Assembly (NCBI RefSeq): GCF_006715395.1
Contig: NZ_VFNC01000001.1
Location: forward strand, 372,001-436,000
DNA: 64,000 bases
Direction of reading: 5' to 3'
From: Streptomyces sp. SLBN-31
Lineage (GTDB): Bacteria; Actinomycetota; Actinomycetes; Streptomycetales; Streptomycetaceae
Shown: one piece after another, positions 1 to 64,000 of the stretch
How positions within the stretch are numbered: position 1 is the stretch's first letter
Layout: each line of letters starts with the position of its first letter
Translations under genes and position numbers: made by a program
Notes under the pieces: generated by a model
Told to the model about the DNA's origin: nothing
The model's input: only the letters and a program-made list of their open reading frames with translations
The model's database searches: none

Positions 1-83
1 GTGGCAGCGCCCGGTGCGTGGGCTCGGCGTGGTCGAGCCGTGGCTGCTCACCCGGCGGGCCCAGGAGACGTAGAGCGCCGCCG

Positions 84-1121
84 TCAGTGCCCGAGCGGGC
101 CGACGCACAGGCCGACGACCGGCACGCACAGACCGGGCTCGCCCGGCTGCGGAGCGGGGGACGACGGTGACGTGCCGTGGCCCGGGTGCGGGGCGGCCGG
201 CGTGGTCGCGGGCGGGCGGGGCGCCGCCGTCGAGGGTGCGGGCGTGTTGGGTGCCTCGGGGATGGTGGTCATGTCCGGCGTTGCCGGGGTGCCGGGGGGC
301 GTGGAGGCCCCGGGCGCCGGTGCCGCCGCGCTCGTGACCGGCCCGGAGGCGGGGCTCGGGCCCGACGTCGGGGTCGCGCTCGCACCGCCCATGACCGAGG
401 TCGCCGACGGGCTGACGCCGAGGGCGGCGGGGAGGGTGGCCGCCGCGTTCGTCGCCCCGCCGCTGACCCCGCCGCCGACATCCTCCCGGGGCTCCGCCTC
501 CGTGGTCCCGGGCACACCGCTGCCGGGCCCGGGGACCATGCGGACCAGGCTGAGCGCTCCGGCGGCCAGAGCCAGCCCGCCGACGGCGAACAGCACCTTG
601 CGGGGCCGGGGCCGGCGGTGCCGCCCCCGCACACAGGCACCGAAGAGGCGGGGGCCGGGGAGCACAGGCGGTACGTCCTGGACGCAGACACCCCCGGGCG
701 CCGCGCCCCGAACCCGGGCCGACACGGCCGCACCCTCGGCGCGCGCGGGTGTCGCGTTGTCGGCCTGTGCGGGGTGGCCGGCGTTGTCGGGTGGTGCGGG
801 TCGGTTTCGGGTGGGGGCCGGTGGTAGGGGCGTGCGCCGGGTGCCCGTGGGTCTCGTGTTCTCGGCCTGTGCGGGGTGGCCGGGGTCGGCGGGTGGTGCG
901 GGTCGGTTTCGGGTGGGGGGCGGCGGTAAGGGCGTGCGTTCGGCGGCTGCTGGTGCCGTGCGCCTGGGCTGTACGGGGTGGGGGGCGTCGACGACCGGCG
1001 CGGCGGGGCGGTCGGCGGTGAGGGCTTCCGGAGGGCGGCGGTCGGGAGGGTGCGACGCGGCCTCGCGCTCCGCCGCGCGTGCCCCCTCCGGCCTGGTCGG
1101 CGTCTGCGTCGTCTTCGTCAT
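84..1121 (-). CDS. Proline-rich single-pass membrane protein, function unknown
   Basis: Predicted 345-residue protein. The ATG start is preceded at good distance by a GGGAGGGA ribosome site. Residues 1-170 are Pro/Arg/Ala-rich and probably disordered; within them a unit of 34 residues (102 bp) containing RNRPAPP and GHPAQA occurs twice in tandem at about residues 62-128. One hydrophobic helix lies at about 175-197 after a basic stretch, so the proline-rich part is probably cytoplasmic. The outer tail of about 150 residues is rich in Ala, Pro, Ser and Thr and ends with two cysteines. No catalytic domain is visible. It is divergent from the crotonase gene. The membrane topology is inferred from charge. 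Homologues of this kind are usually annotated only as membrane proteins. Confidence 0.75.
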   Translation of the reverse strand: MTKTTQTPTRPEGARAAEREAASHPPDRRPPEALTADRPAAPVVDAPHPVQPRRTAPAAAERTPLPPPPTRNRPAPPADPGHPAQAENTRPTGTRRTPLPPAPTRNRPAPPDNAGHPAQADNATPARAEGAAVSARVRGAAPGGVCVQDVPPVLPGPRLFGACVRGRHRRPRPRKVLFAVGGLALAAGALSLVRMVPGPGSGVPGTTEAEPREDVGGGVSGGATNAAATLPAALGVSPSATSVMGGASATPTSGPSPASGPVTSAAAPAPGASTPPGTPATPDMTTIPEAPNTPAPSTAAPRPPATTPAAPHPGHGTSPSSPAPQPGEPGLCVPVVGLCVGPLGH

Positions 1122-1352
1122 CCCGGTCCCTCCCCGCTCGCGCGTGCCCCCTGTGCGCCGTGGCGGACGCACGTTATGCGCTCTCGTGGGCGGTGGGAGG
1201 GGAGTTGGGCGGGATGTCACTCGAACGGGGTCTCGGAGCGAGGTCGGGGGAACGGGCGCCCCCGGCCGGCGCCGTCCGCTCTTTCGCCCGGCGCGGACGT
1301 CCTGCGATGATCGGGCCGAGCAATTGTTAACCCGCGTTAACCGGAGGGTGTC

Positions 1353-2153
1353 ATGAGCGAGGAGCGGTTCGGGGAGTTCGTGGTCGTACGGCGGCACGGG
1401 GACGGGCATGTCGCGGAGCTCGCCCTCGACCGGCCGAAGGCCATGAACGCCGTGTCGACCGAGATGGCCCGGTCCGTCGCGGCGGCGTGCGCCGCGCTGG
1501 GGGCCGACCGGGACGTGCGGGTCGTCGTGGTGACCTCCACGCACGAGCGCGCCTTCTGCGTCGGCGCCGACCTGAAGGAGCGCAACTCCTTCACCGACGC
1601 CGACCTGGTGCGCCAACGGCCCGTCGCGCGCGCCGCCTACACCGGCGTACTGGAGCTGCCTGTGCCGACGATCGCCGCCGTGCACGGCTTCGCCCTCGGC
1701 GGCGGGTTCGAGCTCGCCCTGTCGTGCGACCTGATCGTGGCCGACCGTACGGCGGTGGTGGGGCTGCCGGAGGTCTCGGTGGGGGTCATCCCGGGCGGCG
1801 GCGGGACCCAGCTGCTGCCGCGCCGGGTCGGTGCCGCGCGGGCCGCCGAGCTCATCTTCACCGCACGGCGCCTGGAGGCGGCGGAGGCGGCGGAGCTGGG
1901 GCTCCTGGACCGGCTGGTGGAGGAGGGGCGGGACACCGAGGAGGCGCTCGCCCTTGCCTCCCGCATCGCCGCGAACTCGCCGGTCGGCCTGCGTGCCGCC
2001 AAGCGCGCCCTGCGCCTCGGCCACGGCCTGGATCTGCGGGCCGGCCTGGAGGTCGAGGACGCCGCGTGGCGCTCGGTGGCCTTCTCCGGAGACCGGGCGG
2101 AGGGTGTGGCGGCGTTCAACGAGAAGCGGAAGCCACAGTGGCCGGGGGAGTGA
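1353..2153 (+). CDS. Enoyl-CoA hydratase/isomerase family protein (crotonase)
   Basis: 266 residues, full length for a crotonase. A GGAGGG ribosome site sits just before ATG. The family hydrates 2-trans-enoyl-CoA or isomerises related thioesters in fatty-acid and amino-acid breakdown in the cytoplasm. The oxyanion-hole loop FCVGADLKER is at 68-77 and the second loop GFALGGGFELALSCD at 112-126. Both glutamates used by true hydratases are present: E120 in GGGFEL and E140 in LPEV, so hydratase activity is more likely than a pure isomerase or hydrolase role. The C-terminal part carries the SPVGLRAAKRAL helix typical of the family. It lies alone between divergent and downstream genes; the exact acyl substrate cannot be told from sequence. 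Confidence 0.93.
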   Translation: MSEERFGEFVVVRRHGDGHVAELALDRPKAMNAVSTEMARSVAAACAALGADRDVRVVVVTSTHERAFCVGADLKERNSFTDADLVRQRPVARAAYTGVLELPVPTIAAVHGFALGGGFELALSCDLIVADRTAVVGLPEVSVGVIPGGGGTQLLPRRVGAARAAELIFTARRLEAAEAAELGLLDRLVEEGRDTEEALALASRIAANSPVGLRAAKRALRLGHGLDLRAGLEVEDAAWRSVAFSGDRAEGVAAFNEKRKPQWPGE

Positions 2154-2243
2154 GCACGGGCCGGGGGCGGACACACGGGGGGTCGGTCACCCTCACGCCG
2201 CGCCAACGGAACGAAACCCTCCAAACCTCCCTAACCTGGATTA

Positions 2244-3392
2244 ATGGGTGAGGACAAGCGGCTCGCAGCCGTCGTCGCGTTGGCTCAGGGCATGGCTGCG
2301 GCCCACGGTGCCCGCGGTGCGTGGCGTGCGGCGGCCACCGGTGCCTGCCGGGCGCTGGGCGGCAGCTTCGCCGCGCTGTCGGTGTGGGAGCGGGAACTGG
2401 GGCGGCTGAAGGTCCTCGTCAATGTGGGGGAGCGGGCCGCGGGGGAGGACGAGTTCCCGGAGGACGAGTCGTATCCGGTGCACCAGTTCCCCGAGATCAC
2501 CGAGTTCCTGCACGAGCGGTGGGCCGGGGGCGGTGAGCCCAACGCGTGGGTGGAGACGGCGGAGGGGCCCGCGGCCGGACGCCGGCCGGGGTACGTCCAC
2601 CAGCGGGTCGCCGCGCTGCGCCGCAGGGGGCGGGGCTGCTGCGTCGTCGCGCCGATCGTGCTGAACGGTCGGGCCTGGGGCGAGCTGTATGTCGCCCGGC
2701 GCTCCGGGGTGCCGGTCTTCGAGCGGGCCGACGCGGACTTCGCCACCGTGCTGGCCGCGGTCGTCGCCGCCGGGATCGCCCAGGCGGAGCGGCTGGAGGA
2801 GGTACGGCGGCTCGCCTACACCGATGCCCTGACCGGCCTCGCCAACCGCCGTGCCGTCGACGCGCGACTGGACGAGGCCGTCGAGCGGCACCGCGCGGAC
2901 GGGACCGTGGTCAGCCTCGTGGTCTGCGATCTGAACGGGCTCAAGCGGGTCAACGACACCCGGGGGCACGCCGTCGGCGACCGCCTCCTCGAACGCTTCG
3001 GCTCCGTGCTCTCCCTGTGCGGCGCCATGCTGCCGGGCGCGCTCGCCGCGAGGCTCGGCGGTGACGAGTTCTGTCTGCTGGCCGTCGGGCCGTCCGCCGA
3101 CGAGGTGGTCAAGGCGGCCGACGAGCTGTGCCGTCGCGCCGCCGAGCTGGAGCTGGGGGAGGGGGTGGCGTGCGGGGTCGCCTCGACGCAGGACCCGATC
3201 GGTCCGGTCCGTTCTGCCCGCCGCCTGTTCCGCCTCGCGGACGCCGCGCAGTACCGCGCGAAGGCGCTCCGCGCGGGGCAGCCGGTGGTGGCCGGCCGGG
3301 ATGGCCCCGACGACCCCGTCGTACGGCTCGCGGACGAGCCCTCACCGGCCCTTCCCGCCGAACGGCGCCGGTTCCGGGGGCGCCAGGTCTGA
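2244..3392 (+). CDS. cdgE: GAF-GGDEF diguanylate cyclase
   Basis: 382 residues. A GAF-like sensor domain covers about 10-185, followed by a linker helix and a GGDEF domain (about 190-350) that makes cyclic di-GMP from two GTP. The signature GGDEF is intact at 272-276, and DALTGLANRR marks the start of the domain. The residues five to nine before the signature read LPGA, so the usual RxxD inhibitory I-site is missing and product feedback at that site is not expected. There are no membrane helices, so it is a soluble enzyme. No clear ribosome site precedes ATG. In Streptomyces cyclic di-GMP controls development through BldD. The domain order and position next to hutH match the protein called CdgE; that symbol rests on memory of the locus, not on a search. 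Confidence 0.9.
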   Translation: MGEDKRLAAVVALAQGMAAAHGARGAWRAAATGACRALGGSFAALSVWERELGRLKVLVNVGERAAGEDEFPEDESYPVHQFPEITEFLHERWAGGGEPNAWVETAEGPAAGRRPGYVHQRVAALRRRGRGCCVVAPIVLNGRAWGELYVARRSGVPVFERADADFATVLAAVVAAGIAQAERLEEVRRLAYTDALTGLANRRAVDARLDEAVERHRADGTVVSLVVCDLNGLKRVNDTRGHAVGDRLLERFGSVLSLCGAMLPGALAARLGGDEFCLLAVGPSADEVVKAADELCRRAAELELGEGVACGVASTQDPIGPVRSARRLFRLADAAQYRAKALRAGQPVVAGRDGPDDPVVRLADEPSPALPAERRRFRGRQV

Positions 3393-3476
3393 AGTCCCGG
3401 GGGCCGGACTTCCTGTAAGGGTCGTACCCGTCACCCAGTAGTGACATCCTCGTCTTCACTGCGTACGCTCCTGAAT

Positions 3477-5021
3477 ATGGATATGCACACTGTGGTGGTG
3501 GGGACGTCCGGGGTGACCGCGTCCGACGTTCTCGCCGTGGCGCGTGGCGGTGCCCGGGTCGAGCTGTCGGCGGAGGCGGTGGCGGCCCTCGCCGCCGCCC
3601 GAGAGATCGTGGACGCCCTGGCGGCCAAGCCCGAGCCCGTCTACGGCGTCAGCACCGGCTTCGGTGCCCTGGCGACCCGGCACATCAGCCAGGAGCTGCG
3701 CGCCCAGCTGCAGCGCAACATCGTCCGCTCGCACGCCGCCGGCCTGGGGCCGAAGGTCGAGCGCGAGGTCGTACGGGCGCTGATGTTCCTGCGGCTGAAG
3801 ACCGTCTGCTCGGGGCACACCGGAGTGCGGCCGGAGGTCGCGCAGACCATGGCCGACGTGCTCAACGCCGGGATCACGCCCGTCGTCCACGAGTACGGTT
3901 CGCTCGGCTGCTCCGGCGACCTGGCCCCGCTGTCCCACTGCGCCCTCACGCTGATGGGCGAGGGGGAGGCCGAGGGCCCCGACGGCGTCGTCCGGCCCGC
4001 CGGCGAGCTCCTCGCCGAGCACGGCATCACGCCCGTCGAGCTGCGCGAGAAGGAGGGCCTCGCCCTCCTCAACGGCACCGACGGCATGCTCGGCATGCTG
4101 GTCATGGCCCTCGCCGACCTCGACATGCTCTACAAGTCGGCCGACATCACCGCCGCCCTCTCGCTGGAGGCGCTCCTCGGCACCGACAAGGTCCTCGCCC
4201 CCGAACTGCACGCCATCCGCCCGCACCCGGGGCAGGGCGCCAGCGCCGCGAACATGCTCGCCGTGCTGAAGGGTTCGGGCCTGACCGGTCACCACCAGGA
4301 CGACGCCCCGCGCGTCCAGGACGCCTACTCGGTGCGCTGCGCCCCCCAGGTCGCCGGCGCCGGACGGGACACCATGGCGCACGCCCGGCTCGTCGCCGAG
4401 CGGGAGCTGGCCTCCGCCGTCGACAACCCCGTCGTCCTGCCCGACGGCCGGGTCGAGTCCAACGGCAACTTCCACGGCGCACCGGTGGCCTACGTCCTGG
4501 ACTTCCTCGCCATCGCCGCCGCGGACCTGGCCTCCATCGCCGAGCGCCGCACCGACCGGCTGCTGGACAAGAACCGCAGCCACGGCCTGCCGCCGTTCCT
4601 GGCCGACGACCCCGGCGTCGACTCCGGGCTCATGATCGCCCAGTACACGCAGGCCGCCCTGGTGAGCGAGATGAAGCGGCTCGCCGTGCCGGCCTCCGCC
4701 GACTCCATCCCGTCCTCCGCGATGCAGGAGGACCACGTCTCCATGGGCTGGTCGGCCGCGCGCAAGCTGCGCACCGCCGTCGGCAACCTCGCGCGCGTCG
4801 TCGCGATCGAGCTGTACGCCGCCTCCCGTGCCATCGAGCTGAGGGACGGGCTGACCCCGGCACCCGCCTCGCGGGCTGCCATCGACGCCGCGCGGGCCGC
4901 GGGGGTCGGCGGTCCCGGGCCGGACCGGTTCCTGGCGCCCGACCTGGCCGCGGCGGACGCCTTCGTGCGGGACGGGAAGCTGCTTGCCGCGGTGGAGAAG
5001 GTCACCGGGCCGCTGCAGTGA
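3477..5021 (+). CDS. hutH: Histidine ammonia-lyase
   Basis: Removes ammonia from L-histidine to give urocanate, the first step of histidine use. 514 residues if started at the ATG of MDMHTVVV; upstream in-frame GTG at 3441 would add twelve residues with no family similarity. The MIO prosthetic group forms from the triad in SLGCSGDLAPLSH, which here is Cys-Ser-Gly rather than the common Ala-Ser-Gly. Other family hallmarks are YGVSTGFG near the N-terminus, NGTDGMLGM, QDAYSVRCAPQ and GNFHGAP. The other hut genes are not adjacent, as is usual in Streptomyces where the pathway is scattered. A strong hairpin at 5027-5052 ends the unit. Assignment is near certain. Confidence 0.98.
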   Translation: MDMHTVVVGTSGVTASDVLAVARGGARVELSAEAVAALAAAREIVDALAAKPEPVYGVSTGFGALATRHISQELRAQLQRNIVRSHAAGLGPKVEREVVRALMFLRLKTVCSGHTGVRPEVAQTMADVLNAGITPVVHEYGSLGCSGDLAPLSHCALTLMGEGEAEGPDGVVRPAGELLAEHGITPVELREKEGLALLNGTDGMLGMLVMALADLDMLYKSADITAALSLEALLGTDKVLAPELHAIRPHPGQGASAANMLAVLKGSGLTGHHQDDAPRVQDAYSVRCAPQVAGAGRDTMAHARLVAERELASAVDNPVVLPDGRVESNGNFHGAPVAYVLDFLAIAAADLASIAERRTDRLLDKNRSHGLPPFLADDPGVDSGLMIAQYTQAALVSEMKRLAVPASADSIPSSAMQEDHVSMGWSAARKLRTAVGNLARVVAIELYAASRAIELRDGLTPAPASRAAIDAARAAGVGGPGPDRFLAPDLAAADAFVRDGKLLAAVEKVTGPLQ

Positions 5022-5026
5022 GCGGT

Positions 5027-5052
5027 CGGGGCCCCGCAGCGGCGGGGCCCCG
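5027..5052. terminator. Bidirectional terminator hairpin between hutH and the lipoprotein gene
   Basis: Perfect 11-bp arms, cggggccccgc at 5027-5037 and its complement at 5042-5052, around an AGCG loop. It lies six bases after the hutH stop and six before the stop of the convergent lipoprotein gene, so it can serve both. No T-run, as is common in Streptomyces. Confidence 0.85.
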
Positions 5053-5057
5053 GTCCG

Positions 5058-5858
5058 TCACTTGAGCTTGGCCGCCTGGGCCTTGATCACCTCGGCGGGG
5101 ATCGAGTACTCGCTCTTCTCGCCGGCCAGCGCGGCCAGGCTGATCGAGTAGTACGTGGCGATCGTGGAGCCGTGCCGCACGACCTCGCCGTGCACGGTCT
5201 GCGTGTCGCCCTCGACCTTGCCGCTCACCTCGAACGCCACCGACTTCTCGCCGGTGCCCGAGGACTTCTCCGCGACGACCTTCGTGAACTTCTGCGTGTC
5301 CTGGCCCTGCGCCGCGATCGTGAACCCGCCCGCGCAACCGGCGACCGCGTCCGAGACGGACTTCATCGTCTTCTCGGCACCCGCGCCGTCGTACGAGGAC
5401 AGGGAGACGATCGTCATCGTCGAGCCCATGATGTCCTGCAGGCTCTTCTCCAGGTCCTCGAGGCTCTCGTCGGAGGTGCTCGTGGAGGAGGGCTTCTCGC
5501 TCTTCTGCGTCACCATGCGGTTGACGTAGGCGTTCTCGTCGTCGCCCGGTGCGAAGCCGGTGAGGACGTAGGCGAGGGGCGCGCATTCGGCGTCGGTGAC
5601 CGTGACCTGGTCCTTGGAGGCGGCGAACTTCCCGCCCGTGTCGGCGGACTTGACGTCGTATCCGTCGAGGTCCTGCGCGGTGACGATGAGCTTCTTCAGC
5701 TCGGTCGCGGTGTACGCCTTCGCGGCGGCGGTGGACGGGGAACCCTCGGCGTCCGAGGAACCGGAACCGGAATCCCCGCCGCAACCCGTGACAAGGGCGA
5801 GCGACAGCGCGCTCACGGTGACCGTGGCGGCCATGCGCACGCCCGATGATCTCTTCAT
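5058..5858 (-). CDS. Secreted lipoprotein of unknown function
   Basis: 266 residues from the ATG of MKRSSGVRM; a GTG seven codons upstream is possible but would put non-typical residues ahead of the basic n-region. A type II signal peptide ends in the lipobox LVTGCGG, so the mature protein starts with a lipid-modified cysteine and sits on the outer face of the membrane. A Ser/Gly/Ala linker follows, then a single domain of about 200 residues with one conserved Cys pair candidate (AECAPL and AGCAGG). The fold resembles the extracellular sensor-like domains found in many actinobacterial lipoproteins, but I cannot name a ligand. It shares a hairpin terminator with hutH on its 3' side. Confidence 0.85.
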   Translation of the reverse strand: MKRSSGVRMAATVTVSALSLALVTGCGGDSGSGSSDAEGSPSTAAAKAYTATELKKLIVTAQDLDGYDVKSADTGGKFAASKDQVTVTDAECAPLAYVLTGFAPGDDENAYVNRMVTQKSEKPSSTSTSDESLEDLEKSLQDIMGSTMTIVSLSSYDGAGAEKTMKSVSDAVAGCAGGFTIAAQGQDTQKFTKVVAEKSSGTGEKSVAFEVSGKVEGDTQTVHGEVVRHGSTIATYYSISLAALAGEKSEYSIPAEVIKAQAAKLK

Positions 5859-5900
5859 GATCCGGACTATGAAGCCCACACCAAGGAAGAGTCAAGCGAG

Positions 5901-6215
5901 TTAAAAGCCGAGGCGTTCCCGGCGGACCGAGTAGACGACGAAACCGGCACCCAGCGTGAGGAAGAACGTTCCGCCCACGACGTACGGAGTGGTGTCGATG
6001 CTGCCGGTGTCGGCGAGCTGGGTGTCGTCCGCGGACGTGGCGGTCTCGCTCTCGCCGAGTTGTGACGTGGCCCTGGCCTGCGTCGTCGTCACCGTCGAGG
6101 GCTGGGTTCTCTCCGGTCCGGCCTGGGAGGCGTTGGCGGACGGGACGAACCACAGGGCCGCCAGCAGGGTGCCTGCGGCGGTGGCTGTCAGCAACGGACG
6201 GCGAGCGGATGACAC
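5901..6215 (-). CDS. Small cell-wall protein with LAxTG sortase signal
   Basis: 104 residues. The GTG start is preceded by AAGGGG. A Sec signal peptide (RRPLLTATAAGTLLAALW, cleavage near SANAS) is followed by a short Thr/Ser/Gln-rich segment and then a complete sortase sorting signal: LADTG, a hydrophobic stretch and the basic tail RRERLGF. Streptomyces class E sortases cut LAxTG motifs, the best known substrates being the long chaplins. With only about 45 mature residues before the motif, the protein may act as a small anchored stalk or be a minor wall protein. It is oriented with, and just upstream of, the lipoprotein gene, with 42 bases between. Function beyond wall anchoring is unknown. 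Confidence 0.85.
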   Translation of the reverse strand: MSSARRPLLTATAAGTLLAALWFVPSANASQAGPERTQPSTVTTTQARATSQLGESETATSADDTQLADTGSIDTTPYVVGGTFFLTLGAGFVVYSVRRERLGF

Positions 6216-6324
6216 GGAATATCGATCCCCTTGTGGCGCTGGCGAATTGGCCGTGTGGAGCGATGTTAGTGAAAGGCGCGGGTCACGGGAAAGTCACGGG
6301 AGGTTTGAGTCGTACGCTCGCGCC

Positions 6325-6669
6325 ATGAGCACTGAAGAGACATCACGTTTTGTCCGCCTTCGGGTGGAACTCGTCCTTGAGATCGGCGACGCCGAGAGCG
6401 TCACCAAGGCCGCGTTGCAGCGGATCGCCGGCGAGAACGAGATGCCCGACGACGAACGCGCGCACGCCGAGGGCGCTGTGACGGAAGACACCGCGGAGGC
6501 GCTCGCCTATCTCGTCGATCCGTTCGACCTGGTCAACGCCGTGCCCGGGGTGGAACTCGCGCAGGCCTCCTGGTCCAGCGAGGCCATCGACTACGACCCC
6601 GATTCGCCGGACTGGGACCTCGACGAGGATGATGTGGACGAGGATGACGAGGAGGACGGCGTCGGCTGA
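6325..6669 (+). CDS. Small acidic conserved protein, function unknown
   Basis: 114 residues from the ATG of MSTEETSRFV; upstream in-frame starts would run back across the divergent wall-protein gene. The N-terminal 85 residues look folded (FVRLRVELVLEIGDAESV), while the last 25 are almost entirely Asp and Glu. There is no signal peptide or membrane helix, so it is a cytoplasmic protein. No known motif is recognised. An acidic tail of this kind can bind basic proteins, metal ions or nothing in particular; no function is assigned. It is followed by a strong hairpin terminator at 6688-6715 and appears to be a single-gene unit. Confidence 0.8.
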   Translation: MSTEETSRFVRLRVELVLEIGDAESVTKAALQRIAGENEMPDDERAHAEGAVTEDTAEALAYLVDPFDLVNAVPGVELAQASWSSEAIDYDPDSPDWDLDEDDVDEDDEEDGVG

Positions 6670-6687
6670 ACCGCCTGGGCGAACGGG

Positions 6688-6715
6688 ACCCCGGTCGGCG
6701 AGCGCCGTCCGGGGT
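6688..6715 (+). terminator. Terminator hairpin after the acidic protein gene
   Basis: Arms accccgg and cggcg pair with cgccg and ccggggt around a two-base loop with a single T/T mismatch, 18 bases after the stop codon, followed by TTCGTCTT. Confidence 0.8.
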
Positions 6716-6889
6716 TTCGTCTTCCCGCCCCGCTGGACGTGGCGTGCCCCACACATCCCAGGCATGTGGAACGGGAGCGACCGGTCGTAGCGTTGATGTT
6801 CGTTGACGGCTGAAGTTCTGGGTTGAGGGGCCCGTCAACGGGGACTCTCGGGGTTCTGGGGAAAATCGGCGACGATGGAGAAGCGTGTG

Positions 6890-8140
6890 ATGACGAACAG
6901 TAAGCGGCGCAGGGGCCTGACGGTCGCGTCCGCACTGCTCGGCGGGGTTCTGGTGCTCTCGGCCTGTTCCGGCGGCGATGACAGCGCCTCCGGCGGCAAG
7001 AGCAAGGACACCTCGCAGGCCAAGGCCGACGAGGCGGCCGCCAAGAAGACCTCCGAGGCCGACATCAAGATCACGCCCAAGGACGGCTCGGACAACGCCT
7101 CCATCAACAACTCCGCCGCCGTCACGGTCAGCAAGGGCACGCTCACGAACGTGACCATGACGACCGCGAACGGCACCGCGGTCCCCGGCACCCTGTCCGC
7201 CGACAAGACCAGCTGGAAGCCCAACGGCCAGTTGGAGCGCTCGACCACCTACAAGCTGGCGGCCACCGCGAAGGACTCCAAGGGCCTGGAGGCCCACGAG
7301 AACGCCTCCTTCACCACGGTCTCCCCGTCCAACAGCTTCATAGGCAACTTCACGCCGGAGAACGGTTCGACCGTCGGCGTGGGCATGCCGGTGTCGATCA
7401 ACTTCGACAAGGCCATCACCAACAAGGCCGCCGTCCAGAAGGGCATCACGGTCAGCTCCAGCAGCGGCCAGGAGGTCGTCGGGCACTGGTTCGGGGCCAA
7501 CCGCCTCGACTTCCGCCCCGAGACCTACTGGAAGGAGAACTCCACCGTCACGCTGAAGCTCGCCCTCGACGGCGTCGAGGGCGCCCAGGGCGTCTACGGC
7601 GTGCAGCAGAAGACGGTCACCTTCCACATCGGCCGCAACCAGGTCTCCTACGTCGACGCCAAGACCAAGCAGATGAAGGTCACCGAGGACGGAAAGGTCG
7701 TCAAGACCATCCCGATCTCGGCCGGTTCGCCGGAGAACAAGACCTACAACGGCATCATGGTGATGTCCGAGAAGTTCAAGGAGACGCGCATGAACGGCGC
7801 GACCGTGGGCTTCACCGACGACGACGGCAAGGGCGAGTACGACATCAAGGACGTGCCGCACGCCATCCGGCTCACCAACTCCGGCACCTTCCTGCACGGC
7901 AACTACTGGGGCGCGAAGTCCATCTTCGGCTCGGTGAACACCAGCCACGGCTGCGTCGGCCTGTCCGACACCAAGGGCGCCAACGACACCGGCACCGCGG
8001 CCTACTGGATGTACACGCACTCCATCGTCGGTGACGTCGTGGTCATCTCCAACACCGGCGACAAGACGGTGCAGCCGGACAACGGCCTCAACGGCTGGAA
8101 CCTGAGCTGGGCGGACTGGAAGGCCGGTTCGGCCGTCTGA
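6890..8140 (+). CDS. L,D-transpeptidase lipoprotein (YkuD fold)
   Basis: 416 residues. ATG at 6890 is preferred because GGAG lies nine bases upstream; an ATG at 6875 is in frame but lacks such a site. The lipobox LSAC places the lipidated cysteine at residue 26. Two Ig-like domains (about 55-265) precede the YkuD catalytic domain. The active-site motif HGNYWG...SHGC is complete, with the nucleophile at C355 and its partner His at 353. These enzymes make 3-3 crosslinks in peptidoglycan, taking a tetrapeptide stem as donor; Streptomyces walls contain many such links. The architecture matches mycobacterial LdtMt2-type proteins. It acts outside the membrane, tethered by lipid. A perfect 12-bp hairpin follows the stop. 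Confidence 0.95.
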   Translation: MTNSKRRRGLTVASALLGGVLVLSACSGGDDSASGGKSKDTSQAKADEAAAKKTSEADIKITPKDGSDNASINNSAAVTVSKGTLTNVTMTTANGTAVPGTLSADKTSWKPNGQLERSTTYKLAATAKDSKGLEAHENASFTTVSPSNSFIGNFTPENGSTVGVGMPVSINFDKAITNKAAVQKGITVSSSSGQEVVGHWFGANRLDFRPETYWKENSTVTLKLALDGVEGAQGVYGVQQKTVTFHIGRNQVSYVDAKTKQMKVTEDGKVVKTIPISAGSPENKTYNGIMVMSEKFKETRMNGATVGFTDDDGKGEYDIKDVPHAIRLTNSGTFLHGNYWGAKSIFGSVNTSHGCVGLSDTKGANDTGTAAYWMYTHSIVGDVVVISNTGDKTVQPDNGLNGWNLSWADWKAGSAV

Positions 8141-8162
8141 CCCACCAGCACCGCACAGCTTT

Positions 8163-8190
8163 CCGATGCCGCCCTCAGGGGCGGCATCGG
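8163..8190 (+). terminator. Terminator hairpin after the L,D-transpeptidase gene
   Basis: Perfect 12-bp arms (ccgatgccgccc and complement) around a TCAG loop, followed by TGTTT, 22 bases after the stop. Confidence 0.88.
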
Positions 8191-8276
8191 TGTTTCCGGG
8201 CCCGGTCACAGCCTTCTCATGCAGCTCTTATGTCTGCCTTATCCAGTCATCACGCGCCGTCCCTACCTTGCGGCGC

Positions 8277-9746
8277 ATGTTCTTCACCTACCTGAGGCGC
8301 GAACTGCGCCGCCGCAGAAGGGCGGCCCTCGTCGTCGCCTCCGGTCTCGCGCTCGGTATCGCGCTGGTCATCGTGGTCAACTCCGTGTCCAACGGCATGG
8401 GGAAGGCACAGGACAAGGTCCTCCAGTCGCTCTACGGCCTGGGTACGGACATGACGGTCACCAAGGCGGCGACGCCGGCCGCGAGCAGCTCCCAGCAGCC
8501 GCGGTTCCAGTTCGACGCGCGGGGCGACGACGACTCCACCCAGAGCAGCGACCGGGTCCGGGTGCAGGGCTTCACCACCCTGGCCTCCTCGACGGTCGGC
8601 AAGGTCGCGGGGCAGAAGGGCGTCTCGTCCGCGGTGGGCGGCCTCAGCCTCAACGTGGTCAAGGTCAGCGGCCAGTTCACCCGCGGCCAGTTCCAGCAGA
8701 ACCAGAACTCCGGCGGCAACCAGGGCCTCCCGGGCGGCAACGGCGGCGGCAGCGGTCGGCCGCAGGGCGAAGTGCGCGGCGGCGGCGCCGACTTCAGCCT
8801 CAACCAGTACACGGTCTACGGCACCGACGTCACCCGCACCGGCCTCGGCCCGCTGACCTCGTCGAAGATCACCAGCGGGCGCACCTTCAAGGCGACGGAG
8901 ACCGACGCCAAGGTCGCGGTCGTCGACTCGGCGTACGCCAAGGAGAAGAAGTACAAGGTCGGTTCGACCGTCACCATCAAGAGCGTCAAGTACAAGGTGA
9001 TCGGCATCGCGACCGCGGACAGCGGTGACTCGGCGGCCAACCTGTACATCCCGCTGAAGCAGGCGCAGACGCTGGCCGGCGAGAAGAACAAGGTCACCAC
9101 GATCTACGTCAAGGCGACCGACTCCCAGCAGATCGACTCCGTGAAGTCGACCATCCAGAAGAACGTCTCCGGTACGACCGTCACGACGTCGACGGACCTC
9201 GCGAAGACCGTCTCCGGCTCCCTGTCCACGGCGTCCTCCCTCGCCACGAACGTCGGCAAGTGGCTGTCCATCGCCGTGCTGGTGGCCGCCTTCCTGGTCG
9301 CCGGCCTGCTGACGTCCTCGGCCGTCTCGCGCCGGGTGCGGGAGTTCGGCACGCTGAAGGCGCTGGGGTGGAAGTCGGGCCGGGTCACCCGGCAGGTGGT
9401 CGGCGAGGCCATGGTCAACGGGCTGCTGGGCGGCGCGCTGGGCATCGCGCTCGGGCTGGCCGGCGCGTACGTCGTGACGTCCGTGAGCCCCACCCTGCAG
9501 GCGCAGTTGGGCGGGGGCGGCACCACCACCGGTGGCCCCGGGGGCGGTGGTCCCGGCGGGGGCTTCGGCGGCCCGGGACGGCAGGCAGCGAAGACCCTGG
9601 AGGTCGTCCTCACCGCGCCGGTGAGCGTGACGACCATCGTGCTGGCGGTGGCCCTCGCGGTGGCCGGCGGCCTGATCGCGGGCGCCTTCGGCGGCTGGCG
9701 CGCGTCACGACTGCGCCCGGCGGACGCACTGCGCCGCGTCGAGTAG
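8277..9746 (+). CDS. ABC transporter permease, MacB/FtsX type
   Basis: 489 residues starting MFFTYLRREL. One helix (about 20-40) is followed by a large periplasm-side domain of the MacB_PCD type and three C-terminal helices (about 322-345, 375-400 and 440-470), ending in the coupling-helix motif RPADALRRVE. This is the mechanotransmission permease topology of FtsX, LolCE and MacB. Two odd Gly-rich insertions are present: a Gly/Asn/Gln segment at about 142-165 and a Gly/Pro run at about 414-433, just before the last helix. The partner ATPase follows 48 bases downstream. Substrate unknown; families of this type export peptides or act in envelope stress. Confidence 0.92.
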   Translation: MFFTYLRRELRRRRRAALVVASGLALGIALVIVVNSVSNGMGKAQDKVLQSLYGLGTDMTVTKAATPAASSSQQPRFQFDARGDDDSTQSSDRVRVQGFTTLASSTVGKVAGQKGVSSAVGGLSLNVVKVSGQFTRGQFQQNQNSGGNQGLPGGNGGGSGRPQGEVRGGGADFSLNQYTVYGTDVTRTGLGPLTSSKITSGRTFKATETDAKVAVVDSAYAKEKKYKVGSTVTIKSVKYKVIGIATADSGDSAANLYIPLKQAQTLAGEKNKVTTIYVKATDSQQIDSVKSTIQKNVSGTTVTTSTDLAKTVSGSLSTASSLATNVGKWLSIAVLVAAFLVAGLLTSSAVSRRVREFGTLKALGWKSGRVTRQVVGEAMVNGLLGGALGIALGLAGAYVVTSVSPTLQAQLGGGGTTTGGPGGGGPGGGFGGPGRQAAKTLEVVLTAPVSVTTIVLAVALAVAGGLIAGAFGGWRASRLRPADALRRVE

Positions 9747-9794
9747 CGCACCACCACGCGCCCCACCCCGACCCTCTCCCTCTCAGGAGCCCCC

Positions 9795-10478
9795 ATGTAC
9801 GAACTCAGAAACGTCACCAAGCGCTACACCCGGGGCAAGGACACCGTCGACGCCCTCGACGGCGTCGACCTCTCCATCGCCGACGGGGACCGGCTGGTCA
9901 TCCAGGGCCCCACCGGCGGCGGCAAGTCCACGCTGCTGCAGATGCTCGGCGGCCTGGACCGGCCGACGTCCGGTGAGGTCAGCCTCGACGGCACCGACCT
10001 GGCCAAGCTGTCCGAGGCCCGGCTGACCAAGGTCCGCAGCGAGACCATCGGCTTCGTCTTCCAGAGCTTCAACCTGATCCCGACCCTGACCGCCCAGGAG
10101 AACGTGGAGACCGCCCTCGTACCGCTCGGGGTGAAGGTGGGGGACCGGCGCGAGCGGGCCGCCGAGGCGCTGCGGTCCGTCGGGCTCGGGGAGCGGCTCG
10201 GGCACCTCCCCTCCGAGATGTCCGGAGGCCAGCAGCAGCGCGTCGCCATCGCCCGTGCCCTCGTCAAGCAGCCGAAGGTGCTCCTCGCCGACGAACCCAC
10301 CGGCAACCTCGACGAGTCGATGCGCGACGAGATCATGGACGTACTGGAGCGCATGTGGAAGGAGTTGGGGCTGACCTTCATCATGGTCACCCACGACTCC
10401 GCGATCGCGCGCAAGGCCCCGCGGGTGGCGACGATCCGCAGGGGAAAGCTCACTGTCAAGGAGAACGCGGGAGCGTAA
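9795..10478 (+). CDS. ABC transporter ATP-binding protein, MacB/LolD type
   Basis: 227 residues; an AGGAG site sits just upstream of ATG. All ABC motifs are intact: Walker A GPTGGGKST at 38-46, Q-loop at FVFQSFN, signature MSGGQQQRV at 142-150, Walker B VLLADEP at 162-168 and switch His at H200. The LolD/MacB subfamily is marked by NLDESMRDEI after Walker B. It drives the permease encoded immediately upstream and very likely works with it as a homodimeric pair. The two genes form an operon that probably ends at the hairpin near 10568-10600. No membrane-fusion partner is encoded nearby, as expected for a monoderm bacterium. Confidence 0.95.
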   Translation: MYELRNVTKRYTRGKDTVDALDGVDLSIADGDRLVIQGPTGGGKSTLLQMLGGLDRPTSGEVSLDGTDLAKLSEARLTKVRSETIGFVFQSFNLIPTLTAQENVETALVPLGVKVGDRRERAAEALRSVGLGERLGHLPSEMSGGQQQRVAIARALVKQPKVLLADEPTGNLDESMRDEIMDVLERMWKELGLTFIMVTHDSAIARKAPRVATIRRGKLTVKENAGA

Positions 10479-10567
10479 CTCGACGACTTTGTAACGGAGT
10501 TGGGCCCGGTGCGTAACAGTGCCGGCGGCCGTCTCTCACCTTCCTCTCACCTATTGAGGTGTCAGAT

Positions 10568-10600
10568 CACCCCCCGGCATACTCCGTATTCCGGGGGGTG
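10568..10600. terminator. Hairpin between the ABC operon and the subtilase gene
   Basis: Perfect 10-bp arms (caccccccgg and complement) with a 13-base loop. It may end the ABC operon or lie in the subtilase leader. A second small palindrome, gtacgc-gctt-gcgtac, follows directly at 10600-10615 and could be an operator. Confidence 0.6.
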
Positions 10601-10676
10601 TACGCGCTTGCGTACGAGACCACCCCCGCCCGGGTGAACGGGGAATTCGCCCGGAACCACATCTCCAGGGGGAGAC

Positions 10677-13600
10677 TTGCGCAGACAAGTGAAAAGAGCA
10701 TGCGCGGCCACCGTCGCCACGGCGGCCGCGGTGGCACTGGCGGCGGGAATGACCAGCCCGGCGTCGGCGAAGGCGGAGCGGTCCTCGACCGCCCCGCAGA
10801 CTCAGCTCACGTCCAAGCACCGCATCACCCTGATCACCGGCGACCGCGTCCTGGTCGACTCCAAGGGCCGCGTCGTCGGCCTGGAGCGGGCGAAGGGGCG
10901 CGAGCACATACCCGTCCAGATACGCAGGGAAGTCGGACACACGCTCGTCGTCCCGGCGGACGCGGTCCGGCTGGTCGCGGCCGGCAAGGTCGACCAGCGG
11001 CTGTTCGACATCACAGAACTCAACAAGTCCGCGACCCGCAAGTCACAGGCCAAGGGCCTGAAGGTCATCGTCGGCTACAGCGGCGCGGCCACGGCCGCCA
11101 AGGCCGACGTACGGGACGCGGGCACCCTGCGGCGCAGCCTCAGGTCCCTCAACGCGGACGCCGTGCAGACCCCGCAGAAGGAGACGCCAGAGCTGTGGGA
11201 CGCCGTCACCACCGGCGGCAGGACGGCCTCGGGTATCGCGCACGTCTGGCTCGACGGCACCCGCAGGGCCAGCCTCGACAAGTCCGTGCCGCAGATCGGC
11301 GCCCCCAAGGCCTGGGCGAAGGGGTACACCGGAAAGGGCGTCAAGATCGCCGTCCTGGACACCGGTGTCGACGCCACCCACCCGGACCTGAAGACCCAGG
11401 TCATCGAGTCCAAGAACTTCTCCGCCGCGGCCGACGCCACCGACCACTTCGGGCACGGCACGCACGTCGCCTCGATCGCGGCCGGCACCGGCGCCAAGTC
11501 CAACGGCAAGTACAAGGGCGTCGCACCCGACGCCAAGATCCTCAACGGCAAGGTCCTCGACGACGAGGGCGGCGGTGACGACTCCGGCATCCTCGCCGGC
11601 ATGGAGTGGGCGGCCGAGCAGGGCGCCGACGTCGTCAACCTCAGCCTCGGCGGTCAGGACACGCCCGGGATCGACCCCCTCGAGGCCGAGGTCAACAAGC
11701 TGTCCGAGGAGAAGGGCATCCTGTTCGCGATCGCCGCGGGCAACTCCGGCCCGGAGTCGGTCGGTTCGCCCGGCAGCGCCGAGGACGCCCTCACCGTCGG
11801 CGCGGTCGACGACAAGGACAAGCTGGCCGACTTCTCCTCCACCGGCCCGACCGTCGACGGCGGCCTCAAGCCCGACGTCACCGCCCCCGGCGTGGACATC
11901 ACGGCCGCCGCGGCCAAGGGCAGCGTCATCGACCAGGAGGTCGGCGAGAACCCGCCCGGCTACCTGACCATCTCCGGTACGTCGATGGCGACCCCGCACG
12001 TCGCGGGCGCGGCGGCGATCCTCAAGCAGGAGCACCCGGACTGGAGGTTCAGCGAGCTCAAGGGCGCGCTGACCGGCTCCGCCAAGGGCGGCAAGTACAC
12101 GCCGTTCCAGCAGGGCTCGGGCCGTATCGCGGTCGACAAGGCCATCACCCAGTCCGTGATCGCCGACCCGGTCTCGGTCAGCTTCGGTGTGCAGCAGTGG
12201 CCGCACACCGACGACAAGCCCGTCACCAAGCAGCTCACCTACCGCAACCTCGGCACCAAGGACGTCACGCTGAGCCTCGCGGTCACCGCGACGAACCCCA
12301 AGGGCCAGGCGGCCCCCGCGGGCTTCTTCAAGCTCGGCGCGACCAAGGTCACCGTGCCGGCGGGCGGCAAGGCGGCGGTCGACGTCATCGTCAACACCAA
12401 GCTGGGCGGTACCCTCGACGGCGCGTACTCGGCGTACGTGACGGCGACCGGCGGCGGCCAGAGCGTCCGTACGGCCGCGGCCGTGCAGCGCGAGGTCGAG
12501 TCGTACAACGTCAAGATCAAGCACATCGGGCGGGACGGAAAGCCGACCGGCGACTACAACACCATCATGTTCGGCTACTCGGGGCTGGCCGAGGGCCGCG
12601 GCTACCAGGTGAGCGTCGACGCCTCCGGCACCACGACGATGCGCGTGCCCAGGGGCAAGTACCTGCTGGACGCCTGGATCGCGAAGGACTTCGTGAACTT
12701 CGAGGGCGGCATCGACTGGCTGGTCCAGCCGAGCCTGAACGTCACCAAGGACACCTCGGTGACGATCGACGCCCGTAAGACCGAGGCGGCCGACATCACT
12801 GTGCCGGACGCCCAGGCCAAGCAGCAGCTCGGCACGATCGACTACTTCTACGACGCCGCGGGCATCGGCTTCGGCCTCGGTCTGCAGTCCTTCGCCGACG
12901 TGCGCATGGCTGCGCTCGGCGGCGAGGTCTCGGGCCTGCAGCAGACCTGGAGCGGCCAGTGGAGCAAGGGGGCGGGCGCCGAGTACGACGCGGCTACCAC
13001 CGCCAAGGTCAAGAAGATCACCGGCGACAAGGTCCGGCACTTCAAGGCCTCCGAGTTCGCCACGGTGAAGAACAACCTCGGCTCGGGCGCCTCCGGCAAG
13101 TCCGGCGGGCTCATGCCGCTCGGTGAGCTCCCCGAGGACGTCGTCCTCGCCAACGCGATCGAGCAGAAGCTGCCGGGCACCCGCACGGTCCACCTCTCGA
13201 CCGTCGACAAGATCAAGTGGTCGTTCGACTTCCAGCAGTACAAGGGCCACGACGCGGACGGGCTGCCGATCCCGGAGGCGTACTACACGCTCGGCCCCTC
13301 GCAGCTGTTCAAGGCGGGCCAGAAGTACACGAAGACCTTCAACACCGCGGTCTTCGGCCCGCACCTGAGCGCCGACTTCGGGATCTACCGCGACGGCAAC
13401 AGCATCTACGGCTTCGTGCCGCTGTTCACCGACGGGGCGGGCCACGCCGGTTCCTCCGACTTCACCTCGGTGAAGACGACCCTGTACCGCAACGGCACCC
13501 GGATCGGCTCGAACGACGACCCGCTCTTCGGCAACAAGGAGTTCACGGTCCCGGCCGGCCAGGCCGACTACAAGCTGACCACCTCGGTCAGGCGCGGCGC

Positions 13601-13985
13601 CGACATCGCGGGCGCCTCCACCCGCATCGACGCGAGCTTCACCTTCGGCTCCAAGAAGCCGGCCGCCGGTGACGTGGCCACGCTGCCCGCCTCCACCGTC
13701 CGCTTCAAGGCGGCCACCGGCCTGGACAACAAGGTCGAGGCCGGCAAGACGGTCAGCATCCCGGTGGCGGTCGAGGGCGCGGCCAAGGGCCGCAACCTCA
13801 GGTCGCTGACGGTGTACGTCTCCTACGACTCCGGCAAGACCTGGAAGAAGGTCTCCGTGACCGGCGGGAAGATCAAGGTGAAGAACCCCGCCAAGGGCAC
13901 GTCCATCTCCTTCCGGGCGAACATCACCGACAAGAAGAACAACAAGTCGTCCGTGACGATCTACGACGCCTACTACGGCAAGTGA
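10677..13985 (+). CDS. Large secreted subtilisin-family serine protease (S8)
   Basis: 1102 residues, started at a TTG because a GGGGGAG site lies only a few bases upstream; the next in-frame candidate is a GTG four codons later. A signal peptide with a basic start and hydrophobic core ends near SPASA (residue 31). A propeptide region follows to about 215. The catalytic triad of the S8 family is complete: D228 in AVLDTGVD, H260 in HGTHVAS and S436 in GTSMATPH. The C-terminal 600 residues form beta-rich, probably Ig- or Fn3-like domains rich in Thr, Lys and Gly. The enzyme is secreted and probably degrades extracellular protein. A tandem repeat and a hairpin terminator follow the stop. Confidence 0.95.
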   Translation: MRRQVKRACAATVATAAAVALAAGMTSPASAKAERSSTAPQTQLTSKHRITLITGDRVLVDSKGRVVGLERAKGREHIPVQIRREVGHTLVVPADAVRLVAAGKVDQRLFDITELNKSATRKSQAKGLKVIVGYSGAATAAKADVRDAGTLRRSLRSLNADAVQTPQKETPELWDAVTTGGRTASGIAHVWLDGTRRASLDKSVPQIGAPKAWAKGYTGKGVKIAVLDTGVDATHPDLKTQVIESKNFSAAADATDHFGHGTHVASIAAGTGAKSNGKYKGVAPDAKILNGKVLDDEGGGDDSGILAGMEWAAEQGADVVNLSLGGQDTPGIDPLEAEVNKLSEEKGILFAIAAGNSGPESVGSPGSAEDALTVGAVDDKDKLADFSSTGPTVDGGLKPDVTAPGVDITAAAAKGSVIDQEVGENPPGYLTISGTSMATPHVAGAAAILKQEHPDWRFSELKGALTGSAKGGKYTPFQQGSGRIAVDKAITQSVIADPVSVSFGVQQWPHTDDKPVTKQLTYRNLGTKDVTLSLAVTATNPKGQAAPAGFFKLGATKVTVPAGGKAAVDVIVNTKLGGTLDGAYSAYVTATGGGQSVRTAAAVQREVESYNVKIKHIGRDGKPTGDYNTIMFGYSGLAEGRGYQVSVDASGTTTMRVPRGKYLLDAWIAKDFVNFEGGIDWLVQPSLNVTKDTSVTIDARKTEAADITVPDAQAKQQLGTIDYFYDAAGIGFGLGLQSFADVRMAALGGEVSGLQQTWSGQWSKGAGAEYDAATTAKVKKITGDKVRHFKASEFATVKNNLGSGASGKSGGLMPLGELPEDVVLANAIEQKLPGTRTVHLSTVDKIKWSFDFQQYKGHDADGLPIPEAYYTLGPSQLFKAGQKYTKTFNTAVFGPHLSADFGIYRDGNSIYGFVPLFTDGAGHAGSSDFTSVKTTLYRNGTRIGSNDDPLFGNKEFTVPAGQADYKLTTSVRRGADIAGASTRIDASFTFGSKKPAAGDVATLPASTVRFKAATGLDNKVEAGKTVSIPVAVEGAAKGRNLRSLTVYVSYDSGKTWKKVSVTGGKIKVKNPAKGTSISFRANITDKKNNKSSVTIYDAYYGK

Positions 13986-14033
13986 GCCGATGCTTCGGCG
14001 AGTGAGCCGATGCCTGGGCAAGTGAGCCGATAG
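13981..14033 (+). repeat. Three 20-bp tandem copies spanning the subtilase stop codon
   Basis: The sequence agtgagccga begins at 13981, 14001 and 14021, each preceded by GGCA or GGCG. The first copy supplies the stop codon TGA, and each later copy would supply another in the same sequence setting. Confidence 0.8.
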
Positions 14034-14039
14034 CGAACC

Positions 14040-14068
14040 GCCCGCCGGAGGTACCGCCTCCGGCGGGC
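14040..14068 (+). terminator. Terminator hairpin after the subtilase gene
   Basis: Perfect 12-bp arms, gcccgccggagg and complement, around a TACCG loop, 20 bases before the start of the haemoglobin-fusion gene. Confidence 0.88.
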
Positions 14069-14088
14069 GTTCGTGTTTCGGTTGGAGC

Positions 14089-14862
14089 ATGACCACACAG
14101 ACCGTCGAGTACATCCGCTACCGCATTCCGGAAGACCGCTCGGCGGAGTTCCTCGCCGCCTACACCCGGGCCGCGGCCGAACTGGCGGCGGCCCCGCAGT
14201 GCGTCGACTACGAACTCGCCCGCTGCGAGGACGACTTCGAGCACTACGTCCTGCGCATCGTGTGGACCTCGACGCAGGACCACATGGAGGGTTTCCGCGA
14301 CTCGGAGCTGTTCCCCGCCTTCTTCGCCGAGATCCGCCCGTACGTGGAGAACATCGAGGAGATGCGCCACTACAAGCCGACGGCCGTACGGGGCACGGGC
14401 TCGTCCCTGCCGACGCCGTACGAGTGGGCGGGCGGCGCCGCCGCCTTCTCCCGCCTGACCTCGGTCTTCTACGACAAGGTGCTCAAGGACGACCTCCTCG
14501 CCCCGCTCTTCGCCGACCTGCCTCCCGACCACGCCGAACACGTCGCCCTCTGGCTCGGCGAGGTCTTCGGCGGCCCGCCCGCCTACTCCCTCAACCTGGG
14601 CGGTCACGGCCACATGGTCGCCAAGCACGTCGGCAAGCACATCACCGAGCCGCAGCGGCGGCGCTGGGTCGACCTGATCCAGGACGCGGCGGACGACGCG
14701 GGCCTGCCCACGGACGCAGAGTTCCGCTCGGCGTTCCTGGCCTACATCGAGTGGGGCACCCGCCTCGCCGTGCACTTCTCCGCCCCGGACACGAAGCCGC
14801 CGGCACCGCAGCCGGTGCCGAAGTGGGGGTGGGGGATGATGCCGCCGTACCGGGGCGAATGA
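14089..14862 (+). CDS. ABM monooxygenase-like domain fused to a group II truncated haemoglobin
   Basis: 257 residues in two domains. Residues 1-95 look like an antibiotic-biosynthesis-monooxygenase (ABM) dimeric ferredoxin-like fold: [16 protein letters not shown] at the start and YVLRIVWTS and [11 protein letters not shown] later. Residues 110-245 match TrHbO globins: [15 protein letters not shown] at the B helix, GGPPAYS, then [16 protein letters not shown], which supplies the proximal haem His (F8) and the conserved Trp (G8). Truncated globins bind oxygen, NO or peroxide; ABM domains act on quinones, haem or polyketides. The fusion suggests oxygen or electron delivery between the two domains in the cytoplasm, which is inference. 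Single gene; the XRE regulator gene converges on it with five bases between. Confidence 0.9.
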
Positions 14863-14867
14863 CCCTG

Positions 14868-15800
14868 TCAGGGCTTGGGGGCCGCCGACCCCTTGCCCGC
14901 CCGGGTCGCGTCCGTGCCCCAGCTCGCGAGGAGGCGCAGCGCCTCCGCCGAGGGAGACCCCGGTTCGGCGTGGTACGTCGTCAGTGCCTGGCCGTCGTCG
15001 TCGGCCGGGCGGAACGACTCGAAGTTGAGGATCAGGTCGCCGACCAGCGGATGGTGCAGGTGCTTGACGCCGTGCCCCTTCTCCTTCACGTCGTGCGTCG
15101 CCCACAGCCGCCTGAACTCCTCGCTCTTCACGGAGAGTTCGCCGACCAGCGCGGACAGCCGCGGATCGTCCGGGAAGCAGCCCGCCTCCATGCGCAGGAA
15201 GCTGACGATGTCGGACGCCTTCTGCTCCCACTCCACGAACAGCTCCCGGTAGGCCGGGTTGAGGAACACCAGCCGCGCCCAGTTGCGCTCCTGCGCCGGC
15301 AGCTCCCCCCAGTCGCCGAACAGGGCCGCGGCCATCCGGTTCCAGGCGAGGATGTCCGAGTACCGTCCCGAGACGTACGCGGGCACCCCGTCCAGGGTGT
15401 CCAGCAACTGCCGCAGCGACCCGCGGACCGCCTGCGTCCGCGCGGCCGGCTTCTTCTTGTGCTGCTTCGGCTTCGCCAGGTGGACGAGGTGGGAGTGCTC
15501 GGCACCGGACAGCCGGAGCGCCCGCGCGATGGCGTCGAGGACCTCCGCCGACACGTTCCGCCCGTTGCCCTGTTCCAGCCGGGTGTAGTACGCCACCGAG
15601 ACGCCCGCCAGCTGTGCCAGCTCCTCGCGCCTGAGCCCCGGCACCCGCCGGTGCCGTCCGAACTCCGGCAGCCCCACGTCCTCCGGCTTCAGCCGGGCCC
15701 GCCGGGTCCGCAGGAACTCGCTGAGCTCGGCGCGCCGGTCGAGGGCGGCCCCGCCGGTCACGCCCGCGGGCTCCTGTACGGCATCGGGGTAGTCGTCCAT
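14868..15800 (-). CDS. XRE-family regulator with MmyB-like ligand domain
   Basis: 310 residues. An N-terminal helix-turn-helix lies at about 55-110 ([23 protein letters not shown]), followed by the MmyB-like domain that begins near [12 protein letters not shown]. In this actinobacterial family the second domain is thought to bind a small hydrophobic ligand and the protein usually represses the divergent dehydrogenase gene. Here the divergent neighbour is a zinc alcohol dehydrogenase, separated by 192 bases, which fits that pattern. The start at 15800 is the longest sensible one. The target being the dehydrogenase is inference from gene arrangement. Confidence 0.92.
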
Positions 15801-15992
15801 ACGTCAAGGATGCACGGTCGTACGTCCACGAGCCTGACCCCGCCAGTGGTAGGCACGGCGGACGTACGCAGAGGCGTGGGCTGGGTAGTGCCCGATCTTC
15901 GGGGCACGCTGGACTGCGTGCCCGGACGGACCGACAGCCGGACCGTCGGACAGAAGGCAGCCGGGCACGGACCCCCCGAGGAGATTTCCGGC

Positions 15993-17033
15993 ATGACCAC
16001 CGTTGCCGCATACGCCGCACCCGCCGCCAAGGCTCCCCTGGAGCGCACCACCATCGAGCGCCGCGAGGTCCGCGAGTTCGACGTCCTGATCGACATCAAG
16101 TTCGCCGGTATCTGTCACTCCGACATCCACCAGGCCCGCGAGGGCTGGGGCGAGGCGATCTTCCCGATGGTCCCCGGCCACGAGATCGCCGGCATCGTCT
16201 CCGAGGTCGGCCCCGGCGTGACCAAGTTCGCCGTCGGCGACCGCGTGGGCGTCGGCTGCCTGGTCGACTCCTGCCGTGAGTGCGACAACTGCAAGGCGGG
16301 CCTCGAGCAGTACTGCACCGGCGGCGGCGTCGGCACGTACAACGCCGTCGGCAAGGACGGCGAGCCCACCTACGGCGGCTACTCCGAGAAGATCGTCGTC
16401 GACGAGAACTACGTCGTCCGCATCCCCGACGCCCTGTCCCTCGACGTGGCGGCCCCGCTGCTGTGCGCCGGCATCACCACGTACTCCCCGCTGCGCCACT
16501 GGAACGCCGGCCCCGGCAAGAAGGTCGCGATCCTCGGCATGGGAGGCCTGGGCCACATGGGCGTCAAGATCGCGCACGCGCTGGGCGCCGAGGTCACGGT
16601 GCTCTCGCAGTCCCTGCGCAAGAAGGAGGACGGCCTGAAGCTGGGTGCCGACCACTACTACGCGACCAGCGACGAGAACACCTTCAAGGAGCTCAAGGGC
16701 ACCTTCGACCTGATCCTCTCCACGGTCTCGGCCCCCCTGGACCTGGACGCGTACCTGTCGCTGCTCCGCACGGACGGCGCCTTCGTGAACGTCGGCGCCC
16801 CCGAAGAGCCCGTCAAGCTCAACCTGTTCTCGGTGATCGGCGGCCGCAAGACCCTCGCCGGCTCCGGCATCGGCGGCATCCGCGAGACCCAGGAGATGCT
16901 GGACTTCTGCGCCGAGCACGGCTTCGGTGCCGAGATCGAGCTGATCGGCGCCGACCAGATCAACGAGGCGTACGAGCGGGTGCTCTCCAGCGACGTCCGC
17001 TACCGCTTCGTGATCGACACGTCGACGATCTGA
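15993..17033 (+). CDS. Zinc-dependent alcohol dehydrogenase (cinnamyl-alcohol/YahK type)
   Basis: 346 residues; AGGAG precedes ATG. It oxidises alcohols or reduces aldehydes with NADP(H). Catalytic zinc ligands are in GICHSDIH and PGHEIAGIV (Cys, His, Glu) with a further Cys later in the domain; the structural zinc Cys set is [15 protein letters not shown]. The nucleotide fold carries [11 protein letters not shown]. The GHEIAG plus SDIHQAR pattern is that of the broad-specificity, NADPH-using aldehyde reductases (YahK/AdhC). It is divergent from the XRE regulator and ends at an unusually long perfect palindrome. The natural substrate is not known; detoxification of aldehydes is the usual role proposed. 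Confidence 0.95.
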
Positions 17034-17041
17034 CCGCGGTG

Positions 17042-17079
17042 CCCGTTGCCGTCCGCACCGCGGTGCGGACGGCAACGGG
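17042..17079. terminator. 38-bp perfect palindrome terminating two convergent genes
   Basis: Arms of 19 bp meet without a spacer: cccgttgccgtccgcaccg at 17042-17060 and its exact complement at 17061-17079. It starts 8 bases after the dehydrogenase stop and lies 4 bases from the stop of the convergent hydrolase gene. Bidirectional terminator. Confidence 0.9.
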
Positions 17080-17083
17080 GTCC

Positions 17084-18184
17084 CTAACCCCGCAGACCCG
17101 TGAGTCCGTCGTAGGCGGACATGACGATCTCCAGCCCCCGGTTGTCACCGGCCGGTTCGCGCATCTGGTTGGTCACGTACGCGACCACCATCCGCGCCTC
17201 GGGCTCGATCATGACGAGCGAGCCGCCCCAGCCGCCCCACCCGAACGTGCTGCCGAACAACCCGTAGCCCAGCCCCCAGCGCACGGGCATTCCCAGCCTG
17301 AGGTCGTCCCCGCTGTACTGCTCCTCCCACGCACGCGTGCAGCCGGCCGGCGAGAGCAGCCGTACCCCGCCCACCGTGCCTCCGCAGGCCAGCACCGACT
17401 GCACGAGGGCGACCGAACGGGCGTTGCCGAAGCCGCCGGCCGCCGGGATCAGCGCGCGCCGCCAGGCGACGCTGTTGCCGTCGCGGACCCTGAGGGCGGT
17501 CCCGGGAGCGGCCTCGTTGCCCGGCGCGCTCGCCGTGTAGTCCTCGTCCCGCCCCGGCGGCGGGACGGTGAGCGCCAGCCGCCGGTCGTGCTCGGCGCCC
17601 AGGCCCAGGTGGAAGTCGGCCCCCAGCGGCCCGGCCACCTCCTCGGCGAAGAACTCACCCACACTGCGCCCGCTGACCCGCCACACCACCTCGCCGACGA
17701 GGAACCCCTGGGTGAGCGAGTGGTACCCGGCCGCGGTGCCCGGCTCCCACTGCGGAGCCGACGCGACGAGCCGTGCGGTGGCGGACGCCCAGTCGTACAG
17801 CTCCTCCACCGGGCCGTCCCAGTCGGGCAGCCCCGCGGTGTGCGACAGCAGATGCCGCACCAGCACCTTCTCCTTGCCCAGCGCGGCGAACTCCGGCCAG
17901 TAGTGGGCCACCGGCGCGTCCAGGTCGAGCTCGCCCCGGTCGGCCAGGATCAGCGCGCACAGCGCGGTCATCGTCTTGGTGACCGAATAGACGCCGACGA
18001 CCGTGTCACGCTGCCAGGGCACGGTACGGCCGGCGTCGGCGAACCCGCCCCACACGTCCACGACGGGCTCCCCGTCCACGAACACCGCCACCGAGCCCCC
18101 GACGTCCCCGCCGTCCAGCAACTCGCCCAGCGCCCGAGGCACAGCGATGAACAGATCGTCGTACGAGCCCTCGATGTCAGCCAT
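17084..18184 (-). CDS. Beta-lactamase-fold serine hydrolase (class C/EstB-like)
   Basis: 366 residues from the ATG of MADIEGSY; an ATG three codons upstream is equally possible. The nucleophile motif SxxK is SVTK (near residue 90), and the general-base Tyr is in GYHS. The fold is that of penicillin-binding-protein-like esterases and class C beta-lactamases; there is no signal peptide, so it is cytoplasmic, which favours an esterase or D-amino-peptidase role rather than antibiotic resistance. GGWGGSLVMIEPEARMV near the end is typical of the EstB group. It converges on the alcohol dehydrogenase gene. The substrate is unknown. Confidence 0.9.
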   Translation of the reverse strand: MADIEGSYDDLFIAVPRALGELLDGGDVGGSVAVFVDGEPVVDVWGGFADAGRTVPWQRDTVVGVYSVTKTMTALCALILADRGELDLDAPVAHYWPEFAALGKEKVLVRHLLSHTAGLPDWDGPVEELYDWASATARLVASAPQWEPGTAAGYHSLTQGFLVGEVVWRVSGRSVGEFFAEEVAGPLGADFHLGLGAEHDRRLALTVPPPGRDEDYTASAPGNEAAPGTALRVRDGNSVAWRRALIPAAGGFGNARSVALVQSVLACGGTVGGVRLLSPAGCTRAWEEQYSGDDLRLGMPVRWGLGYGLFGSTFGWGGWGGSLVMIEPEARMVVAYVTNQMREPAGDNRGLEIVMSAYDGLTGLRG

Positions 18185-18309
18185 GGGTGGCATTACCCCG
18201 CATCGCCCCTCGCCGGGCAACCGAATTAGACACCCCACCCACCTCCGCCCCACCGCTGTCGTCCCTGTCGGCGGGCCCCTGCGCCGTGGCCCAAGGGGAT
18301 CGGTGCGGG

Positions 18310-18972
18310 TCAGGTGATCAGGCCGTGGCGGTAGGCGTAGACGACTGCCTGGACGCGGTCGCGGAGGCGGAGTTTGCTGAGGATGCGGGAGACGAACGTC
18401 TTGACGGTCTCCTGGCTGATCACGAGGGCCGCGGCGATCTCGCTGTTGGACAGGCCGTCCGCGATCAGGCGCAGGACCTCCAGCTCGCGCGGGGTCAGCG
18501 GGATGTCCTCCGGCGCACCGCCCGCGGCCGGCCGGATCCGGGCGGCGTACCTGCCCACGAGCTGGCGCGTCACCTCGGGATCCAGCAGTGCCGCGCCCGT
18601 GGCGACGGTCCGGATCCCGTGCAGAAGCCGGTCCGGCGGCGCGTCCTTCAGCAGGAACCCGCTCGCCCCGGCGCGCAGCGCCTCGTAGACGTACTCGTCC
18701 AGGTTGAACGTGGTCACCACGAGCACCTTCACGGGATGCGGCACCCCGGCCCCGGCCAGCAGACGGGTGGCCTCCAGGCCGTCGAGCACCGGCATGCGGA
18801 TGTCCATCACGACGACGTCCGGGCGCAGCCGGCCGGCGAGTTCGACCGCGGCCCGCCCGTCCCCGCACTCGCCCGCGACCTCCAGGTCGGGCTGGGCGTC
18901 GATGATCGTCACCAGCCCGGTGCGGATCAGCATCTGGTCGTCGCAGACCAGCACCCGGATCGGTACGGTCAC
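18310..18972 (-). CDS. NarL/LuxR-type response regulator
   Basis: 220 residues from a GTG that overlaps the kinase stop codon (GTGA), a sign of coupled translation. The receiver domain has the acidic pair DD near residue 10, the phosphorylation Asp in VVMDIRMP and the Lys in FLLKDAPP. A LuxR-type DNA-binding domain follows (LTPRELEVLRLIADGLSNSEIA). It is the output partner of the sensor kinase encoded just upstream. The target genes are unknown, though self-regulation of the three-gene operon that includes the CPBP protease is likely by analogy. Confidence 0.96.
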   Translation of the reverse strand: MTVPIRVLVCDDQMLIRTGLVTIIDAQPDLEVAGECGDGRAAVELAGRLRPDVVVMDIRMPVLDGLEATRLLAGAGVPHPVKVLVVTTFNLDEYVYEALRAGASGFLLKDAPPDRLLHGIRTVATGAALLDPEVTRQLVGRYAARIRPAAGGAPEDIPLTPRELEVLRLIADGLSNSEIAAALVISQETVKTFVSRILSKLRLRDRVQAVVYAYRHGLIT

Positions 18973-20141
18973 GGCGTGCTCCTCGCCGGTATCCGCGCCC
19001 GTACGACGAAGCCGCCGCCCGAACTCCGGTCCGCACTGAAGTCGCCGCCCAGGATGCCGACCCGTTCGCGCAGGCCGGCCAGGCCCCGCCCGCTGCCGCC
19101 GGGGGAGGCGGCCCCCGAACCGGAGCCGTCCGTGCTGACCTCCACGGTGATCTCCCGTTCCCCGTGGCACACCTGGACCGAGGTCCGGCTGCCGTGGGCG
19201 TACTTGAGGGCGTTCGTCAGGGACTCCTGCACCACCCGGTAGGCCACCAGGTCGGCGCTGCCGGTCGACTCGGCCGGCGTGCCCTCCTCGGTGAACTCCA
19301 CCGGCTGCCCGGCCCGGCGCGTCTGCTCCACGAGGGTGAGCAGACGGCCGACCGGCGGCGTCCTGGGCTCGGCCGCGTCCGCCACCGCCCCGGTGCCGTG
19401 GTCGGGGTTGAGGAGATCGAGCAGGTGCCGCAGATCGGTGATGGCCCGCCGCCCGGTGTCCGTGACCGCGGTCAGCGCCCGGTCGAGCCGGTCGGGCGCG
19501 GCGGTCAGATAGCGTGCCGCCTCGGCCTGCACCACCATCGCCGTCACATGATGGGTCACGACGTCGTGCAACTCGCGGGCGATGCGCGTGCGTTCTGCGG
19601 TACGGGTGTCCTCGGCGACCCGGTGCCGGCGTTCCGCCTCGGCCGCCCGGGTGGAGCGCAGCCACGCCCCGGCGCCCCACGCGAGGACCAGCGCCAGGTA
19701 GAACGTCACGAACTCCTCCGGCGACTCGCCCGTGCCGAGCCGGGAGAGCGCCACCGCCAACGGCACGTACGCCACCGAAAGGACGAGCACACAGGTCCGG
19801 CGGTGCCGTTCCAGATGGGACCCGGCGCTCAGCAGCGCGATGGGCAGCGCGGTCGCCGCGAACGTGTGGTAGCCGCGCAGCTGGTCGACGGCGAAACCGC
19901 ACGTCACCAGGGCGAGGGCGACGACCGGCAGGCGTCGGCGCACGACCAGCGGGAGGCATTCCAGGACGATCGTCACGACGGCCAGTGCGTCGGTGGAGCG
20001 GGCCGGCACGCCGCCGAGCACCGTCCCGTTGCTGTGGAGCGCCGGCAGGAACGAGCCGATGAGGAACAGCAGCCCGAGCGGGAGGTCCCGTACCGTGACG
20101 TCCAGCCGGCGCCACACCCGGCCGGCCTGCTGAGGGGTCAT
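18969..20141 (-). CDS. Sensor histidine kinase of the HisKA_3 (NarX/DesK-like) family
   Basis: 390 residues. About five hydrophobic helices occupy residues 20-165 with very short loops, so the signal is probably sensed in the membrane itself. The phospho-acceptor is H192 in ARELHDVVTHHV, the HisKA_3 pattern. The ATPase domain has the N-box VVQESLTNALKYA and glycine box GRGLAGLRERV. Its ATG shares one base with the stop of the CPBP protease gene (TGATG) and its own stop overlaps the regulator start, so all three genes are probably translated as a coupled operon. The stimulus is unknown; envelope stress is plausible. Confidence 0.95.
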   Translation of the reverse strand: MTPQQAGRVWRRLDVTVRDLPLGLLFLIGSFLPALHSNGTVLGGVPARSTDALAVVTIVLECLPLVVRRRLPVVALALVTCGFAVDQLRGYHTFAATALPIALLSAGSHLERHRRTCVLVLSVAYVPLAVALSRLGTGESPEEFVTFYLALVLAWGAGAWLRSTRAAEAERRHRVAEDTRTAERTRIARELHDVVTHHVTAMVVQAEAARYLTAAPDRLDRALTAVTDTGRRAITDLRHLLDLLNPDHGTGAVADAAEPRTPPVGRLLTLVEQTRRAGQPVEFTEEGTPAESTGSADLVAYRVVQESLTNALKYAHGSRTSVQVCHGEREITVEVSTDGSGSGAASPGGSGRGLAGLRERVGILGGDFSADRSSGGGFVVRARIPARSTP

Positions 20142-20974
20142 CACCGGCCGAGTGTAGCCAGGGCCTCGACGCGCTCGGCACGCCGCCGGGGCACCAGGTG
20201 GCCGCGCCGGCGGGCCAGCCGCAGGAAGGCGATCGTCACCAGCGCGCCGAACAGCATCGAGTACAGACTGGCCTCCGGGCCGAACTCGCCCCCCGTGATC
20301 AGGATCGAGCCCGACGTCGAGGCGTCCAGCAGCCCGTGCGTGGCGCCGTTGCCGGAGACCTCGGTGCCGAAGATGCCGGACTCCGCGAAGTTCCAGCCGA
20401 AGTGCAGGCCGATCGGCAGCCACAGACTTCGGGTGGCGGCGTACGCGGCGCCCAGCATGCCGCCGGCCTCGATCGCGATGGCGACGGCACCCAGCAGGGT
20501 GGCGTGCTCGTTGAACAGATGGGCCGCGCCGAACAGCACACTGGACAGCGTCAACGCCGCGTACGTGCCCAGACGCCGCTCCACCAGCCGGAACAGCAGG
20601 CCGCGGAACATCAGCTCCTCCGTCACCGCGGCGCCGGCCATGAAGCCGACCAGCCCGATCGGGCCCGTCAGCGAACCGAAGCCGTGGACGTCGTAGTCCC
20701 CGAGGAAGGCGATGTTCGCGATGACGCACCCGAACATCACGACACCGATGACCGTCCCCCGGTACAGCGACCCCCGCGCTCCCTCCCGGTCGAGCTCCGT
20801 GACCGGACGCCCTTCGGTGCGTCCCACGACCCACCGGTAGACGAGGACCGACAGCACGGCCGTCAGACCGCCCAGGAGGAGCGACAGCCACGGGTTGTCC
20901 TGCACCGCCGTGACGAGCTGACCGCCGACCGCGCCGACCGCCACCACGGCCAGTATCTGCCACACCAGTTTCAT
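20141..20974 (-). CDS. CPBP-family intramembrane metalloprotease (CAAX/Abi type)
   Basis: 277 residues with about eight membrane helices. The three conserved motifs of the family are all present: EELMFRGLLFR (Glu-Glu and Arg), FGAAHLFNE (His) and GLHFGWNFAE (His and Asn), which together form the intramembrane active site. Relatives include Rce1, bacteriocin-immunity proteins and MroQ. It is the first gene of an operon with a sensor kinase and response regulator, which is unusual and suggests the protease takes part in signal sensing, signal shutdown or peptide processing for that system. That link is inference from gene overlap. Confidence 0.92.
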   Translation of the reverse strand: MKLVWQILAVVAVGAVGGQLVTAVQDNPWLSLLLGGLTAVLSVLVYRWVVGRTEGRPVTELDREGARGSLYRGTVIGVVMFGCVIANIAFLGDYDVHGFGSLTGPIGLVGFMAGAAVTEELMFRGLLFRLVERRLGTYAALTLSSVLFGAAHLFNEHATLLGAVAIAIEAGGMLGAAYAATRSLWLPIGLHFGWNFAESGIFGTEVSGNGATHGLLDASTSGSILITGGEFGPEASLYSMLFGALVTIAFLRLARRRGHLVPRRRAERVEALATLGR

Positions 20975-21229
20975 GACGACTCCTCCTCCGGACCCGCGAC
21001 CGAAGCGCCGCGGCTGCTCCAGACGCTATGGATCCGCGCCCCGGGAATCGTCACCTCACGGTGGACACCTGCACGTAGCTCCCACGGGGGACAACCCTCC
21101 TGCCGTACGAGGGCTTTCACGTCTCGACGGCGGACGTGCAACTGTTCAGGGCCGCCGGGAGTCTATTGAGCGCAGCGATGTCCCCAGCAGGACACCGTTC
21201 GTTCGCCCGCACTCCCACAGAGGTTCCCC

Positions 21230-22489
21230 ATGCCGATGCCCAGACCCGACCGCCGCGCATCCCGCGCCTCACGCGCTTCCCGTGCGGCTGTCGCCGCACT
21301 CGGTGCCGCCGGACTGATCGCGCTGGCCGCGGCCCCCGCCGCGTTCGCCGACGACGCCGAGCCCGATCTGGTCGTCGGAGGCGTCAAGCCGGTCAGCGGG
21401 CTGAAGCCGGGGAGCACCTTCGACGTGCCGGTCACCGTGGCGAACAAGGGCACCGCCACCGCCGGGAAGGCGTGGGTCACCTACGCCGTCACCCGGGGCC
21501 TCGACTTCGCGGAGGTCCCCTCCAACTGCTGGACCCAGCACGTCAGGTCGTACGACGAGATGCCCGAGCGGTGGACCGCGGTCTGCGAGTACGACCGGTC
21601 GGTGCAGCCGGGAGCCCTCTACACCCCCGAGACTCCCATCCGCGTCAAGGCCCTGGACCGCGCGCTCGACGACGAGCTGCGCGTGGAGGTCGACTGGAAC
21701 GCCCCATGGCCGGACGAGAACGGCGAGGACCCGGTCGCGGGAACCGCACCGGCGGTGAACCTGGTCGAGACACAGACCGGGGCCACGGGGACCAAGCGCC
21801 TCGTCGACGTGCCGGTCACCTCCGTCAACACGGCCGACTTCCGGGTCACGGGCGCCGCGCTCAAGGGAAGCGTCGGCGAAACGGTGCCGATGAAGCTGCA
21901 GTTCACCAACGCCGGGCCCGCCTGGGTCAGGAACACGACCGTGAAGGTCGTGGTCAAGCCGCCCGCCGGGACGTCGGTCGTCAAGGTCGCCGCGTTCTGC
22001 AGGGCCGATGGGCACGTCTACTACTGCGGCATGCGTCAGCCGGCCTACAACGAGGGCGGCCAGGAGAACTACACCTTCCAGCTGAGGATCGACAAGCGGG
22101 TGCCGCACGCCAAGGGCTCGGTGGCCCTGAGCACCGAGCCGCGGCCGTTCGACCCCGACAAGACCAACGACAAGGCCGACATCACGCTGGACGTCACGGG
22201 CGCAGACCCGACCGGCACACCGGGCGGCACGGGCGGTACGGGCGCTCCGACGAGCAGCCCGACGAGCAGTCCGACCGGCGGCTCGACGAGTGGCTCGGGA
22301 GGATCGGCCGGCGGGGCGGCCGGTGGGTCGTCGGCGCCCGTCGACGACGGTACGACGCCACCTGACGGCGACCTGGCGGCGACCGGTTCCCCGGCGCTGC
22401 CGATCGCGGGCGCGGCGGCCGCGGCGATGGTCGCGGGCGCGGGCACGCTCGTCCTCGTGCGCCGCCGCCGCAACCAGAACCCGAGCTGA
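21230..22489 (+). CDS. Large cell-wall protein with CARDB-like domains and LAxTG sorting signal
   Basis: 419 residues; AGAGG lies at proper distance before ATG. The signal peptide begins with a repeated Arg-Ala-Ser stretch (ASRASRASRAA) and is cut near AAFADDAE. Two beta-sandwich domains resembling CARDB follow (about 45-170 and 195-320), each containing NKGTAT or TNAGPAW-type turns. The second domain has a likely disulfide. A Thr/Ser/Gly/Pro linker of about 50 residues leads to the sorting signal LAATG, a hydrophobic helix and RRRRNQNPS. A class E sortase should anchor it to peptidoglycan. Probably an adhesive or structural wall protein; no enzyme motif is seen. Monocistronic. Confidence 0.9.
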   Translation: MPMPRPDRRASRASRASRAAVAALGAAGLIALAAAPAAFADDAEPDLVVGGVKPVSGLKPGSTFDVPVTVANKGTATAGKAWVTYAVTRGLDFAEVPSNCWTQHVRSYDEMPERWTAVCEYDRSVQPGALYTPETPIRVKALDRALDDELRVEVDWNAPWPDENGEDPVAGTAPAVNLVETQTGATGTKRLVDVPVTSVNTADFRVTGAALKGSVGETVPMKLQFTNAGPAWVRNTTVKVVVKPPAGTSVVKVAAFCRADGHVYYCGMRQPAYNEGGQENYTFQLRIDKRVPHAKGSVALSTEPRPFDPDKTNDKADITLDVTGADPTGTPGGTGGTGAPTSSPTSSPTGGSTSGSGGSAGGAAGGSSAPVDDGTTPPDGDLAATGSPALPIAGAAAAAMVAGAGTLVLVRRRRNQNPS

Positions 22490-22542
22490 CGTCCGCCCGG
22501 CGCGGTTCTCGGAGCAGCCTGTCATCGCGACGGATTCGGCGG

Positions 22543-22573
22543 GTGGTACCGGTCGATCGACGACTGGTACCAC
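22543..22573. terminator. Weak hairpin between convergent genes
   Basis: Arms gtggtacc and ggtaccac (8 bp) with a 15-base loop lie between the wall-protein stop and the stop of the convergent reductase gene. It is the only hairpin in that gap and may act as a shared terminator. Confidence 0.4.
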
Positions 22574-22577
22574 TCGC

Positions 22578-23363
22578 TCAGCCTGACCATGTCCTCCGAC
22601 CGACCGGGAGGTTCCCCGTCCCCGTCCCCTTCTCGCTCCCGCGTTTGCCGCGTTTGCCGCGCTTGCCACCCTTGCCGCTGAACGCCTCGTTGCGGAGGAG
22701 GTCCAGGAAGCTCGGGGTGTCCTGTGTGGTGCGTACGTCGACGAAGGCGCGCACGTGCCCGTCGTCCACGGCCTGCCGCAGCAGCTCGTGCGCCAGATCG
22801 GCCCGCGCGGTGTACCGGCCGGGAAGGCGCTCCGTGCCGACCCGGTAGTCGCTGACCCCGTCCCTGTCGAACAGACCGCCGGGGCGGACGACCGTCCAGT
22901 CCAGGTCGCTCTCGCGAACGACCTCCTCCATGCGCCGCATGTCGTCGTACACGGTGCGCCCCATGAAACGTACGACGGACGGCTCCAGCACCCTGCGGAA
23001 CAGAAAGGTCTCGCCGGGCGCCGCCGTCCCGAAGAGCACGGTCGAGGTCACGCCGACGATGCGCCGGACGCCGTGCTTGGTCATGGCCTGTGTGATGTGG
23101 CTGACGCCGGCGGAGTACACGCTGACCGGGCTACGGCCGTACGGGACTCCGAGAGCCGAGATCACGGCGTCCTGCCCGGCCACCCCGCGGTCGACCGCGG
23201 CGGGATCCAGCACGTCGGCCTCAACCACCCGCACTCGCGGACCAATGACGGGAAATTCCTTGGGACGGCGCGTGACCGCGGTGACCGTATGCCCTTCGGC
23301 ACTCGCCTGTTCGGCAGCCAGACGCCCGGTCGGCCCGTTCGCCCCGAAGATGACGATGTTCAC
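22578..23363 (-). CDS. NAD(P)-binding reductase of the SDR-like NmrA/BVR-B group
   Basis: 261 residues from a GTG with AGGGAGA upstream. The N-terminal Rossmann motif is VIFGANGPTGRLAAEQ, and the pattern VRRIVGVTSTVLFG and WTVVRPGGLFD places it in the atypical short-chain dehydrogenase group that includes biliverdin reductase B and NmrA-like proteins. Substrate is not predictable. Odd feature: the last 30 residues are a basic low-complexity tail with GKRGKRGKRG, encoded by a short DNA tandem repeat (about 22640-22680), absent from typical members and probably a recent expansion. It is cytoplasmic and not obviously in an operon. Confidence 0.88.
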   Translation of the reverse strand: MNIVIFGANGPTGRLAAEQASAEGHTVTAVTRRPKEFPVIGPRVRVVEADVLDPAAVDRGVAGQDAVISALGVPYGRSPVSVYSAGVSHITQAMTKHGVRRIVGVTSTVLFGTAAPGETFLFRRVLEPSVVRFMGRTVYDDMRRMEEVVRESDLDWTVVRPGGLFDRDGVSDYRVGTERLPGRYTARADLAHELLRQAVDDGHVRAFVDVRTTQDTPSFLDLLRNEAFSGKGGKRGKRGKRGSEKGTGTGNLPVGRRTWSG

Positions 23364-23450
23364 TGGATCTCCCTCTCCACGTCGCTTCTGCCGACAAGAG
23401 GGCCGGGACGGCACGAAGTGTGACGTCACCCTCACATCAGGTCCCTGTTC

Positions 23451-24047
23451 TCACAGGCCGGCCGGGTTGCGGGGCAGCCACTCGCGGTGGCGGTCGCGCA
23501 GACGGTCGCGTTCCTCGGGGCCGGCCGCGATGACGTCGGCGCCGCCGTCGTAGGGAAGGTGCAGGCGGCTGAGACCGCTGTCGGTGATGATCACTCCGCT
23601 GAGCACGTCGTCCGCGACCTCGCGGAGAATGGTGTCGACCGTGCCGGGTCGCCAGGGCCGGAGGTCGGCGTAGAGATGCGTGTAGCTGTGGAGTTCGGGG
23701 TCGGGGTCGTCCTCGTACACCAGCGTCGTCCAACGGCTGCCCTCGGGGTGCACCTCGGCCCGCCGCGGCGGGAGTTCGGTTCCGTCCGGGTCCCAGGACC
23801 ATGCCACGGTGATGACGTAGACGTCCGTGCCCTCGAAGAGTTCGTCCAGGAGGGTGTTGTACCGGTGCAGGACGATGGCGTACTCGTCCTCGGTCTCCGG
23901 GTAGCGCTTCGAGCCCGGGAGACTGTGGAAGCGGACCCAACGGTCGCTGTGGCCGGCGCGGAGTTCGTGCGCGACGGGAGGCCCCTTCGGGAACCGGCGC
24001 CGCCACAGCGCGGACAGACGTTCTCCGCCGAAGTCGCCGCTGCTCAT
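23451..24047 (-). CDS. DUF3885-family protein, first paralogue
   Basis: 198 residues from the ATG of MSSGDFGGERL, chosen because the paralogue at 28170 starts at the same place; an upstream GTG is possible. The core RWVRFHSLPGSKRYPE followed by DEYAIVLHRYNTLLDELF is the hallmark of DUF3885. No catalytic residues or membrane segments are visible. Function unknown. A second copy with about 60 percent similar residues by eye lies 4 kb away inside the inserted cassette block, on the other strand. It sits 37 bases downstream of the broken DUF4291 gene and is transcribed the same way. Confidence 0.85.
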   Translation of the reverse strand: MSSGDFGGERLSALWRRRFPKGPPVAHELRAGHSDRWVRFHSLPGSKRYPETEDEYAIVLHRYNTLLDELFEGTDVYVITVAWSWDPDGTELPPRRAEVHPEGSRWTTLVYEDDPDPELHSYTHLYADLRPWRPGTVDTILREVADDVLSGVIITDSGLSRLHLPYDGGADVIAAGPEERDRLRDRHREWLPRNPAGL

Positions 24048-24084
24048 CTCTCGCCCGACGCCACGCCGCCCGGACACCGCCAGG

Positions 24085-24542
24085 TCACCGGTTCAGGTGG
24101 GTCAGTAGTTCGCCCTGAGCGGGGTAGGGCGTCTCCTCGGGCAACAGTCCGCGCGCCGTGTCCAGGTCGCCACTGGAGACGAGTGCGTGTATCTCGCGGG
24201 CGAGCGGAGTCACATCCCTGATGGAGACCAGCCATTCGTCCGCGTAACGCCGTACGGCCTCGCCGGAGAGCCCGAGTTGCAGTGAGCGGTAGGGCAGGGG
24301 CTGCGAACGCAGATCGCGCTCGGGGTCCCACTGGACGCGCGTCGGCGAACGCTTGAGCTCGCGCTGCCAGGTGCTGAGGTCGGGGTGCAGCCCACGTACG
24401 TAACTCGACAGGCACGCGTTGCGCAGCGCCCACTCGAAGCCGTCGCGAGTGATCTCGACGGCAAGCACGGTCTCCTGACCCGGCTTCGCGGCCCAGCCGC
24501 AGCGATACATCATCCACAGAAACGACGGCTTGACCCACGTCA
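24085..24542 (-). pseudogene. DUF4291 gene, C-terminal part (3' half of an interrupted gene)
   Basis: Encodes KPSFLWMMYRCGWAAKPGQ through LTHLNR, 148 residues of a DUF4291 protein, but lacks the family's N-terminal 50 residues. The missing part is found 4.3 kb away at 28826-28961 on the same strand. Both fragments end in the same 12-bp sequence tgacccacgtca (24531-24542 here). Removing 24543-28825 gives one uninterrupted frame of 198 codons, the normal family length. A start further upstream (24579) would add residues encoded by the inserted DNA. The family has unknown function. It is probably not translated into a working protein in this strain. Confidence 0.9.
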
Positions 24543-24555
24543 AGCCGTGCTCACA
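24525..24555. repeat. Cassette junction repeat J1 (left edge of the block)
   Basis: Core tgacccacgtca at 24531-24542 followed by agccgtgctcacaacc. The inner 9-bp arms acggcttga and tcaagccgt also form a perfect hairpin around CCCACG. Left of the core is DUF4291 coding sequence; right of it is inserted DNA. Confidence 0.85.
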
Positions 24556-24620
24556 ACCATTTATGGAGCGGGGAGACACCCCGCGGCCGACGACCTCGAC
24601 TCCCAGGTCCCAGCTGATCG

Positions 24621-25285
24621 TCAGTCGCCACTACTACGGTTGTGGTCGACGCGAGTCCAGAGGGACAAATCGCTGCTCGTCGCTACGGCAAGGGTCTGCC
24701 CGGAGGGGGAGAAGCCCGCGGCACGGAGCTCGGAGTAGTGGGAGTGGAAGATGTGCCACCAGCGCTCCCGTGCGGACCGGAGTGCGGCAGACCGCCGTCG
24801 CGAGAGAGCAGGACACGCTCGTTCGGCCAGGCCGGGGCAACGACCTCCAGCTTCCAACCGTCTCCGCCGGCGGTGTGCAGTCCTCCTCCGAAAAGCCCGG
24901 CGACGCGCACCCTGCTTCCGGCGACCGGTCCCAGTCCAGGACACCGCAGAGCGGGATCCGCGTCGGGGCTGTCGTCCTCTGGGCCAGGGTCACGGTCCCG
25001 TGCGATCTTCTCCCCCGTGACGGCGTCGAAGAGACCGTGACCGTCGTGCGAGACGACCATTACCAAGTCTTCGCCGGTGTCGGGGTGCGAGGCGAATCCG
25101 ATACCGAGAAGTCCGCCGACCGGGGCGTACGCGATGCGCCGCCAGGGCTCGGGGGCCTGTACCACCGGGGCGGCGAGGAGCCTTTGCTTCATCGCCTGCT
25201 GGTAGGCGGAGAGCCCCGACTCAGGGTTTGGCTGCTTGATCGGAGGTTCGTCCTTCGTCCACTTCGTCACGCAACCATGATCCAT
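24621..25285 (-). pseudogene. Frameshifted copy of the WD40-like hypothetical protein (cassette 1)
   Basis: The upstream frame reads MDHGCVTKW to SGPHG and then runs into unrelated residues; the neighbouring frame continues the family sequence with WWHIFHSHYSELR and GFSPSGQTLAVATSSD to a stop at 24621. Compared with the intact copy at 27264-27932, the run of four C in the plus strand is three here (24767-24769), so a one-base loss in a homopolymer explains the break. Otherwise the copies are about 75 percent alike by eye. The last segment resembles a WD40 blade. Function unknown. A sequencing error is the alternative explanation for the frameshift. Confidence 0.8.
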
Positions 25286-25320
25286 GCTGCGCCAGACTCA
25301 TCAGGACGGATCAGGGCTCT

Positions 25321-25363
25321 GCCAACGCTGGTTGATGACCCATGTCAAGCCGCGTTCACAGGC
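25321..25363. repeat. Cassette junction repeat J2
   Basis: Core tgacccatgtca at 25336-25347 (one change from the others), with left arm gccaacgctggttga and right arm agccgcgttcacaggcc. Separates cassette 1 from cassette 2. Confidence 0.8.
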
Positions 25364-25436
25364 CTCTCGTGCCCTGTTGTACTGCGACGTCCGCAATGCA
25401 GGAAATCGGCGCCGGATCGTCGAGGAAGATGGACAC

Positions 25437-26591
25437 ATGGTTGATCACTCTCGCGGGATGTCCTGCATGCCCCTCGTGGGCGAAGAGTGGGCGTATGCCC
25501 TTTGTGGTGGCCTGACGATCCCCGAAGACTTCACCTTCGGAAGCACCACTGTCGTCATCGGCGATGCCGGGACACTGATCATCGTGGAAGCCGGGGACAG
25601 CCTCGATAGGAGTTGCGTGTGGAACGCTGGCGAGGTCCGCCTCCTTGGTCCTGCGCCAACACCGGTCAGGAAACGGCTCGTGGATGAACCCTGGGAGCGG
25701 GGCACAGACGACCCGAAGTTGCCTGTTCATCTGACGGTGCGGATCTCGGAAGGCCTCCTGTATCTAGGCACCGGATCCGTGACTCGGGCGGGAACGGTAC
25801 TCCGTCCGGGCTGCGACGAACACGTTCTCACCGACTGCCTCCTTCGGCTCCACTCGCCCTTGACCAGGTCCAGCCTGGACTTGGTCCGTCCGCTCCTTCC
25901 TCCGGAGGATCTCCCGGACCTGGAGTGGCTGAGACACGTGAACGGCAATCGAGCCAGTGCGCTCGAACAGTTCATCACCGGTTGGTATCCCGCGGCTCCT
26001 GAGACCGCAGGACCACCGTCGGTGGAGGCCTCCGCCCTGGATCTGCCAGACGGACTGCGGCACTTCTACCGGCTGGCGCAGCACCGCCCACGCTGCCTGG
26101 GAGTGCAGAACCGCGTCCTCCCCGTCACCAAGCTCAAGACCGATCCCAAGGGAGAGATGCTCGTCTTCGGCGAAGAGAACCAGGGAGGGTTCTTCTGGTC
26201 ACTGCTGTGGACGCTCGACGGCCCCGAAGTCGATCCGACGGTCTGGTTCCGTGAGTACGACGAGCCTCCAATCGCCGAGCTGGAACCCCTCAGTGGCTTC
26301 CTCATCCAGTTCTCGCTCTTTGAGGCTTCCATGGGAGCCGACTACGTGGCACTGTCCTGTCGACTCACCGCGCAGCAGGTCGACCGACTGACCGTGGCAC
26401 TTCTCCCCGTGCCTCTGCGGCCGTTCTGGCCCGGGGCCCCTACACGCTTCTACGTGGCTCCGGGACTCGTCCTGCATGTCTCGGACGAAGGAGGCGACGA
26501 TGCCTTCAGCGTGTGGGCCGGCGCCACCCACCGCAGTGCTCTCGCTCCATTGGCCGAAGTGCCGGTCGAGTGGGACCGATTCGACGGCTGA
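25437..26591 (+). CDS. SUKH-like (SMI1/KNR4) protein with an extra N-terminal domain (cassette 2)
   Basis: 384 residues; GAGGAAG precedes the ATG of MVDHSRGM. Residues 190-345 look like the SUKH fold: GLRHFYRLAQHRP, QNRVLPVTKL, LVFGEENQGGFFW, VWFREYDEP and EPLSGFLIQFSLFEA. SUKH proteins are widespread immunity proteins against polymorphic and contact-dependent toxins. No toxin gene is next to it, so it may be an orphan immunity gene, a role also common in such islands. The N-terminal 150 residues are not recognised. Codon use is less G/C-rich at third positions than in core genes here, suggesting transfer. The SUKH assignment is by eye and moderately sure. Confidence 0.7.
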   Translation: MVDHSRGMSCMPLVGEEWAYALCGGLTIPEDFTFGSTTVVIGDAGTLIIVEAGDSLDRSCVWNAGEVRLLGPAPTPVRKRLVDEPWERGTDDPKLPVHLTVRISEGLLYLGTGSVTRAGTVLRPGCDEHVLTDCLLRLHSPLTRSSLDLVRPLLPPEDLPDLEWLRHVNGNRASALEQFITGWYPAAPETAGPPSVEASALDLPDGLRHFYRLAQHRPRCLGVQNRVLPVTKLKTDPKGEMLVFGEENQGGFFWSLLWTLDGPEVDPTVWFREYDEPPIAELEPLSGFLIQFSLFEASMGADYVALSCRLTAQQVDRLTVALLPVPLRPFWPGAPTRFYVAPGLVLHVSDEGGDDAFSVWAGATHRSALAPLAEVPVEWDRFDG

Positions 26592-26640
26592 CATCACGAC
26601 ACCGCACTGTCGGCTTCGCCGCATGACACGGGCATGGGTC

Positions 26641-26685
26641 TGTGAACGCGGCCAATCACCCACGTCAAGCCGCGTTCGCAGACCT
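26641..26685. repeat. Cassette junction repeat J3
   Basis: Left arm tgtgaacgcggc at 26641-26652, core tcacccacgtca at 26656-26667, right arm gccgcgttcgca at 26669-26680. The arms pair over 12 bp with one mismatch. Separates cassette 2 from cassette 3. Confidence 0.85.
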
Positions 26686-26755
26686 TTTGACGATGGCCCA
26701 CTGACCTGGGGTCACTCAAAGTGCCTCGTCAGTGGGCGATTGCTGAATACGGGCG

Positions 26756-27181
26756 TCAGGCATCAGCGGCGTAGTAGGCGGCGTATCGGGCCGAGTGCCT
26801 TGCGGTGGTGAAATCCTCGAAGTCACCGGCCGCTTCGCAGCGGATCAGTCGTTGCAGTGCAGCTTCGGCTTGGGGGATGCGCCGACTCGACAGGTACGCC
26901 TTGGTCTTGGCCAGTCCGCTGCCGCACAGCAACTGAATGTCGATCGAGCAGTCGGTGTCCATGCTGGCGGTTTTGGCCTGCCAGATGAGTAGCACGTCTT
27001 CGAGGACCGAGGCGTTGAACAGCTGTACGCAGCACAGCTTCATCAACTCCGTGTCACCGTCTCCCTGCGCACGCTTCTCCAACTGGGTTTGTGCGATGAG
27101 CAGACCTCGCACTTCGTCGAGGTTCGCTCCGGCAGGGTGCAGGCCGTAGCGGAGCAGGCTCTCGTCTTCGTCCATCGCCAT
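26756..27181 (-). CDS. Conserved hypothetical protein (cassette 3)
   Basis: 141 residues from the ATG of MAMDEDESLLRYG. Contains GDTELMKLCCVQLFN and IDIQLLCGSGLAKTKAYL, a helical protein that resembles a repeat-type (ankyrin- or HEAT-like) scaffold by eye but with no firm match. There is no signal peptide or catalytic motif. The ribosome site is weak (AGAAAG). It is transcribed after the WD40-like gene, 82 bases downstream, and the two may be cotranscribed. I recall similar small proteins being common in Streptomyces as uncharacterised neighbours of such genes. Function unknown. Confidence 0.7.
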   Translation of the reverse strand: MAMDEDESLLRYGLHPAGANLDEVRGLLIAQTQLEKRAQGDGDTELMKLCCVQLFNASVLEDVLLIWQAKTASMDTDCSIDIQLLCGSGLAKTKAYLSSRRIPQAEAALQRLIRCEAAGDFEDFTTARHSARYAAYYAADA

Positions 27182-27263
27182 GCTTTCTGTGGGAGCGGAA
27201 AACACATTGTTCCAGGTCACGTCATGCCGATGTCCGTCGAATCGGACGCGCGGTCCGGTTCGG

Positions 27264-27932
27264 TCAGGCTTCGGCGCTGCTGGCGTGGCGTCTGTCCGTC
27301 CTGCGTGTCCACAGTGAGATGTCGCTGCTCGTCGCCACGGCGAGGGTCTGCCCGGAGGGCGAGAATCCAGCGGTACGGAGCTCGGAGTAGTTGGAGTGGA
27401 AGATGTGCCACCAGTGCTCCCCGTGCGGGCCGGAGTGCGGCAGACCGCCGTCGCGAGAGAGCAGGACACGCTCGTTCGGCCAGGCCGGGGCAAGGACCTC
27501 CAGCTTCCAGCCGTCTCCGCTGGTGGTGTGCAGTCCTCCGCCAAAAAGTCCGGCGATGCGCACCCTGCTTCCGGCGACCGGTCCCAACCCAGGACACCAC
27601 ATAGCGGGGTCCGCGGCGCGGCTGCTGTCCTTGGGGTCCGCGTCACGATCCCGCGCGCTCTTCTCGCCGGTGACGGCGTCGAAGAGACCGTGCCCGTCGT
27701 GGGAGACGACGACCACCAGATCGTGGCCGGTGTCGGGGTCCGTCGCGAAGCCGATCCCGAGCAGTCCGCCGACAGGGACGCCGTACTGGTACTCGAAGAC
27801 GGGCCGCCAGGGGGCGGGCGCGGGCACCACCGGGGCCGCGAGAATCCGGTTCCGCAACGCCCGCTGGTAGTACGGGAGTTCGGGCTCATGATCGGACTGA
27901 CCGACCGGGGGCGTCTCCTTCGTCCACTTCAT
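27264..27932 (-). CDS. Hypothetical protein with a C-terminal WD40-like segment, intact copy (cassette 3)
   Basis: 222 residues from the ATG of MKWTKETPP. Four or five short beta-rich units are visible, such as GFATDPDTGHDLVVVVSHDG and GFSPSGQTLAVATSSDISLW; the latter closely follows the pattern of a WD40 or beta-propeller blade. The protein is too short for a full seven-blade propeller, so it may form part of one or dimerise. There is no signal peptide. A second, frameshifted copy lies in cassette 1 in the same orientation. Ribosome site unclear. No function can be assigned beyond a probable binding role. Confidence 0.72.
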   Translation of the reverse strand: MKWTKETPPVGQSDHEPELPYYQRALRNRILAAPVVPAPAPWRPVFEYQYGVPVGGLLGIGFATDPDTGHDLVVVVSHDGHGLFDAVTGEKSARDRDADPKDSSRAADPAMWCPGLGPVAGSRVRIAGLFGGGLHTTSGDGWKLEVLAPAWPNERVLLSRDGGLPHSGPHGEHWWHIFHSNYSELRTAGFSPSGQTLAVATSSDISLWTRRTDRRHASSAEA

Positions 27933-28059
27933 CACGGGACCATGATCCTCGCCTCGAAAGGCCGGCCCCAAAAGTGCCCCTGGTCCACCGCACAGGCGCA
28001 GCCCGCGTCCACCGTGATCGGGATGGACGCCTGCCTTGCTTGGTGGGCTGTACCTTGTG

Positions 28060-28169
28060 CCCGGCGGACGGCTACCGCCAGCAGTATCTTGACCGCGACA
28101 TCAACGACCATGACGGGACCGGCGTCTCCTGTCCGATCGGTGTCGTTCCGACCAAGGGGGAGTGTCGCC
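28060..28169 (+). pseudogene. C-terminal fragment of an msrA-like gene (cassette 3)
   Basis: One frame reads CPADGYRQQYLDRD, then DGTGVSCPIGVVPT. This matches the end of peptide methionine sulfoxide reductase A, where [11 protein letters not shown] and GTGVSCPIGV are typical. The resolving-cysteine segment GYCGIGG between them is lost, and no catalytic domain with GCFWG lies upstream. The fragment runs into the ribosome site of the DUF3885 gene. It is a relic, not a gene. Confidence 0.7.
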
Positions 28170-28754
28170 ATGGGCCCTGATCTCCTGGCGGCTTTGTGGA
28201 AGGAACGGCATCCGTCAGGCCCTCCCGTCGCTCACACGTTCCGCACCAGGTACGCCGATCGCTGGGTGCGCTTTCACAGCCTTCCCGGCTCGAAGCGTTA
28301 CCCGGAGTCCGAGGACGAGTACGCGATCGTGCTGGACCGGTACAACACGATCCTCGACGAGTTGTTCGCGGACACCGACGTGTTCGTGGTGACCATGGAC
28401 TGGTCGAACACACCAACTGGGCCTGCGGGCTACCCGACTCCACGACCGATGCTGCACCCCGACGGCGTCCGCTGGTGGACCGAGTCAGACCAGGACGACC
28501 CCGACCCGGAGTTCCACACCCACACGCGTCTGTATGCCGACCAGCGCCGGTGGAACCGCGGATGCATTGACGAACTGTTGCGAGCCGTCGCGGACGAGGC
28601 GCTCGTCGAAGTCTTCGTTGCCGACACAGAACTGCGGCGCATCCACCATCCCTACGACGGCGGCGCAGACGTCATCCTTGCCACGCCCGCAGAGCGTGAC
28701 GGTGTGCGTGACCAACACACGGCCTGGCTTTCCAGCCACCCAGCCGGCCTCTGA
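28170..28754 (+). CDS. DUF3885-family protein, second paralogue (cassette 3)
   Basis: 194 residues; a GGGGGAG site precedes ATG. The domain core RWVRFHSLPGSKRYPE and DEYAIVLDRYNTILDELF is nearly identical to the paralogue at 23451-24047, and the C-terminal HPYDGGADVI region is also shared. Differences are spread through the rest of the protein, so the two are diverged paralogues rather than a fresh duplicate. No catalytic motif or membrane segment. Function unknown. The gene lies at the right edge of the inserted block on the plus strand, opposite to the other copy. Confidence 0.83.
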   Translation: MGPDLLAALWKERHPSGPPVAHTFRTRYADRWVRFHSLPGSKRYPESEDEYAIVLDRYNTILDELFADTDVFVVTMDWSNTPTGPAGYPTPRPMLHPDGVRWWTESDQDDPDPEFHTHTRLYADQRRWNRGCIDELLRAVADEALVEVFVADTELRRIHHPYDGGADVILATPAERDGVRDQHTAWLSSHPAGL

Positions 28755-28797
28755 GAGCCGCGCGGGCCCCTTTCCCCGGCCGAACTGCGCAGGAGTC

Positions 28798-28826
28798 TGT
28801 GAACGCTGCTTGATGACCCACGTCAT
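28798..28826. repeat. Cassette junction repeat J4 (right edge of the block)
   Basis: Left arm tgtgaacgctgcttga at 28798-28813 directly followed by the core tgacccacgtca at 28814-28825, identical to J1. Right of the core begins DUF4291 coding sequence in antisense. Confidence 0.85.
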
Positions 28827-28961
28827 CCTGTCCCGCTTCCACGCGGCGGGGAACCTTCCTTCGCGGACGGCGGCCAGGCCGATTTCCGGGGAGTAGGCCT
28901 GATAGACGGTGATCGTGGATTCCGAGTGGACCGCACGGATCCCGCGTTGCGGTTCTTCCAT
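28814..28961 (-). pseudogene. DUF4291 gene, N-terminal part (5' fragment of an interrupted gene)
   Basis: Starts at the ATG of MEEPQRGIRAVHSES and reads ITVYQAYSPEIGLAA to KRDRMTWV, the first 49 residues expected of a DUF4291 protein. It then enters the junction repeat (IKQRSQT) and unrelated sequence. The frame at the 12-bp core is the same as in the C-terminal fragment at 24085-24542, so the two halves would join in frame as MTWV-KPSFLW, which is the conserved family motif. The ribosome site and any promoter remain with this half. Confidence 0.88.
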
Positions 28962-29064
28962 GGCGTACAGCCTGAGGTCGGCCGGGTCGGGCGGCCACTG
29001 ATTTTCGGCGGCTCGGTGGCCCTGCGGCTTGAAAGTCCTGTGGAGGGACCACTTCGATGGGGTT

Positions 29065-29760
29065 GTGAACAGAGCAGCGCTGGACGGTAACAGGAAGGTC
29101 GCCGGGCGGGTCTCACTCGGCGATGTTCTCGCGCAACTCGGCAGGCACAGGCCGGTCTTCCACTCAGAAGCAGATCTTCAGCACAGCTTCGCGCGGGCTC
29201 TGTGGGAACTCTCGCCGGATGTGCACTCCAGGCTTGAGGTGCCGCAGCGGTCGGAGGGCAAGGCCGAGTACCTGGACCTCCTGTGCATCGGCCCCTCGAG
29301 TCGCACCGCGATCGAGTTCAAGTACTTCACCCGGAGATGGACGGGCACGGTGGGTACTCCTGCCGAGGACTACGCCCTGAAAGGGCACGCCGCCACGGAC
29401 CTCGCTCGTCTGCACTACGTGCGGGACATAGCCAGGCTGGAGCGCTTCTGCCGCCGGTCGGACCAGAACGGTCTTGCCGTCATGCTGACCAACGACGCCT
29501 CCCTGTGGACACCGCCCGGCGCCGGCCGCGGGCTGACTCGGGACAAGGACTTCAGAATCCATCAGGGGCGGGAACTTGCCGGCACGCTGCTGTGGGCCGA
29601 GGGTGCCTACGAGGCCAACACGTGCACGTTGAGGGGCGCATACCGCCTCCATTGGAAGCCGTACTCCGAACTGGACGGACTGGGCGGAGAGTTCAGGTAT
29701 CTCGCCGTATCCGTCAGCCCGCCGTCGAACGCGACTGACGACGGTCCGTCGCATGTGTAG
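29065..29760 (+). CDS. PD-(D/E)XK nuclease-like hypothetical protein
   Basis: 231 residues from the GTG of VNRAALDG; a TTG at 29029 with no better ribosome site is the alternative. The segment AEYLDLLC followed about 15 residues later by AIEFKYF fits the metal-binding core (Asp, then Glu-x-Lys) of the PD-(D/E)XK nuclease fold, with an upstream Glu in LQHSFARALWELSP as the possible helix-1 residue. Relatives of this type are often annotated as restriction-like or DUF proteins. It lies right next to the disrupted DUF4291 gene in the accessory region, diverging from it. No methylase or other restriction partner is near. Assignment by eye. Confidence 0.65.
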   Translation: MNRAALDGNRKVAGRVSLGDVLAQLGRHRPVFHSEADLQHSFARALWELSPDVHSRLEVPQRSEGKAEYLDLLCIGPSSRTAIEFKYFTRRWTGTVGTPAEDYALKGHAATDLARLHYVRDIARLERFCRRSDQNGLAVMLTNDASLWTPPGAGRGLTRDKDFRIHQGRELAGTLLWAEGAYEANTCTLRGAYRLHWKPYSELDGLGGEFRYLAVSVSPPSNATDDGPSHV

Positions 29761-29813
29761 CGGCGACGACCTGAACTGCTGCGCCGGGCGTTCGCACTCA
29801 CTACCGTCCTGGC

Positions 29814-30023
29814 ATGACGTCGATTGACGAGTGGCCAGATTTTCCCGAAGGGCTCGACCCCGAAAGCGTGTCGTTTCGGGAAGCTCGGTGCACGTGGCAT
29901 GGCAGGACGTGCGCAGAGCCACCCGTCAAGGTCGTGCGCACCCGAGATGGAGCGCGGTGGGCGGCATGCGAACGGGCTGTACGCAGTATCGCTGCCGAAC
30001 AAGCCAGAAAGCCTGACCGGTGA
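29814..30023 (+). CDS. Small hypothetical protein
   Basis: 69 residues, MTSIDEWPDF to ARKPDR. Codon use is coding-like and the sequence has a Cys-x5-Cys arrangement (ARCTWHGRTCAEPP), but no known domain. It is 53 bases downstream of the nuclease-like gene and on the same strand, so it may be cotranscribed. Overlapping frames on the other strand are less convincing. Weak ribosome site. Confidence 0.5.
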   Translation: MTSIDEWPDFPEGLDPESVSFREARCTWHGRTCAEPPVKVVRTRDGARWAACERAVRSIAAEQARKPDR

Positions 30024-30164
30024 GCCGCCGCAGTCTCGCGGTTGCGGATCATTCCGGAGCAGTCCAGACCGTACATACCCCGCCGTACTCGGATCAGCTC
30101 CAGGTGTCCCCTGAAGCCGAACTCACCGATACCGCGATCACCGCACACGGACACGGGTCATCGA

Positions 30165-30875
30165 TCACTCACCCGCGGGAGCCGACGTAAGTCCCGTCGG
30201 GCAAGACGCTCCCCAGCGCGTCTCAAACGGGTCACTTAGCTTGACCCCCGTCCCGCCGATCCCGCAGTACCCCGCCGGGTTCTTTTCCAGATACTGCTGG
30301 TGGTATCCCTCTGCCGGATAGAGCGGGCGGGGCTGCGCCGGGAGGATTTCCGTTGTGATCGTGCCGTGGCCCGCGTCGGTGAGGACGCGTTGGTAGGCCT
30401 TGCGGGAGGCCTCGGCGGTCGTTGCCTGTTCGGGGGTGTGGGTATGGATCGCCGAGCGGTACTGGGTGCCCACGTCGTTGCCCTGGCGGAAGCCCTGGGT
30501 GGGGTCGTGGGACTCCCAGAAGGTCTTCAGAAGGCGTTCGTACGAGATGAGAGCGGGGTCGAAGACCACGCGGACCACCTCCGTGTGGCCGGTCAGGCCG
30601 GAGCAGACCTCCTCGTAGGTGGGGTGCTCGGTGTAACCGCCCTGGTAGCCGACCAGGGTGGTCCACACCCCGGCCGGAAGCCGCCAGAACGTGCGCTCGG
30701 CGCCCCAGAAGCAGCCCAGGCCGAAGTCGGCCACCTCCAGGCCCTCGGGGTAGGGGCCCAGGAGCGGGGTGCCGAGGACGGTGTGCCGGTCGGGGACCGT
30801 GAAGATCGGCTCCGGGCGGCCCTGGAGAGCCTGCTCGCGGGTGGGGAGCTGGGGCGTACGGCTGTACAGGAACAT
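30165..30875 (-). CDS. msrA: Peptide methionine-S-sulfoxide reductase
   Basis: 236 residues; GGAGA precedes ATG. Reduces methionine S-sulfoxide in proteins, using thiols such as thioredoxin. The nucleophile is in [11 protein letters not shown], and [19 protein letters not shown] is the substrate-binding motif. Resolving Cys lies in GYCGIGG. The N-terminal 45 residues (MFLYSRTPQ to YPEG) are those seen in long actinobacterial MsrA. Odd: the usual ending GTGV-SCP is interrupted by twelve residues, [12 protein letters not shown], encoded by about 36 bp with lower G/C, so the last cysteine motif is displaced. A perfect sigma-R type promoter lies 39 bases upstream, which fits thiol-oxidation control. 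Confidence 0.95.
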
Positions 30876-30913
30876 GCGGTCTCCAAACGCGGGCCCGGGG
30901 GTTCGCTGCCGTC

Positions 30914-30939
30914 AACATGCCGTGATCGGACGGCATTCC
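30914..30939 (-). promoter_or_regulatory. Sigma-R type promoter of msrA
   Basis: On the minus strand GGAAT (30939-30935), exactly 18 bases, then GTTG (30916-30913). This is the published SigR consensus GGAAT-N18-GTT used for disulfide-stress genes in Streptomyces. It ends about 38 bases before the msrA start codon. Confidence 0.75.
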
Positions 30940-30950
30940 GCCCCCGCCCG

Positions 30951-32069
30951 TCAGTGCGGCAGCGTCGCCGGGCTGCCGCCGTTCGCCTCGTAGCCCGCCA
31001 CCGCCAGCGCGCGGTAGACCGCGAACTCGGCCGCGGGGTCGGCGGACAGGGTCCAGGGGAGTGCCCCGACGTGCCCGTCGATGTGTATGAGCTGGTTCAT
31101 CGCCTCGCCCCAGCGCTCGGCGCGCACGAGGAAGAAGACCAGCAGGTGCCGCACGTGCGCCAGCATCGGGTCGTCGGGCCGGGCCGAGTGGACCGCGTGC
31201 AGGGCGCCGTGGATGGCCTTGGTCACGACCTCGCTCTGGTAGAAGCCGCGAACCAGGTTCACCTCGGGCAGGTGCTCGAAGACCGCGAACAGCGGCATGG
31301 CGGCGAGCAGGGAACCCCGCGGGGCGCGGGCGGCCGCGGCCTCCGCGAAGGAGTACGCCAGCTCACGCGAGCCGTGCCACTTCTCGCACCAGTAGTGCAG
31401 GGCCGCCAGATGCGCACCCATGTGGGACGGGGCGCGGTCCAGGATCTTCAGCCACAGCTGGTCGAACTCCGGTTCCGAGTAGCCGAGCCCGCGGGCCACC
31501 GACAGCTCGACGATGTACGGCACCGGGTCGCCGGGGGCGAGCAGCGCCGCGTCCCCGCAGGCCGCCAGCGCCTCCTCCATGATGATCCGGAACTCGTCCG
31601 TGCCTGGGCTCGACGTCCGCCACGCCTGCTGCACCAGGAACTCGGCGTGCACGGCCGCACCGCCGGCGTCCTTCGGCTGTTCGGCCCGCCACACCCGCAG
31701 CCACTGCCCGCCCGGCACCTCGCCGACCCCGCCCGGCCGCTCCTTCAGCTCAAGGGACGCGGCGCCCGCGAAGGCCTGCACGCGCTGCCAGCGCAGCTCG
31801 CCCTCCGCTTCCGTGCCCGCGAGCAGCTGGGAGGCCGCCCGGTAGTCCTGCGTGCGCTGCACCAGGTCCAGCACGTCCAGCAGGTCGTGGTCGGGGCCGG
31901 GCATGCGGACGTCCAACTCCTCCTCGCGTACGAAGCCGTAGTCCGCGGGGTCCGCGGCGTCCGGGTGGCCGGCCGGGACCTGCTCGATCATGCCCCGCCT
32001 GCGCCGCATGACCGGGAGCAGCACGAAGCCCAGCATGGCGACCGCGATCAGGACCCAGAGAAGTTCCAT
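30951..32069 (-). CDS. Membrane-anchored hypothetical protein with TPR-like helices
   Basis: 372 residues. One N-terminal membrane helix (MELLWVLIAVAMLGFVLLP) followed by a basic cluster RRRR places the rest in the cytoplasm. The body is entirely helical, with repeats of about 35-40 residues (for example DFGLAEEALAACGD-type units and HMGAHLAALHYWCEKW) that suggest a TPR-like scaffold. There are no catalytic motifs. It lies between msrA and the cystathionine gamma-synthase gene, a conserved neighbourhood in Streptomyces as far as I recall. Function unknown; no ribosome site other than a weak GGAAC. Confidence 0.8.
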   Translation of the reverse strand: MELLWVLIAVAMLGFVLLPVMRRRRGMIEQVPAGHPDAADPADYGFVREEELDVRMPGPDHDLLDVLDLVQRTQDYRAASQLLAGTEAEGELRWQRVQAFAGAASLELKERPGGVGEVPGGQWLRVWRAEQPKDAGGAAVHAEFLVQQAWRTSSPGTDEFRIIMEEALAACGDAALLAPGDPVPYIVELSVARGLGYSEPEFDQLWLKILDRAPSHMGAHLAALHYWCEKWHGSRELAYSFAEAAAARAPRGSLLAAMPLFAVFEHLPEVNLVRGFYQSEVVTKAIHGALHAVHSARPDDPMLAHVRHLLVFFLVRAERWGEAMNQLIHIDGHVGALPWTLSADPAAEFAVYRALAVAGYEANGGSPATLPH

Positions 32070-32346
32070 GCCTCAAGCGTTCCAGACGCCTCGGACAATT
32101 GGCCAACCGGTCCGCGGACCTGTGGACAACCACCGCGACCGGGGCATCCGTCCGGCCGCGGCCTCCATCCCGCCGGGACCGCAGCACTGCACGCCGGCCT
32201 CCGTCCCGCCGACACCGCGACCTCCGTCCCGACGCCGCCCTGGCACCGCCTCCCCCGCATCCCTCACCGCGGGAAAACCCGCCCGTCCCGCCTCCCGAGC
32301 CTCGCCGTCCGGCACCTGTCCCGCGAGCGCACTACGCTCGGTGCCC

Positions 32347-33501
32347 ATGAGCGACAGGCATATCAGTCAGCACTTCGAGACCCTCGCGATCCACGCGGGC
32401 AACACCGCCGACCCCCTCACCGGCGCCGTCGTCCCGCCGATCTACCAGGTCTCCACCTACAAGCAGGACGGCGTCGGCGGTCTGCGCGGCGGCTACGAGT
32501 ACAGCCGCAGCGCCAATCCGACCAGGACCGCTCTGGAGGAGAACCTCGCGGCCCTCGAGGGTGGCCGCCGCGGTCTCGCGTTCGCGTCCGGACTGGCGGC
32601 CGAGGACTGCCTGTTGCGTACGCTGCTCAGCCCCGGCGACCACGTGGTCATCCCGAACGACGCGTACGGCGGCACGTTCCGCCTGTTCGCGAAGGTCGTC
32701 GCCCGCTGGGGCGTGGAGTGGTCGGTCGCGGACACCAGCGACCCCTCCGCCGTACGGGCCGCGATCACCCCGAAGACGAAGGCCGTGTGGGTGGAGACCC
32801 CCTCCAACCCGCTGCTCGGCGTCACCGACATCGCGGCCGTCGCCCAGGTCGCCCGGGACGCGGGCGCCAGGCTCGTCGTGGACAACACCTTCGCCACGCC
32901 GTACCTGCAGCAGCCGCTGGCGCTCGGCGCGGACGTCGTCGTGCACTCCCTGACCAAGTACATGGGCGGCCACTCGGACGTGGTCGGCGGCGCCCTGATC
33001 GTCTCCGACGAGACGCTCGGCGAGGAGCTCGCCTACCACCAGAACGCGATGGGCGCGGTCGCCGGGCCCTTCGACTCCTGGCTGGTGCTGCGCGGCACCA
33101 AGACGCTGTCCGTGCGTATGGACCGGCACAGCGAGAACGCCACCAAGGTCGCCGAGATGCTCACCCGGCACGCGCGCGTGACGCGTGTGCTCTACCCCGG
33201 GCTGGAGGACCACCCCGGTCACGAGGTCGCGGCCAAGCAGATGCGGGCCTTCGGCGGCATGGTGTCGTTCCGCGTCGAGGGCGGGGAGGAGGCGGCCGTG
33301 GAGGTCTGCAACCGCGCCAAGATCTTCACGCTCGGCGAGTCCCTGGGCGGCGTCGAGTCGCTGATCGAGCACCCGGGGCGGATGACGCACGCGTCGGCGG
33401 CCGGCTCGGCCCTGGAGGTGCCCGCCGACCTCGTGCGGCTCTCCGTGGGCATCGAGAACGTCGACGACCTCCTCGAGGACCTGCAGCAGGCGCTCGGCTG
33501 A
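32347..33501 (+). CDS. metB: Cystathionine gamma-synthase
   Basis: 384 residues of the Cys/Met metabolism PLP family. It joins cysteine to O-succinyl- or O-acetyl-homoserine to make cystathionine, a step in methionine synthesis; in actinobacteria the same fold may also run in reverse transsulfuration. The PLP lysine is K204 in SLTKYMGGHSD. Other hallmarks are YEYSRSANPTRTALE near the start, ASGLAAEDCLLRT and GIENVDDLLEDL at the end. Lyase, lyase-like and synthase members are hard to separate, so gamma-lyase activity is possible. No ribosome site stands out before ATG. It converges on a small membrane-protein gene with eight bases between. Confidence 0.93.
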   Translation: MSDRHISQHFETLAIHAGNTADPLTGAVVPPIYQVSTYKQDGVGGLRGGYEYSRSANPTRTALEENLAALEGGRRGLAFASGLAAEDCLLRTLLSPGDHVVIPNDAYGGTFRLFAKVVARWGVEWSVADTSDPSAVRAAITPKTKAVWVETPSNPLLGVTDIAAVAQVARDAGARLVVDNTFATPYLQQPLALGADVVVHSLTKYMGGHSDVVGGALIVSDETLGEELAYHQNAMGAVAGPFDSWLVLRGTKTLSVRMDRHSENATKVAEMLTRHARVTRVLYPGLEDHPGHEVAAKQMRAFGGMVSFRVEGGEEAAVEVCNRAKIFTLGESLGGVESLIEHPGRMTHASAAGSALEVPADLVRLSVGIENVDDLLEDLQQALG

Positions 33502-33509
33502 CCGCCCGT

Positions 33510-33758
33510 TCACCAGCCCGTGTAAGGGGGAGTCGTCTGCGACGGCGGCTCCACCCACGGGCGGGCCGTGAGCGCCCACACCACGAACGCCACGGTCGCG
33601 GCGCACAGCAGCAGCCACATCAGACGCCGGACGATCCTCCTGCGGCGCAGCATGCGGGCGCCGCGCCGCATGACGTCGTCGTACAGCTCCGGCGGCACGG
33701 GCGGCGGTTCCTGCTCCATGAGCCGGCGCGCGGTGGCCTCACGCTCGGGCCGGTTCAC
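33510..33758 (-). CDS. Small membrane protein, likely coupled to the sigma factor gene
   Basis: 82 residues: a charged N-terminal half (MNRPEREATARRLMEQ) with MRRGARMLRRRR, one membrane helix (LMWLLLCAATVAFVVWAL) and a short Pro/Thr outer tail. Its start lies 61 bases after the stop of the sigma-factor-like gene on the same strand, so they are probably cotranscribed. A small helix-plus-cytoplasmic-tail layout beside an ECF-like sigma factor raises the idea of a minimal anti-sigma factor, but no ZAS zinc motif is present. That role is speculation. Confidence 0.7.
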   Translation of the reverse strand: MNRPEREATARRLMEQEPPPVPPELYDDVMRRGARMLRRRRIVRRLMWLLLCAATVAFVVWALTARPWVEPPSQTTPPYTGW

Positions 33759-33819
33759 CCCGCACCTCCCCGTATCGGCGCCCGCCGCGTCGCCGCGCGT
33801 GTCCGCAGACGCCCGCGCC

Positions 33820-34413
33820 TCATGACGGCGCCACCTTGGCGCCGATCACCGGCGAGGGCCGCCCGCGCGCGGGATGCAGCAGGGAGGTCGTGGCGCGGTC
33901 GCAGATGGAGCGCACCCGGTCGACCGGGAGACCGAGCAGCGCCGCCGTCTGCTCCTCGGCGACCCCCTCGTACAGCCTGAGGACCAGGATCAGGCGCTCC
34001 TGGGGTGCCAGTCCGGCCAGGGCGCTGTCGGGGTGCGGGCGGCTCCGGCCGAAACCGCCGTACTGGTGCCACGCGGCACGCGCGAAGCGGGTGGCCAGAT
34101 ACTGGCGGGCGCGGTCGTACGGGTCCTCCCCGCGCAGCCGGTCCCAGCACGCGTACGTGTGCGCGAGGGCGTGTGTCAGCAGCCGCCGCGCCCGCGGGTT
34201 GTCCTCCGGCAGCTCCGCCGTGAGCAGTGTGGCGGCATGCAACAGCCGCCCTGCCGCGCCCGTGACGAACGCCTCGAACTCCCGGGCCCGGCGGGCTCCT
34301 TGGGACACCTGCCGTTGCCGCACCGCGCCTCCCACCCTGACGCGCCCCTGTGAGACCCGGGCCCGGCCGCGTACGGCATACGAAACCGTGTACGACGAGG
34401 GCCCCGATCTCAT
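33820..34413 (-). CDS. ECF-like RNA polymerase sigma factor
   Basis: 197 residues. Region 2 helices lie at about 45-115 (REFEAFVTGAAGRLLHAATLL, then ARQYLATRFARAAW) and region 4 at about 130-180 (LAPQERLILVLRLYEGVAEEQTAALLGLPVDRVRS), giving the helix-turn-helix that contacts the -35 box. The residues are those of the ECF/SigE-type group rather than the primary sigma factor. The first 35 residues are low in structure and the start could be further in. It may control itself and the small membrane gene downstream. The target genes are unknown. Confidence 0.8.
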   Translation of the reverse strand: MRSGPSSYTVSYAVRGRARVSQGRVRVGGAVRQRQVSQGARRAREFEAFVTGAAGRLLHAATLLTAELPEDNPRARRLLTHALAHTYACWDRLRGEDPYDRARQYLATRFARAAWHQYGGFGRSRPHPDSALAGLAPQERLILVLRLYEGVAEEQTAALLGLPVDRVRSICDRATTSLLHPARGRPSPVIGAKVAPS

Positions 34414-34546
34414 ATGAGGCCAAGGGCGGCCTTTCGGTCAAGAGCCGCGCGCCGCGGATGCGCGCGAATGGGGCCGCGGGAAAACGCGAGAGGGGCCGCG
34501 CGGGGACACGAGAGGCACAGTCACGGCCGCTACGGCATCCTTGCGA

Positions 34547-35071
34547 CTACGACGGCTGCGACGCCTCCGGCCCCGGTACCCCCTGTACGGCCATCCGGGT
34601 GGAGAGGGCGGTGTTGAAGCGCGTGAGGAGCGTGCAGAACGCCTCGCGCTCCTCCGGTGCCCAGTCGTGTGTCAGCTCGGCCATCAACTGACGCCTGGAG
34701 GACCGCACTTCCTCCAGCCGCGACTGCCCACGCGGGGACAGCTGGAGCACCACCGCGCGGCCGTCCTCGGGGTGCGAGGTGCGCTTGACGAGACCGGTGT
34801 CGACGAGCGGAGCCACCTGCCGGGTGACCGTCGAGGAGTCGATGCCCATGCTGGCCGCGAGCGCCTTGACGCCCATGGGGCCCTCGTCGTCGAGGCGGTT
34901 GAGCAGCAGGTATGCGGCGCGGTCCATGGAGTTGCGCACCTGCCCGACCCCACCGAGCCGGGTCTGTTCGGCACGGCGCGCGAAGACCGCCACCTCGTGC
35001 TGCAGCGTGTCGAGGAGACCGGTGTCACCGACGGTCGTCATGTCCATCGACATTTCAGGTGTTGTGGGCAT
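34547..35071 (-). CDS. MarR-family transcriptional regulator
   Basis: 174 residues. The winged helix-turn-helix reads GVKALAASMGIDSSTVTRQVAPLVDTGLVKRTSHPEDGRAVVLQLS, the typical MarR pattern with the basic wing. A MTTVGD start about ten codons downstream is also possible. MarR proteins usually repress a divergent or their own operon and respond to phenolic or oxidising ligands. Here the divergent neighbour is threonine dehydratase, 145 bases away, which is a plausible but unproven target. Confidence 0.92.
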   Translation of the reverse strand: MPTTPEMSMDMTTVGDTGLLDTLQHEVAVFARRAEQTRLGGVGQVRNSMDRAAYLLLNRLDDEGPMGVKALAASMGIDSSTVTRQVAPLVDTGLVKRTSHPEDGRAVVLQLSPRGQSRLEEVRSSRRQLMAELTHDWAPEEREAFCTLLTRFNTALSTRMAVQGVPGPEASQPS

Positions 35072-35216
35072 GGCCGGAGGCTCGCTTCATGAAGGTGGTC
35101 TGTGAATGGGGGACAGAGTACGCGGCCGGGAGGCGGGCCGTACCGACGCTGCGCAAACCAGTCTCGGACGTTGGTCACACCGGTCGTGCGCGCCTGTGAA
35201 CTGCGATGCTTGAGTC

Positions 35217-36446
35217 ATGAGCTACAGCACGGCCGACTCCTTGCGGTCCGTCACCCTCGACGACGTCCGGGGCGCCCAGAAGATGCTGTCGGGCGTGGCG
35301 CGGATGACGGCGATGGAGGGCAGCAGGCACCTGTCCCGGCTGGTGGGCGCGCCGGTGCACCTGAAGTGCGAGAACCTCCAGCGGACGGGGTCGTTCAAGC
35401 TGCGCGGCGCGTACGTCCGCATCGCCGGCCTGCTGCCGGAGGAGCGGGCCGCCGGGGTCGTCGCGGCGAGCGCCGGCAACCACGCGCAGGGCGTGGCCCT
35501 CGCGTCCTCGCTGCTGGGGGTGCGGGCGACGGTGTTCATGCCGAAGGGTGCACCGCTGCCGAAGATCAGCGCGACGCGTGAGTACGGCGCCGAGGTGCGG
35601 CTGCACGGGCAGGTGGTGGACGAGACGCTGGCCGCCGCCCAGGCGTACGCGGCCGAGACGGGCGCGGTGTTCATCCACCCCTTCGACCACCCCGACATCA
35701 TCGCGGGGCAGGGCACGGTCGGCCTGGAGATCCTGGAGCAGTGCCCGGAGGTACGGACGATCGTCGTCGGCATCGGCGGCGGAGGCCTGACGGCCGGTGT
35801 CGCGGTGGCGGTGAAGGCCCTGCGGCCCGACGTGCGGATCGTCGGTGTGCAGGCGGAGGGCGCGGCGGCGTATCCGCCCTCGCTCGCGGCCGGGCACCCG
35901 GTGTCGATAGAGCATCCGGCGACGATGGCCGACGGCATCAAGGTCGGGCGGCCCGGTGACGTGCCGTTCGGGATCATCGACGAGCTGGTGGACGAGGTGC
36001 GCACGGTCACCGAGGACGAGCTGGCCGCCGCGCTGCTGCTCTGCCTGGAGCGGGCCAAGATGGTCGTCGAGCCGGCCGGCGCGAGCCCGGTCGCGGCGCT
36101 GCTGGGCGATCCGCGCGCCTTCGAGGGCCCGGTCGTGGCGGTGCTCTCCGGCGGCAACGTCGACCCGGTGCTGCTGCAGCGCGTGCTGCGGCACGGCATG
36201 GCCGCGCAGGGCCGCTACCTGGCCGTACGGCTGCGGCTGACGGACCGGCCGGGGGCGCTCGCGACGATTCTCGGGGTGTTGTCAGTGGTCGACGCTAACG
36301 TCCTCGATGTGAGCCACGTACGGACCGACCCACGGCTCGGGCTCACGGAGGCGGAGGTCGAGCTGCACCTGGAGACGAAGGGGCCGGAGCACTGCGCCGA
36401 GGTCGGCCGCGCCCTCCGCGAGGCGGGCTACACGATCATCGACTGA
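35217..36446 (+). CDS. ilvA: Threonine dehydratase (catabolic type with ACT domain)
   Basis: 409 residues. Converts L-threonine to 2-oxobutanoate and ammonia. The PLP lysine is K61 in RTGSFKLRGAY, and the glycine loop GIGGGGLTAG binds the cofactor phosphate. A single ACT domain at about 325-409 (LTDRPGALATILGVL) follows, shorter than the double ACT region of biosynthetic IlvA, which suggests the TdcB-like, degradative type or a single-ACT feedback form. In Streptomyces threonine breakdown supplies propionyl and 2-oxobutyrate units for polyketides. Divergent from a MarR gene. The gene symbol is the general one for the enzyme; the physiological role could be tdcB-like. Confidence 0.93.
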   Translation: MSYSTADSLRSVTLDDVRGAQKMLSGVARMTAMEGSRHLSRLVGAPVHLKCENLQRTGSFKLRGAYVRIAGLLPEERAAGVVAASAGNHAQGVALASSLLGVRATVFMPKGAPLPKISATREYGAEVRLHGQVVDETLAAAQAYAAETGAVFIHPFDHPDIIAGQGTVGLEILEQCPEVRTIVVGIGGGGLTAGVAVAVKALRPDVRIVGVQAEGAAAYPPSLAAGHPVSIEHPATMADGIKVGRPGDVPFGIIDELVDEVRTVTEDELAAALLLCLERAKMVVEPAGASPVAALLGDPRAFEGPVVAVLSGGNVDPVLLQRVLRHGMAAQGRYLAVRLRLTDRPGALATILGVLSVVDANVLDVSHVRTDPRLGLTEAEVELHLETKGPEHCAEVGRALREAGYTIID

Positions 36447-36519
36447 GACGCGCGGATTCGCACAGCCACAAGAAAAACCCCAGTTCAGGGGCCCTTTGTC
36501 ACTCGTTCGGGAAAATCCG

Positions 36520-36548
36520 TTGAGGGACGCGATACATCGCGTTATGGT
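36520..36548 (+). promoter_or_regulatory. Promoter with a palindromic operator between -35 and -10
   Basis: TTGAGG at 36520-36525 and TATGGT at 36543-36548 are separated by 17 bases, the standard spacing. The spacer is almost entirely a perfect palindrome, acgcgat-ac-atcgcgt (36527-36542). A repressor bound there would block the polymerase. It is 103 bases before the ABC exporter start. Confidence 0.65.
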
Positions 36549-36650
36549 GTGTCTCGTGACCGCTCGCCTGCCCGCCCCGGCATCCGTCGGGCGGGGCAAA
36601 GCGCACAAATCTAGGCTTTCCGAAGAATCCCCGACGACGTGGAGACTCAT

Positions 36651-37667
36651 ATGCCAGGCGCCATCTACGCCGAAGGTCTGGTGAAGACCTTCGGTGACGT
36701 AAAGGCTCTGGACGGCGTCGACCTCGATGTCCCCGAGGGCACCGTCCTTGGCCTGCTCGGGCCGAACGGCGCGGGCAAGACGACCACTGTCCGCTGTCTG
36801 ACCACCCTTCTGCAACCGGATAGTGGCAGGGCCGTCGTCGCGGGCCTCGACGTGCTCAAGCATCCGAACGAGGTGCGCCGCTCGATCGGCCTGTCCGGCC
36901 AGTTCGCCGCGGTCGACGAGTACCTGACCGGCCGGGAGAACCTGCAGATGGTCGGGCAGCTCTACCAGATGAAGGCCAAGGCCGCGAAGGCCCGGGCCGA
37001 GGAGCTGCTGGCCCAGTTCGACCTCGCGGACGCCGCCGACCGCACCGCCAAGACCTATTCGGGAGGCATGCGCCGCCGGCTCGACCTCGCCGCCGCCCTG
37101 GTCGTCTCCCCGCCCGTGATGTTCATGGACGAGCCGACGACCGGCCTCGACCCGCGCAACCGCCAGATGCTGTGGGAGGTCATCAAACAGCTCGTCTCCG
37201 GCGGTACGACCCTGCTGCTGACCACGCAGTACCTGGAGGAGGCCGACCACCTCGCCCACGACATCGCCGTCGTCGACCACGGCCGCGTCATCGCCCGCGG
37301 CACCTCCGACCAGCTCAAGGCCCGCACCGGCGGCGAGCGCGTCGAGGTCGTGGTGCACGAACGCGAGCACATCCCCACCGCCCGCGAGGTCCTGGGCGGC
37401 TTCGGCAAGGGCGACGTCAGCGTCGAGGAGCACACCCGCAAGCTCACCGTTTCCGTCACCGGCGGCGCCAAGCTGCTGGCCGAGATCATCCGCGAACTGG
37501 ACGTCCGCGGCATCGAGATGGACGACATCGGCCTGCGCCGCCCGACCCTCGACGACGTGTTCCTCTCCCTGACCGGCCATGTGGCCGAGGTGAAGGCGGA
37601 GGAGAACGGCGCGACGGCGGACGCCCCCGCCAAGGACCGCAAGCAGAAGAAGGAGGCCGCCAAGTGA
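36651..37667 (+). CDS. ABC exporter ATP-binding protein, DrrA type
   Basis: 338 residues; GGAGA precedes ATG. Walker A GPNGAGKTT at 37-45, signature YSGGMRRRLDLA and Walker B VMFMDEP are intact. The C-terminal 100 residues are the extension of the DrrA/NodI subfamily, which pairs with ABC-2 permeases to export drugs or lipids. It overlaps the permease gene by four bases (GTGA), so the two are translated together. Transcription probably starts at the promoter-operator pair about 100 bases upstream. The substrate is unknown; such pairs commonly give resistance to hydrophobic antibiotics. Confidence 0.95.
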   Translation: MPGAIYAEGLVKTFGDVKALDGVDLDVPEGTVLGLLGPNGAGKTTTVRCLTTLLQPDSGRAVVAGLDVLKHPNEVRRSIGLSGQFAAVDEYLTGRENLQMVGQLYQMKAKAAKARAEELLAQFDLADAADRTAKTYSGGMRRRLDLAAALVVSPPVMFMDEPTTGLDPRNRQMLWEVIKQLVSGGTTLLLTTQYLEEADHLAHDIAVVDHGRVIARGTSDQLKARTGGERVEVVVHEREHIPTAREVLGGFGKGDVSVEEHTRKLTVSVTGGAKLLAEIIRELDVRGIEMDDIGLRRPTLDDVFLSLTGHVAEVKAEENGATADAPAKDRKQKKEAAK

Positions 37668-38521
37668 GCGCCGTGACCGACGCCGTGCGGGTCGCGCCGA
37701 CCGGGAACCCCGTCAGCCAGTCGTTCCGGGATTCGATGGTCGTCGCCAAGCGGAACCTGATCCGCATGTCCCGGATCCCCGAGATGATCATCTACGGGCT
37801 CATCCAGCCCATCATGTTCGTGGTGCTCTTCACCTACGTCTTCGGCGGCTCCATGCAGATCGGCGGCAGCACCAGCGCCACCGACTACAAGAACTTCCTC
37901 ATGGCCGGCATCTTCGCGCAGACCGTCACGTTCGCCACCGCCAGCTCCGGCGCCGGCATCGCCGACGACATGCACAAGGGGCTCATCGACCGCTTCCGCT
38001 CCCTGCCCATGGCACGCGGCGCGGTGCTGACCGGGCGCACGCTCGCCGACCTCGTCCAGACCGCGCTGACCCTGGTCGTCCTCGCCGTGGTCGCGGTCCT
38101 GGTCGGCTGGCGGGTCGGGTCGAACGGCTCCACCAACGCCGCCAAGGTCCTGGCCGCCTTCGGCCTGCTGCTCCTGCTCGGCTACGCGTTCACCTGGATC
38201 GGCGCCCTGATCGGCATGTCGGTGCGCACCCCCGAGGCCGCGACCTCCAGCGGACTGATCTGGCTGTTCCCGGTGACGTTCATCTCCAACGCCTTCGTGG
38301 ACACCAGCCACATGACCCCGTGGCTGCGCCACATCGCCGAGTGGAACCCGTTCAGCGCCACCGTGCAGGCCTGCCGGGTGCTCTTCGCCAACCCCGGCCA
38401 GTCGCAATCGGGCGCCTGGCCGATGCAGCACCCGGTGTGGGCCTCGCTGATCTACTCGGCACTGATCATCGTCGTCTTCCGGACCCTGGCGGTACGCAAG
38501 TACCGCTCGGCGACGGCGTGA
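37664..38521 (+). CDS. ABC-2 type exporter permease, DrrB type
   Basis: 285 residues from a GTG overlapping the ATPase stop, with AAGGAGG upstream. Six membrane helices are visible. The N-terminal part has the ABC-2 pattern RNLIRMSRIPEMIIYGLIQPIMFVVLF and the middle carries the coupling region RFRSLPMARG. It forms the membrane channel for the DrrA-type ATPase. The conserved WNPFSATVQACRVLF segment near the end is typical of actinobacterial drug exporters. A strong hairpin follows and is shared with greA. Confidence 0.93.
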   Translation: MSAVTDAVRVAPTGNPVSQSFRDSMVVAKRNLIRMSRIPEMIIYGLIQPIMFVVLFTYVFGGSMQIGGSTSATDYKNFLMAGIFAQTVTFATASSGAGIADDMHKGLIDRFRSLPMARGAVLTGRTLADLVQTALTLVVLAVVAVLVGWRVGSNGSTNAAKVLAAFGLLLLLGYAFTWIGALIGMSVRTPEAATSSGLIWLFPVTFISNAFVDTSHMTPWLRHIAEWNPFSATVQACRVLFANPGQSQSGAWPMQHPVWASLIYSALIIVVFRTLAVRKYRSATA

Positions 38522-38563
38522 GCGGCCCGCGCGACGACTGATCCCGCGGTACTGGTACGACGA

Positions 38564-38594
38564 CGCCCCCGGCGCCATGAGGGCGCCGGGGGCG
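38564..38594. terminator. Bidirectional terminator hairpin between the ABC exporter and greA
   Basis: Perfect 13-bp arms (cgcccccggcgcc and complement) around an ATGAG loop, 42 bases after the permease stop and 49 bases from the greA stop on the other strand. Confidence 0.88.
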
Positions 38595-38643
38595 GGTCGA
38601 GGGCAGGGTGTGGGTGGCCGCGAGCGGCCCGTAGACCGCCGGG

Positions 38644-39144
38644 TCAGCCGTTGTAGGGCTCGGCCTTGAGGATCTTCACGGAGGCCTTCCTGCCGTTGGG
38701 CAGTTCGTACTCCGCGTCCTCGCCGACCTTGTGGCCGATCACGCCGGAGCCCAGCGGGGACTGCGGCGAGTAGGTCTCGATGTCGGCGCTCGCGTACTCG
38801 CGCGAGGCGAGCAGGAAGGTCAGCGTGTCGTCCTCGTCGCCGTCGAAGGCGATCGTCACGACCATGCCGGGCGCCACGGCACCGTCCGTCGACTCCGGCG
38901 CCTCACCGACCTTGGCGTTCTCCAGGAGCTGGGTCAGCTGGCGCACACGGAGCTCCTGCTTGCCCTGCTCTTCCTTGGCCGCGTGGTACCCGCCGTTCTC
39001 ACGCAGGTCGCCCTCCTCGCGCGCGGCCGCGATCTTGGCGGCGATCTCCGTGCGCGCGGGACCAGACAGGTACTCCAGCTCGGCCTTGAGCTGGTTGTAC
39101 GCCTCCTGGGTCAGCCAGGTGACGTTCTCGCTGGTCTGGGTCAC
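38644..39144 (-). CDS. greA: Transcription elongation factor GreA
   Basis: 166 residues from a GTG with GAGGAGC upstream. GreA enters the RNA polymerase secondary channel and helps cut backtracked RNA. The N-terminal coiled coil runs from about residue 10 to 80 with the acidic tip REEGDLRENGGYHAA, which carries the two catalytic acidic residues; the C-terminal FKBP-like domain includes SPLGSGVIGHKVGE. Full length for the family. The greA, DUF4307, mca order is common in actinobacteria. Divergence from DUF4307 is not the case: both are on the minus strand, with DUF4307 upstream and 166 bases between. Confidence 0.96.
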   Translation of the reverse strand: MTQTSENVTWLTQEAYNQLKAELEYLSGPARTEIAAKIAAAREEGDLRENGGYHAAKEEQGKQELRVRQLTQLLENAKVGEAPESTDGAVAPGMVVTIAFDGDEDDTLTFLLASREYASADIETYSPQSPLGSGVIGHKVGEDAEYELPNGRKASVKILKAEPYNG

Positions 39145-39310
39145 AGGTGCTCCTCGTAGGTACTGGGAATACAAAGCATCGCCCTACCCAGAAGAATGTT
39201 CCTTCACGGAAGGGCGAAACCACGAGCCTAACAATTCAGTGGCCGAAGGGGGAGGACATAAGCCATCAGAATTACGTCGGCGCAGGTCAGCCCCAACGCA
39301 TCCGGGTGAT

Positions 39311-39709
39311 TCAGTCGGCGTGACAGCCCAGCAGCTCGGCCGTGGTGCCCGGAGCCGTCGTACGGAGCGTGACGACCTTGTCGATCCGGGTGGCGCCGCC
39401 GTCGAACCGGAAGTCGGCCCGGCCCACCTCGGAGCCGTCCGCCGCCTGGGAGCGGACCGTGCAGTAGCCGGAGGCGTCGGCGTCCTTGCGGACCTCCAGA
39501 TGCACCGAGACGGAGCTCCGGTGCGGCTCGAACGTGATCACCTCGCCGCTGATCTTGTTCTGGCCGACGTAGTGGTAGGCGAAATAGCCGACCAGGATGA
39601 GCAGAAGGGTCCCGAGGACGGCACCGGCGATCTTGAGCTTGTGGTCGGCACGGGCGTCCGAGGAGCGGCCGTAGCGGCCCTCGGGCAGCTGAGTGCTCGC
39701 CGTACCCAT
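39311..39709 (-). CDS. DUF4307-family single-pass membrane protein
   Basis: 132 residues. A short polar head is followed by one helix (KIAGAVLGTLLLILVGYFAYHYV) and an outer beta-rich domain with a pair of cysteines (SGYCTVRSQA and LGCHAD), likely a disulfide. This matches the DUF4307 family, which is found next to mca and greA in most actinobacteria. The function is unknown. Its start lies opposite the mca promoter region, so the two genes are divergent with 127 bases between. The family's neighbourhood hints at a link to mycothiol or the cell envelope, but nothing in the sequence shows it. Confidence 0.9.
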   Translation of the reverse strand: MGTASTQLPEGRYGRSSDARADHKLKIAGAVLGTLLLILVGYFAYHYVGQNKISGEVITFEPHRSSVSVHLEVRKDADASGYCTVRSQAADGSEVGRADFRFDGGATRIDKVVTLRTTAPGTTAELLGCHAD

Positions 39710-39748
39710 GATCGTCCTCTCGGTGCGGGGCTCCCGGAGCCGGACCCC

Positions 39749-39774
39749 GGAATTATTCGCCCCCCGATTCGGTC
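39749..39774 (+). promoter_or_regulatory. Candidate sigma-R promoter of mca
   Basis: GGAAT at 39749-39753, 18 bases, then GTC at 39772-39774, one base off the GGAAT-N18-GTT consensus. As I recall, mca belongs to the SigR regulon in S. coelicolor. It is 63 bases before the TTG start. Confidence 0.55.
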
Positions 39775-39836
39775 ACTATAGAAGCCGCCGATCGCACCCG
39801 AAGACACCGGGGGCGCCGACTTACGAGGATTGAGTC

Positions 39837-40718
39837 TTGACTGACCAGCTGCGACTGATGGCCGTGCACGCCCACCCCGACGACGAGTCGAGCAAGGGCG
39901 CGGCCACCATGGCGAAGTACGTGTCCGAGGGGGTGGACGTGCTGGTCGTGACCTGCACCGGTGGGGAGCGCGGTTCCATCCTCAATCCGAAGCTGCAGGG
40001 CGACAAGTACATCGAGGACCACATCCACGAGGTACGCAAGAAGGAGATGGACGAGGCCCGCGAGATCCTCGGCATCAGGCAGGAATGGCTCGGCTTCGTC
40101 GACTCCGGCCTCCCGGAGGGCGACCCGCTGCCGCCGCTGCCCGAGGGCTGCTTCGCCCTGGAGGACGTCGACAAGGCGGCGGGCGAGCTGGTGAAGCAGA
40201 TCCGCTCCTTCCGTCCGCAGGTGATCACCACCTACGACGAGAACGGCGGCTACCCCCACCCCGACCACATCATGACCCACAAGATCTCGATGGTGGCGTT
40301 CGAGGGCGCGGCGGACACCGAGAAGTACCCGGAGGCCGAGTTCGGCCCGGCGTACCAGCCGCAGAAGCTGTACTACAACCAGGGCTTCAACCGCCCCCGC
40401 ACCGAGGCGCTGCACAACGCGCTGCTGGAGCGCGGCCTGGAGTCGCCGTACGGGGACTGGCTCAAGCGCTGGAAGGAGTTCGAGCGCGTCGAGCGCACGC
40501 TGACCACGCACGTTCCGTGCGCCGACTTCTTCGAGATCCGTGACAAGGCCCTGATCGCGCACGCCACGCAGATCGACCCCGACGGCGGCTGGTTCAAGGT
40601 CCCCATGGAGATCCAGAAGGAGGTCTGGCCGACGGAGGAGTACGAGCTGGCGAAGTCGCTCGTGGACACCTCCCTCCCCGAGGACGACCTCTTCGCGGGC
40701 ATCCGCGACAATGCCTGA
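39837..40718 (+). CDS. mca: Mycothiol S-conjugate amidase
   Basis: 293 residues from a TTG with GAGGA seven bases upstream. Cuts mycothiol conjugates of toxins to release a mercapturic acid for export and glucosaminyl-inositol for recycling. The LmbE/PIG-L zinc motif is HAHPDDES at 11-18 (H13 and D16 as ligands) with a second set at YPHPDH (139-144). The sequence NQGFNRPRTEALHNALLERG and the long length distinguish Mca from the shorter MshB. Mycothiol is made only by actinobacteria, which supports the taxonomic call. A candidate sigma-R promoter lies upstream. Confidence 0.97.
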   Translation: MTDQLRLMAVHAHPDDESSKGAATMAKYVSEGVDVLVVTCTGGERGSILNPKLQGDKYIEDHIHEVRKKEMDEAREILGIRQEWLGFVDSGLPEGDPLPPLPEGCFALEDVDKAAGELVKQIRSFRPQVITTYDENGGYPHPDHIMTHKISMVAFEGAADTEKYPEAEFGPAYQPQKLYYNQGFNRPRTEALHNALLERGLESPYGDWLKRWKEFERVERTLTTHVPCADFFEIRDKALIAHATQIDPDGGWFKVPMEIQKEVWPTEEYELAKSLVDTSLPEDDLFAGIRDNA

Positions 40719-40719
40719 C

Positions 40720-40956
40720 ATGAGCGCAAGCGTGAGCCTGGCAGTGACGCACCTCGTCCCCCTCGCCAAGGAGGTGGACGAGAACAAGGTCACCCCCGGC
40801 GTCCTCGGTTTCATCGTCTTCGCGGTGATGGCCCTGGCGGTGTGGGGGCTGATGAAGTCCATGAACAAGCACATGGGCAAGGTCAAGTTCGAGGACCCGG
40901 CGGACTCCGAGGAGAAGGCCTCCGCAAAGGCCTCCGGCAAGTCCTCCGAGAGCTGA
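40720..40956 (+). CDS. Small membrane protein downstream of mca
   Basis: 78 residues from the ATG of MSASVSLAV, one base past the mca stop; an ATG nine bases earlier (40711) would overlap mca. One helix (TPGVLGFIVFAVMALAVWGLM) is followed by a Lys/Glu/Ser-rich tail (KASAKASGKSSES). It is almost certainly cotranscribed with mca. No function known. Confidence 0.75.
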   Translation: MSASVSLAVTHLVPLAKEVDENKVTPGVLGFIVFAVMALAVWGLMKSMNKHMGKVKFEDPADSEEKASAKASGKSSES

Positions 40957-41028
40957 CCGCCCGGCGGTGACGGGGCTGACGCGCGACGCGGCGACGGCGC
41001 TGACGCCCGACGGCGGGGCTGACGGTCG

Positions 41029-44000
41029 TCAGTCCTGCCGCACGGCCACCGGCACCCCCATCACCTCCCGCGCGTGCCGGCTCGGCACCATGCCCAGGCG
41101 CCAGGCCTGCCAGCCCGTGTCCAGGTCCACGCCGCGTTCCAGAAGGAGCTGGTAGGCACCGACGTAGTCGTCCAGCTTCTCGTCCCGCAGAGGGTGTCTG
41201 GTGCGGGACAGCTGGGTGAGCTCCTCCTGGGCGACCGCGGTGCCGATCTCCACGCCGCCGGCAGCGGCGTAGGGCAGCAGGGTGCAGCGCAGGAAGCGGG
41301 CCCAGTCCTCGCCGCGCAGGTCGCCGTAGGACGTGAACAGGTCGATCGCCTCGTCGCACAGGGCAAGTGCCTGTGGGGTACGGGCGTTGCCCGCGTCCAC
41401 GACCGCCAGTTCCAGGCAGGTCCAGGCCTCGCCGTGGGCGACGCCGATGCGCTGGAAGTCGGCGCGGGCGTCGACCAGGAGCTGTCTGGCGAAGCCGGAG
41501 TTGCGCAGCGAACCGGTCTGGGCGGCGCGCTGGTCGCGGGTGACCCGCGCCGAATGGTGGCGGGCGCAGGCCAGCCCGTAGACGTCCCGCATCCGGGAGA
41601 ACATCGTGCGGGAGCGTTCCAGTTCGCGGACGGCCAGGTCGAGGTTGCCCGTCTCCTCCAGCGCCTGGCCCAGGTAGTAGATCGTCCAGGCCTCGCCGCG
41701 GGCGTCCTCGTTCTCGCGGTGGCGGGAGGCTGCCCGGCGCAGGCCGTCCACGGCCGGTGACGGGTCGCCGGCGACGAGACGGGCGCGGGCCAGCTGGGTC
41801 AGGGCCCAGGCCTCACCGCGGGCGTCGCGGGTGCGGCCGTAGCGGTCGAGGGCCGCGCGCAGCTCGGACTCCGCGCGCGGGAGGTCACCCATGCGCAGAG
41901 CGAGCTGGCCGAGCTGGAAGTGCGCCCAGGCCTCGCCGTGCACCGACTCGCCCTCGCGGTGCAGGACCAGGGAACGGGTGAGCAGGTCCAGGGACTCGGC
42001 CACCCCGCCGCGGTCGCGCTCCACCGCCGCCAGGGCGTGCATCGTCCAGGCGCGGTCCGTGGCCAGTTCGGGTGCGGACTGGAGGTTCAGGGCCTCGCGG
42101 AGCTTGGCCGCCGCCTCGGTCAGGTTGCCCTGGTGGTGCAGGGTGATGCCGAGGGAGCACAGGGCGCGGGCGGCGCCCGCGTCGTGATGCGCCTCCAGGT
42201 AGAGGTCGACCACGGACGACAGGGTCGTGCGCGCCTTGTCCAGCTCGCCGAGCTGACGGGCCGCGATGCCCGTGCGCCACTGCACCGAGCGGACCAGCAG
42301 ACCCTGGTCGACGGCCTGGGCCAGTTCGCTGATCTCGCCCAGGCGGTAGAGGTCGCCGCGCAGCAGGCAGTAGTCGCACAGGGCGCCGAGCAGGTTGAGT
42401 ACCGCCGCCTGGTTCACGCCCTCCGCGTGCCGCAGGGTCGAGGTGATGAAGCTCGACTCGTCGTCCAGCCAGCGCAGCGCCTCCTCCAGGGAGGTGAAGC
42501 CGTGCGGGCTGAAGCGGTCCGAGCGGGTCGACATGTTGCCGTCGACCAGACGCAGCACGGAGTCCGCGAGTTCGGCGTAGTTCGCGATCAGCCGTTCCTG
42601 CGCCGCCGTGCGCTCGGCGGGCTCCTCCTCGTCGAGCAGACGGGCCTGCGCGAAGGCCCGCACCAGGTCGTGCAGGCGGTAGCGGCTGCCGCGGACGTGG
42701 TCGATCAGGCCCGCGCGGGACAGGGCGGTCAGCCGGCGGGTCGCCTCGGTCTCGTCGGTGGCGAGGAGGGCGGCGGCGGCCGCGGCACCGAGGGAGGCGC
42801 GGCCGGCCAGGGCGAGGCGGCGCAGCAGCCGGCGGGCGGTGTCCGACTGGTCGGTGTAGCGCAGCCACAGGGCGCGCTCGGTCGGCTCGACCGGGCCGTA
42901 CGCCCCGAGGTCCGTGGCCAGCGTGCGCGGGGAGCGCGGGCCCAGCGAGGAGCCGGCGATGCGCAGGGCCAGCGGCAGCCCGCCGCACAACTCCCGGATG
43001 CGCTCGGCGGACTGGGCGTCGTAGGGCTCGGTCCTTTCCTGTGCCGCGGCGTCCAGGAGTTCCTCGGCGCCCGCCGCGTCCAGGGCCTCGACCGGCAGGT
43101 CGTGCACCCACGCCTGGATGTCGGAGGGGAGGGCGAGGGGCTCGCGGGTGGTGACCAGGACCAGGCTGTCGGAGCGTTCGGGGACCAGCGCGCGGACCTG
43201 TTCGGGGTCGGAGGCGTCGTCCAGGACGATCGTGACCGCAAGGCCTTTGAGGTGCTGGTGGTACAGCTCGCTCAGCCGTTTGACCTGCTGGTCGGGGGAG
43301 GACCGCTCGCGGAACAGGAGCTGTTCGCGGGGTGCTCCGAGACGGTTGAGGAGATGGAGCAGGGCATCGCGGGTGGACAGCGGGGTCTCCTCCGGGCTGC
43401 CGCCGCGCAGGTCGACGACACAGGCGCCGCGGAAGTAGTCCTTGAGATCGTGCGTGGCGCGCACGGCGAGGGTCGTGCGACCGCTGCCGGGGGCTCCGTG
43501 CAGCACGACGACCGTCGGCCGGGTCTCCGTGCCGGCGCGGGAGGCCTGCACCCACTGCCGGATCCGGGCCATCTCCTGCCGTCGCCCCGCGAACGAGCCC
43601 TCGGGGGAGGGGAGCTGGCCGAACGACTGCTGCAGCACCGTCCGTCCGCGGGCCGCCGCGCTCTTGTCCGCGCCCTTCAGCCGCGGTCCGCTCTGCTTCG
43701 GTCCCGTCGAGGCGGCCAGCACCCGCTGCTGGTCGAGGAAGGGGCGGATGCCGCGCACCTCCAGCGCCGTCAGCCACTGCAGGCGCAGCTGCTCGGGGCC
43801 GCCCGGCTGGTTCGCGGCACCGGCGTGATGGTGTGCGTCGGGCAGATGGGAGCCGGCGACCTTGACGACCGTCGCCGCGGCGGCCACGACGCCCACGGTC
43901 GCACCCACCCCGACCGCCGTGCCGGTGTCGGTGCCGAAGGCCAGGTCGGCGGCGACGGCCGCGATCGCGGCAACGGCCGCCACCAGCAGGGGAGTTCCCG

Positions 44001-44232
44001 ACCCCTCGTGCGCGTACCGCTGGGCGAAGGTGAGCCGTCCCGCGTCCGCCTCGTCCAGTGCGCGGGTATACGCCGCGTACTCCTCGGCGGCCGTCTCCGC
44101 CATCGCGTCCAGGGCTCCGCGCGCCCGCGACAGCAGTACGCCCCCGTCGGTGCGCCCGCCGGAACGCCGCACCTCCTCCTCCACGGCCCGAGCCAACAGC
44201 CGCTCGGCCTCCGCCCGATGGGCGTCCCGCAT
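41029..44232 (-). CDS. Membrane-linked STAND ATPase with TPR repeats
   Basis: 1067 residues; a very strong GGAGGGGGAAG site precedes ATG. Two hydrophobic segments lie at about 81-97 and 105-126. An NB-ARC-type nucleotide domain follows: the P-loop reads GAPGSGRTT at 246-254, with Arg at position 252 where Lys is usual; Walker B is VTIVLDDAS and the GLPL motif is CGGLPLALR. A winged helix (HDLVRAFAQARL) follows, then about ten TPR repeats to the end (EAWAHFQLGQLALRMGD and similar). The layout resembles AfsR without its DNA-binding domain. Such proteins sense ligands through TPRs and assemble. Function unknown. The Lys to Arg change may reduce ATP hydrolysis. Confidence 0.87.
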   Translation of the reverse strand: MRDAHRAEAERLLARAVEEEVRRSGGRTDGGVLLSRARGALDAMAETAAEEYAAYTRALDEADAGRLTFAQRYAHEGSGTPLLVAAVAAIAAVAADLAFGTDTGTAVGVGATVGVVAAAATVVKVAGSHLPDAHHHAGAANQPGGPEQLRLQWLTALEVRGIRPFLDQQRVLAASTGPKQSGPRLKGADKSAAARGRTVLQQSFGQLPSPEGSFAGRRQEMARIRQWVQASRAGTETRPTVVVLHGAPGSGRTTLAVRATHDLKDYFRGACVVDLRGGSPEETPLSTRDALLHLLNRLGAPREQLLFRERSSPDQQVKRLSELYHQHLKGLAVTIVLDDASDPEQVRALVPERSDSLVLVTTREPLALPSDIQAWVHDLPVEALDAAGAEELLDAAAQERTEPYDAQSAERIRELCGGLPLALRIAGSSLGPRSPRTLATDLGAYGPVEPTERALWLRYTDQSDTARRLLRRLALAGRASLGAAAAAALLATDETEATRRLTALSRAGLIDHVRGSRYRLHDLVRAFAQARLLDEEEPAERTAAQERLIANYAELADSVLRLVDGNMSTRSDRFSPHGFTSLEEALRWLDDESSFITSTLRHAEGVNQAAVLNLLGALCDYCLLRGDLYRLGEISELAQAVDQGLLVRSVQWRTGIAARQLGELDKARTTLSSVVDLYLEAHHDAGAARALCSLGITLHHQGNLTEAAAKLREALNLQSAPELATDRAWTMHALAAVERDRGGVAESLDLLTRSLVLHREGESVHGEAWAHFQLGQLALRMGDLPRAESELRAALDRYGRTRDARGEAWALTQLARARLVAGDPSPAVDGLRRAASRHRENEDARGEAWTIYYLGQALEETGNLDLAVRELERSRTMFSRMRDVYGLACARHHSARVTRDQRAAQTGSLRNSGFARQLLVDARADFQRIGVAHGEAWTCLELAVVDAGNARTPQALALCDEAIDLFTSYGDLRGEDWARFLRCTLLPYAAAGGVEIGTAVAQEELTQLSRTRHPLRDEKLDDYVGAYQLLLERGVDLDTGWQAWRLGMVPSRHAREVMGVPVAVRQD

Positions 44233-44342
44233 GTCGCTTCCCCCTCCGGCGGCAACTCCTGTGCCTACGAGTGTCCTTCGCGAGGGACGCGAGCGACAGA
44301 GGGCCGCGATCAACGGGGCGATCAAAGGAGCCCGAGGACCAC

Positions 44343-44795
44343 TCAGGTCCGGGAGCGGCGGTCGGTGACCGCCAGGAACACGCAGACGCAGGCCGGCGCC
44401 GCCTCGCCGACCGCGCAGGCGAGGGCCTGGGTGAGGCCGGACCCCGCCTGCGCGGTTGTTATGTCGAACCAGGCGTCCAGGACGGCGACGGCCGCAGTGG
44501 CCGAGGCGGTGAGGCGGGCGGCGGGGCGGCCGCGCAGGCCCAGCAGAAGCGTCGCCGCGCAGCCCGCCGCCATCAGGACGTCCAGGCCGGTCCAGGCCGG
44601 CGACCAGTGCCGTACCTCCGTGTCGGCCGGCAGGGTCAGGCCGAGCACCACCGTCCACGGCACGAGCACCACGGTCGCCGCGCCCAGGAAGACCAGCGTC
44701 CACCTCTTCAGCGCCACGGCCACCGCGCCGACCGCGATGCCCAGGAGGAGCAGGGTCCACCCCGCCAGCTGCTTCTCGTACGACTGCTTCTTCAC
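44343..44795 (-). CDS. Small four-helix membrane protein
   Basis: 150 residues from a GTG with GGGGGAAGA upstream. Four membrane helices and no recognisable motif; the segment CACAVGEAAPACVCVFLAV-like near the end is Cys-rich. It is encoded just upstream of the STAND protein on the same strand, 110 bases apart, so they could share a transcript. Function unknown. Confidence 0.75.
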   Translation of the reverse strand: MKKQSYEKQLAGWTLLLLGIAVGAVAVALKRWTLVFLGAATVVLVPWTVVLGLTLPADTEVRHWSPAWTGLDVLMAAGCAATLLLGLRGRPAARLTASATAAVAVLDAWFDITTAQAGSGLTQALACAVGEAAPACVCVFLAVTDRRSRT

Positions 44796-44925
44796 GCTCT
44801 TCCCCCGTCCGATCCGACGCCTGCACTCCCCAACGCCTCCACGCTAGACCGCAGAGAAAATTCTGCAAAGAAAATTCGGCGAACCTCAGGGACGGATCAG
44901 GGTTGCTCAGGGTTACCGTGGCCGC

Positions 44926-45571
44926 ATGAGCGACCAGGCTGCCGGTGGCCGCATGAGCGACGGCACGACCGAGACGACCGACTCCGGGCGCACCGAGACG
45001 ACCGACGCCCGGCACACCGGCATGACCGGCCTCGAACGCACGGCGCTGTACAAGTCCCTCGGCAACCCCCTGCGCCGCCGGATCCTCGACTACCTCGGCC
45101 GGCACGGCGAGGCGAACTCCACCGTGCTCGCCCGCGAGCTGGGCGAGAGCTCCGGGACGACCAGCTACCACCTGCGCAAACTCGCCGAGCAGCGGCTCGT
45201 CGAGGAGATCCCGGAGAAGTCGGGCGGCCGGGAGCGGTGGTGGCGGCTGCTGCCGTTCAGCCACACCACGCCCGACCCGGCGACCATGAGCCGGGAGGAG
45301 TTCGAGGCCGCCCGGCATCTCGCCCTGCTGAAGATCGACGTCGACACCCAGCTCTTCCGCCGCGCCCACGAGGAGTACCGCGGCCCGGACGGCTGGGCCC
45401 ATGTGCAGCGCCACGGCACCTGGCTCACCAAGGACGAACTCCTGGCGTTCCTGCGCGAGTACCGCGCCCTGCTGGACCGATACGGCCACTCCCGCGAGAC
45501 CGCCCCCGAGGGGGCGCGCCCAGTCAACATGCGTTTCTACGCCGTGGCCGAGCCCGTGGGAGAGTGGAGGA

Positions 45572-45591
<20 letters not shown>
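44926..45591 (+). CDS. ArsR-like winged-helix regulator
   Basis: 221 residues at the longest start; two in-frame ATGs lie at 44926 and 44953 within a duplicated 17-bp sequence and a third at [10 protein letters not shown]. The DNA-binding part is [46 protein letters not shown], an ArsR/HTH_20-type winged helix without obvious metal-binding cysteines. The C-terminal 100 residues are helical with Trp-rich segments. Its last 20 bases overlap the thioredoxin-like gene, so it is translationally linked to that gene and may control it. Confidence 0.88.
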
Positions 45592-47602
<2,011 letters not shown>

Positions 47603-47609
47603 GCGGTCC

Positions 47610-48326
47610 CTAGCTCGCGAAGTCCGCCAGGGCGCGTTCCACGATGGCGACCAGCTGCTCGTGGTGCGCGCCCTTCCAGTAGGCGCGTCCGCACTCGCGG
47701 CACTGGGCGAAGACGTCGTACGAGCGCTGGGTGCCGCCGTGGAGCTGGTCGGCGACCTCCTCCTTGGTGGCCTCCTTCAGCAGCCCGTTGCACGCGGTGC
47801 AGCGGGTCCAGGGCCGCAGTTCGGGGCGGAACCGGTCCAGGATGTCGCGGAGTTGGTCCTCGGGGCGGGTGCTGTAGACGTAGGCGCCGGCCCACAGTTC
47901 GCGGCGGCGCAGCAGGCCCCGGTCGCGGCTGAGCATGACCCGCTTCTCGGCGGCCGAGAGGGCGGCGAGCGCCGGGTCGCCGATGTCCGTCGACTCGTAG
48001 GCCGTGTCCACGCCGAGCAGGCGCAGCCGACGAGCGAGGGTGCCGAGGTGGACGTCGAGGAGGAAGCGCAGGGGAGCCCCGGGCACCCGCTGGGGGCGCT
48101 CGACGGTCCGTACCTCCACGCGGTCGCCGGCGGCGGGCACGTAGGACGTCGGGACCTCCCGGCCGTCGACCCGAAGGGTGCCGACCTCGGTGAGCGGGAC
48201 GCCGGCCGACTCCACGGCGTGTCCCAGGGAGGAGACGCCGTCGGTGACGAGGGTCCGTCGCGGCCGGCGCTGGACGAACAGGGCCAGTTCGGGGGCGAAC
48301 TCGACGTGGATCTCGGGACCGTTCAC
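47610..48326 (-). CDS. Mut7-C RNase-domain protein with ubiquitin-like N-terminus
   Basis: 238 residues from a GTG. Residues 1-85 resemble the ThiS/ubiquitin-like domain found before Mut7-C (EVGTLRVDGREVPTSYVP). The Mut7-C RNase domain (about 85-210) is a PIN-like fold with FLLDVHLGTLARRLRLLGVDTAY and RVMLSRDRGLLRR carrying the acidic active-site residues. It ends with a zinc ribbon, two Cys pairs in RCTACNG and AQCRECGRAYW. These proteins may cut RNA with a role not yet established. It converges on the DUF255 gene with only seven bases between, and it is 33 bases upstream of the TetR gene's stop. Confidence 0.87.
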   Translation of the reverse strand: MNGPEIHVEFAPELALFVQRRPRRTLVTDGVSSLGHAVESAGVPLTEVGTLRVDGREVPTSYVPAAGDRVEVRTVERPQRVPGAPLRFLLDVHLGTLARRLRLLGVDTAYESTDIGDPALAALSAAEKRVMLSRDRGLLRRRELWAGAYVYSTRPEDQLRDILDRFRPELRPWTRCTACNGLLKEATKEEVADQLHGGTQRSYDVFAQCRECGRAYWKGAHHEQLVAIVERALADFAS

Positions 48327-48359
48327 CCGGTCAGGATGTCATGCGCGGGATGGACGGGC

Positions 48360-49001
48360 TCATGGGTTTTCGGTGGGGAGACCGTGTTCCAGGACGTCCA
48401 GCGCGCGGTCCACGAGGTCGCGCAGGTCGTCCCTGAAGCCGTTCTCCGCCCAGCACATGTTGGCCTCCATCAACCCGCCGACCAGGGACATCGCGTAGAC
48501 GCGGACCTCCAGGGAGTCGGCGGCCAGACCGGAGCGCTCCGCGATGGCCTCGCGGAGCAGACGTCCGGTCTGCGACATGGACTCGACCATCCGGGCACGG
48601 ACCGCGGGGACCTGCGCCGACAGGTGCGCCCGGGTGCGCGCCACCTCGGGGTCCTCGGTCATCATCACGTCCATGGCCCGGTGCATCACGTACCGCACGG
48701 AGTCCATCCACGACTCGTCCGCGGGCCGCGCGCGCAGCTCCTCCAGCATCAACGGGTCGTACTCGTCCGTGAGGACGATGTCCTCCTTGGTGGGGAAGTA
48801 CCGGAAGACGGTCGACGGCGACACCTCGGCGCGCTCGGCGATCTGCTCGATCGTCGTGGCGTCGTACCCCTGCTCCCCGATCAGCGCGTACGTCGCGGTA
48901 CGGATCGCCTCGCGGGTCTTGATCTTCTTGCGTTCGCGCAGGCCGAGCCGGGGGCGGTCGGCGGGGGAGAGGGGGGAGCGTGCGGCCGTCATGGACGTCA
49001 T
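48360..49001 (-). CDS. TetR-family regulator of the adjacent MFS exporter
   Basis: 213 residues from the ATG that overlaps the MFS stop codon (ATGA), which favours this start over the one nine bases later. The helix-turn-helix is DATTIEQIAERAEVSPSTVFRYFPTKEDIV. Members of this group usually repress the drug-exporter gene transcribed with them. A perfect palindrome sits just before the MFS start codon and is the likely operator. Coupled translation with the exporter gives self-control of the operon. The ligand is unknown but is probably an exporter substrate. Confidence 0.94.
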   Translation of the reverse strand: MTSMTAARSPLSPADRPRLGLRERKKIKTREAIRTATYALIGEQGYDATTIEQIAERAEVSPSTVFRYFPTKEDIVLTDEYDPLMLEELRARPADESWMDSVRYVMHRAMDVMMTEDPEVARTRAHLSAQVPAVRARMVESMSQTGRLLREAIAERSGLAADSLEVRVYAMSLVGGLMEANMCWAENGFRDDLRDLVDRALDVLEHGLPTENP

Positions 49002-50545
49002 TGTCCGGCATCCGTCACGGCGGTGGCCATCGGCGGGGCGTCCTGCGGCTCCTTCCCTGCGACGGGGGCGTTCGGCAGGAACGCGGCGGCCAGCAGCGCC
49101 GATACGAGGGCGGCGGCGCCGCACACCAGCAGGACCAGGCCCATGCCGTGCACGTAGGCGCCGTCCGCGGACGCGGCCAGCCGGGGCGCGTGCGCCTTGA
49201 GGGCGACGATGTGGGCCGCGACGACGGAGTCCCCGGCGGCGTCCGCGGCCCCGGCGGGCAGCCCGGTCACGTCCAGCCGGTCGCGGAAGGCGCCGGCGAG
49301 CAGGCTGCCGAGCAGGGCGATGCCGATGGCGCCACCGACCTGACGCAGGGTCATCAGCAGGCCCGAGCCGCTGCCCGCCCGGTCCCTGGGCAGTGTGGCG
49401 AGCGCCCCGGACATGGCCGGGACCAGCGCGAAGCCGAAGCCGACACCGGTGACGGACAGCCACAGGGCGGTGAAGCCGTAGCCGGAGTGGACGGTCGTAC
49501 GGCTGCCGAGGAACGCGGCGAACGCCAGCACCACCAGGCCCGCGCTGACCGTGGCCCGCGCGCCGAACCGCTGGGCGGCGGCCGGCGCGCCCTTGGCGGC
49601 GACCGTGAGACCGCCGATTATCGGCAGCAGCCGGATGCCGGTGCCCAGGGCGTCGTTGCCGCGTACGGCCTGGAGGTACTGCGGCAGCACGAACAGCAGG
49701 CCGGACAGGACGAACATCACCAGGGTCGCGGCGACGGTGTTGAGCAGGAAGCCGCGGTGGCCGAGCAGCGTCATGTCCAGCATGGGGCGCGCGGAGCGGC
49801 GTTCGCGCAGCACCAGCGCGGTGAGCAGGGCGGCGGACGCGGCGAACAGGGCGAGGACCAGGGGGTCGCTCCAGCCGCGGTCGGGGGCTTCGATGATCGC
49901 GTAGACGAGGGCGCCGAGGCCGAGCGCGGTGCACGCCGTGGAGAGCGCGTCGACCCTCGGGGAGGCCGGGTCTCTGGTCTCGGGGAGCAGGAAGACGCAG
50001 GCGGCGATGCCGATCGCGGCCATCGGGACGTTGATCAGGAAGACCGAGCCCCACCAGTAGTGGTTCAGCAGCCAGCCGCCGATGATCGGGCCGAGCGGCA
50101 GGCCGAGCGCGGACGCGGTCGAGATGATGCTGACGGCCTTGGTGCGCTCGTCCGCGCCGAACAGCGAGGGCAGGACGGACAGCGCGAGCGGGGTGACGAG
50201 GGCCGCGCCGACGCCCATGACCGCCCGGGCGGCGACGACCCAGTTCACGTCCGCGGCCAGAGCGCCCACGAGCGAACCGGCGAGGAAGATCCCCAGCCCG
50301 GTGATCAGCATGCGCCGGCGGCCGAAGCGGTCGCCGAGAAGGCCCGCCGGGAGCATCAGGGCGGCGAAGACCACGATGTAGGAGTCCGCCATCCACTGCT
50401 GCTGGCCGGTGGTGGCGCCGAGGTCGGCGGCCATGGTCGGCAGCGCGACGTTGAGGATCGTCATGTCGAAGCCGAGCGTGAGCATGCTCGCGACCAGGGC
50501 CGCGAGGGCCCACCAGCGCCGAGGATCTGGAGTGACAGTAGCCAT
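48998..50545 (-). CDS. MFS drug exporter of the DHA2 (EmrB/QacA) family
   Basis: 515 residues with fourteen predicted membrane helices, the DHA2 number. The motif A loop GLLGDRFGRRRML and motif C (AMSGALATLPRDRAGSG area) are recognisable. These proton-driven exporters remove antibiotics, dyes and detergents. It is the first gene of an operon with its TetR regulator downstream, overlapping by four bases. The operator palindrome overlaps the ribosome site region, so repression could act at transcription close to the start. The substrate is unknown. Confidence 0.94.
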   Translation of the reverse strand: MATVTPDPRRWWALAALVASMLTLGFDMTILNVALPTMAADLGATTGQQQWMADSYIVVFAALMLPAGLLGDRFGRRRMLITGLGIFLAGSLVGALAADVNWVVAARAVMGVGAALVTPLALSVLPSLFGADERTKAVSIISTASALGLPLGPIIGGWLLNHYWWGSVFLINVPMAAIGIAACVFLLPETRDPASPRVDALSTACTALGLGALVYAIIEAPDRGWSDPLVLALFAASAALLTALVLRERRSARPMLDMTLLGHRGFLLNTVAATLVMFVLSGLLFVLPQYLQAVRGNDALGTGIRLLPIIGGLTVAAKGAPAAAQRFGARATVSAGLVVLAFAAFLGSRTTVHSGYGFTALWLSVTGVGFGFALVPAMSGALATLPRDRAGSGSGLLMTLRQVGGAIGIALLGSLLAGAFRDRLDVTGLPAGAADAAGDSVVAAHIVALKAHAPRLAASADGAYVHGMGLVLLVCGAAALVSALLAAAFLPNAPVAGKEPQDAPPMATAVTDAGQ

Positions 50546-50549
50546 GAAA

Positions 50550-50564
50550 TGAGAGTAGCTCTCA
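50550..50564 (-). promoter_or_regulatory. Candidate TetR operator upstream of the MFS gene
   Basis: Perfect palindrome tgagag-tag-ctctca starting five bases upstream of the exporter ATG. Its position over the leader suits repression by the TetR protein of the same operon. Confidence 0.6.
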
Positions 50565-50601
50565 AAATATGGTGGCTGTCAATCGAAATCGGCATGCAAA
50601 A

Positions 50602-50629
50602 AGGGCCACGGCTCGGAAGCCGTGGCCCT
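50602..50629 (-). terminator. Rho-independent terminator of the hemolysin III-type gene
   Basis: Perfect 12-bp arms (agggccacggct and complement) with a CGGA loop. On the minus strand the stem is followed by TTTTGC, a genuine T-run, which is rare in this genome. It lies 19 bases after the stop. Confidence 0.9.
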
Positions 50630-50648
50630 GATGGGGTGCCGGGAGACG

Positions 50649-51404
50649 CTATGCGTGCTGGTAGGCCACCAGCGAGATGCCGATGTAGTGGACGACGAAC
50701 GCTGCGAGCGTCAGGGAGTGGAACACCTCGTGGAAGCCGAACCAGCGCGGTGAGGGGTTCGGCCGCTTGAGGCCGTAGATGATGCCCCCGGCGCTGTAGA
50801 GGAGCCCGCCCACGATCACGAGGACCAGCACCGCGATGCCCCCGGTGCGCATGAAGTCGGGCAGGAAGAAGACCGCGGCCCAGCCCATCGCGATGTAGCA
50901 GGGGGTGTAGAGCCAGCGCGGGGCGCCCACCCAGAACACCCGGAAGGCGATGCCCGCGAGCGCTGCGCCCCAGATGCCCCACAGCAGCCACTGCCCCTTC
51001 GCCCCGTCCAGGAGCAGCATCGTCAGGGGGGTGTAGGTGCCCGCGATGATCAGGAAGATGTTGGCGTGATCGAGCCTGCGCAGGATGCCGTCCATGCGCG
51101 GGCTCCAGTTGCCGCGGTGGTACAGCGCGCTCACGCCGAACAGCAGGCAGGCCGTCAGGGCGTAGATGCCGCAGGCGATGCGGCCGCGGGGTGAGTCGGC
51201 GAGGGCGGTGAGTACCAGGCCCGCGATCAGGGCGGCGGGGAACATGCCGAGGTGCAGCCAGCCGCGCAGCTTCGGCTTGAGCGGTTCGGTGAGCTGCTGG
51301 GCGTGCTGCTTGATCTGGTGCGGCATCGAGTTCGCCTCGGGACGGCGGCCGGCGGCCGGCGTGTTCTTGGCGGCGTCGGGGACGGGCGCAGTCATGCCCT
51401 GCAT
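50649..51404 (-). CDS. Hemolysin III/PAQR-family membrane protein
   Basis: 251 residues from the longest ATG; an ATG three codons in (MTAPVPDAA) is equally likely. After a polar head of about 45 residues there are seven membrane helices. The three conserved family motifs are present: SALYHRGNWS, LDHANIFLIIAGTYTP and FHEVFHSLTLAAFVVHYIG, supplying the Ser, Asp and His residues thought to bind zinc in PAQR proteins. The family includes bacterial YqfA, linked to membrane homeostasis, and human adiponectin receptors with ceramidase activity. A palindrome lies at the start codon region. Monocistronic. Confidence 0.92.
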   Translation of the reverse strand: MQGMTAPVPDAAKNTPAAGRRPEANSMPHQIKQHAQQLTEPLKPKLRGWLHLGMFPAALIAGLVLTALADSPRGRIACGIYALTACLLFGVSALYHRGNWSPRMDGILRRLDHANIFLIIAGTYTPLTMLLLDGAKGQWLLWGIWGAALAGIAFRVFWVGAPRWLYTPCYIAMGWAAVFFLPDFMRTGGIAVLVLVIVGGLLYSAGGIIYGLKRPNPSPRWFGFHEVFHSLTLAAFVVHYIGISLVAYQHA

Positions 51405-51759
51405 CGTACCTACGGAACCGTAAGTTACGAATCAGTGGCGGCAGAGATGCGCCGAAGAGTGGCCATCATCTCATGACCGGTGGGCGTTCGTTTCATGGCC
51501 GGTGGGCGTGCGGTCGTCCGGCAAAAGAACCTTCAGGTGAACTCAACGTGCACGCAAAATCACGCGTGGAAACACGGTTGTGCGTGACGATCCCCACTCC
51601 GCTCACTTGTGAGGCCCTCTGGACATATGGGCACTCGACTCGGATCATCAAATGAGTGCGGTCGGCACCGGATGAGCGCTGAAGATCCAGTCATGCAGCA
51701 TCCGGGTCGCAGCCCCCACGGGGCCTCCAAAATCACAAATCCCTCATTTAGGAGCAATC
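51405..51759. other. 355-bp intergenic region between the PAQR gene and PEPCK
   Basis: No convincing gene. It holds a palindrome at 51408-51425 near the PAQR start and, at the other end, the AGGAG ribosome site of PEPCK. The middle has slightly lower G/C content, as expected for promoter regions. No clear -35/-10 pair could be chosen. Confidence 0.6.
51408..51425 (-). promoter_or_regulatory. Candidate operator of the PAQR gene
   Basis: Inverted repeat acctacgg-aa-ccgtaagt with one mismatch over 8-bp arms, starting four bases upstream of ATG 51404. The position and symmetry suggest a TetR-type repressor site; no such regulator is encoded next to it. Confidence 0.45.
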
Positions 51760-53583
51760 GTGGCGCGCGACATCGCGGCTCCCACCGTGATCCCCACCAA
51801 CCACCAGGAACTGATCTCGTGGGTCAACGAGATCGCGGAACTGACCCAGCCGGACAACGTGGTCTGGTGCGACGGATCCGAGGCCGAGTACGAGCGCCTG
51901 TGCGAGGAGCTCGTCGCGAAGGGCACCTTCAAGAAGCTCGACCCGATCAAGCGCCCGAACTCCTACTACGCCGCCTCGGACCCGAGCGACGTCGCCCGCG
52001 TCGAGGACCGGACCTTCATCTGCTCCGAGAAGGAGGAGGACGCGGGTCCGACCAACCACTGGAAGGCGCCCGCGGAGATGCGGGAGATCTTCCAGGGGGA
52101 GAAGGGCGTCTTCCGCGGCTCGATGAAGGGCCGGACGATGTACGTCGTCCCGTTCTGCATGGGCCCGCTCGGCTCCGACCTCTCCGCGATCGGCGTCGAG
52201 ATCACCGACTCCGCCTACGTCGCGGTCTCCATGCGCACGATGACCCGCATGGGACAGCCGGTCCTCGACGAGCTCGGTTCCGACGGGTTCTTCGTCAAGG
52301 CCGTGCACACCCTCGGCGCCCCGCTGGCCGAGGGCGAGACCGACGTGCCGTGGCCGTGCAACTCCACCAAGTACATCTCGCACTTCCCGGAGAGCCGCGA
52401 GATCTGGTCCTACGGCTCCGGCTACGGCGGCAACGCCCTGCTCGGCAAGAAGTGCTACGCCCTGCGCATCGCCTCCGTGATGGCGCGCGACGAGGGCTGG
52501 CTGGCCGAGCACATGCTGATCCTCAAGCTCACCCCGCCGACCGGCGAGTCCAAGTACGTGGCGGCGGCCTTCCCGTCGGCCTGCGGCAAGACCAACCTCG
52601 CCATGCTGGAGCCCACGATCTCCGGCTGGACGGTCGAGACGATCGGCGACGACATCGCCTGGATGCGGTTCGGCGAGGACGGCCGGCTCTACGCGATCAA
52701 CCCGGAGGCCGGCTTCTTCGGCGTCGCGCCCGGCACGGGTGAGCACACCAACGCCAACGCGATGAAGACGCTGTGGGGCAACTCGGTCTTCACCAACGTG
52801 GCCCTCACCGACGACAACGACATCTGGTGGGAGGGCATGACGGAGGAGACTCCGGCCCACCTCACGGACTGGAAGGGCAACGACTGGACGCCGGAGTCCG
52901 ACACCCCGGCCGCCCACCCCAACGCCCGCTTCACCGTGCCCGCCTCGCAGTGCCCGATCATCGCGCCGGAGTGGGAGGACCCCAAGGGCGTGCCGATCTC
53001 GGCGATCCTCTTCGGCGGTCGTCGCGCCTCCGCGGTGCCGCTGGTGACGGAGTCCTTCGACTGGAACCACGGCGTCTTCCTCGGCGCCAACGTCGCCTCC
53101 GAGAAGACCGCGGCCGCCGAGGGCAAGGTCGGCGAGCTTCGCCGCGACCCGTTCGCCATGCTGCCGTTCTGCGGCTACAACATGGGCGACTACATGGGTC
53201 ACTGGATCGACGTGGCCAAGGGCAAGGACCAGTCCAAGCTGCCGAAGATCTACTACGTCAACTGGTTCCGCAAGAACGACGAGGGCAAGTTCGTCTGGCC
53301 GGGCTTCGGCGAGAACAGCCGCGTCCTGAAGTGGATCGTGGAGCGGCTGGACGGCAAGGCCGAGGGCGTGGAGACGCCGATCGGCGTCCTGCCCGCCAAG
53401 GGCGCCCTCGACACCAAGGGCCTCGAACTGTCCGAGTCCGACCTGGACTTCCTGCTCACCGTCGACAAGGAGGTGTGGCGGGAGGAGGCGTCGCTGGTTC
53501 CCGAGCACCTCAACACGTTCGGCGACCACACGCCGAAGGAGCTGTGGGACGAGTACCGGGCGCTGGTGCAGCGCCTCGGGTGA
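51760..53583 (+). CDS. pckG: Phosphoenolpyruvate carboxykinase, GTP-dependent
   Basis: 607 residues from a GTG with AGGAG upstream. Converts oxaloacetate and GTP to phosphoenolpyruvate, CO2 and GDP, the committed step from the TCA cycle to gluconeogenesis, or the reverse in anaplerosis. The P-loop with the reactive cysteine is FPSACGKTN at 271-279. Other family features are [18 protein letters not shown], the metal site region and [12 protein letters not shown]. Length and motifs are those of the GTP class used by actinobacteria and animals, not the ATP class of most bacteria. Monocistronic. Confidence 0.97.
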
Positions 53584-54086
53584 CGCCCGCTCCCTGAAAG
53601 ACTCCGCGGCCGGCTGGGATGTGCCCTGACCAGTGATCGTCACGGCCGGCTGCGGTGCTGTACGGCGAGGCCGCGCACAATGGCGTGTGTGGCTCGGGCC
53701 CGTCCTTCTGCTTCCCGTCCGCCCCGACGGGAGGAAGGGGGCGGGCCTTCGCCGTTTTCGTCTGCGGGCCGTCTGTGGCTGGTCGCGCCCACGCGGCGGA
53801 GCCGCATGTCGATACAGCCCCGCGCCCCTGTGGGGCGCGTTACTTTTCCCCGGCGCACCCGATGAACGGGGGGTGACATACCTGCCCCGGCCCTGCAACG
53901 CGCCCCAAAGGAGCGCGGGGAACTGCGCGACACGCCACGACGATCCCCCACCCGCCGACGAGCAGGCGCCCTACGGCGACAAGGCACCCCCGCTCAAGCC
54001 AACGCAGTGCATGGCGCCCGGTCCGCGCGCCGCTGCGGGTGCACGCGGACCGGGGCCGTCAGAGGGAGCCCCGCAGGGAAGGGGGC
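53584..54086. other. 503-bp non-coding region with repeated extragenic elements
   Basis: No gene with a ribosome site and Streptomyces-like codon pattern. It contains a perfect 8-bp hairpin cgcgcccc-tgt-ggggcgcg at 53821-53839 and, about 75 bases later, gcgcggggaactgcgc (53913-53928). The latter is identical over 16 bp to a sequence inside the sugar kinase gene at 61407-61422 in the other orientation. I recognise it as a sequence seen many times between Streptomyces genes. Its function is unknown. Confidence 0.55.
53910..53928 (+). repeat. Dispersed Streptomyces extragenic repeat, intergenic copy
   Basis: ggagcgcggggaactgcgc, matching 16 bp of the copy embedded in the PfkB-type kinase gene. 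Copies of this kind occur in many places in Streptomyces genomes from memory. Confidence 0.6.
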
Positions 54087-54497
54087 TCAGGTGGACGCCA
54101 GCTCGCGCGGCTCCAGCGCGGCCGCGTGGACGTCCATCTGTTCGGCGGCGAGGATCGCCGCCGCCGTGTCGGCGCGGGAGGCCGCCACGACCAGGGCGCG
54201 GCCCGCGAGGGCGTGGGCCCGCTCGTGCAGGGCGGTGACGTCGGCGTCGGACGGCGCCGACGTCATGCGGACCGGCGTCACCCCGCCCCGCAGCCGGGCC
54301 ACCTGCCGGGCGAGTCGCTCCGCGGCCTCGTCGAGGCCGGGGGCCACCGCCCGCAGCTCGTCCGTGACGGTCAGCAGTGCCGCGAGATGTCCGGCGAGCT
54401 GGATGTCCAGCTCCTCCTCGCGGGAACGGTGGGGGAAGTCGGAGGTCGTGCCGGCCATCGTGCTGTGGACCGACTTGGTGCGGATCGGTTCGTACAT
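54087..54497 (-). CDS. Small helical protein of unknown function
   Basis: 136 residues; AGGAGG precedes ATG at ideal distance. Entirely helical with heptad-like spacing of Leu/Ala (DIQLAGHLAALLTVTDELRA and ERLARQVARLRGGV), so a coiled coil or four-helix bundle is likely. No signal peptide or metal motif. Upstream, the palindrome ttaga-ttccg-tctaa could be an operator, resembling Fur/PerR-type sites. Function unknown. Confidence 0.8.
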   Translation of the reverse strand: MYEPIRTKSVHSTMAGTTSDFPHRSREEELDIQLAGHLAALLTVTDELRAVAPGLDEAAERLARQVARLRGGVTPVRMTSAPSDADVTALHERAHALAGRALVVAASRADTAAAILAAEQMDVHAAALEPRELAST

Positions 54498-54533
54498 GGA
54501 TGGCCTCCTGTGCTGTCAGGAAGCCATCCTAGC

Positions 54534-54548
54534 TTAGATTCCGTCTAA
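54534..54548 (-). promoter_or_regulatory. Palindromic site upstream of the small helical protein gene
   Basis: ttaga-ttccg-tctaa, 5-bp perfect arms with lower G/C content than the surroundings, 37 bases upstream of the ATG. The TTAGA half-site is similar to Fur-family (PerR-like) boxes; this is suggestive only. Confidence 0.4.
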
Positions 54549-54585
54549 AGTTGAGTGAACTGCAAAGATCGGGGGCGGCAGAGGT

Positions 54586-55797
54586 TTACGGCTGGCCGTA
54601 GCCGTCCAGGAAGCGTCCGATCCGGCCCATCGCGTCCCGCAGGTCCGTGACCGCCGGCAGGGTCACGACCCGGAAGTGATCGTGCTCGGGCCAGTTGAAC
54701 CCGGTCCCCTGCACGACCATGATCTTCTCGCTGCGCAGCAGGTCCAGCACCATCCGGCGGTCGTCCTTGATCTTGAACACCTTGGGGTCGAGCCGCGGGA
54801 ACAGGTACAGGGCGCCCTTCGGCCGTACGCAGCTCACCCCCGGGATCTGCGTGAGCAGCTCGTACGCGGTGTCCATCTGTTCCTTCAGGCGCCCGCCCGG
54901 CAGTACCAGGTCGTCGATGGACTGACGGCCGCTGAGCGCGGCGACCACGCCGTGCTGGCCGGGCATGTTCGCGCACAGCCGCATGTTCGCGAGGATCGTC
55001 AGGCCCTCGATGTAGGAGTCGGCGTGGGCGCGCGGCCCGGAGATCGACATCCAGCCGACCCGGTACCCGGCCACCCGGTAGGCCTTGGACATGCCGTTGA
55101 AGGTCAGGGTCAGCAGGTCGGGGGCGACCGCCGCGGTCGGGGTGTGCGTGGCGCCGTCGTAGAGGATCTTGTCGTAGATCTCGTCGGAGCAGACCAGCAG
55201 GTTGTTGCGGCGGGCGATGTCGGTGAGCCCCTTGATGACCGCCTCGTCGTAGACGGCCCCGGTCGGGTTGTTGGGGTTGATGATGACGATCGCCTTGGTG
55301 CGGTCGGTGACCTTGCGCTCGACGTCGGCGAGGTCGGGCATCCAGTCGGACTGCTCGTCGCAGCGGTAGTGCACGGCCGTGCCGCCCGACAGCGACACGG
55401 CGGCGGTCCACAGCGGATAGTCGGGCGCGGGTACGAGGACCTCGTCCCCGTCGTCCAGCAGGCCCTGCATCGCCATCACGATCAGCTCGGAGACGCCGTT
55501 GCCGATGAAGACGTGCTCCACGTCGGTCTCGATGCCGAGGGTCTGGTTGTGCATGACGACCGCCCGGCGGGCGGCCAGCAGGCCCTTCGCGTCGCCGTAG
55601 CCGTGCGCGGAGGAGACGTTCCTGAGGACGTCCTCCAGGATCTCCGGCGGGCACTCGAAGCCGAACGCCGCCGGATTGCCCGTGTTCAGCTTGAGGATGC
55701 GGTGCCCGGCCGCCTCCAGCCGCATCGCCTCCTCGAGCACCGGGCCGCGGATCTCGTAACAGACGTTGGCGAGCTTCGTCGACTGGATCACCTGCAT
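54586..55797 (-). CDS. PLP aminotransferase, alanine aminotransferase (AlaA) type
   Basis: 403 residues. A class I/II aminotransferase moving an amino group between alanine or related amino acids and 2-oxoglutarate. The PLP lysine is in FNGMSKAYRVAGYRVGW; the cofactor-binding Asn and Asp/Tyr are in NPNNPTGAVYD and CSDEIYDKILYDG. The sequence pattern matches glutamate-pyruvate aminotransferase AlaA, rather than aspartate or aromatic types. Start chosen at MQVIQSTKLA; upstream frames are not homologous. It lies between convergent and divergent genes as a single unit. Product amino acid not certain. Confidence 0.92.
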   Translation of the reverse strand: MQVIQSTKLANVCYEIRGPVLEEAMRLEAAGHRILKLNTGNPAAFGFECPPEILEDVLRNVSSAHGYGDAKGLLAARRAVVMHNQTLGIETDVEHVFIGNGVSELIVMAMQGLLDDGDEVLVPAPDYPLWTAAVSLSGGTAVHYRCDEQSDWMPDLADVERKVTDRTKAIVIINPNNPTGAVYDEAVIKGLTDIARRNNLLVCSDEIYDKILYDGATHTPTAAVAPDLLTLTFNGMSKAYRVAGYRVGWMSISGPRAHADSYIEGLTILANMRLCANMPGQHGVVAALSGRQSIDDLVLPGGRLKEQMDTAYELLTQIPGVSCVRPKGALYLFPRLDPKVFKIKDDRRMVLDLLRSEKIMVVQGTGFNWPEHDHFRVVTLPAVTDLRDAMGRIGRFLDGYGQP

Positions 55798-55922
55798 GTC
55801 AGGGAGCTTACGGCCCGGTAACGCCTTTTGGACCGTGTTTTCCGACACGTGAGACGTGTGGTTTGTGCTGTTATCGCCGGTAGCTGTCTCGCCGGCCCCA
55901 CCCCTCTCTACAATGCGCGGCC

Positions 55923-56597
55923 ATGTCGAGGCCAGCCGAGTACGAGAACGGGGCGCACGAGTCGAACATCGGCTTGCACCCGGTGAGCGGTGGTGTGCAG
56001 GACCCGCCGAGCGTGTACCACCCGCAGGAGCAGCCTGCGCCCTCCTACGAGGAGTACAACGACCCGGCTGCCGCGCACGGCTGGCAGAACGCCTACGACG
56101 AGACGGCCCAGTTGCCCGCCGTGGTGCCGGACGCCGACCGCCCCCAGCGGCGTGCCGCCCCCGGCCACCGCGCCCGGCGCAGGCCGAGCCGGTGGAGTTC
56201 GCCGCGCGTCGCGGTCGCGGGGGCGGTCGGGGCCGTGTCGGTGGCGGCCGTGATCGCCGGGTTCTCCTTCTCGGGGACGTCCTCGGGCGGGACCGGGGGG
56301 AAGGGGGCGCACACGGGACCGACGGCCACCGACCTTCCCGCACCCACCGGCCAGGAGGAGTCGGCCGCGAGCGGTGACGCACAGGAGTCCTCCGGCGGCG
56401 CGTCGGCGTCCGCCGAGCCCTCGACGGACGCCACGACACCCGGAAGCGGGTCCCCGACCCCGAGTTCGACGGACACCGCGGCGACCTCCTCGCAGCCCTC
56501 CGCCCCCGCCACCACGTCCGGCTCGGCCCCCGCCGAGACGACCTACGCGCCCGGCAACTCCGGCAACAACCCCGGCCACGGCAAACGGCCCCGATAG
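55923..56597 (+). CDS. Single-pass membrane protein with disordered outer domain
   Basis: 224 residues. A polar N-terminal half with PAPSYEEYNDPA and a basic stretch (RRRPSRWSSPR) precedes one helix (VAVAGAVGAVSVAAVIAGFSF). The outer 120 residues are Ser/Thr/Gly/Pro/Ala-rich and disordered, ending in NSGNNPGHGKRPR. There is no enzyme motif. The layout resembles many Streptomyces proteins of unknown role, possibly wall-spanning. It is divergent from the aminotransferase and 145 bases upstream of a secreted protease. Confidence 0.75.
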   Translation: MSRPAEYENGAHESNIGLHPVSGGVQDPPSVYHPQEQPAPSYEEYNDPAAAHGWQNAYDETAQLPAVVPDADRPQRRAAPGHRARRRPSRWSSPRVAVAGAVGAVSVAAVIAGFSFSGTSSGGTGGKGAHTGPTATDLPAPTGQEESAASGDAQESSGGASASAEPSTDATTPGSGSPTPSSTDTAATSSQPSAPATTSGSAPAETTYAPGNSGNNPGHGKRPR

Positions 56598-56742
56598 TCG
56601 GCCGGTGGCGCAAAGCGATCGCCCGCTCGGGTCCTGAATCGACTCCTTGCCCCGGCATGCCGGTCCCCTCACAATGCCCATGACAAATATGCGGGCGGCC
56701 GGAAGATCTCCGGTCGCCCAAGTCGCAAGAGGGGACCCCCAC

Positions 56743-57582
56743 ATGAAGAAACCTCTCGGCGCCGTCGTCACCGCCCTGGTACTCGCCGGGGCCGGCGCGG
56801 CACCCGCGGTCGCGGCGCCCGTCAAGGACACGGCGGCACCCGCCCTTCAGGCCGTCAACTTCGCCGGCACCGTCTCGCTCAGCAACTGCTCCGGCTCGGT
56901 CATCCGCTTCCCCAACTCCGCGGACACCGACCCGGCGCTGGTCATGACCAACGGCCACTGCCTGGAGACCGGTTTCCCGTCGCCCGGCGAGGTCATCACC
57001 GGTCAGTCCTCCAGCCGCAGCTTCGGACTGCTGAACTCCTCCGGCAGCAGGATCGGCACGCTGCGGGCCAACCAGGTCGTCTACTCGACGATGACCGACA
57101 CGGACGTCACCATCTACCGGCTGACGACCACGTACTCCGCGATCAGGAGCTCGTACGGCATCAGCCCGCTGACCGTCCAGGACACGCACCCCACGGCCGG
57201 CACCGCCATCACGGTCGTCTCCGGTTACTGGAAGCGGACCTACGCCTGCAACATCGACGGCTTCGTCTACCGCCTCAAGGAGGGCGACTGGACCTGGAAG
57301 GACTCGGTCCGCTACACCTCCGCCTGCCAGACCATCGGCGGCACCTCCGGCTCGCCGGTGATCGACAACGCCACCGGCAAGGTCGTCGCCGTCAACAACA
57401 CCGGCAACGAGGACGGCGAGCGCTGCACGGACAACAACCCGTGCGAGGTCGACGCCAGCGGCAACGTCACCGTCCGCCAGGGCATCAACTACGCCGAGGA
57501 GACGTACCAGATCCCCGCCTGCTTCACCACAGGCAACAAGCTGAACCTGAGCGCGAGCGGCTGCACGCTGCCCAAGCCGTAG
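56743..57582 (+). CDS. Secreted trypsin-like serine protease (S1)
   Basis: 279 residues; AGAGGGGA lies before ATG. The signal peptide (MKKPLGAVVTALVLAGAG) is cut near PAVAAP, followed by a short propeptide. The triad is complete: H72 in NGHC, D121 in TDVTIYRL and S204 in GTSGSPV. Four or six cysteines (NGHC, YACNI, ACQTIG, RCTDN, NPCEV, ACFTT, SGCTL) suggest several disulfides. It is secreted and probably degrades proteins or takes part in mycelial turnover. The neighbouring deacylase gene ends one base from its stop on the other strand, leaving no room for a terminator between them. Confidence 0.9.
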   Translation: MKKPLGAVVTALVLAGAGAAPAVAAPVKDTAAPALQAVNFAGTVSLSNCSGSVIRFPNSADTDPALVMTNGHCLETGFPSPGEVITGQSSSRSFGLLNSSGSRIGTLRANQVVYSTMTDTDVTIYRLTTTYSAIRSSYGISPLTVQDTHPTAGTAITVVSGYWKRTYACNIDGFVYRLKEGDWTWKDSVRYTSACQTIGGTSGSPVIDNATGKVVAVNNTGNEDGERCTDNNPCEVDASGNVTVRQGINYAEETYQIPACFTTGNKLNLSASGCTLPKP

Positions 57583-57583
57583 C

Positions 57584-59215
57584 TCAGCCGCGGGTGGCGT
57601 TCCGTCGTACGGGACTGCGACGGACCGCCCGCCCCGCCAGCACGTCCGTCCGCCGCCCGTCCTCGATCACGAAGCGGCCGTCGACGAAGACGTACGGAAT
57701 GCCCGTCGGCAGCGTCCGCGGATTCTCGTACGTCGCCCCCGCCGCCACCGTCCGCGGGTCGAACAGGACGAGGTCGGCACGGTACCCCTCGCGGACCAGG
57801 CCCCGGTCCTCGAGCCGCAGCCGCGCCGCCGGGCGCGAGGTGAGGTGGGCGACGCACTCCTCCAGTGACAGCACGCCCAACTCCCGCACGTAGTGGCCGA
57901 GATAGCGGGGGAAGGTGCCGTAGGCGCGCGGATGGGGCTTGGTGCCCTGCAGGATGCCGTCCGAGCCGCCGGTGTGCACCGGGTGCCGCATGATCGTGCG
58001 CACGTTCTCCTCGTGGCCGACGTGCTGGAGGATCGTCGAGCCCAGCCGGTCCCGCAGCAGCAGGTGCCGGGCGGTCGCCCACGGGCTCTCGCCCCGCAGG
58101 TCGGCCGACTCCCGCACGCTGCGGCCGACGAAGCCGGCCAGCCCGGGGTCGCTCACCCCGGAGATCTCTATCGTGTCCCACTCGATGGGCACGCCGTGAC
58201 AGCCGTCCGAACCCACGGCCTCCATGTGGTGCCGGATGCGCTCGGCCGTGTCGTCGTCCGCCAGGCGCTTGAGGACCGCCTCCGGACCGCCCTCGCTCGC
58301 CCAGCTCGGCAGCATGGCCGCCAGGGTCGTGCAGCCGGGGGTGTAAGGGTAGGTGTCCAGCGTGATGTCCGTGCCGGACGCCAACGCGTCGTCCAGCAGC
58401 CGCAGCAGCTCCGGCGCCCGGCCCTTGTTCACGCCGAAGTTCATGGTGGCGTGGGCGAGATGCAGGGAGCAGCCGGCCTCCCGGGTCAGGTCCACCATCT
58501 CCGCGTACGCCTCCAGGGCGCCCGCCCCGTACGAGCGGTGGTGGGGGCAGTAGTAGCCGTCGTAGGACGCCACCACCCGGCACAGCTCGGTCAGTTCGGC
58601 GTCCTTGGCGTACATGCCGGGCGTGTAGGTCAGCCCCGAGGACATGCCGACCGCGCCCTGCTCCATGCCCTCGGCGACCAACTGCCGCATCCGGTCCAGC
58701 TCGCCGGGCGTCGCCTCGCGGTCCTCCCAGCCGACGGCGAGCATCCGCACGGTCCCCTGAGGGATCAGATAGGCCGCGTTGACGGCGATGCCCCGGTCGA
58801 GGCGGTCCAGGTACTCGCCGACCGAACGCCAGTCGAAGTCGATGTCGTCGCCGTGGCCGTTCCAGCCGGTGATCGTGCGGCGCACCTCGGCCAGGGTGCG
58901 GTCGTCGACCGGCGCGTACGACAGCCCGTCCTGGCCCAGTACTTCGAGCGTGACCCCTTGCGCGGCCTTCGCGCTGTGGTCGGGGTCGCGCAGCAGGGCG
59001 AGGTCGCTGTGGGCGTGCATGTCGATGAAGCCGGGGGACAGCACGAGTCCCTCGGCGTCGAGTTCCCGTTGGGCCTCGGGCCGCTGGCAGCCGGCCGCCG
59101 CGGCCTCCTTCACGATCGAGACGATCCTGCCGCCGTCGATCACCACGTCGGCGCGGTACGACGGCTCACCGCTGCCGTCCACGACGTCCGCGTCCCGGAT
59201 GACGAGCTCTTCCAT
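57584..59215 (-). CDS. D-aminoacylase/N-acyl-D-amino-acid deacylase family amidohydrolase
   Basis: 543 residues of the amidohydrolase superfamily. Zinc ligands start with HxH in DMHAHSD (H67, H69), with later His in LHLAHATMNFGV and the Asp in HTGGSDGILQGTKPHPRAYGTF, the hallmark of D-aminoacylases. The family removes acyl groups from N-acyl-D-amino acids and related N-acyl compounds. Its context, with a fold-III PLP dehydratase, a PfkB kinase, RidA and a gluconate-type permease, suggests the real substrate may be N-acetyl-D-glucosaminate. It lies on the minus strand, 13 bases downstream of the dehydratase stop, and likely shares its transcript. Confidence 0.9.
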   Translation of the reverse strand: MEELVIRDADVVDGSGEPSYRADVVIDGGRIVSIVKEAAAAGCQRPEAQRELDAEGLVLSPGFIDMHAHSDLALLRDPDHSAKAAQGVTLEVLGQDGLSYAPVDDRTLAEVRRTITGWNGHGDDIDFDWRSVGEYLDRLDRGIAVNAAYLIPQGTVRMLAVGWEDREATPGELDRMRQLVAEGMEQGAVGMSSGLTYTPGMYAKDAELTELCRVVASYDGYYCPHHRSYGAGALEAYAEMVDLTREAGCSLHLAHATMNFGVNKGRAPELLRLLDDALASGTDITLDTYPYTPGCTTLAAMLPSWASEGGPEAVLKRLADDDTAERIRHHMEAVGSDGCHGVPIEWDTIEISGVSDPGLAGFVGRSVRESADLRGESPWATARHLLLRDRLGSTILQHVGHEENVRTIMRHPVHTGGSDGILQGTKPHPRAYGTFPRYLGHYVRELGVLSLEECVAHLTSRPAARLRLEDRGLVREGYRADLVLFDPRTVAAGATYENPRTLPTGIPYVFVDGRFVIEDGRRTDVLAGRAVRRSPVRRNATRG

Positions 59216-59227
59216 GGCGGGCTCCCT

Positions 59228-60505
59228 CTAGAAGAACGTACGGATGTAGTCGACGACCGTGCCGTCCGCCTCGGCCAGTGGGATCAGCTGCCACTTGTCG
59301 AAGGACGTGCACGGATGGGACAGCCCCATCCCCACCCAGTCTCCGACCTCCAGGTCCGCTTCGTCGGTGGTCCGCAGCCACGCGTGCTGGTCGGAGAGGG
59401 CCGTCACCGAGACGCCGGTGGCCGGGCGCTCGGCGCCGTCCCGGCGTACGACCTGGGCGAACGGCAGGTCGAGGTCGTGGGCCGCGTCCCGCTTACCGGC
59501 GTTGACGAAGGCCTGCTCGGCGGACGGGCGGGAGACGACCTGCGCCCACAGGCGGAACGCCGGCTCCAGGGCGCCCTCCTCCGGGACCCGGTTGAACGGC
59601 GTGAGCCTGCGGTAGTGGCCGTCGTCGTGCGAGACGTAGGCGCCGGAGCGCAGCAACTTCAGTACGGGCGCCGACAGAGCGGGGATCTCCGCGAAGACGT
59701 CGGCCACCGCGTCGAACCAGGCGCTGCCGCCCGCACTGACGACGATCTCGTCGAGCCCCGCGAACCGCCCCGCCTCGTCGAAGGCGACGGCCAGCGCGAC
59801 CAGCCGCCGCAGCCAGGCGCGCACCCGCTTCGGATCGGCCCGCGGCACCTCGCCCTCGTACCCGGCGACCCCGACGAGCCGGAGTGTGCGGGTGCCGGCG
59901 ACCGCGTCCGCGACGGCCGCGCACTCGGCCTCCGTACGCACGCCCGTCCGGGCGCCCTCGCCGGCGGCGAGCTCGACGACGACGTCGAGGGGGCGTCGCG
60001 CCCCGGCGAGAGCCGCGTCCATCAGCTCGACACCGCGCACGGAGTCGACGTAGCAGACGAGACGGAAACCGGGGTCGGCGTCCAGCTCGGCGGAGATCCA
60101 CCGCAGGGCGGCCGGGTCGACTAGCTCGTTGGCGAGGAAGACCCGCTTAAAGCCGAACTCCCGCGCCACGCGCACCTGGTGGGGTACGGCGAGGGTGATG
60201 CCCCACGCCCCGCGGTCGATCTGCTGCCGGAACAACCGGGGCGCCATGGAGGTCTTGCCGTGCGGGGCGAACGCCAGGCCGTGCCGGGCGGCGTACGTCT
60301 CCATGAGCGCCAGGTTGTGCTCCAGGTGCTCGGCGGACAGTGCGAGCACGGGGGTGGTGAAACCGCCGGTGAACAGGTTGCGGCGCTGGGCGGCGAGCTC
60401 ACCGATCGTCAGGCCGTCGGCGTCCGGCGGGAGGCCCTTGAAGCGGTGGTCGACGCGTTCCTCCGCGAGGCGGGCGAGCGCTTCGGAGCCGGTGTCGCGG
60501 GCCAT
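59228..60505 (-). CDS. Fold-III PLP amino-acid dehydratase (DSD1-like; possible D-glucosaminate dehydratase)
   Basis: 425 residues. An alanine-racemase-like N-terminal barrel holds PLP on K84 in FAPHGKTSMAP. The C-terminal D-serine-dehydratase-like domain has the zinc-binding His and Cys in SDQHAWLRTTDEAD and LSHPCTSFDKW. Family members are D-threonine aldolases, D-serine dehydratases and, as known for some bacteria, D-glucosaminate dehydratases that release ammonia and give 2-keto-3-deoxygluconate. Cluster context favours the last. It starts the minus-strand unit with the deacylase; the shared intergenic region to the kinase gene has a palindromic operator candidate. Confidence 0.85.
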   Translation of the reverse strand: MARDTGSEALARLAEERVDHRFKGLPPDADGLTIGELAAQRRNLFTGGFTTPVLALSAEHLEHNLALMETYAARHGLAFAPHGKTSMAPRLFRQQIDRGAWGITLAVPHQVRVAREFGFKRVFLANELVDPAALRWISAELDADPGFRLVCYVDSVRGVELMDAALAGARRPLDVVVELAAGEGARTGVRTEAECAAVADAVAGTRTLRLVGVAGYEGEVPRADPKRVRAWLRRLVALAVAFDEAGRFAGLDEIVVSAGGSAWFDAVADVFAEIPALSAPVLKLLRSGAYVSHDDGHYRRLTPFNRVPEEGALEPAFRLWAQVVSRPSAEQAFVNAGKRDAAHDLDLPFAQVVRRDGAERPATGVSVTALSDQHAWLRTTDEADLEVGDWVGMGLSHPCTSFDKWQLIPLAEADGTVVDYIRTFF

Positions 60506-60527
60506 ACAGCCTCCCTGATCAGGTGCG

Positions 60528-60542
60528 TTGCAGTAGCTGCAA
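60528..60542. promoter_or_regulatory. Candidate IclR operator between divergent catabolic units
   Basis: Perfect palindrome ttgcag-tag-ctgcaa. A second inverted repeat, gcaat-gctc-attgc, overlaps it at 60539-60552. The site lies between the two transcription units of one pathway, where a shared regulator is expected. Confidence 0.6.
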
Positions 60543-60641
60543 TGCTCATTGCGTATGTCGCTTACTGCTGTCTAACATCTCGGCCAACGCGGGGTCAACG
60601 AAAAGCCGTCACCCGCATCTCACCTGGGAGCTAAGACGATC

Positions 60642-61739
60642 GTGACCACCGACGGACCCCGCAACGCCCCCGACGTCGTGGACGTCGTCGCGCTCGGCGA
60701 GTCCATGGTCACCTTCCTGCCCAGCCGTCCGGGCCGCCTCGCCGACGTGCCGTCGTTCGAGCGCGGGATCGGCGGGGCGGAGTCGAACGTGGCCTGCGGA
60801 CTGGCCGCCGCCGGCCACGCCGTGAGGTGGGTCAGCCGGGTCGGCGCGGACGGCTTCGGGGACCACCTCGTCGAGACGATCGGGGGGTTCGGCGTCGACG
60901 TCTCCTCGGTGGGACGGGACCCCTCGCGCCCCACGGGGGTGTACTTCCGTACGGCCGGGGACCGGTCGACGGACGCACACGAGGTCGCCTACTACCGGGC
61001 CGGGTCGGCCGCCTCGGCGATGTCCGCGGACACGGTGGACCTGGCGGCGGTACGGGCGGGACGCGTGCTGCACCTTTCGGGGATCACGGCCGCGCTGTCG
61101 CCCGGGTGCCTGGAACTGGTACGTGCGCTGACCGCTGCCGCGCCGGGCCGGCCCCTCGTCTCCTTCGACGTCAACCACCGGGCGGGGCTGTGGCAGGACG
61201 CCGACGGCCCCCGGGTGCTGCTGGACCTGGCGCGGAGAGCCGACATCGTCTTCGTCGGCGAGGACGAGGCGGAGGAGGCGTGGGGGATCACGGGCGGACC
61301 GTCGGAGATCCGGGCGGTGCTGTCAGAACCGGGAGTGCTGGTGGTGAAGCAGGGGGCGAAGGGGGCCACCGTTTTCGTGTCGGCCGCGGGCCATGGCGGG
61401 CCGGTGGCGCAGTTCCCCGCGCCCCTGAAGGGGCGCTCCACGGACACCTTCGTCCCCGCTCTCGCCGTGGACGTCGTGGCCACCACCGGTGCCGGTGACG
61501 CCTTCGCGGCCGGATTCCTCTCCTCGACACTCCGGGGCCTGCCCCTCCGTGACCGTCTGCGGCACGGTCACCTCTGGGCCGCGGCCGCCCTCACCGTCCC
61601 CGGCGACCTGGCGACACCCCCCGCCCGCGCACACGCCGACCACCTCGCCGCCCTCGACGACGACACCTGGGAGACACTTCGACTCGGCCCCGGCTGGACG
61701 CAAGCCGGCAAGGCCCCGGAGGAGGTACGCACCCCATGA
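60642..61739 (+). CDS. PfkB-family sugar kinase, 2-keto-3-deoxygluconate kinase type
   Basis: 365 residues from a GTG with GGGAG upstream. Ribokinase-fold signatures: GGAESNVACGLAAAGH near the start, and the anion hole/catalytic base TTGAGDAFAAG with GAGD at 283-286. Likely phosphorylates 2-keto-3-deoxygluconate at C6, given the cluster. Unusual: residues 256-265 (AQFPAPLKGR) lie in a loop encoded by a dispersed Streptomyces repeat inserted in frame (61407-61436), which makes this loop longer than in typical kinases. Its stop overlaps the next start (ATGA). Confidence 0.9.
   Translation: MTTDGPRNAPDVVDVVALGESMVTFLPSRPGRLADVPSFERGIGGAESNVACGLAAAGHAVRWVSRVGADGFGDHLVETIGGFGVDVSSVGRDPSRPTGVYFRTAGDRSTDAHEVAYYRAGSAASAMSADTVDLAAVRAGRVLHLSGITAALSPGCLELVRALTAAAPGRPLVSFDVNHRAGLWQDADGPRVLLDLARRADIVFVGEDEAEEAWGITGGPSEIRAVLSEPGVLVVKQGAKGATVFVSAAGHGGPVAQFPAPLKGRSTDTFVPALAVDVVATTGAGDAFAAGFLSSTLRGLPLRDRLRHGHLWAAAALTVPGDLATPPARAHADHLAALDDDTWETLRLGPGWTQAGKAPEEVRTP
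61407..61436 (+). repeat. Dispersed extragenic repeat embedded in the kinase reading frame
   Basis: gcgcagttccccgcgccc, then the hairpin gcgcccct-ga-aggggcgc. Sixteen bases match the intergenic copy at 53913-53928 in the reverse orientation. It adds about ten residues without a frameshift. Confidence 0.65.
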
Positions 61740-62497
61740 GCCAGACCGTCGACCGAGCGCTCAGCATCCTGCCGCTGCTCGCCGAGGGCCCCGCCGACCT
61801 CGGGCAGGTCGCCGACCGCCTCGGCGTGCACAAGTCCACGGCCCTGCGGCTCCTGCGCACGCTCCACGAACACGGCATGGTCTACCGCCAGTCCGACCAG
61901 CGCTACCGCCTCGGCGCCCGCCTCATCGCCCTCGCCCAGGAGGCGATGGAGAACCTCGACATCCGCGAGATCGCCCACCCCCACCTCGTACGCCTCAACG
62001 AACAGTGCGGGCACACCGTCCACCTCGCCGTGTACGAGGAGGACGAGGTGCTCTACATCGACAAGGTGGAGAGCCGCTACCCGGTGCGGATGTACTCGCG
62101 GATCGGCAAGCCCGTCGCCATCACCGTCGCGGCCGTCGCCAAGCTCCTCCTCGCCGACCTCCCCGAGGCCGAGCGCCGGGCCCTGGCCGACAAGCTCGAC
62201 TACCCCATGTACACGTCCCGTTCCACCCCCAACCCCACCGCCTTCCTGAGGGAGTTGGAGAAGGTGCGCGAACAGGGCTGGGCCACCGACCTCGGCGGCC
62301 ACGAGGAGTCCATCAACTGCGTCGCGGCCCCCGTCCGCGGCGCCGACGGCCGGGTCGTCGCCGCGATGTCGGTGTCCGCGCCGAACGTCGTCGTCACCGC
62401 CGACGAACTCCTCACCCTGCTCCCGCTGGTGCGCCGCACGGCCGACGCGATCAGCGGCGAGTACTCGGGCAGAACCACTGCAAAGGACCCCGTATGA
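61736..62497 (+). CDS. IclR-family regulator of the cluster
   Basis: 253 residues. An N-terminal winged helix-turn-helix (LGQVADRLGVHKSTALRLLRTL) and the IclR effector domain (about 85-253: EDEVLYIDKVESRYPVRMYSRIG and INCVAAPVRGADGRVVAAMSVSAP). Relatives such as KdgR respond to 2-keto-3-deoxygluconate, which fits the proposed pathway. Four-base ATGA overlaps on both sides couple it to the kinase and RidA genes. It probably binds the palindrome near 60535 and controls both divergent units. This is inference from gene order. Confidence 0.93.
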   Translation: MSQTVDRALSILPLLAEGPADLGQVADRLGVHKSTALRLLRTLHEHGMVYRQSDQRYRLGARLIALAQEAMENLDIREIAHPHLVRLNEQCGHTVHLAVYEEDEVLYIDKVESRYPVRMYSRIGKPVAITVAAVAKLLLADLPEAERRALADKLDYPMYTSRSTPNPTAFLRELEKVREQGWATDLGGHEESINCVAAPVRGADGRVVAAMSVSAPNVVVTADELLTLLPLVRRTADAISGEYSGRTTAKDPV

Positions 62498-62904
62498 CGG
62501 ACAAGACCGCCCTCACCCCCAGCACCCACACCACCCCGCCCGCCAAGTTCTCCCACGGCGTGCGCAAGGGCAACATCCTCCAGGTCGCGGGCCAGGTCGG
62601 CTTCCTGCCCGCCGAGGAGGGCAAGCCGCCCACGCCCGCCGGCCCCACCCTGCGCGAGCAGACCCTGCAGACCCTCGCCAACGTCAAGGCGATCCTTCAG
62701 GAGGGCGGCGCGAGCTGGGACGACGTGATGATGATCCGCGTCTACCTCACCGACGTCGACCACTTCGCCGAGATGAACGGCATCTACAACGCCTACTTCG
62801 AGGAGCAGGGCCTCACCCAGCCGCCCGCCGCGCGCACGACGGTCTACGTCGGACTGCCCGCCGGCCTCCTCATCGAGATCGACGCGCTCGCCGTCCTCGG
62901 CTGA
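62494..62904 (+). CDS. RidA-family enamine/imine deaminase
   Basis: 136 residues. RidA proteins hydrolyse enamine and imine intermediates released by PLP dehydratases, speeding the release of keto acids and preventing damage. The catalytic Arg lies in PPAARTTVYVG, and the conserved GQVGF and NVKAIL motifs are present. Its presence in an operon with a fold-III PLP dehydratase supports a dehydratase step that makes such intermediates. The start overlaps the IclR stop (ATGA). Confidence 0.93.
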   Translation: MTDKTALTPSTHTTPPAKFSHGVRKGNILQVAGQVGFLPAEEGKPPTPAGPTLREQTLQTLANVKAILQEGGASWDDVMMIRVYLTDVDHFAEMNGIYNAYFEEQGLTQPPAARTTVYVGLPAGLLIEIDALAVLG

Positions 62905-62933
62905 CGCTCCCTCACCTCCCGCACGCCACACAC

Positions 62934-62961
62934 GGCATGGCACCTCACGGGGTGCCGTGCC
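62934..62961 (+). terminator. Weak hairpin between ridA and the permease gene
   Basis: ggcatggcacc and ggtgccgtgcc pair over 11 bp with one mismatch. It may lower rather than stop transcription into the permease gene. Confidence 0.45.
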
Positions 62962-63011
62962 GCGATCCCCCCTGCCCGAAAGCCGTATGCACTTACCCAG
63001 AGGACCCCCGA

Positions 63012-64000
63012 ATGCCCCCTTCGCTCGCCGCGGCCACCCCCGCGACCCCGCCCCACACCGGCGGTCTGCTCCTCCTCCTCGACGGCACGGCCGGTCTTCT
63101 CACGGTCGCCGCCATCGGTATCGCCCTGCTCCTCTTCCTCATCATCAAGGTCAGACTTCAGCCGTTCGTGGCGCTGCTGGCCGTCTCCATAGCCGTCGGC
63201 CTGCTCGCCGGCCTGTCGGTCACCGAACTATTCGGCACGGTCCAGCGGTCGGACGCCGTGTCCACGATCGAGTCCGGCATGGGCGGCATCCTCGGGCACG
63301 TCGCGATCATCATCGGCCTCGGCACGATGCTCGGCGCGATCCTGGAGGTCAGCGGCGGAGCGGAGGTGCTCGCCTCCCGGCTGCTGAACCTGTTCGGCGA
63401 GCAGCGGGCCCCGCTCGCCATGGGCCTCACCGGCCTGATCTTCGGCATCCCCGTCTTCTTCGACGTCGGCATCTTCGTCCTCGCGCCGATCGTGTACGCG
63501 GCGGCCAAGCGCGGCGGCAGGTCGATCCTGCTCTACTGCCTGCCCCTGCTCGCCGGCCTGTCGATGACCCACGCCTTCCTGCCCCCGCACCCCGGCCCGG
63601 TGGCCGCGGCCGGCCTGCTCCACGTGGACCTCGGCCGGGTCATCCTCATGGGCATCGTCTGCGGCATCCCCGCCGTGCTCGCCGCGTGGGCGTACTCGGC
63701 GTGGATCGGCAACCGCGTCTTCGTGGCCGTACCGCAGGACATGGTGGAGGCGGCCGCCGAGGCCCGGCAGGCCGTGGTCGAGGAACAGCGCGCGTCGGGG
63801 GTCGAGCCCACGGAGAAGCCGGTGCCGCTCGGGACGGTGCTGGGCATCATCGGCACCCCGCTGATCCTCATCCTGGCCGCGACCTTCTCCTCGATCGCCC
63901 TCGACCCCTCCACGGGCCGCTCGGTCATCGAGTTCTTCGGCCACCCCTTCGTCGCCCTGACCATCGCCCTGCTCCTCGCCTACTACCTGCTCGGCATCCG
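63012..64000 (+). CDS. GntP-family gluconate-type permease (incomplete at window end)
   Basis: AGAGGA precedes ATG. The first 329 residues are visible, with no stop to the window end; the family is about 450-480 long. Multiple membrane helices with GntP signatures: GTMLGAILEVSGGAEVLA, GLIFGIPVFFDVGIFVLAPI and MTHAFLPPHPGPVAAAG. GntP proteins import gluconate and other sugar acids by proton symport. As the last visible gene of the cluster it is the likely importer of the sugar-acid substrate. Confidence 0.92.
   Translation, partial: MPPSLAAATPATPPHTGGLLLLLDGTAGLLTVAAIGIALLLFLIIKVRLQPFVALLAVSIAVGLLAGLSVTELFGTVQRSDAVSTIESGMGGILGHVAIIIGLGTMLGAILEVSGGAEVLASRLLNLFGEQRAPLAMGLTGLIFGIPVFFDVGIFVLAPIVYAAAKRGGRSILLYCLPLLAGLSMTHAFLPPHPGPVAAAGLLHVDLGRVILMGIVCGIPAVLAAWAYSAWIGNRVFVAVPQDMVEAAAEARQAVVEEQRASGVEPTEKPVPLGTVLGIIGTPLILILAATFSSIALDPSTGRSVIEFFGHPFVALTIALLLAYYLLGI

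Follow-up and report, generated by a model that had tools for sequence, protein, structure and literature searches.

Integrons are the textbook system of gene-cassette capture in bacteria. They depend on a tyrosine integrase, and their arrays combine small oriented cassettes, palindromic junctions and a docking site. Staphylococcal cassette chromosome (SCC) elements, which use Ccr serine recombinases and orfX as their target, form tandem cassettes at one gene, some of them lacking a recombinase of their own. Accumulation at a single site is also described for elements without an integrase: two reports (PMC5704250, PMC9513070) describe integrase-less elements that have the att ends of an integrase-coding ICE or AICE and pile up at one attB. 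Of the processes described, this kind of accretion, at the attachment site of an AICE or ICE, is nearest to the one considered here. In Dehalococcoides, 31 islands are specific for one gene, ssrA, 16 of them with an integration module, and the vcrABC islands among them measure about 12 kb (PMC3146451); target, phylum and cargo all differ from those of the present array.

The array described below has the oriented small cassettes, palindromic junctions and docking site of an integron, but no tyrosine integrase lies beside it and there is no sign of an attC maintained by folding. The term "integron-like" in the original prediction is therefore apt for the appearance and the probable working of the array, but not for membership, given the missing integrase and the lack of any sign of a folded attC-type site. 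With SCC the array would share tandem serine-recombinase cassettes at one gene. It differs in its DUF4291 target and its genus, in that most arrays have no large serine recombinase (LSR), and in that the LSRs discussed below score far below the curated cut-offs of the CcrA, CcrB and CcrC models. The array thus probably resembles integrons and SCC in working principle while belonging, by the features tested, to neither. With accretion at an AICE attB it has in common an attachment site used by integrase-coding elements, the seven closest LSR homologues examined cutting DUF4291 at the cassette codons; it differs in its units, which measure 0.6–4.4 kb, mostly carry one or two genes and are drawn in varying order from a shared pool, and in an end feature common to cassettes that did not appear in the seven LSR elements examined.

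Three cassettes in the same direction occupy positions 24540–28813 of the window, the 64,000-nucleotide stretch of Streptomyces DNA that was analysed. They are bounded by four junctions (two complete ones and one boundary at each end) and split a DUF4291 gene at its codons M-T-W-V-K (Table 1). J4 is the border of the N-terminal gene part with the first cassette, and J1 that of the last cassette with the C-terminal part. An insertion in a DUF4291 gene had been predicted, and tblastn and PF14124 place both gene parts at the flanks of the array. The predicted units of about 0.8, 1.3 and 2.1 kb measure 796, 1311 and 2149 bp; the largest of them, however, seems to have been two or more cassettes that fused, rather than a single unit. 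Relatives of the 404-aa gene of cassette 2 occur in four other arrays (L059, L060, L062 and L075). In agreement with the prediction, no recombinase gene was found inside the array in the ORF list or by Pfam searches of the main ORFs.

Table 1. Features of the array and of the split DUF4291 gene, in window coordinates.
Feature	Position	Strand	Details
DUF4291 N-terminal part (aa 1-49), boundary B	28815..28961	-	tblastn; PF14124 on 28827-28961
Core of boundary B (J4), CGTGGGTCA in gene sense	28814..28822	-	
Cassette 1, 2149 bp	26665..28813	-	5' arm 28797-28813
Cassette 1 gene, DUF3885	28170-28754	+	
Cassette 1 gene, 235-aa recurrent gene	27264-27971	-	
Cassette 1 gene, 139 aa	26756-27175	-	
J3 core, CGTGGGTGA in gene sense	26656..26664	-	inverted arms 26637-26652 and 26669-26684
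Cassette 2, 1311 bp	25345..26655	-	
Cassette 2 gene, 404 aa	25377-26591	+	no Pfam or NCBIfam match
J2 core, CATGGGTCA in gene sense	25336..25344	-	arms 25345-25361 and (degenerate) 25319-25335
Cassette 3, 796 bp	24540..25335	-	
Cassette 3 gene, diverged copy of the 235-aa gene	24683-25285	-	
Core of boundary E (J1), CGTGGGTCA in gene sense	24531..24539	-	cassette 3' arm 24540-24556
DUF4291 C-terminal part (aa 46-195)	24094..24543	-	tblastn; PF14124 E 2.3e-56 on 24085-24579

A motif search recovered the four predicted cores at 24531, 25336, 26656 and 28814, with no change from TGACCCACGTCA in the outer two and one change each in J2 and J3. Their positions were right, but the core is better limited to 9 bp than to the 12 bp proposed, and reads TGACCCACG on the plus strand and CGTGGGTCA in the DUF4291 sense. 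In that sense, which is the minus strand here, a junction consists of the 3' arm CTGTGAACGCGGCTTGA, the core and the 5' arm TCAAGCCGCGTTCACAG; a cassette has TCAAGCCGCGTTCACAG as its 5' end and AAAGGtCTGTGAACGCGGCTTGA as its 3' end, and the two ends differ in consensus. Inverted arms had been claimed for every core. This holds at the inner junctions, whereas each outer junction has a cassette arm on one side and DUF4291 on the other. The core alone is weakly beyond chance (13 matches at up to two mismatches against a shuffle mean of 7.6, with 1 of 100 shuffles reaching 13). The 17-bp arm, at up to four mismatches, has eight sites in about 128,000 window positions; because six of these lie at the junctions and two elsewhere, the clear signal is the core together with its inverted arms, not the core by itself. 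The core is the DNA that codes for the DUF4291 codons M-T-W-V-K, and an empty target would therefore read ATGACGTGGGTCAAGCC. Core positions 3–4 (TG) are nearly invariant (T in 67/70, G in 70/70). No covariation was detected between the arms of 67 junctions (214 mismatches against 214.9 when shuffled) or between the two arms of the same cassette (54 cassettes).

The repeat is not confined to this locus, since a genome search found the same architecture across Streptomyces. One cassette end, searched in a sample of 392 Streptomyces genomes, matched in 77, many of them by chance according to a reversed control, and pointed to clustered ends. The final set combined fetched regions with a scan of genome contigs for a degenerate junction, duplicates being removed; 13 locus ids (duplicates, L053/L054 and L082) were dropped before the final counts. 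It comprises 71 distinct complete cassette-cassette junctions, 29 N-side (B) boundaries and 25 C-side (E) boundaries. Of the E boundaries, four come from LSR elements and 21 are of the cassette type. The junctions join different genes in different orders, and the readable boundaries all lie at the same DUF4291 codons, in contrast to an IS or MITE with a new target each time. Because sites were assigned to B or E by how closely their DNA resembles the DUF4291 flanks, these classes are partly circular; at the protein level, a DUF4291 match ends within 60 bp of 26/29 B and 24/26 E boundaries (50/55), the 26 E including one of the plasmid-free duplicate locus L157. Two boundaries that lack such a protein match, the B of L091 and the E of L052, were kept in the counts.

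A further eleven sites, each with one arm, could be placed in neither class. Of 62 loci, 45 carry one or more B or E boundaries, and the 13 loci without a DUF4291 match are mostly short ones with a single junction. Sites are co-oriented within the locus in 61 of the 62, the exception being one weak site in L063. The N-side boundary pattern occurred in 28/392 genomes against 8/392 for the reversed control, and on reading 26 of its 34 places, in 24 genomes, were accepted as true boundaries; an intact or C-side target is present in 291/392 genomes (control 0). From boundary to boundary, the array of genome G024 extends over ~23 kb. The contig scan, restricted to exact matches of the degenerate junction, gave 27 stretches: 24 in Streptomyces, two on one contig of another actinobacterium, and one in a Poribacteria MAG that was taken as chance and dropped. 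Phages yielded no match of junction length and viral contigs no exact match to the degenerate junction, while plasmids gave one complete junction, the 18 kb retrieved with it showing no match to DUF4291.

From these loci, 75 distinct cassettes were cut out, some of them bounded by unclassed sites. They range from 0.6 to 4.4 kb (median about 1.3 kb), carry mostly one or two genes, and form a common pool whose order varies among arrays; architecture, target and pool are in this respect directly observed. The families that recur are a 220-aa one that matches no Pfam model (9 loci), complete copies of DUF4291 lying in reverse (7), DUF3885, the 404-aa family, APH-type kinases, and Mrr-type endonucleases with or without TerD, which match type IV restriction models in PADLOC. 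M48 peptidase, AlkZ, SpoIIE phosphatase, AAA and SMI1/KNR4 genes were found once or twice, and one cassette contains an ISL3-type fragment. Recurrent ORF families keep one orientation (9/9, 8/8, 7/7, 6/6, 3/3 and 3/3, one of the 6/6 set being a spurious ORF), with exceptions in two (5/6 and 2/3). Several cassettes align end to end between loci: L061/L091 (90% over 1107 bp), L072/L100 (88% over 1213 bp), L055/L057 (91% over 986 bp) and L056/L092 (84% over 2382 bp). A further pair, L057/L096, is 95% alike over 1448 bp, and its L057 copy stops at a degenerate site outside the cut set. In genomes G360, G326 and G201 there are 400-bp cassette ends at least 95% alike to cassette ends elsewhere.

The cores themselves indicate which side travels. 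At nine paired loci the cores of the two sides differ in five and agree in four, the window being among the four. Core position 6 is G in 18/29 B but in 2/21 cassette-type E boundaries (P = 3e-4). In 142 other targets, namely 150 rows among the matches listed less 8 of the C-side type and including some cassette-borne copies or paralogues, this position is G in 9 and A in 133. This bias suggests that the right part of the core is cassette-derived on the N side and host-derived on the C side. Among 23 pairs of cassettes with 5' ends at least 90% alike and unrelated left neighbours, core positions 5–9 agree in 14 (5.8 when shuffled, P = 0.0006) and positions 1–2 in 9 (9.6 when shuffled). At a likeness of at least 85%, positions 5–9 agree in 25 of 61 pairs (15.5 when shuffled, P = 0.02) and positions 1–2 in 24 (25.4). 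The right-hand portion of the core thus moves together with the cassette that lies downstream of it. For 3' ends at least 90% alike there is a trend, the left core part being the same in 5/7 pairs (2.9 when shuffled, P = 0.10); at 85% or more, the left part is the same in 9/17 (P = 0.23) and the right in 8/17 (P = 0.14). Given that positions 5–9 are shared and positions 1–2 are not, the exchange point probably lies near the TG at positions 3–4. Position 2 is poorly explained, with C in 42/142 other targets among the matches listed and in 0/29 B and 0/25 E boundaries.

We then considered candidate helpers. The genome of the window has no match to a PF07508-type serine recombinase, and none at 1e-40 to the LSR of L118, a locus of genome G300 in which DUF4291 is split by a 7.6-kb insert. 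The first gene of that insert, 23 bp after the core, encodes a 505-aa LSR with Resolvase and Recombinase domains; its Zn ribbon scores just under the cut-off (over it in the LSR of L215). Relatives of this protein gave 39 matches in 36/392 genomes, of which 30 had a locus and were examined; the remaining nine include those of G277 and G233, 67–70% alike over fragments. The seven closest of the 30 homologues follow a cut DUF4291 N-part, whereas none of the other 23 has a DUF4291 match, and best-stretch identity to the L118 LSR is 81–100% in the former and 52–66% in the latter. Two of the seven are partial or broken. In a tree of 25 LSR rows the six usable DUF4291-site LSRs form one clade (support 100/99); the other relatives have recurring upstream sequences of different kinds.

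The readable ends of the seven elements match those of cassettes. In every one of the seven the 5' end agrees with the cassette 5' arm but for 2–4 mismatches of 17, and in L118, L214, L215 and L216 the far end consists of the cassette 3' arm, with 1–4 mismatches of 17, and the DUF4291 C-part; L217, L218 and, with some 17 kb in view, L213 showed no far end. An LSR clade at the cassette codons, with matching ends, is thus directly supported. By eye, the L118 ends form a perfect 8-bp inverted repeat around TG. Four of the seven elements (L213–L216, not L118) carry RepSA and FtsK-type transfer genes, checked by Pfam on one, and are AICEs on that ground. After the core half, cassettes read TCA-TCAAGC where LSR elements read TCAAGC, placing the 5' arm 3 bp further from the core; given these three extra bases, cassettes may depend on a different enzyme. 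Among the 24 array genomes with an accepted boundary, a DUF4291-clade LSR is present in one (G365). A comparison of array loci with the recombinases of ten array genomes (30 tyrosine-recombinase and 22 LSR queries) led to L118 and showed no tyrosine recombinase as a constant neighbour of arrays; tyrosine recombinases were rejected as helpers. The LSR beside the array of G360 (L060, 7109-8587) was likewise set aside, as it lies outside the split gene and shares about 27% identity with the LSR of L118.

Overall, we consider it likely, from sequence comparisons, that the three units are non-autonomous, helper-dependent cassettes accreted at one DUF4291 attB and moved by an LSR through conservative site-specific recombination. 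Each cassette would end in attP-like half-sites, and the free circle, a form we infer, would read 3' end, core, 5' end. Either the DUF4291 codons or any existing junction could serve such a circle as recombination partner, with a core then left at each side, so that an array could grow and reshuffle; the exchange may take place at the central TG (core positions 3–4). The enzyme would most likely be an LSR of the DUF4291-specific clade acting in trans from elements, some of them AICEs, whose target is that of the cassettes and whose ends are almost the same as theirs. The cassettes may derive from such elements stripped of all other content, or may be a separate lineage at a shared site. The sequence data showed neither circles nor excision, nor a sister strain in which the site is empty. 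Helper dependence is the better half of the original guess, since no recombinase was found inside the array and a matching LSR occupies the same site in other strains.

The arrays could instead be decayed remnants of successive insertions of AICEs or mobilizable elements (CIME-type accretion), whose spread would now depend solely on homologous recombination in that gene region. AICE accretion and decay at one site are described for Streptomyces in PMC9513070, five array loci (L056, L060, L073, L108 and L118) have an LSR gene or fragment nearby, and cassette 1 looks like a fusion. Against this, some cassettes are found over their full length, with identical limits but unrelated neighbours, in different genomes; cassette junctions have in common the 3-bp feature that the seven LSR elements examined lack; and many cassettes are of one-gene size, a combination unlike independent decay. 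We therefore regard this explanation as unlikely.

A tyrosine recombinase acting on folded or double-stranded palindromic junctions, as in integrons, would account for the palindromic 17-9-17 layout, the oriented cassettes and the common site, and tyrosine recombinases occur in all ten array genomes searched. Yet among 30 queries a tyrosine-recombinase match lay near array loci L070 and L106 only, the junction arms do not covary, and the LSR clade occupies the very site, which makes such a system quite improbable. Inverted ends with a 9-bp repeat on both sides also resemble the terminal repeats and target duplication of an IS or MITE moved by a DDE transposase with a very strict target, and the ISL3-type fragment would fit. 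The directed asymmetry between B and E cores, together with the differing cores at five of nine paired loci, disfavours a transposon target duplication; as cassette families also keep one orientation and the two ends have distinct consensus sequences, we give DDE transposition hardly any credence.

With LSR-element ends that match cassette ends, the arrays look like an integron-like capture system run by an unrelated enzyme. Whether this amounts to a Streptomyces serine-recombinase counterpart of the integron, in which a genus-wide cassette pool at one docking gene parasitises the integrases of conjugative elements, seems to us evenly balanced. The literature searched, judged by title and the start of the abstract, contained nothing on DUF4291 or on this cassette system, and as far as these searches show the scale is new: small units, a common pool and a fixed docking gene throughout a genus. 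If true, cassette capture would have arisen also from serine recombinases, a second enzyme class, and this in bacteria noted for their natural products and their exchange of genes. The transfer from one Streptomyces species to another of single genes whose function is unknown (DUF3885, copies of DUF4291, type IV restriction enzymes and others) would then have an explanation, and the system would offer a ready-made docking site for multiple inserts by a serine integrase.

Members of sister clades of the large serine recombinase (LSR) clade found at DUF4291 codons (loci L188-L206, L209, L210 and L212) lie at a comparable distance downstream of other chromosomal sequences. Read by eye, these include a sequence that we take for an EamA-like transporter and one that we take for an LLM-type oxidoreductase.

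Several further observations concern the arrays and their surroundings (see table). A 970-kb plasmid of Streptomyces cadmiisoli carries a single, isolated complete junction, and no DUF4291 match was detected around it in the 18 kb fetched. In the window, a DUF3885 gene adjoins DUF4291 on the chromosome, in addition to that of cassette 1; parts of the two genes share approximately 73% DNA identity and are inverted relative to each other. At locus L098, a C-side boundary of DUF4291 is flanked by additional junctions, a layout that would fit either array growth within a cassette-borne DUF4291 or the fusion of two arrays.

Coordinates of junctions, genes and elements in or near the arrays
Feature	Location	Setting
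Isolated complete junction	L177 8997-9039 (NZ_CP030074.1 about 721082-721120)	S. cadmiisoli plasmid
Chromosomal DUF3885 gene	window 23451-24077	adjoins DUF4291
Cassette DUF3885 gene	window 28170-28754	cassette 1
ISL3-type DDE transposase fragment	L059 8600-8851	within a cassette of genome G024
C-side boundary with additional junctions	L098 5121 and neighbours	
AICE with a different LSR	L060 2676-8587	genome G360, immediately past the DUF4291 C-part
Related-LSR fragment	L108 4357-4724	close to the array of genome G255

The attachment site itself varies among intact DUF4291 genes. Seven of the 18 intact copies listed (L060, L073, L074, L078, L079, L098 and L120) use ATT or AAA codons within a preserved M-T-W-I-K motif, a silent change of the site. 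Such a change could shield these genes from insertion, although they are mutually related.
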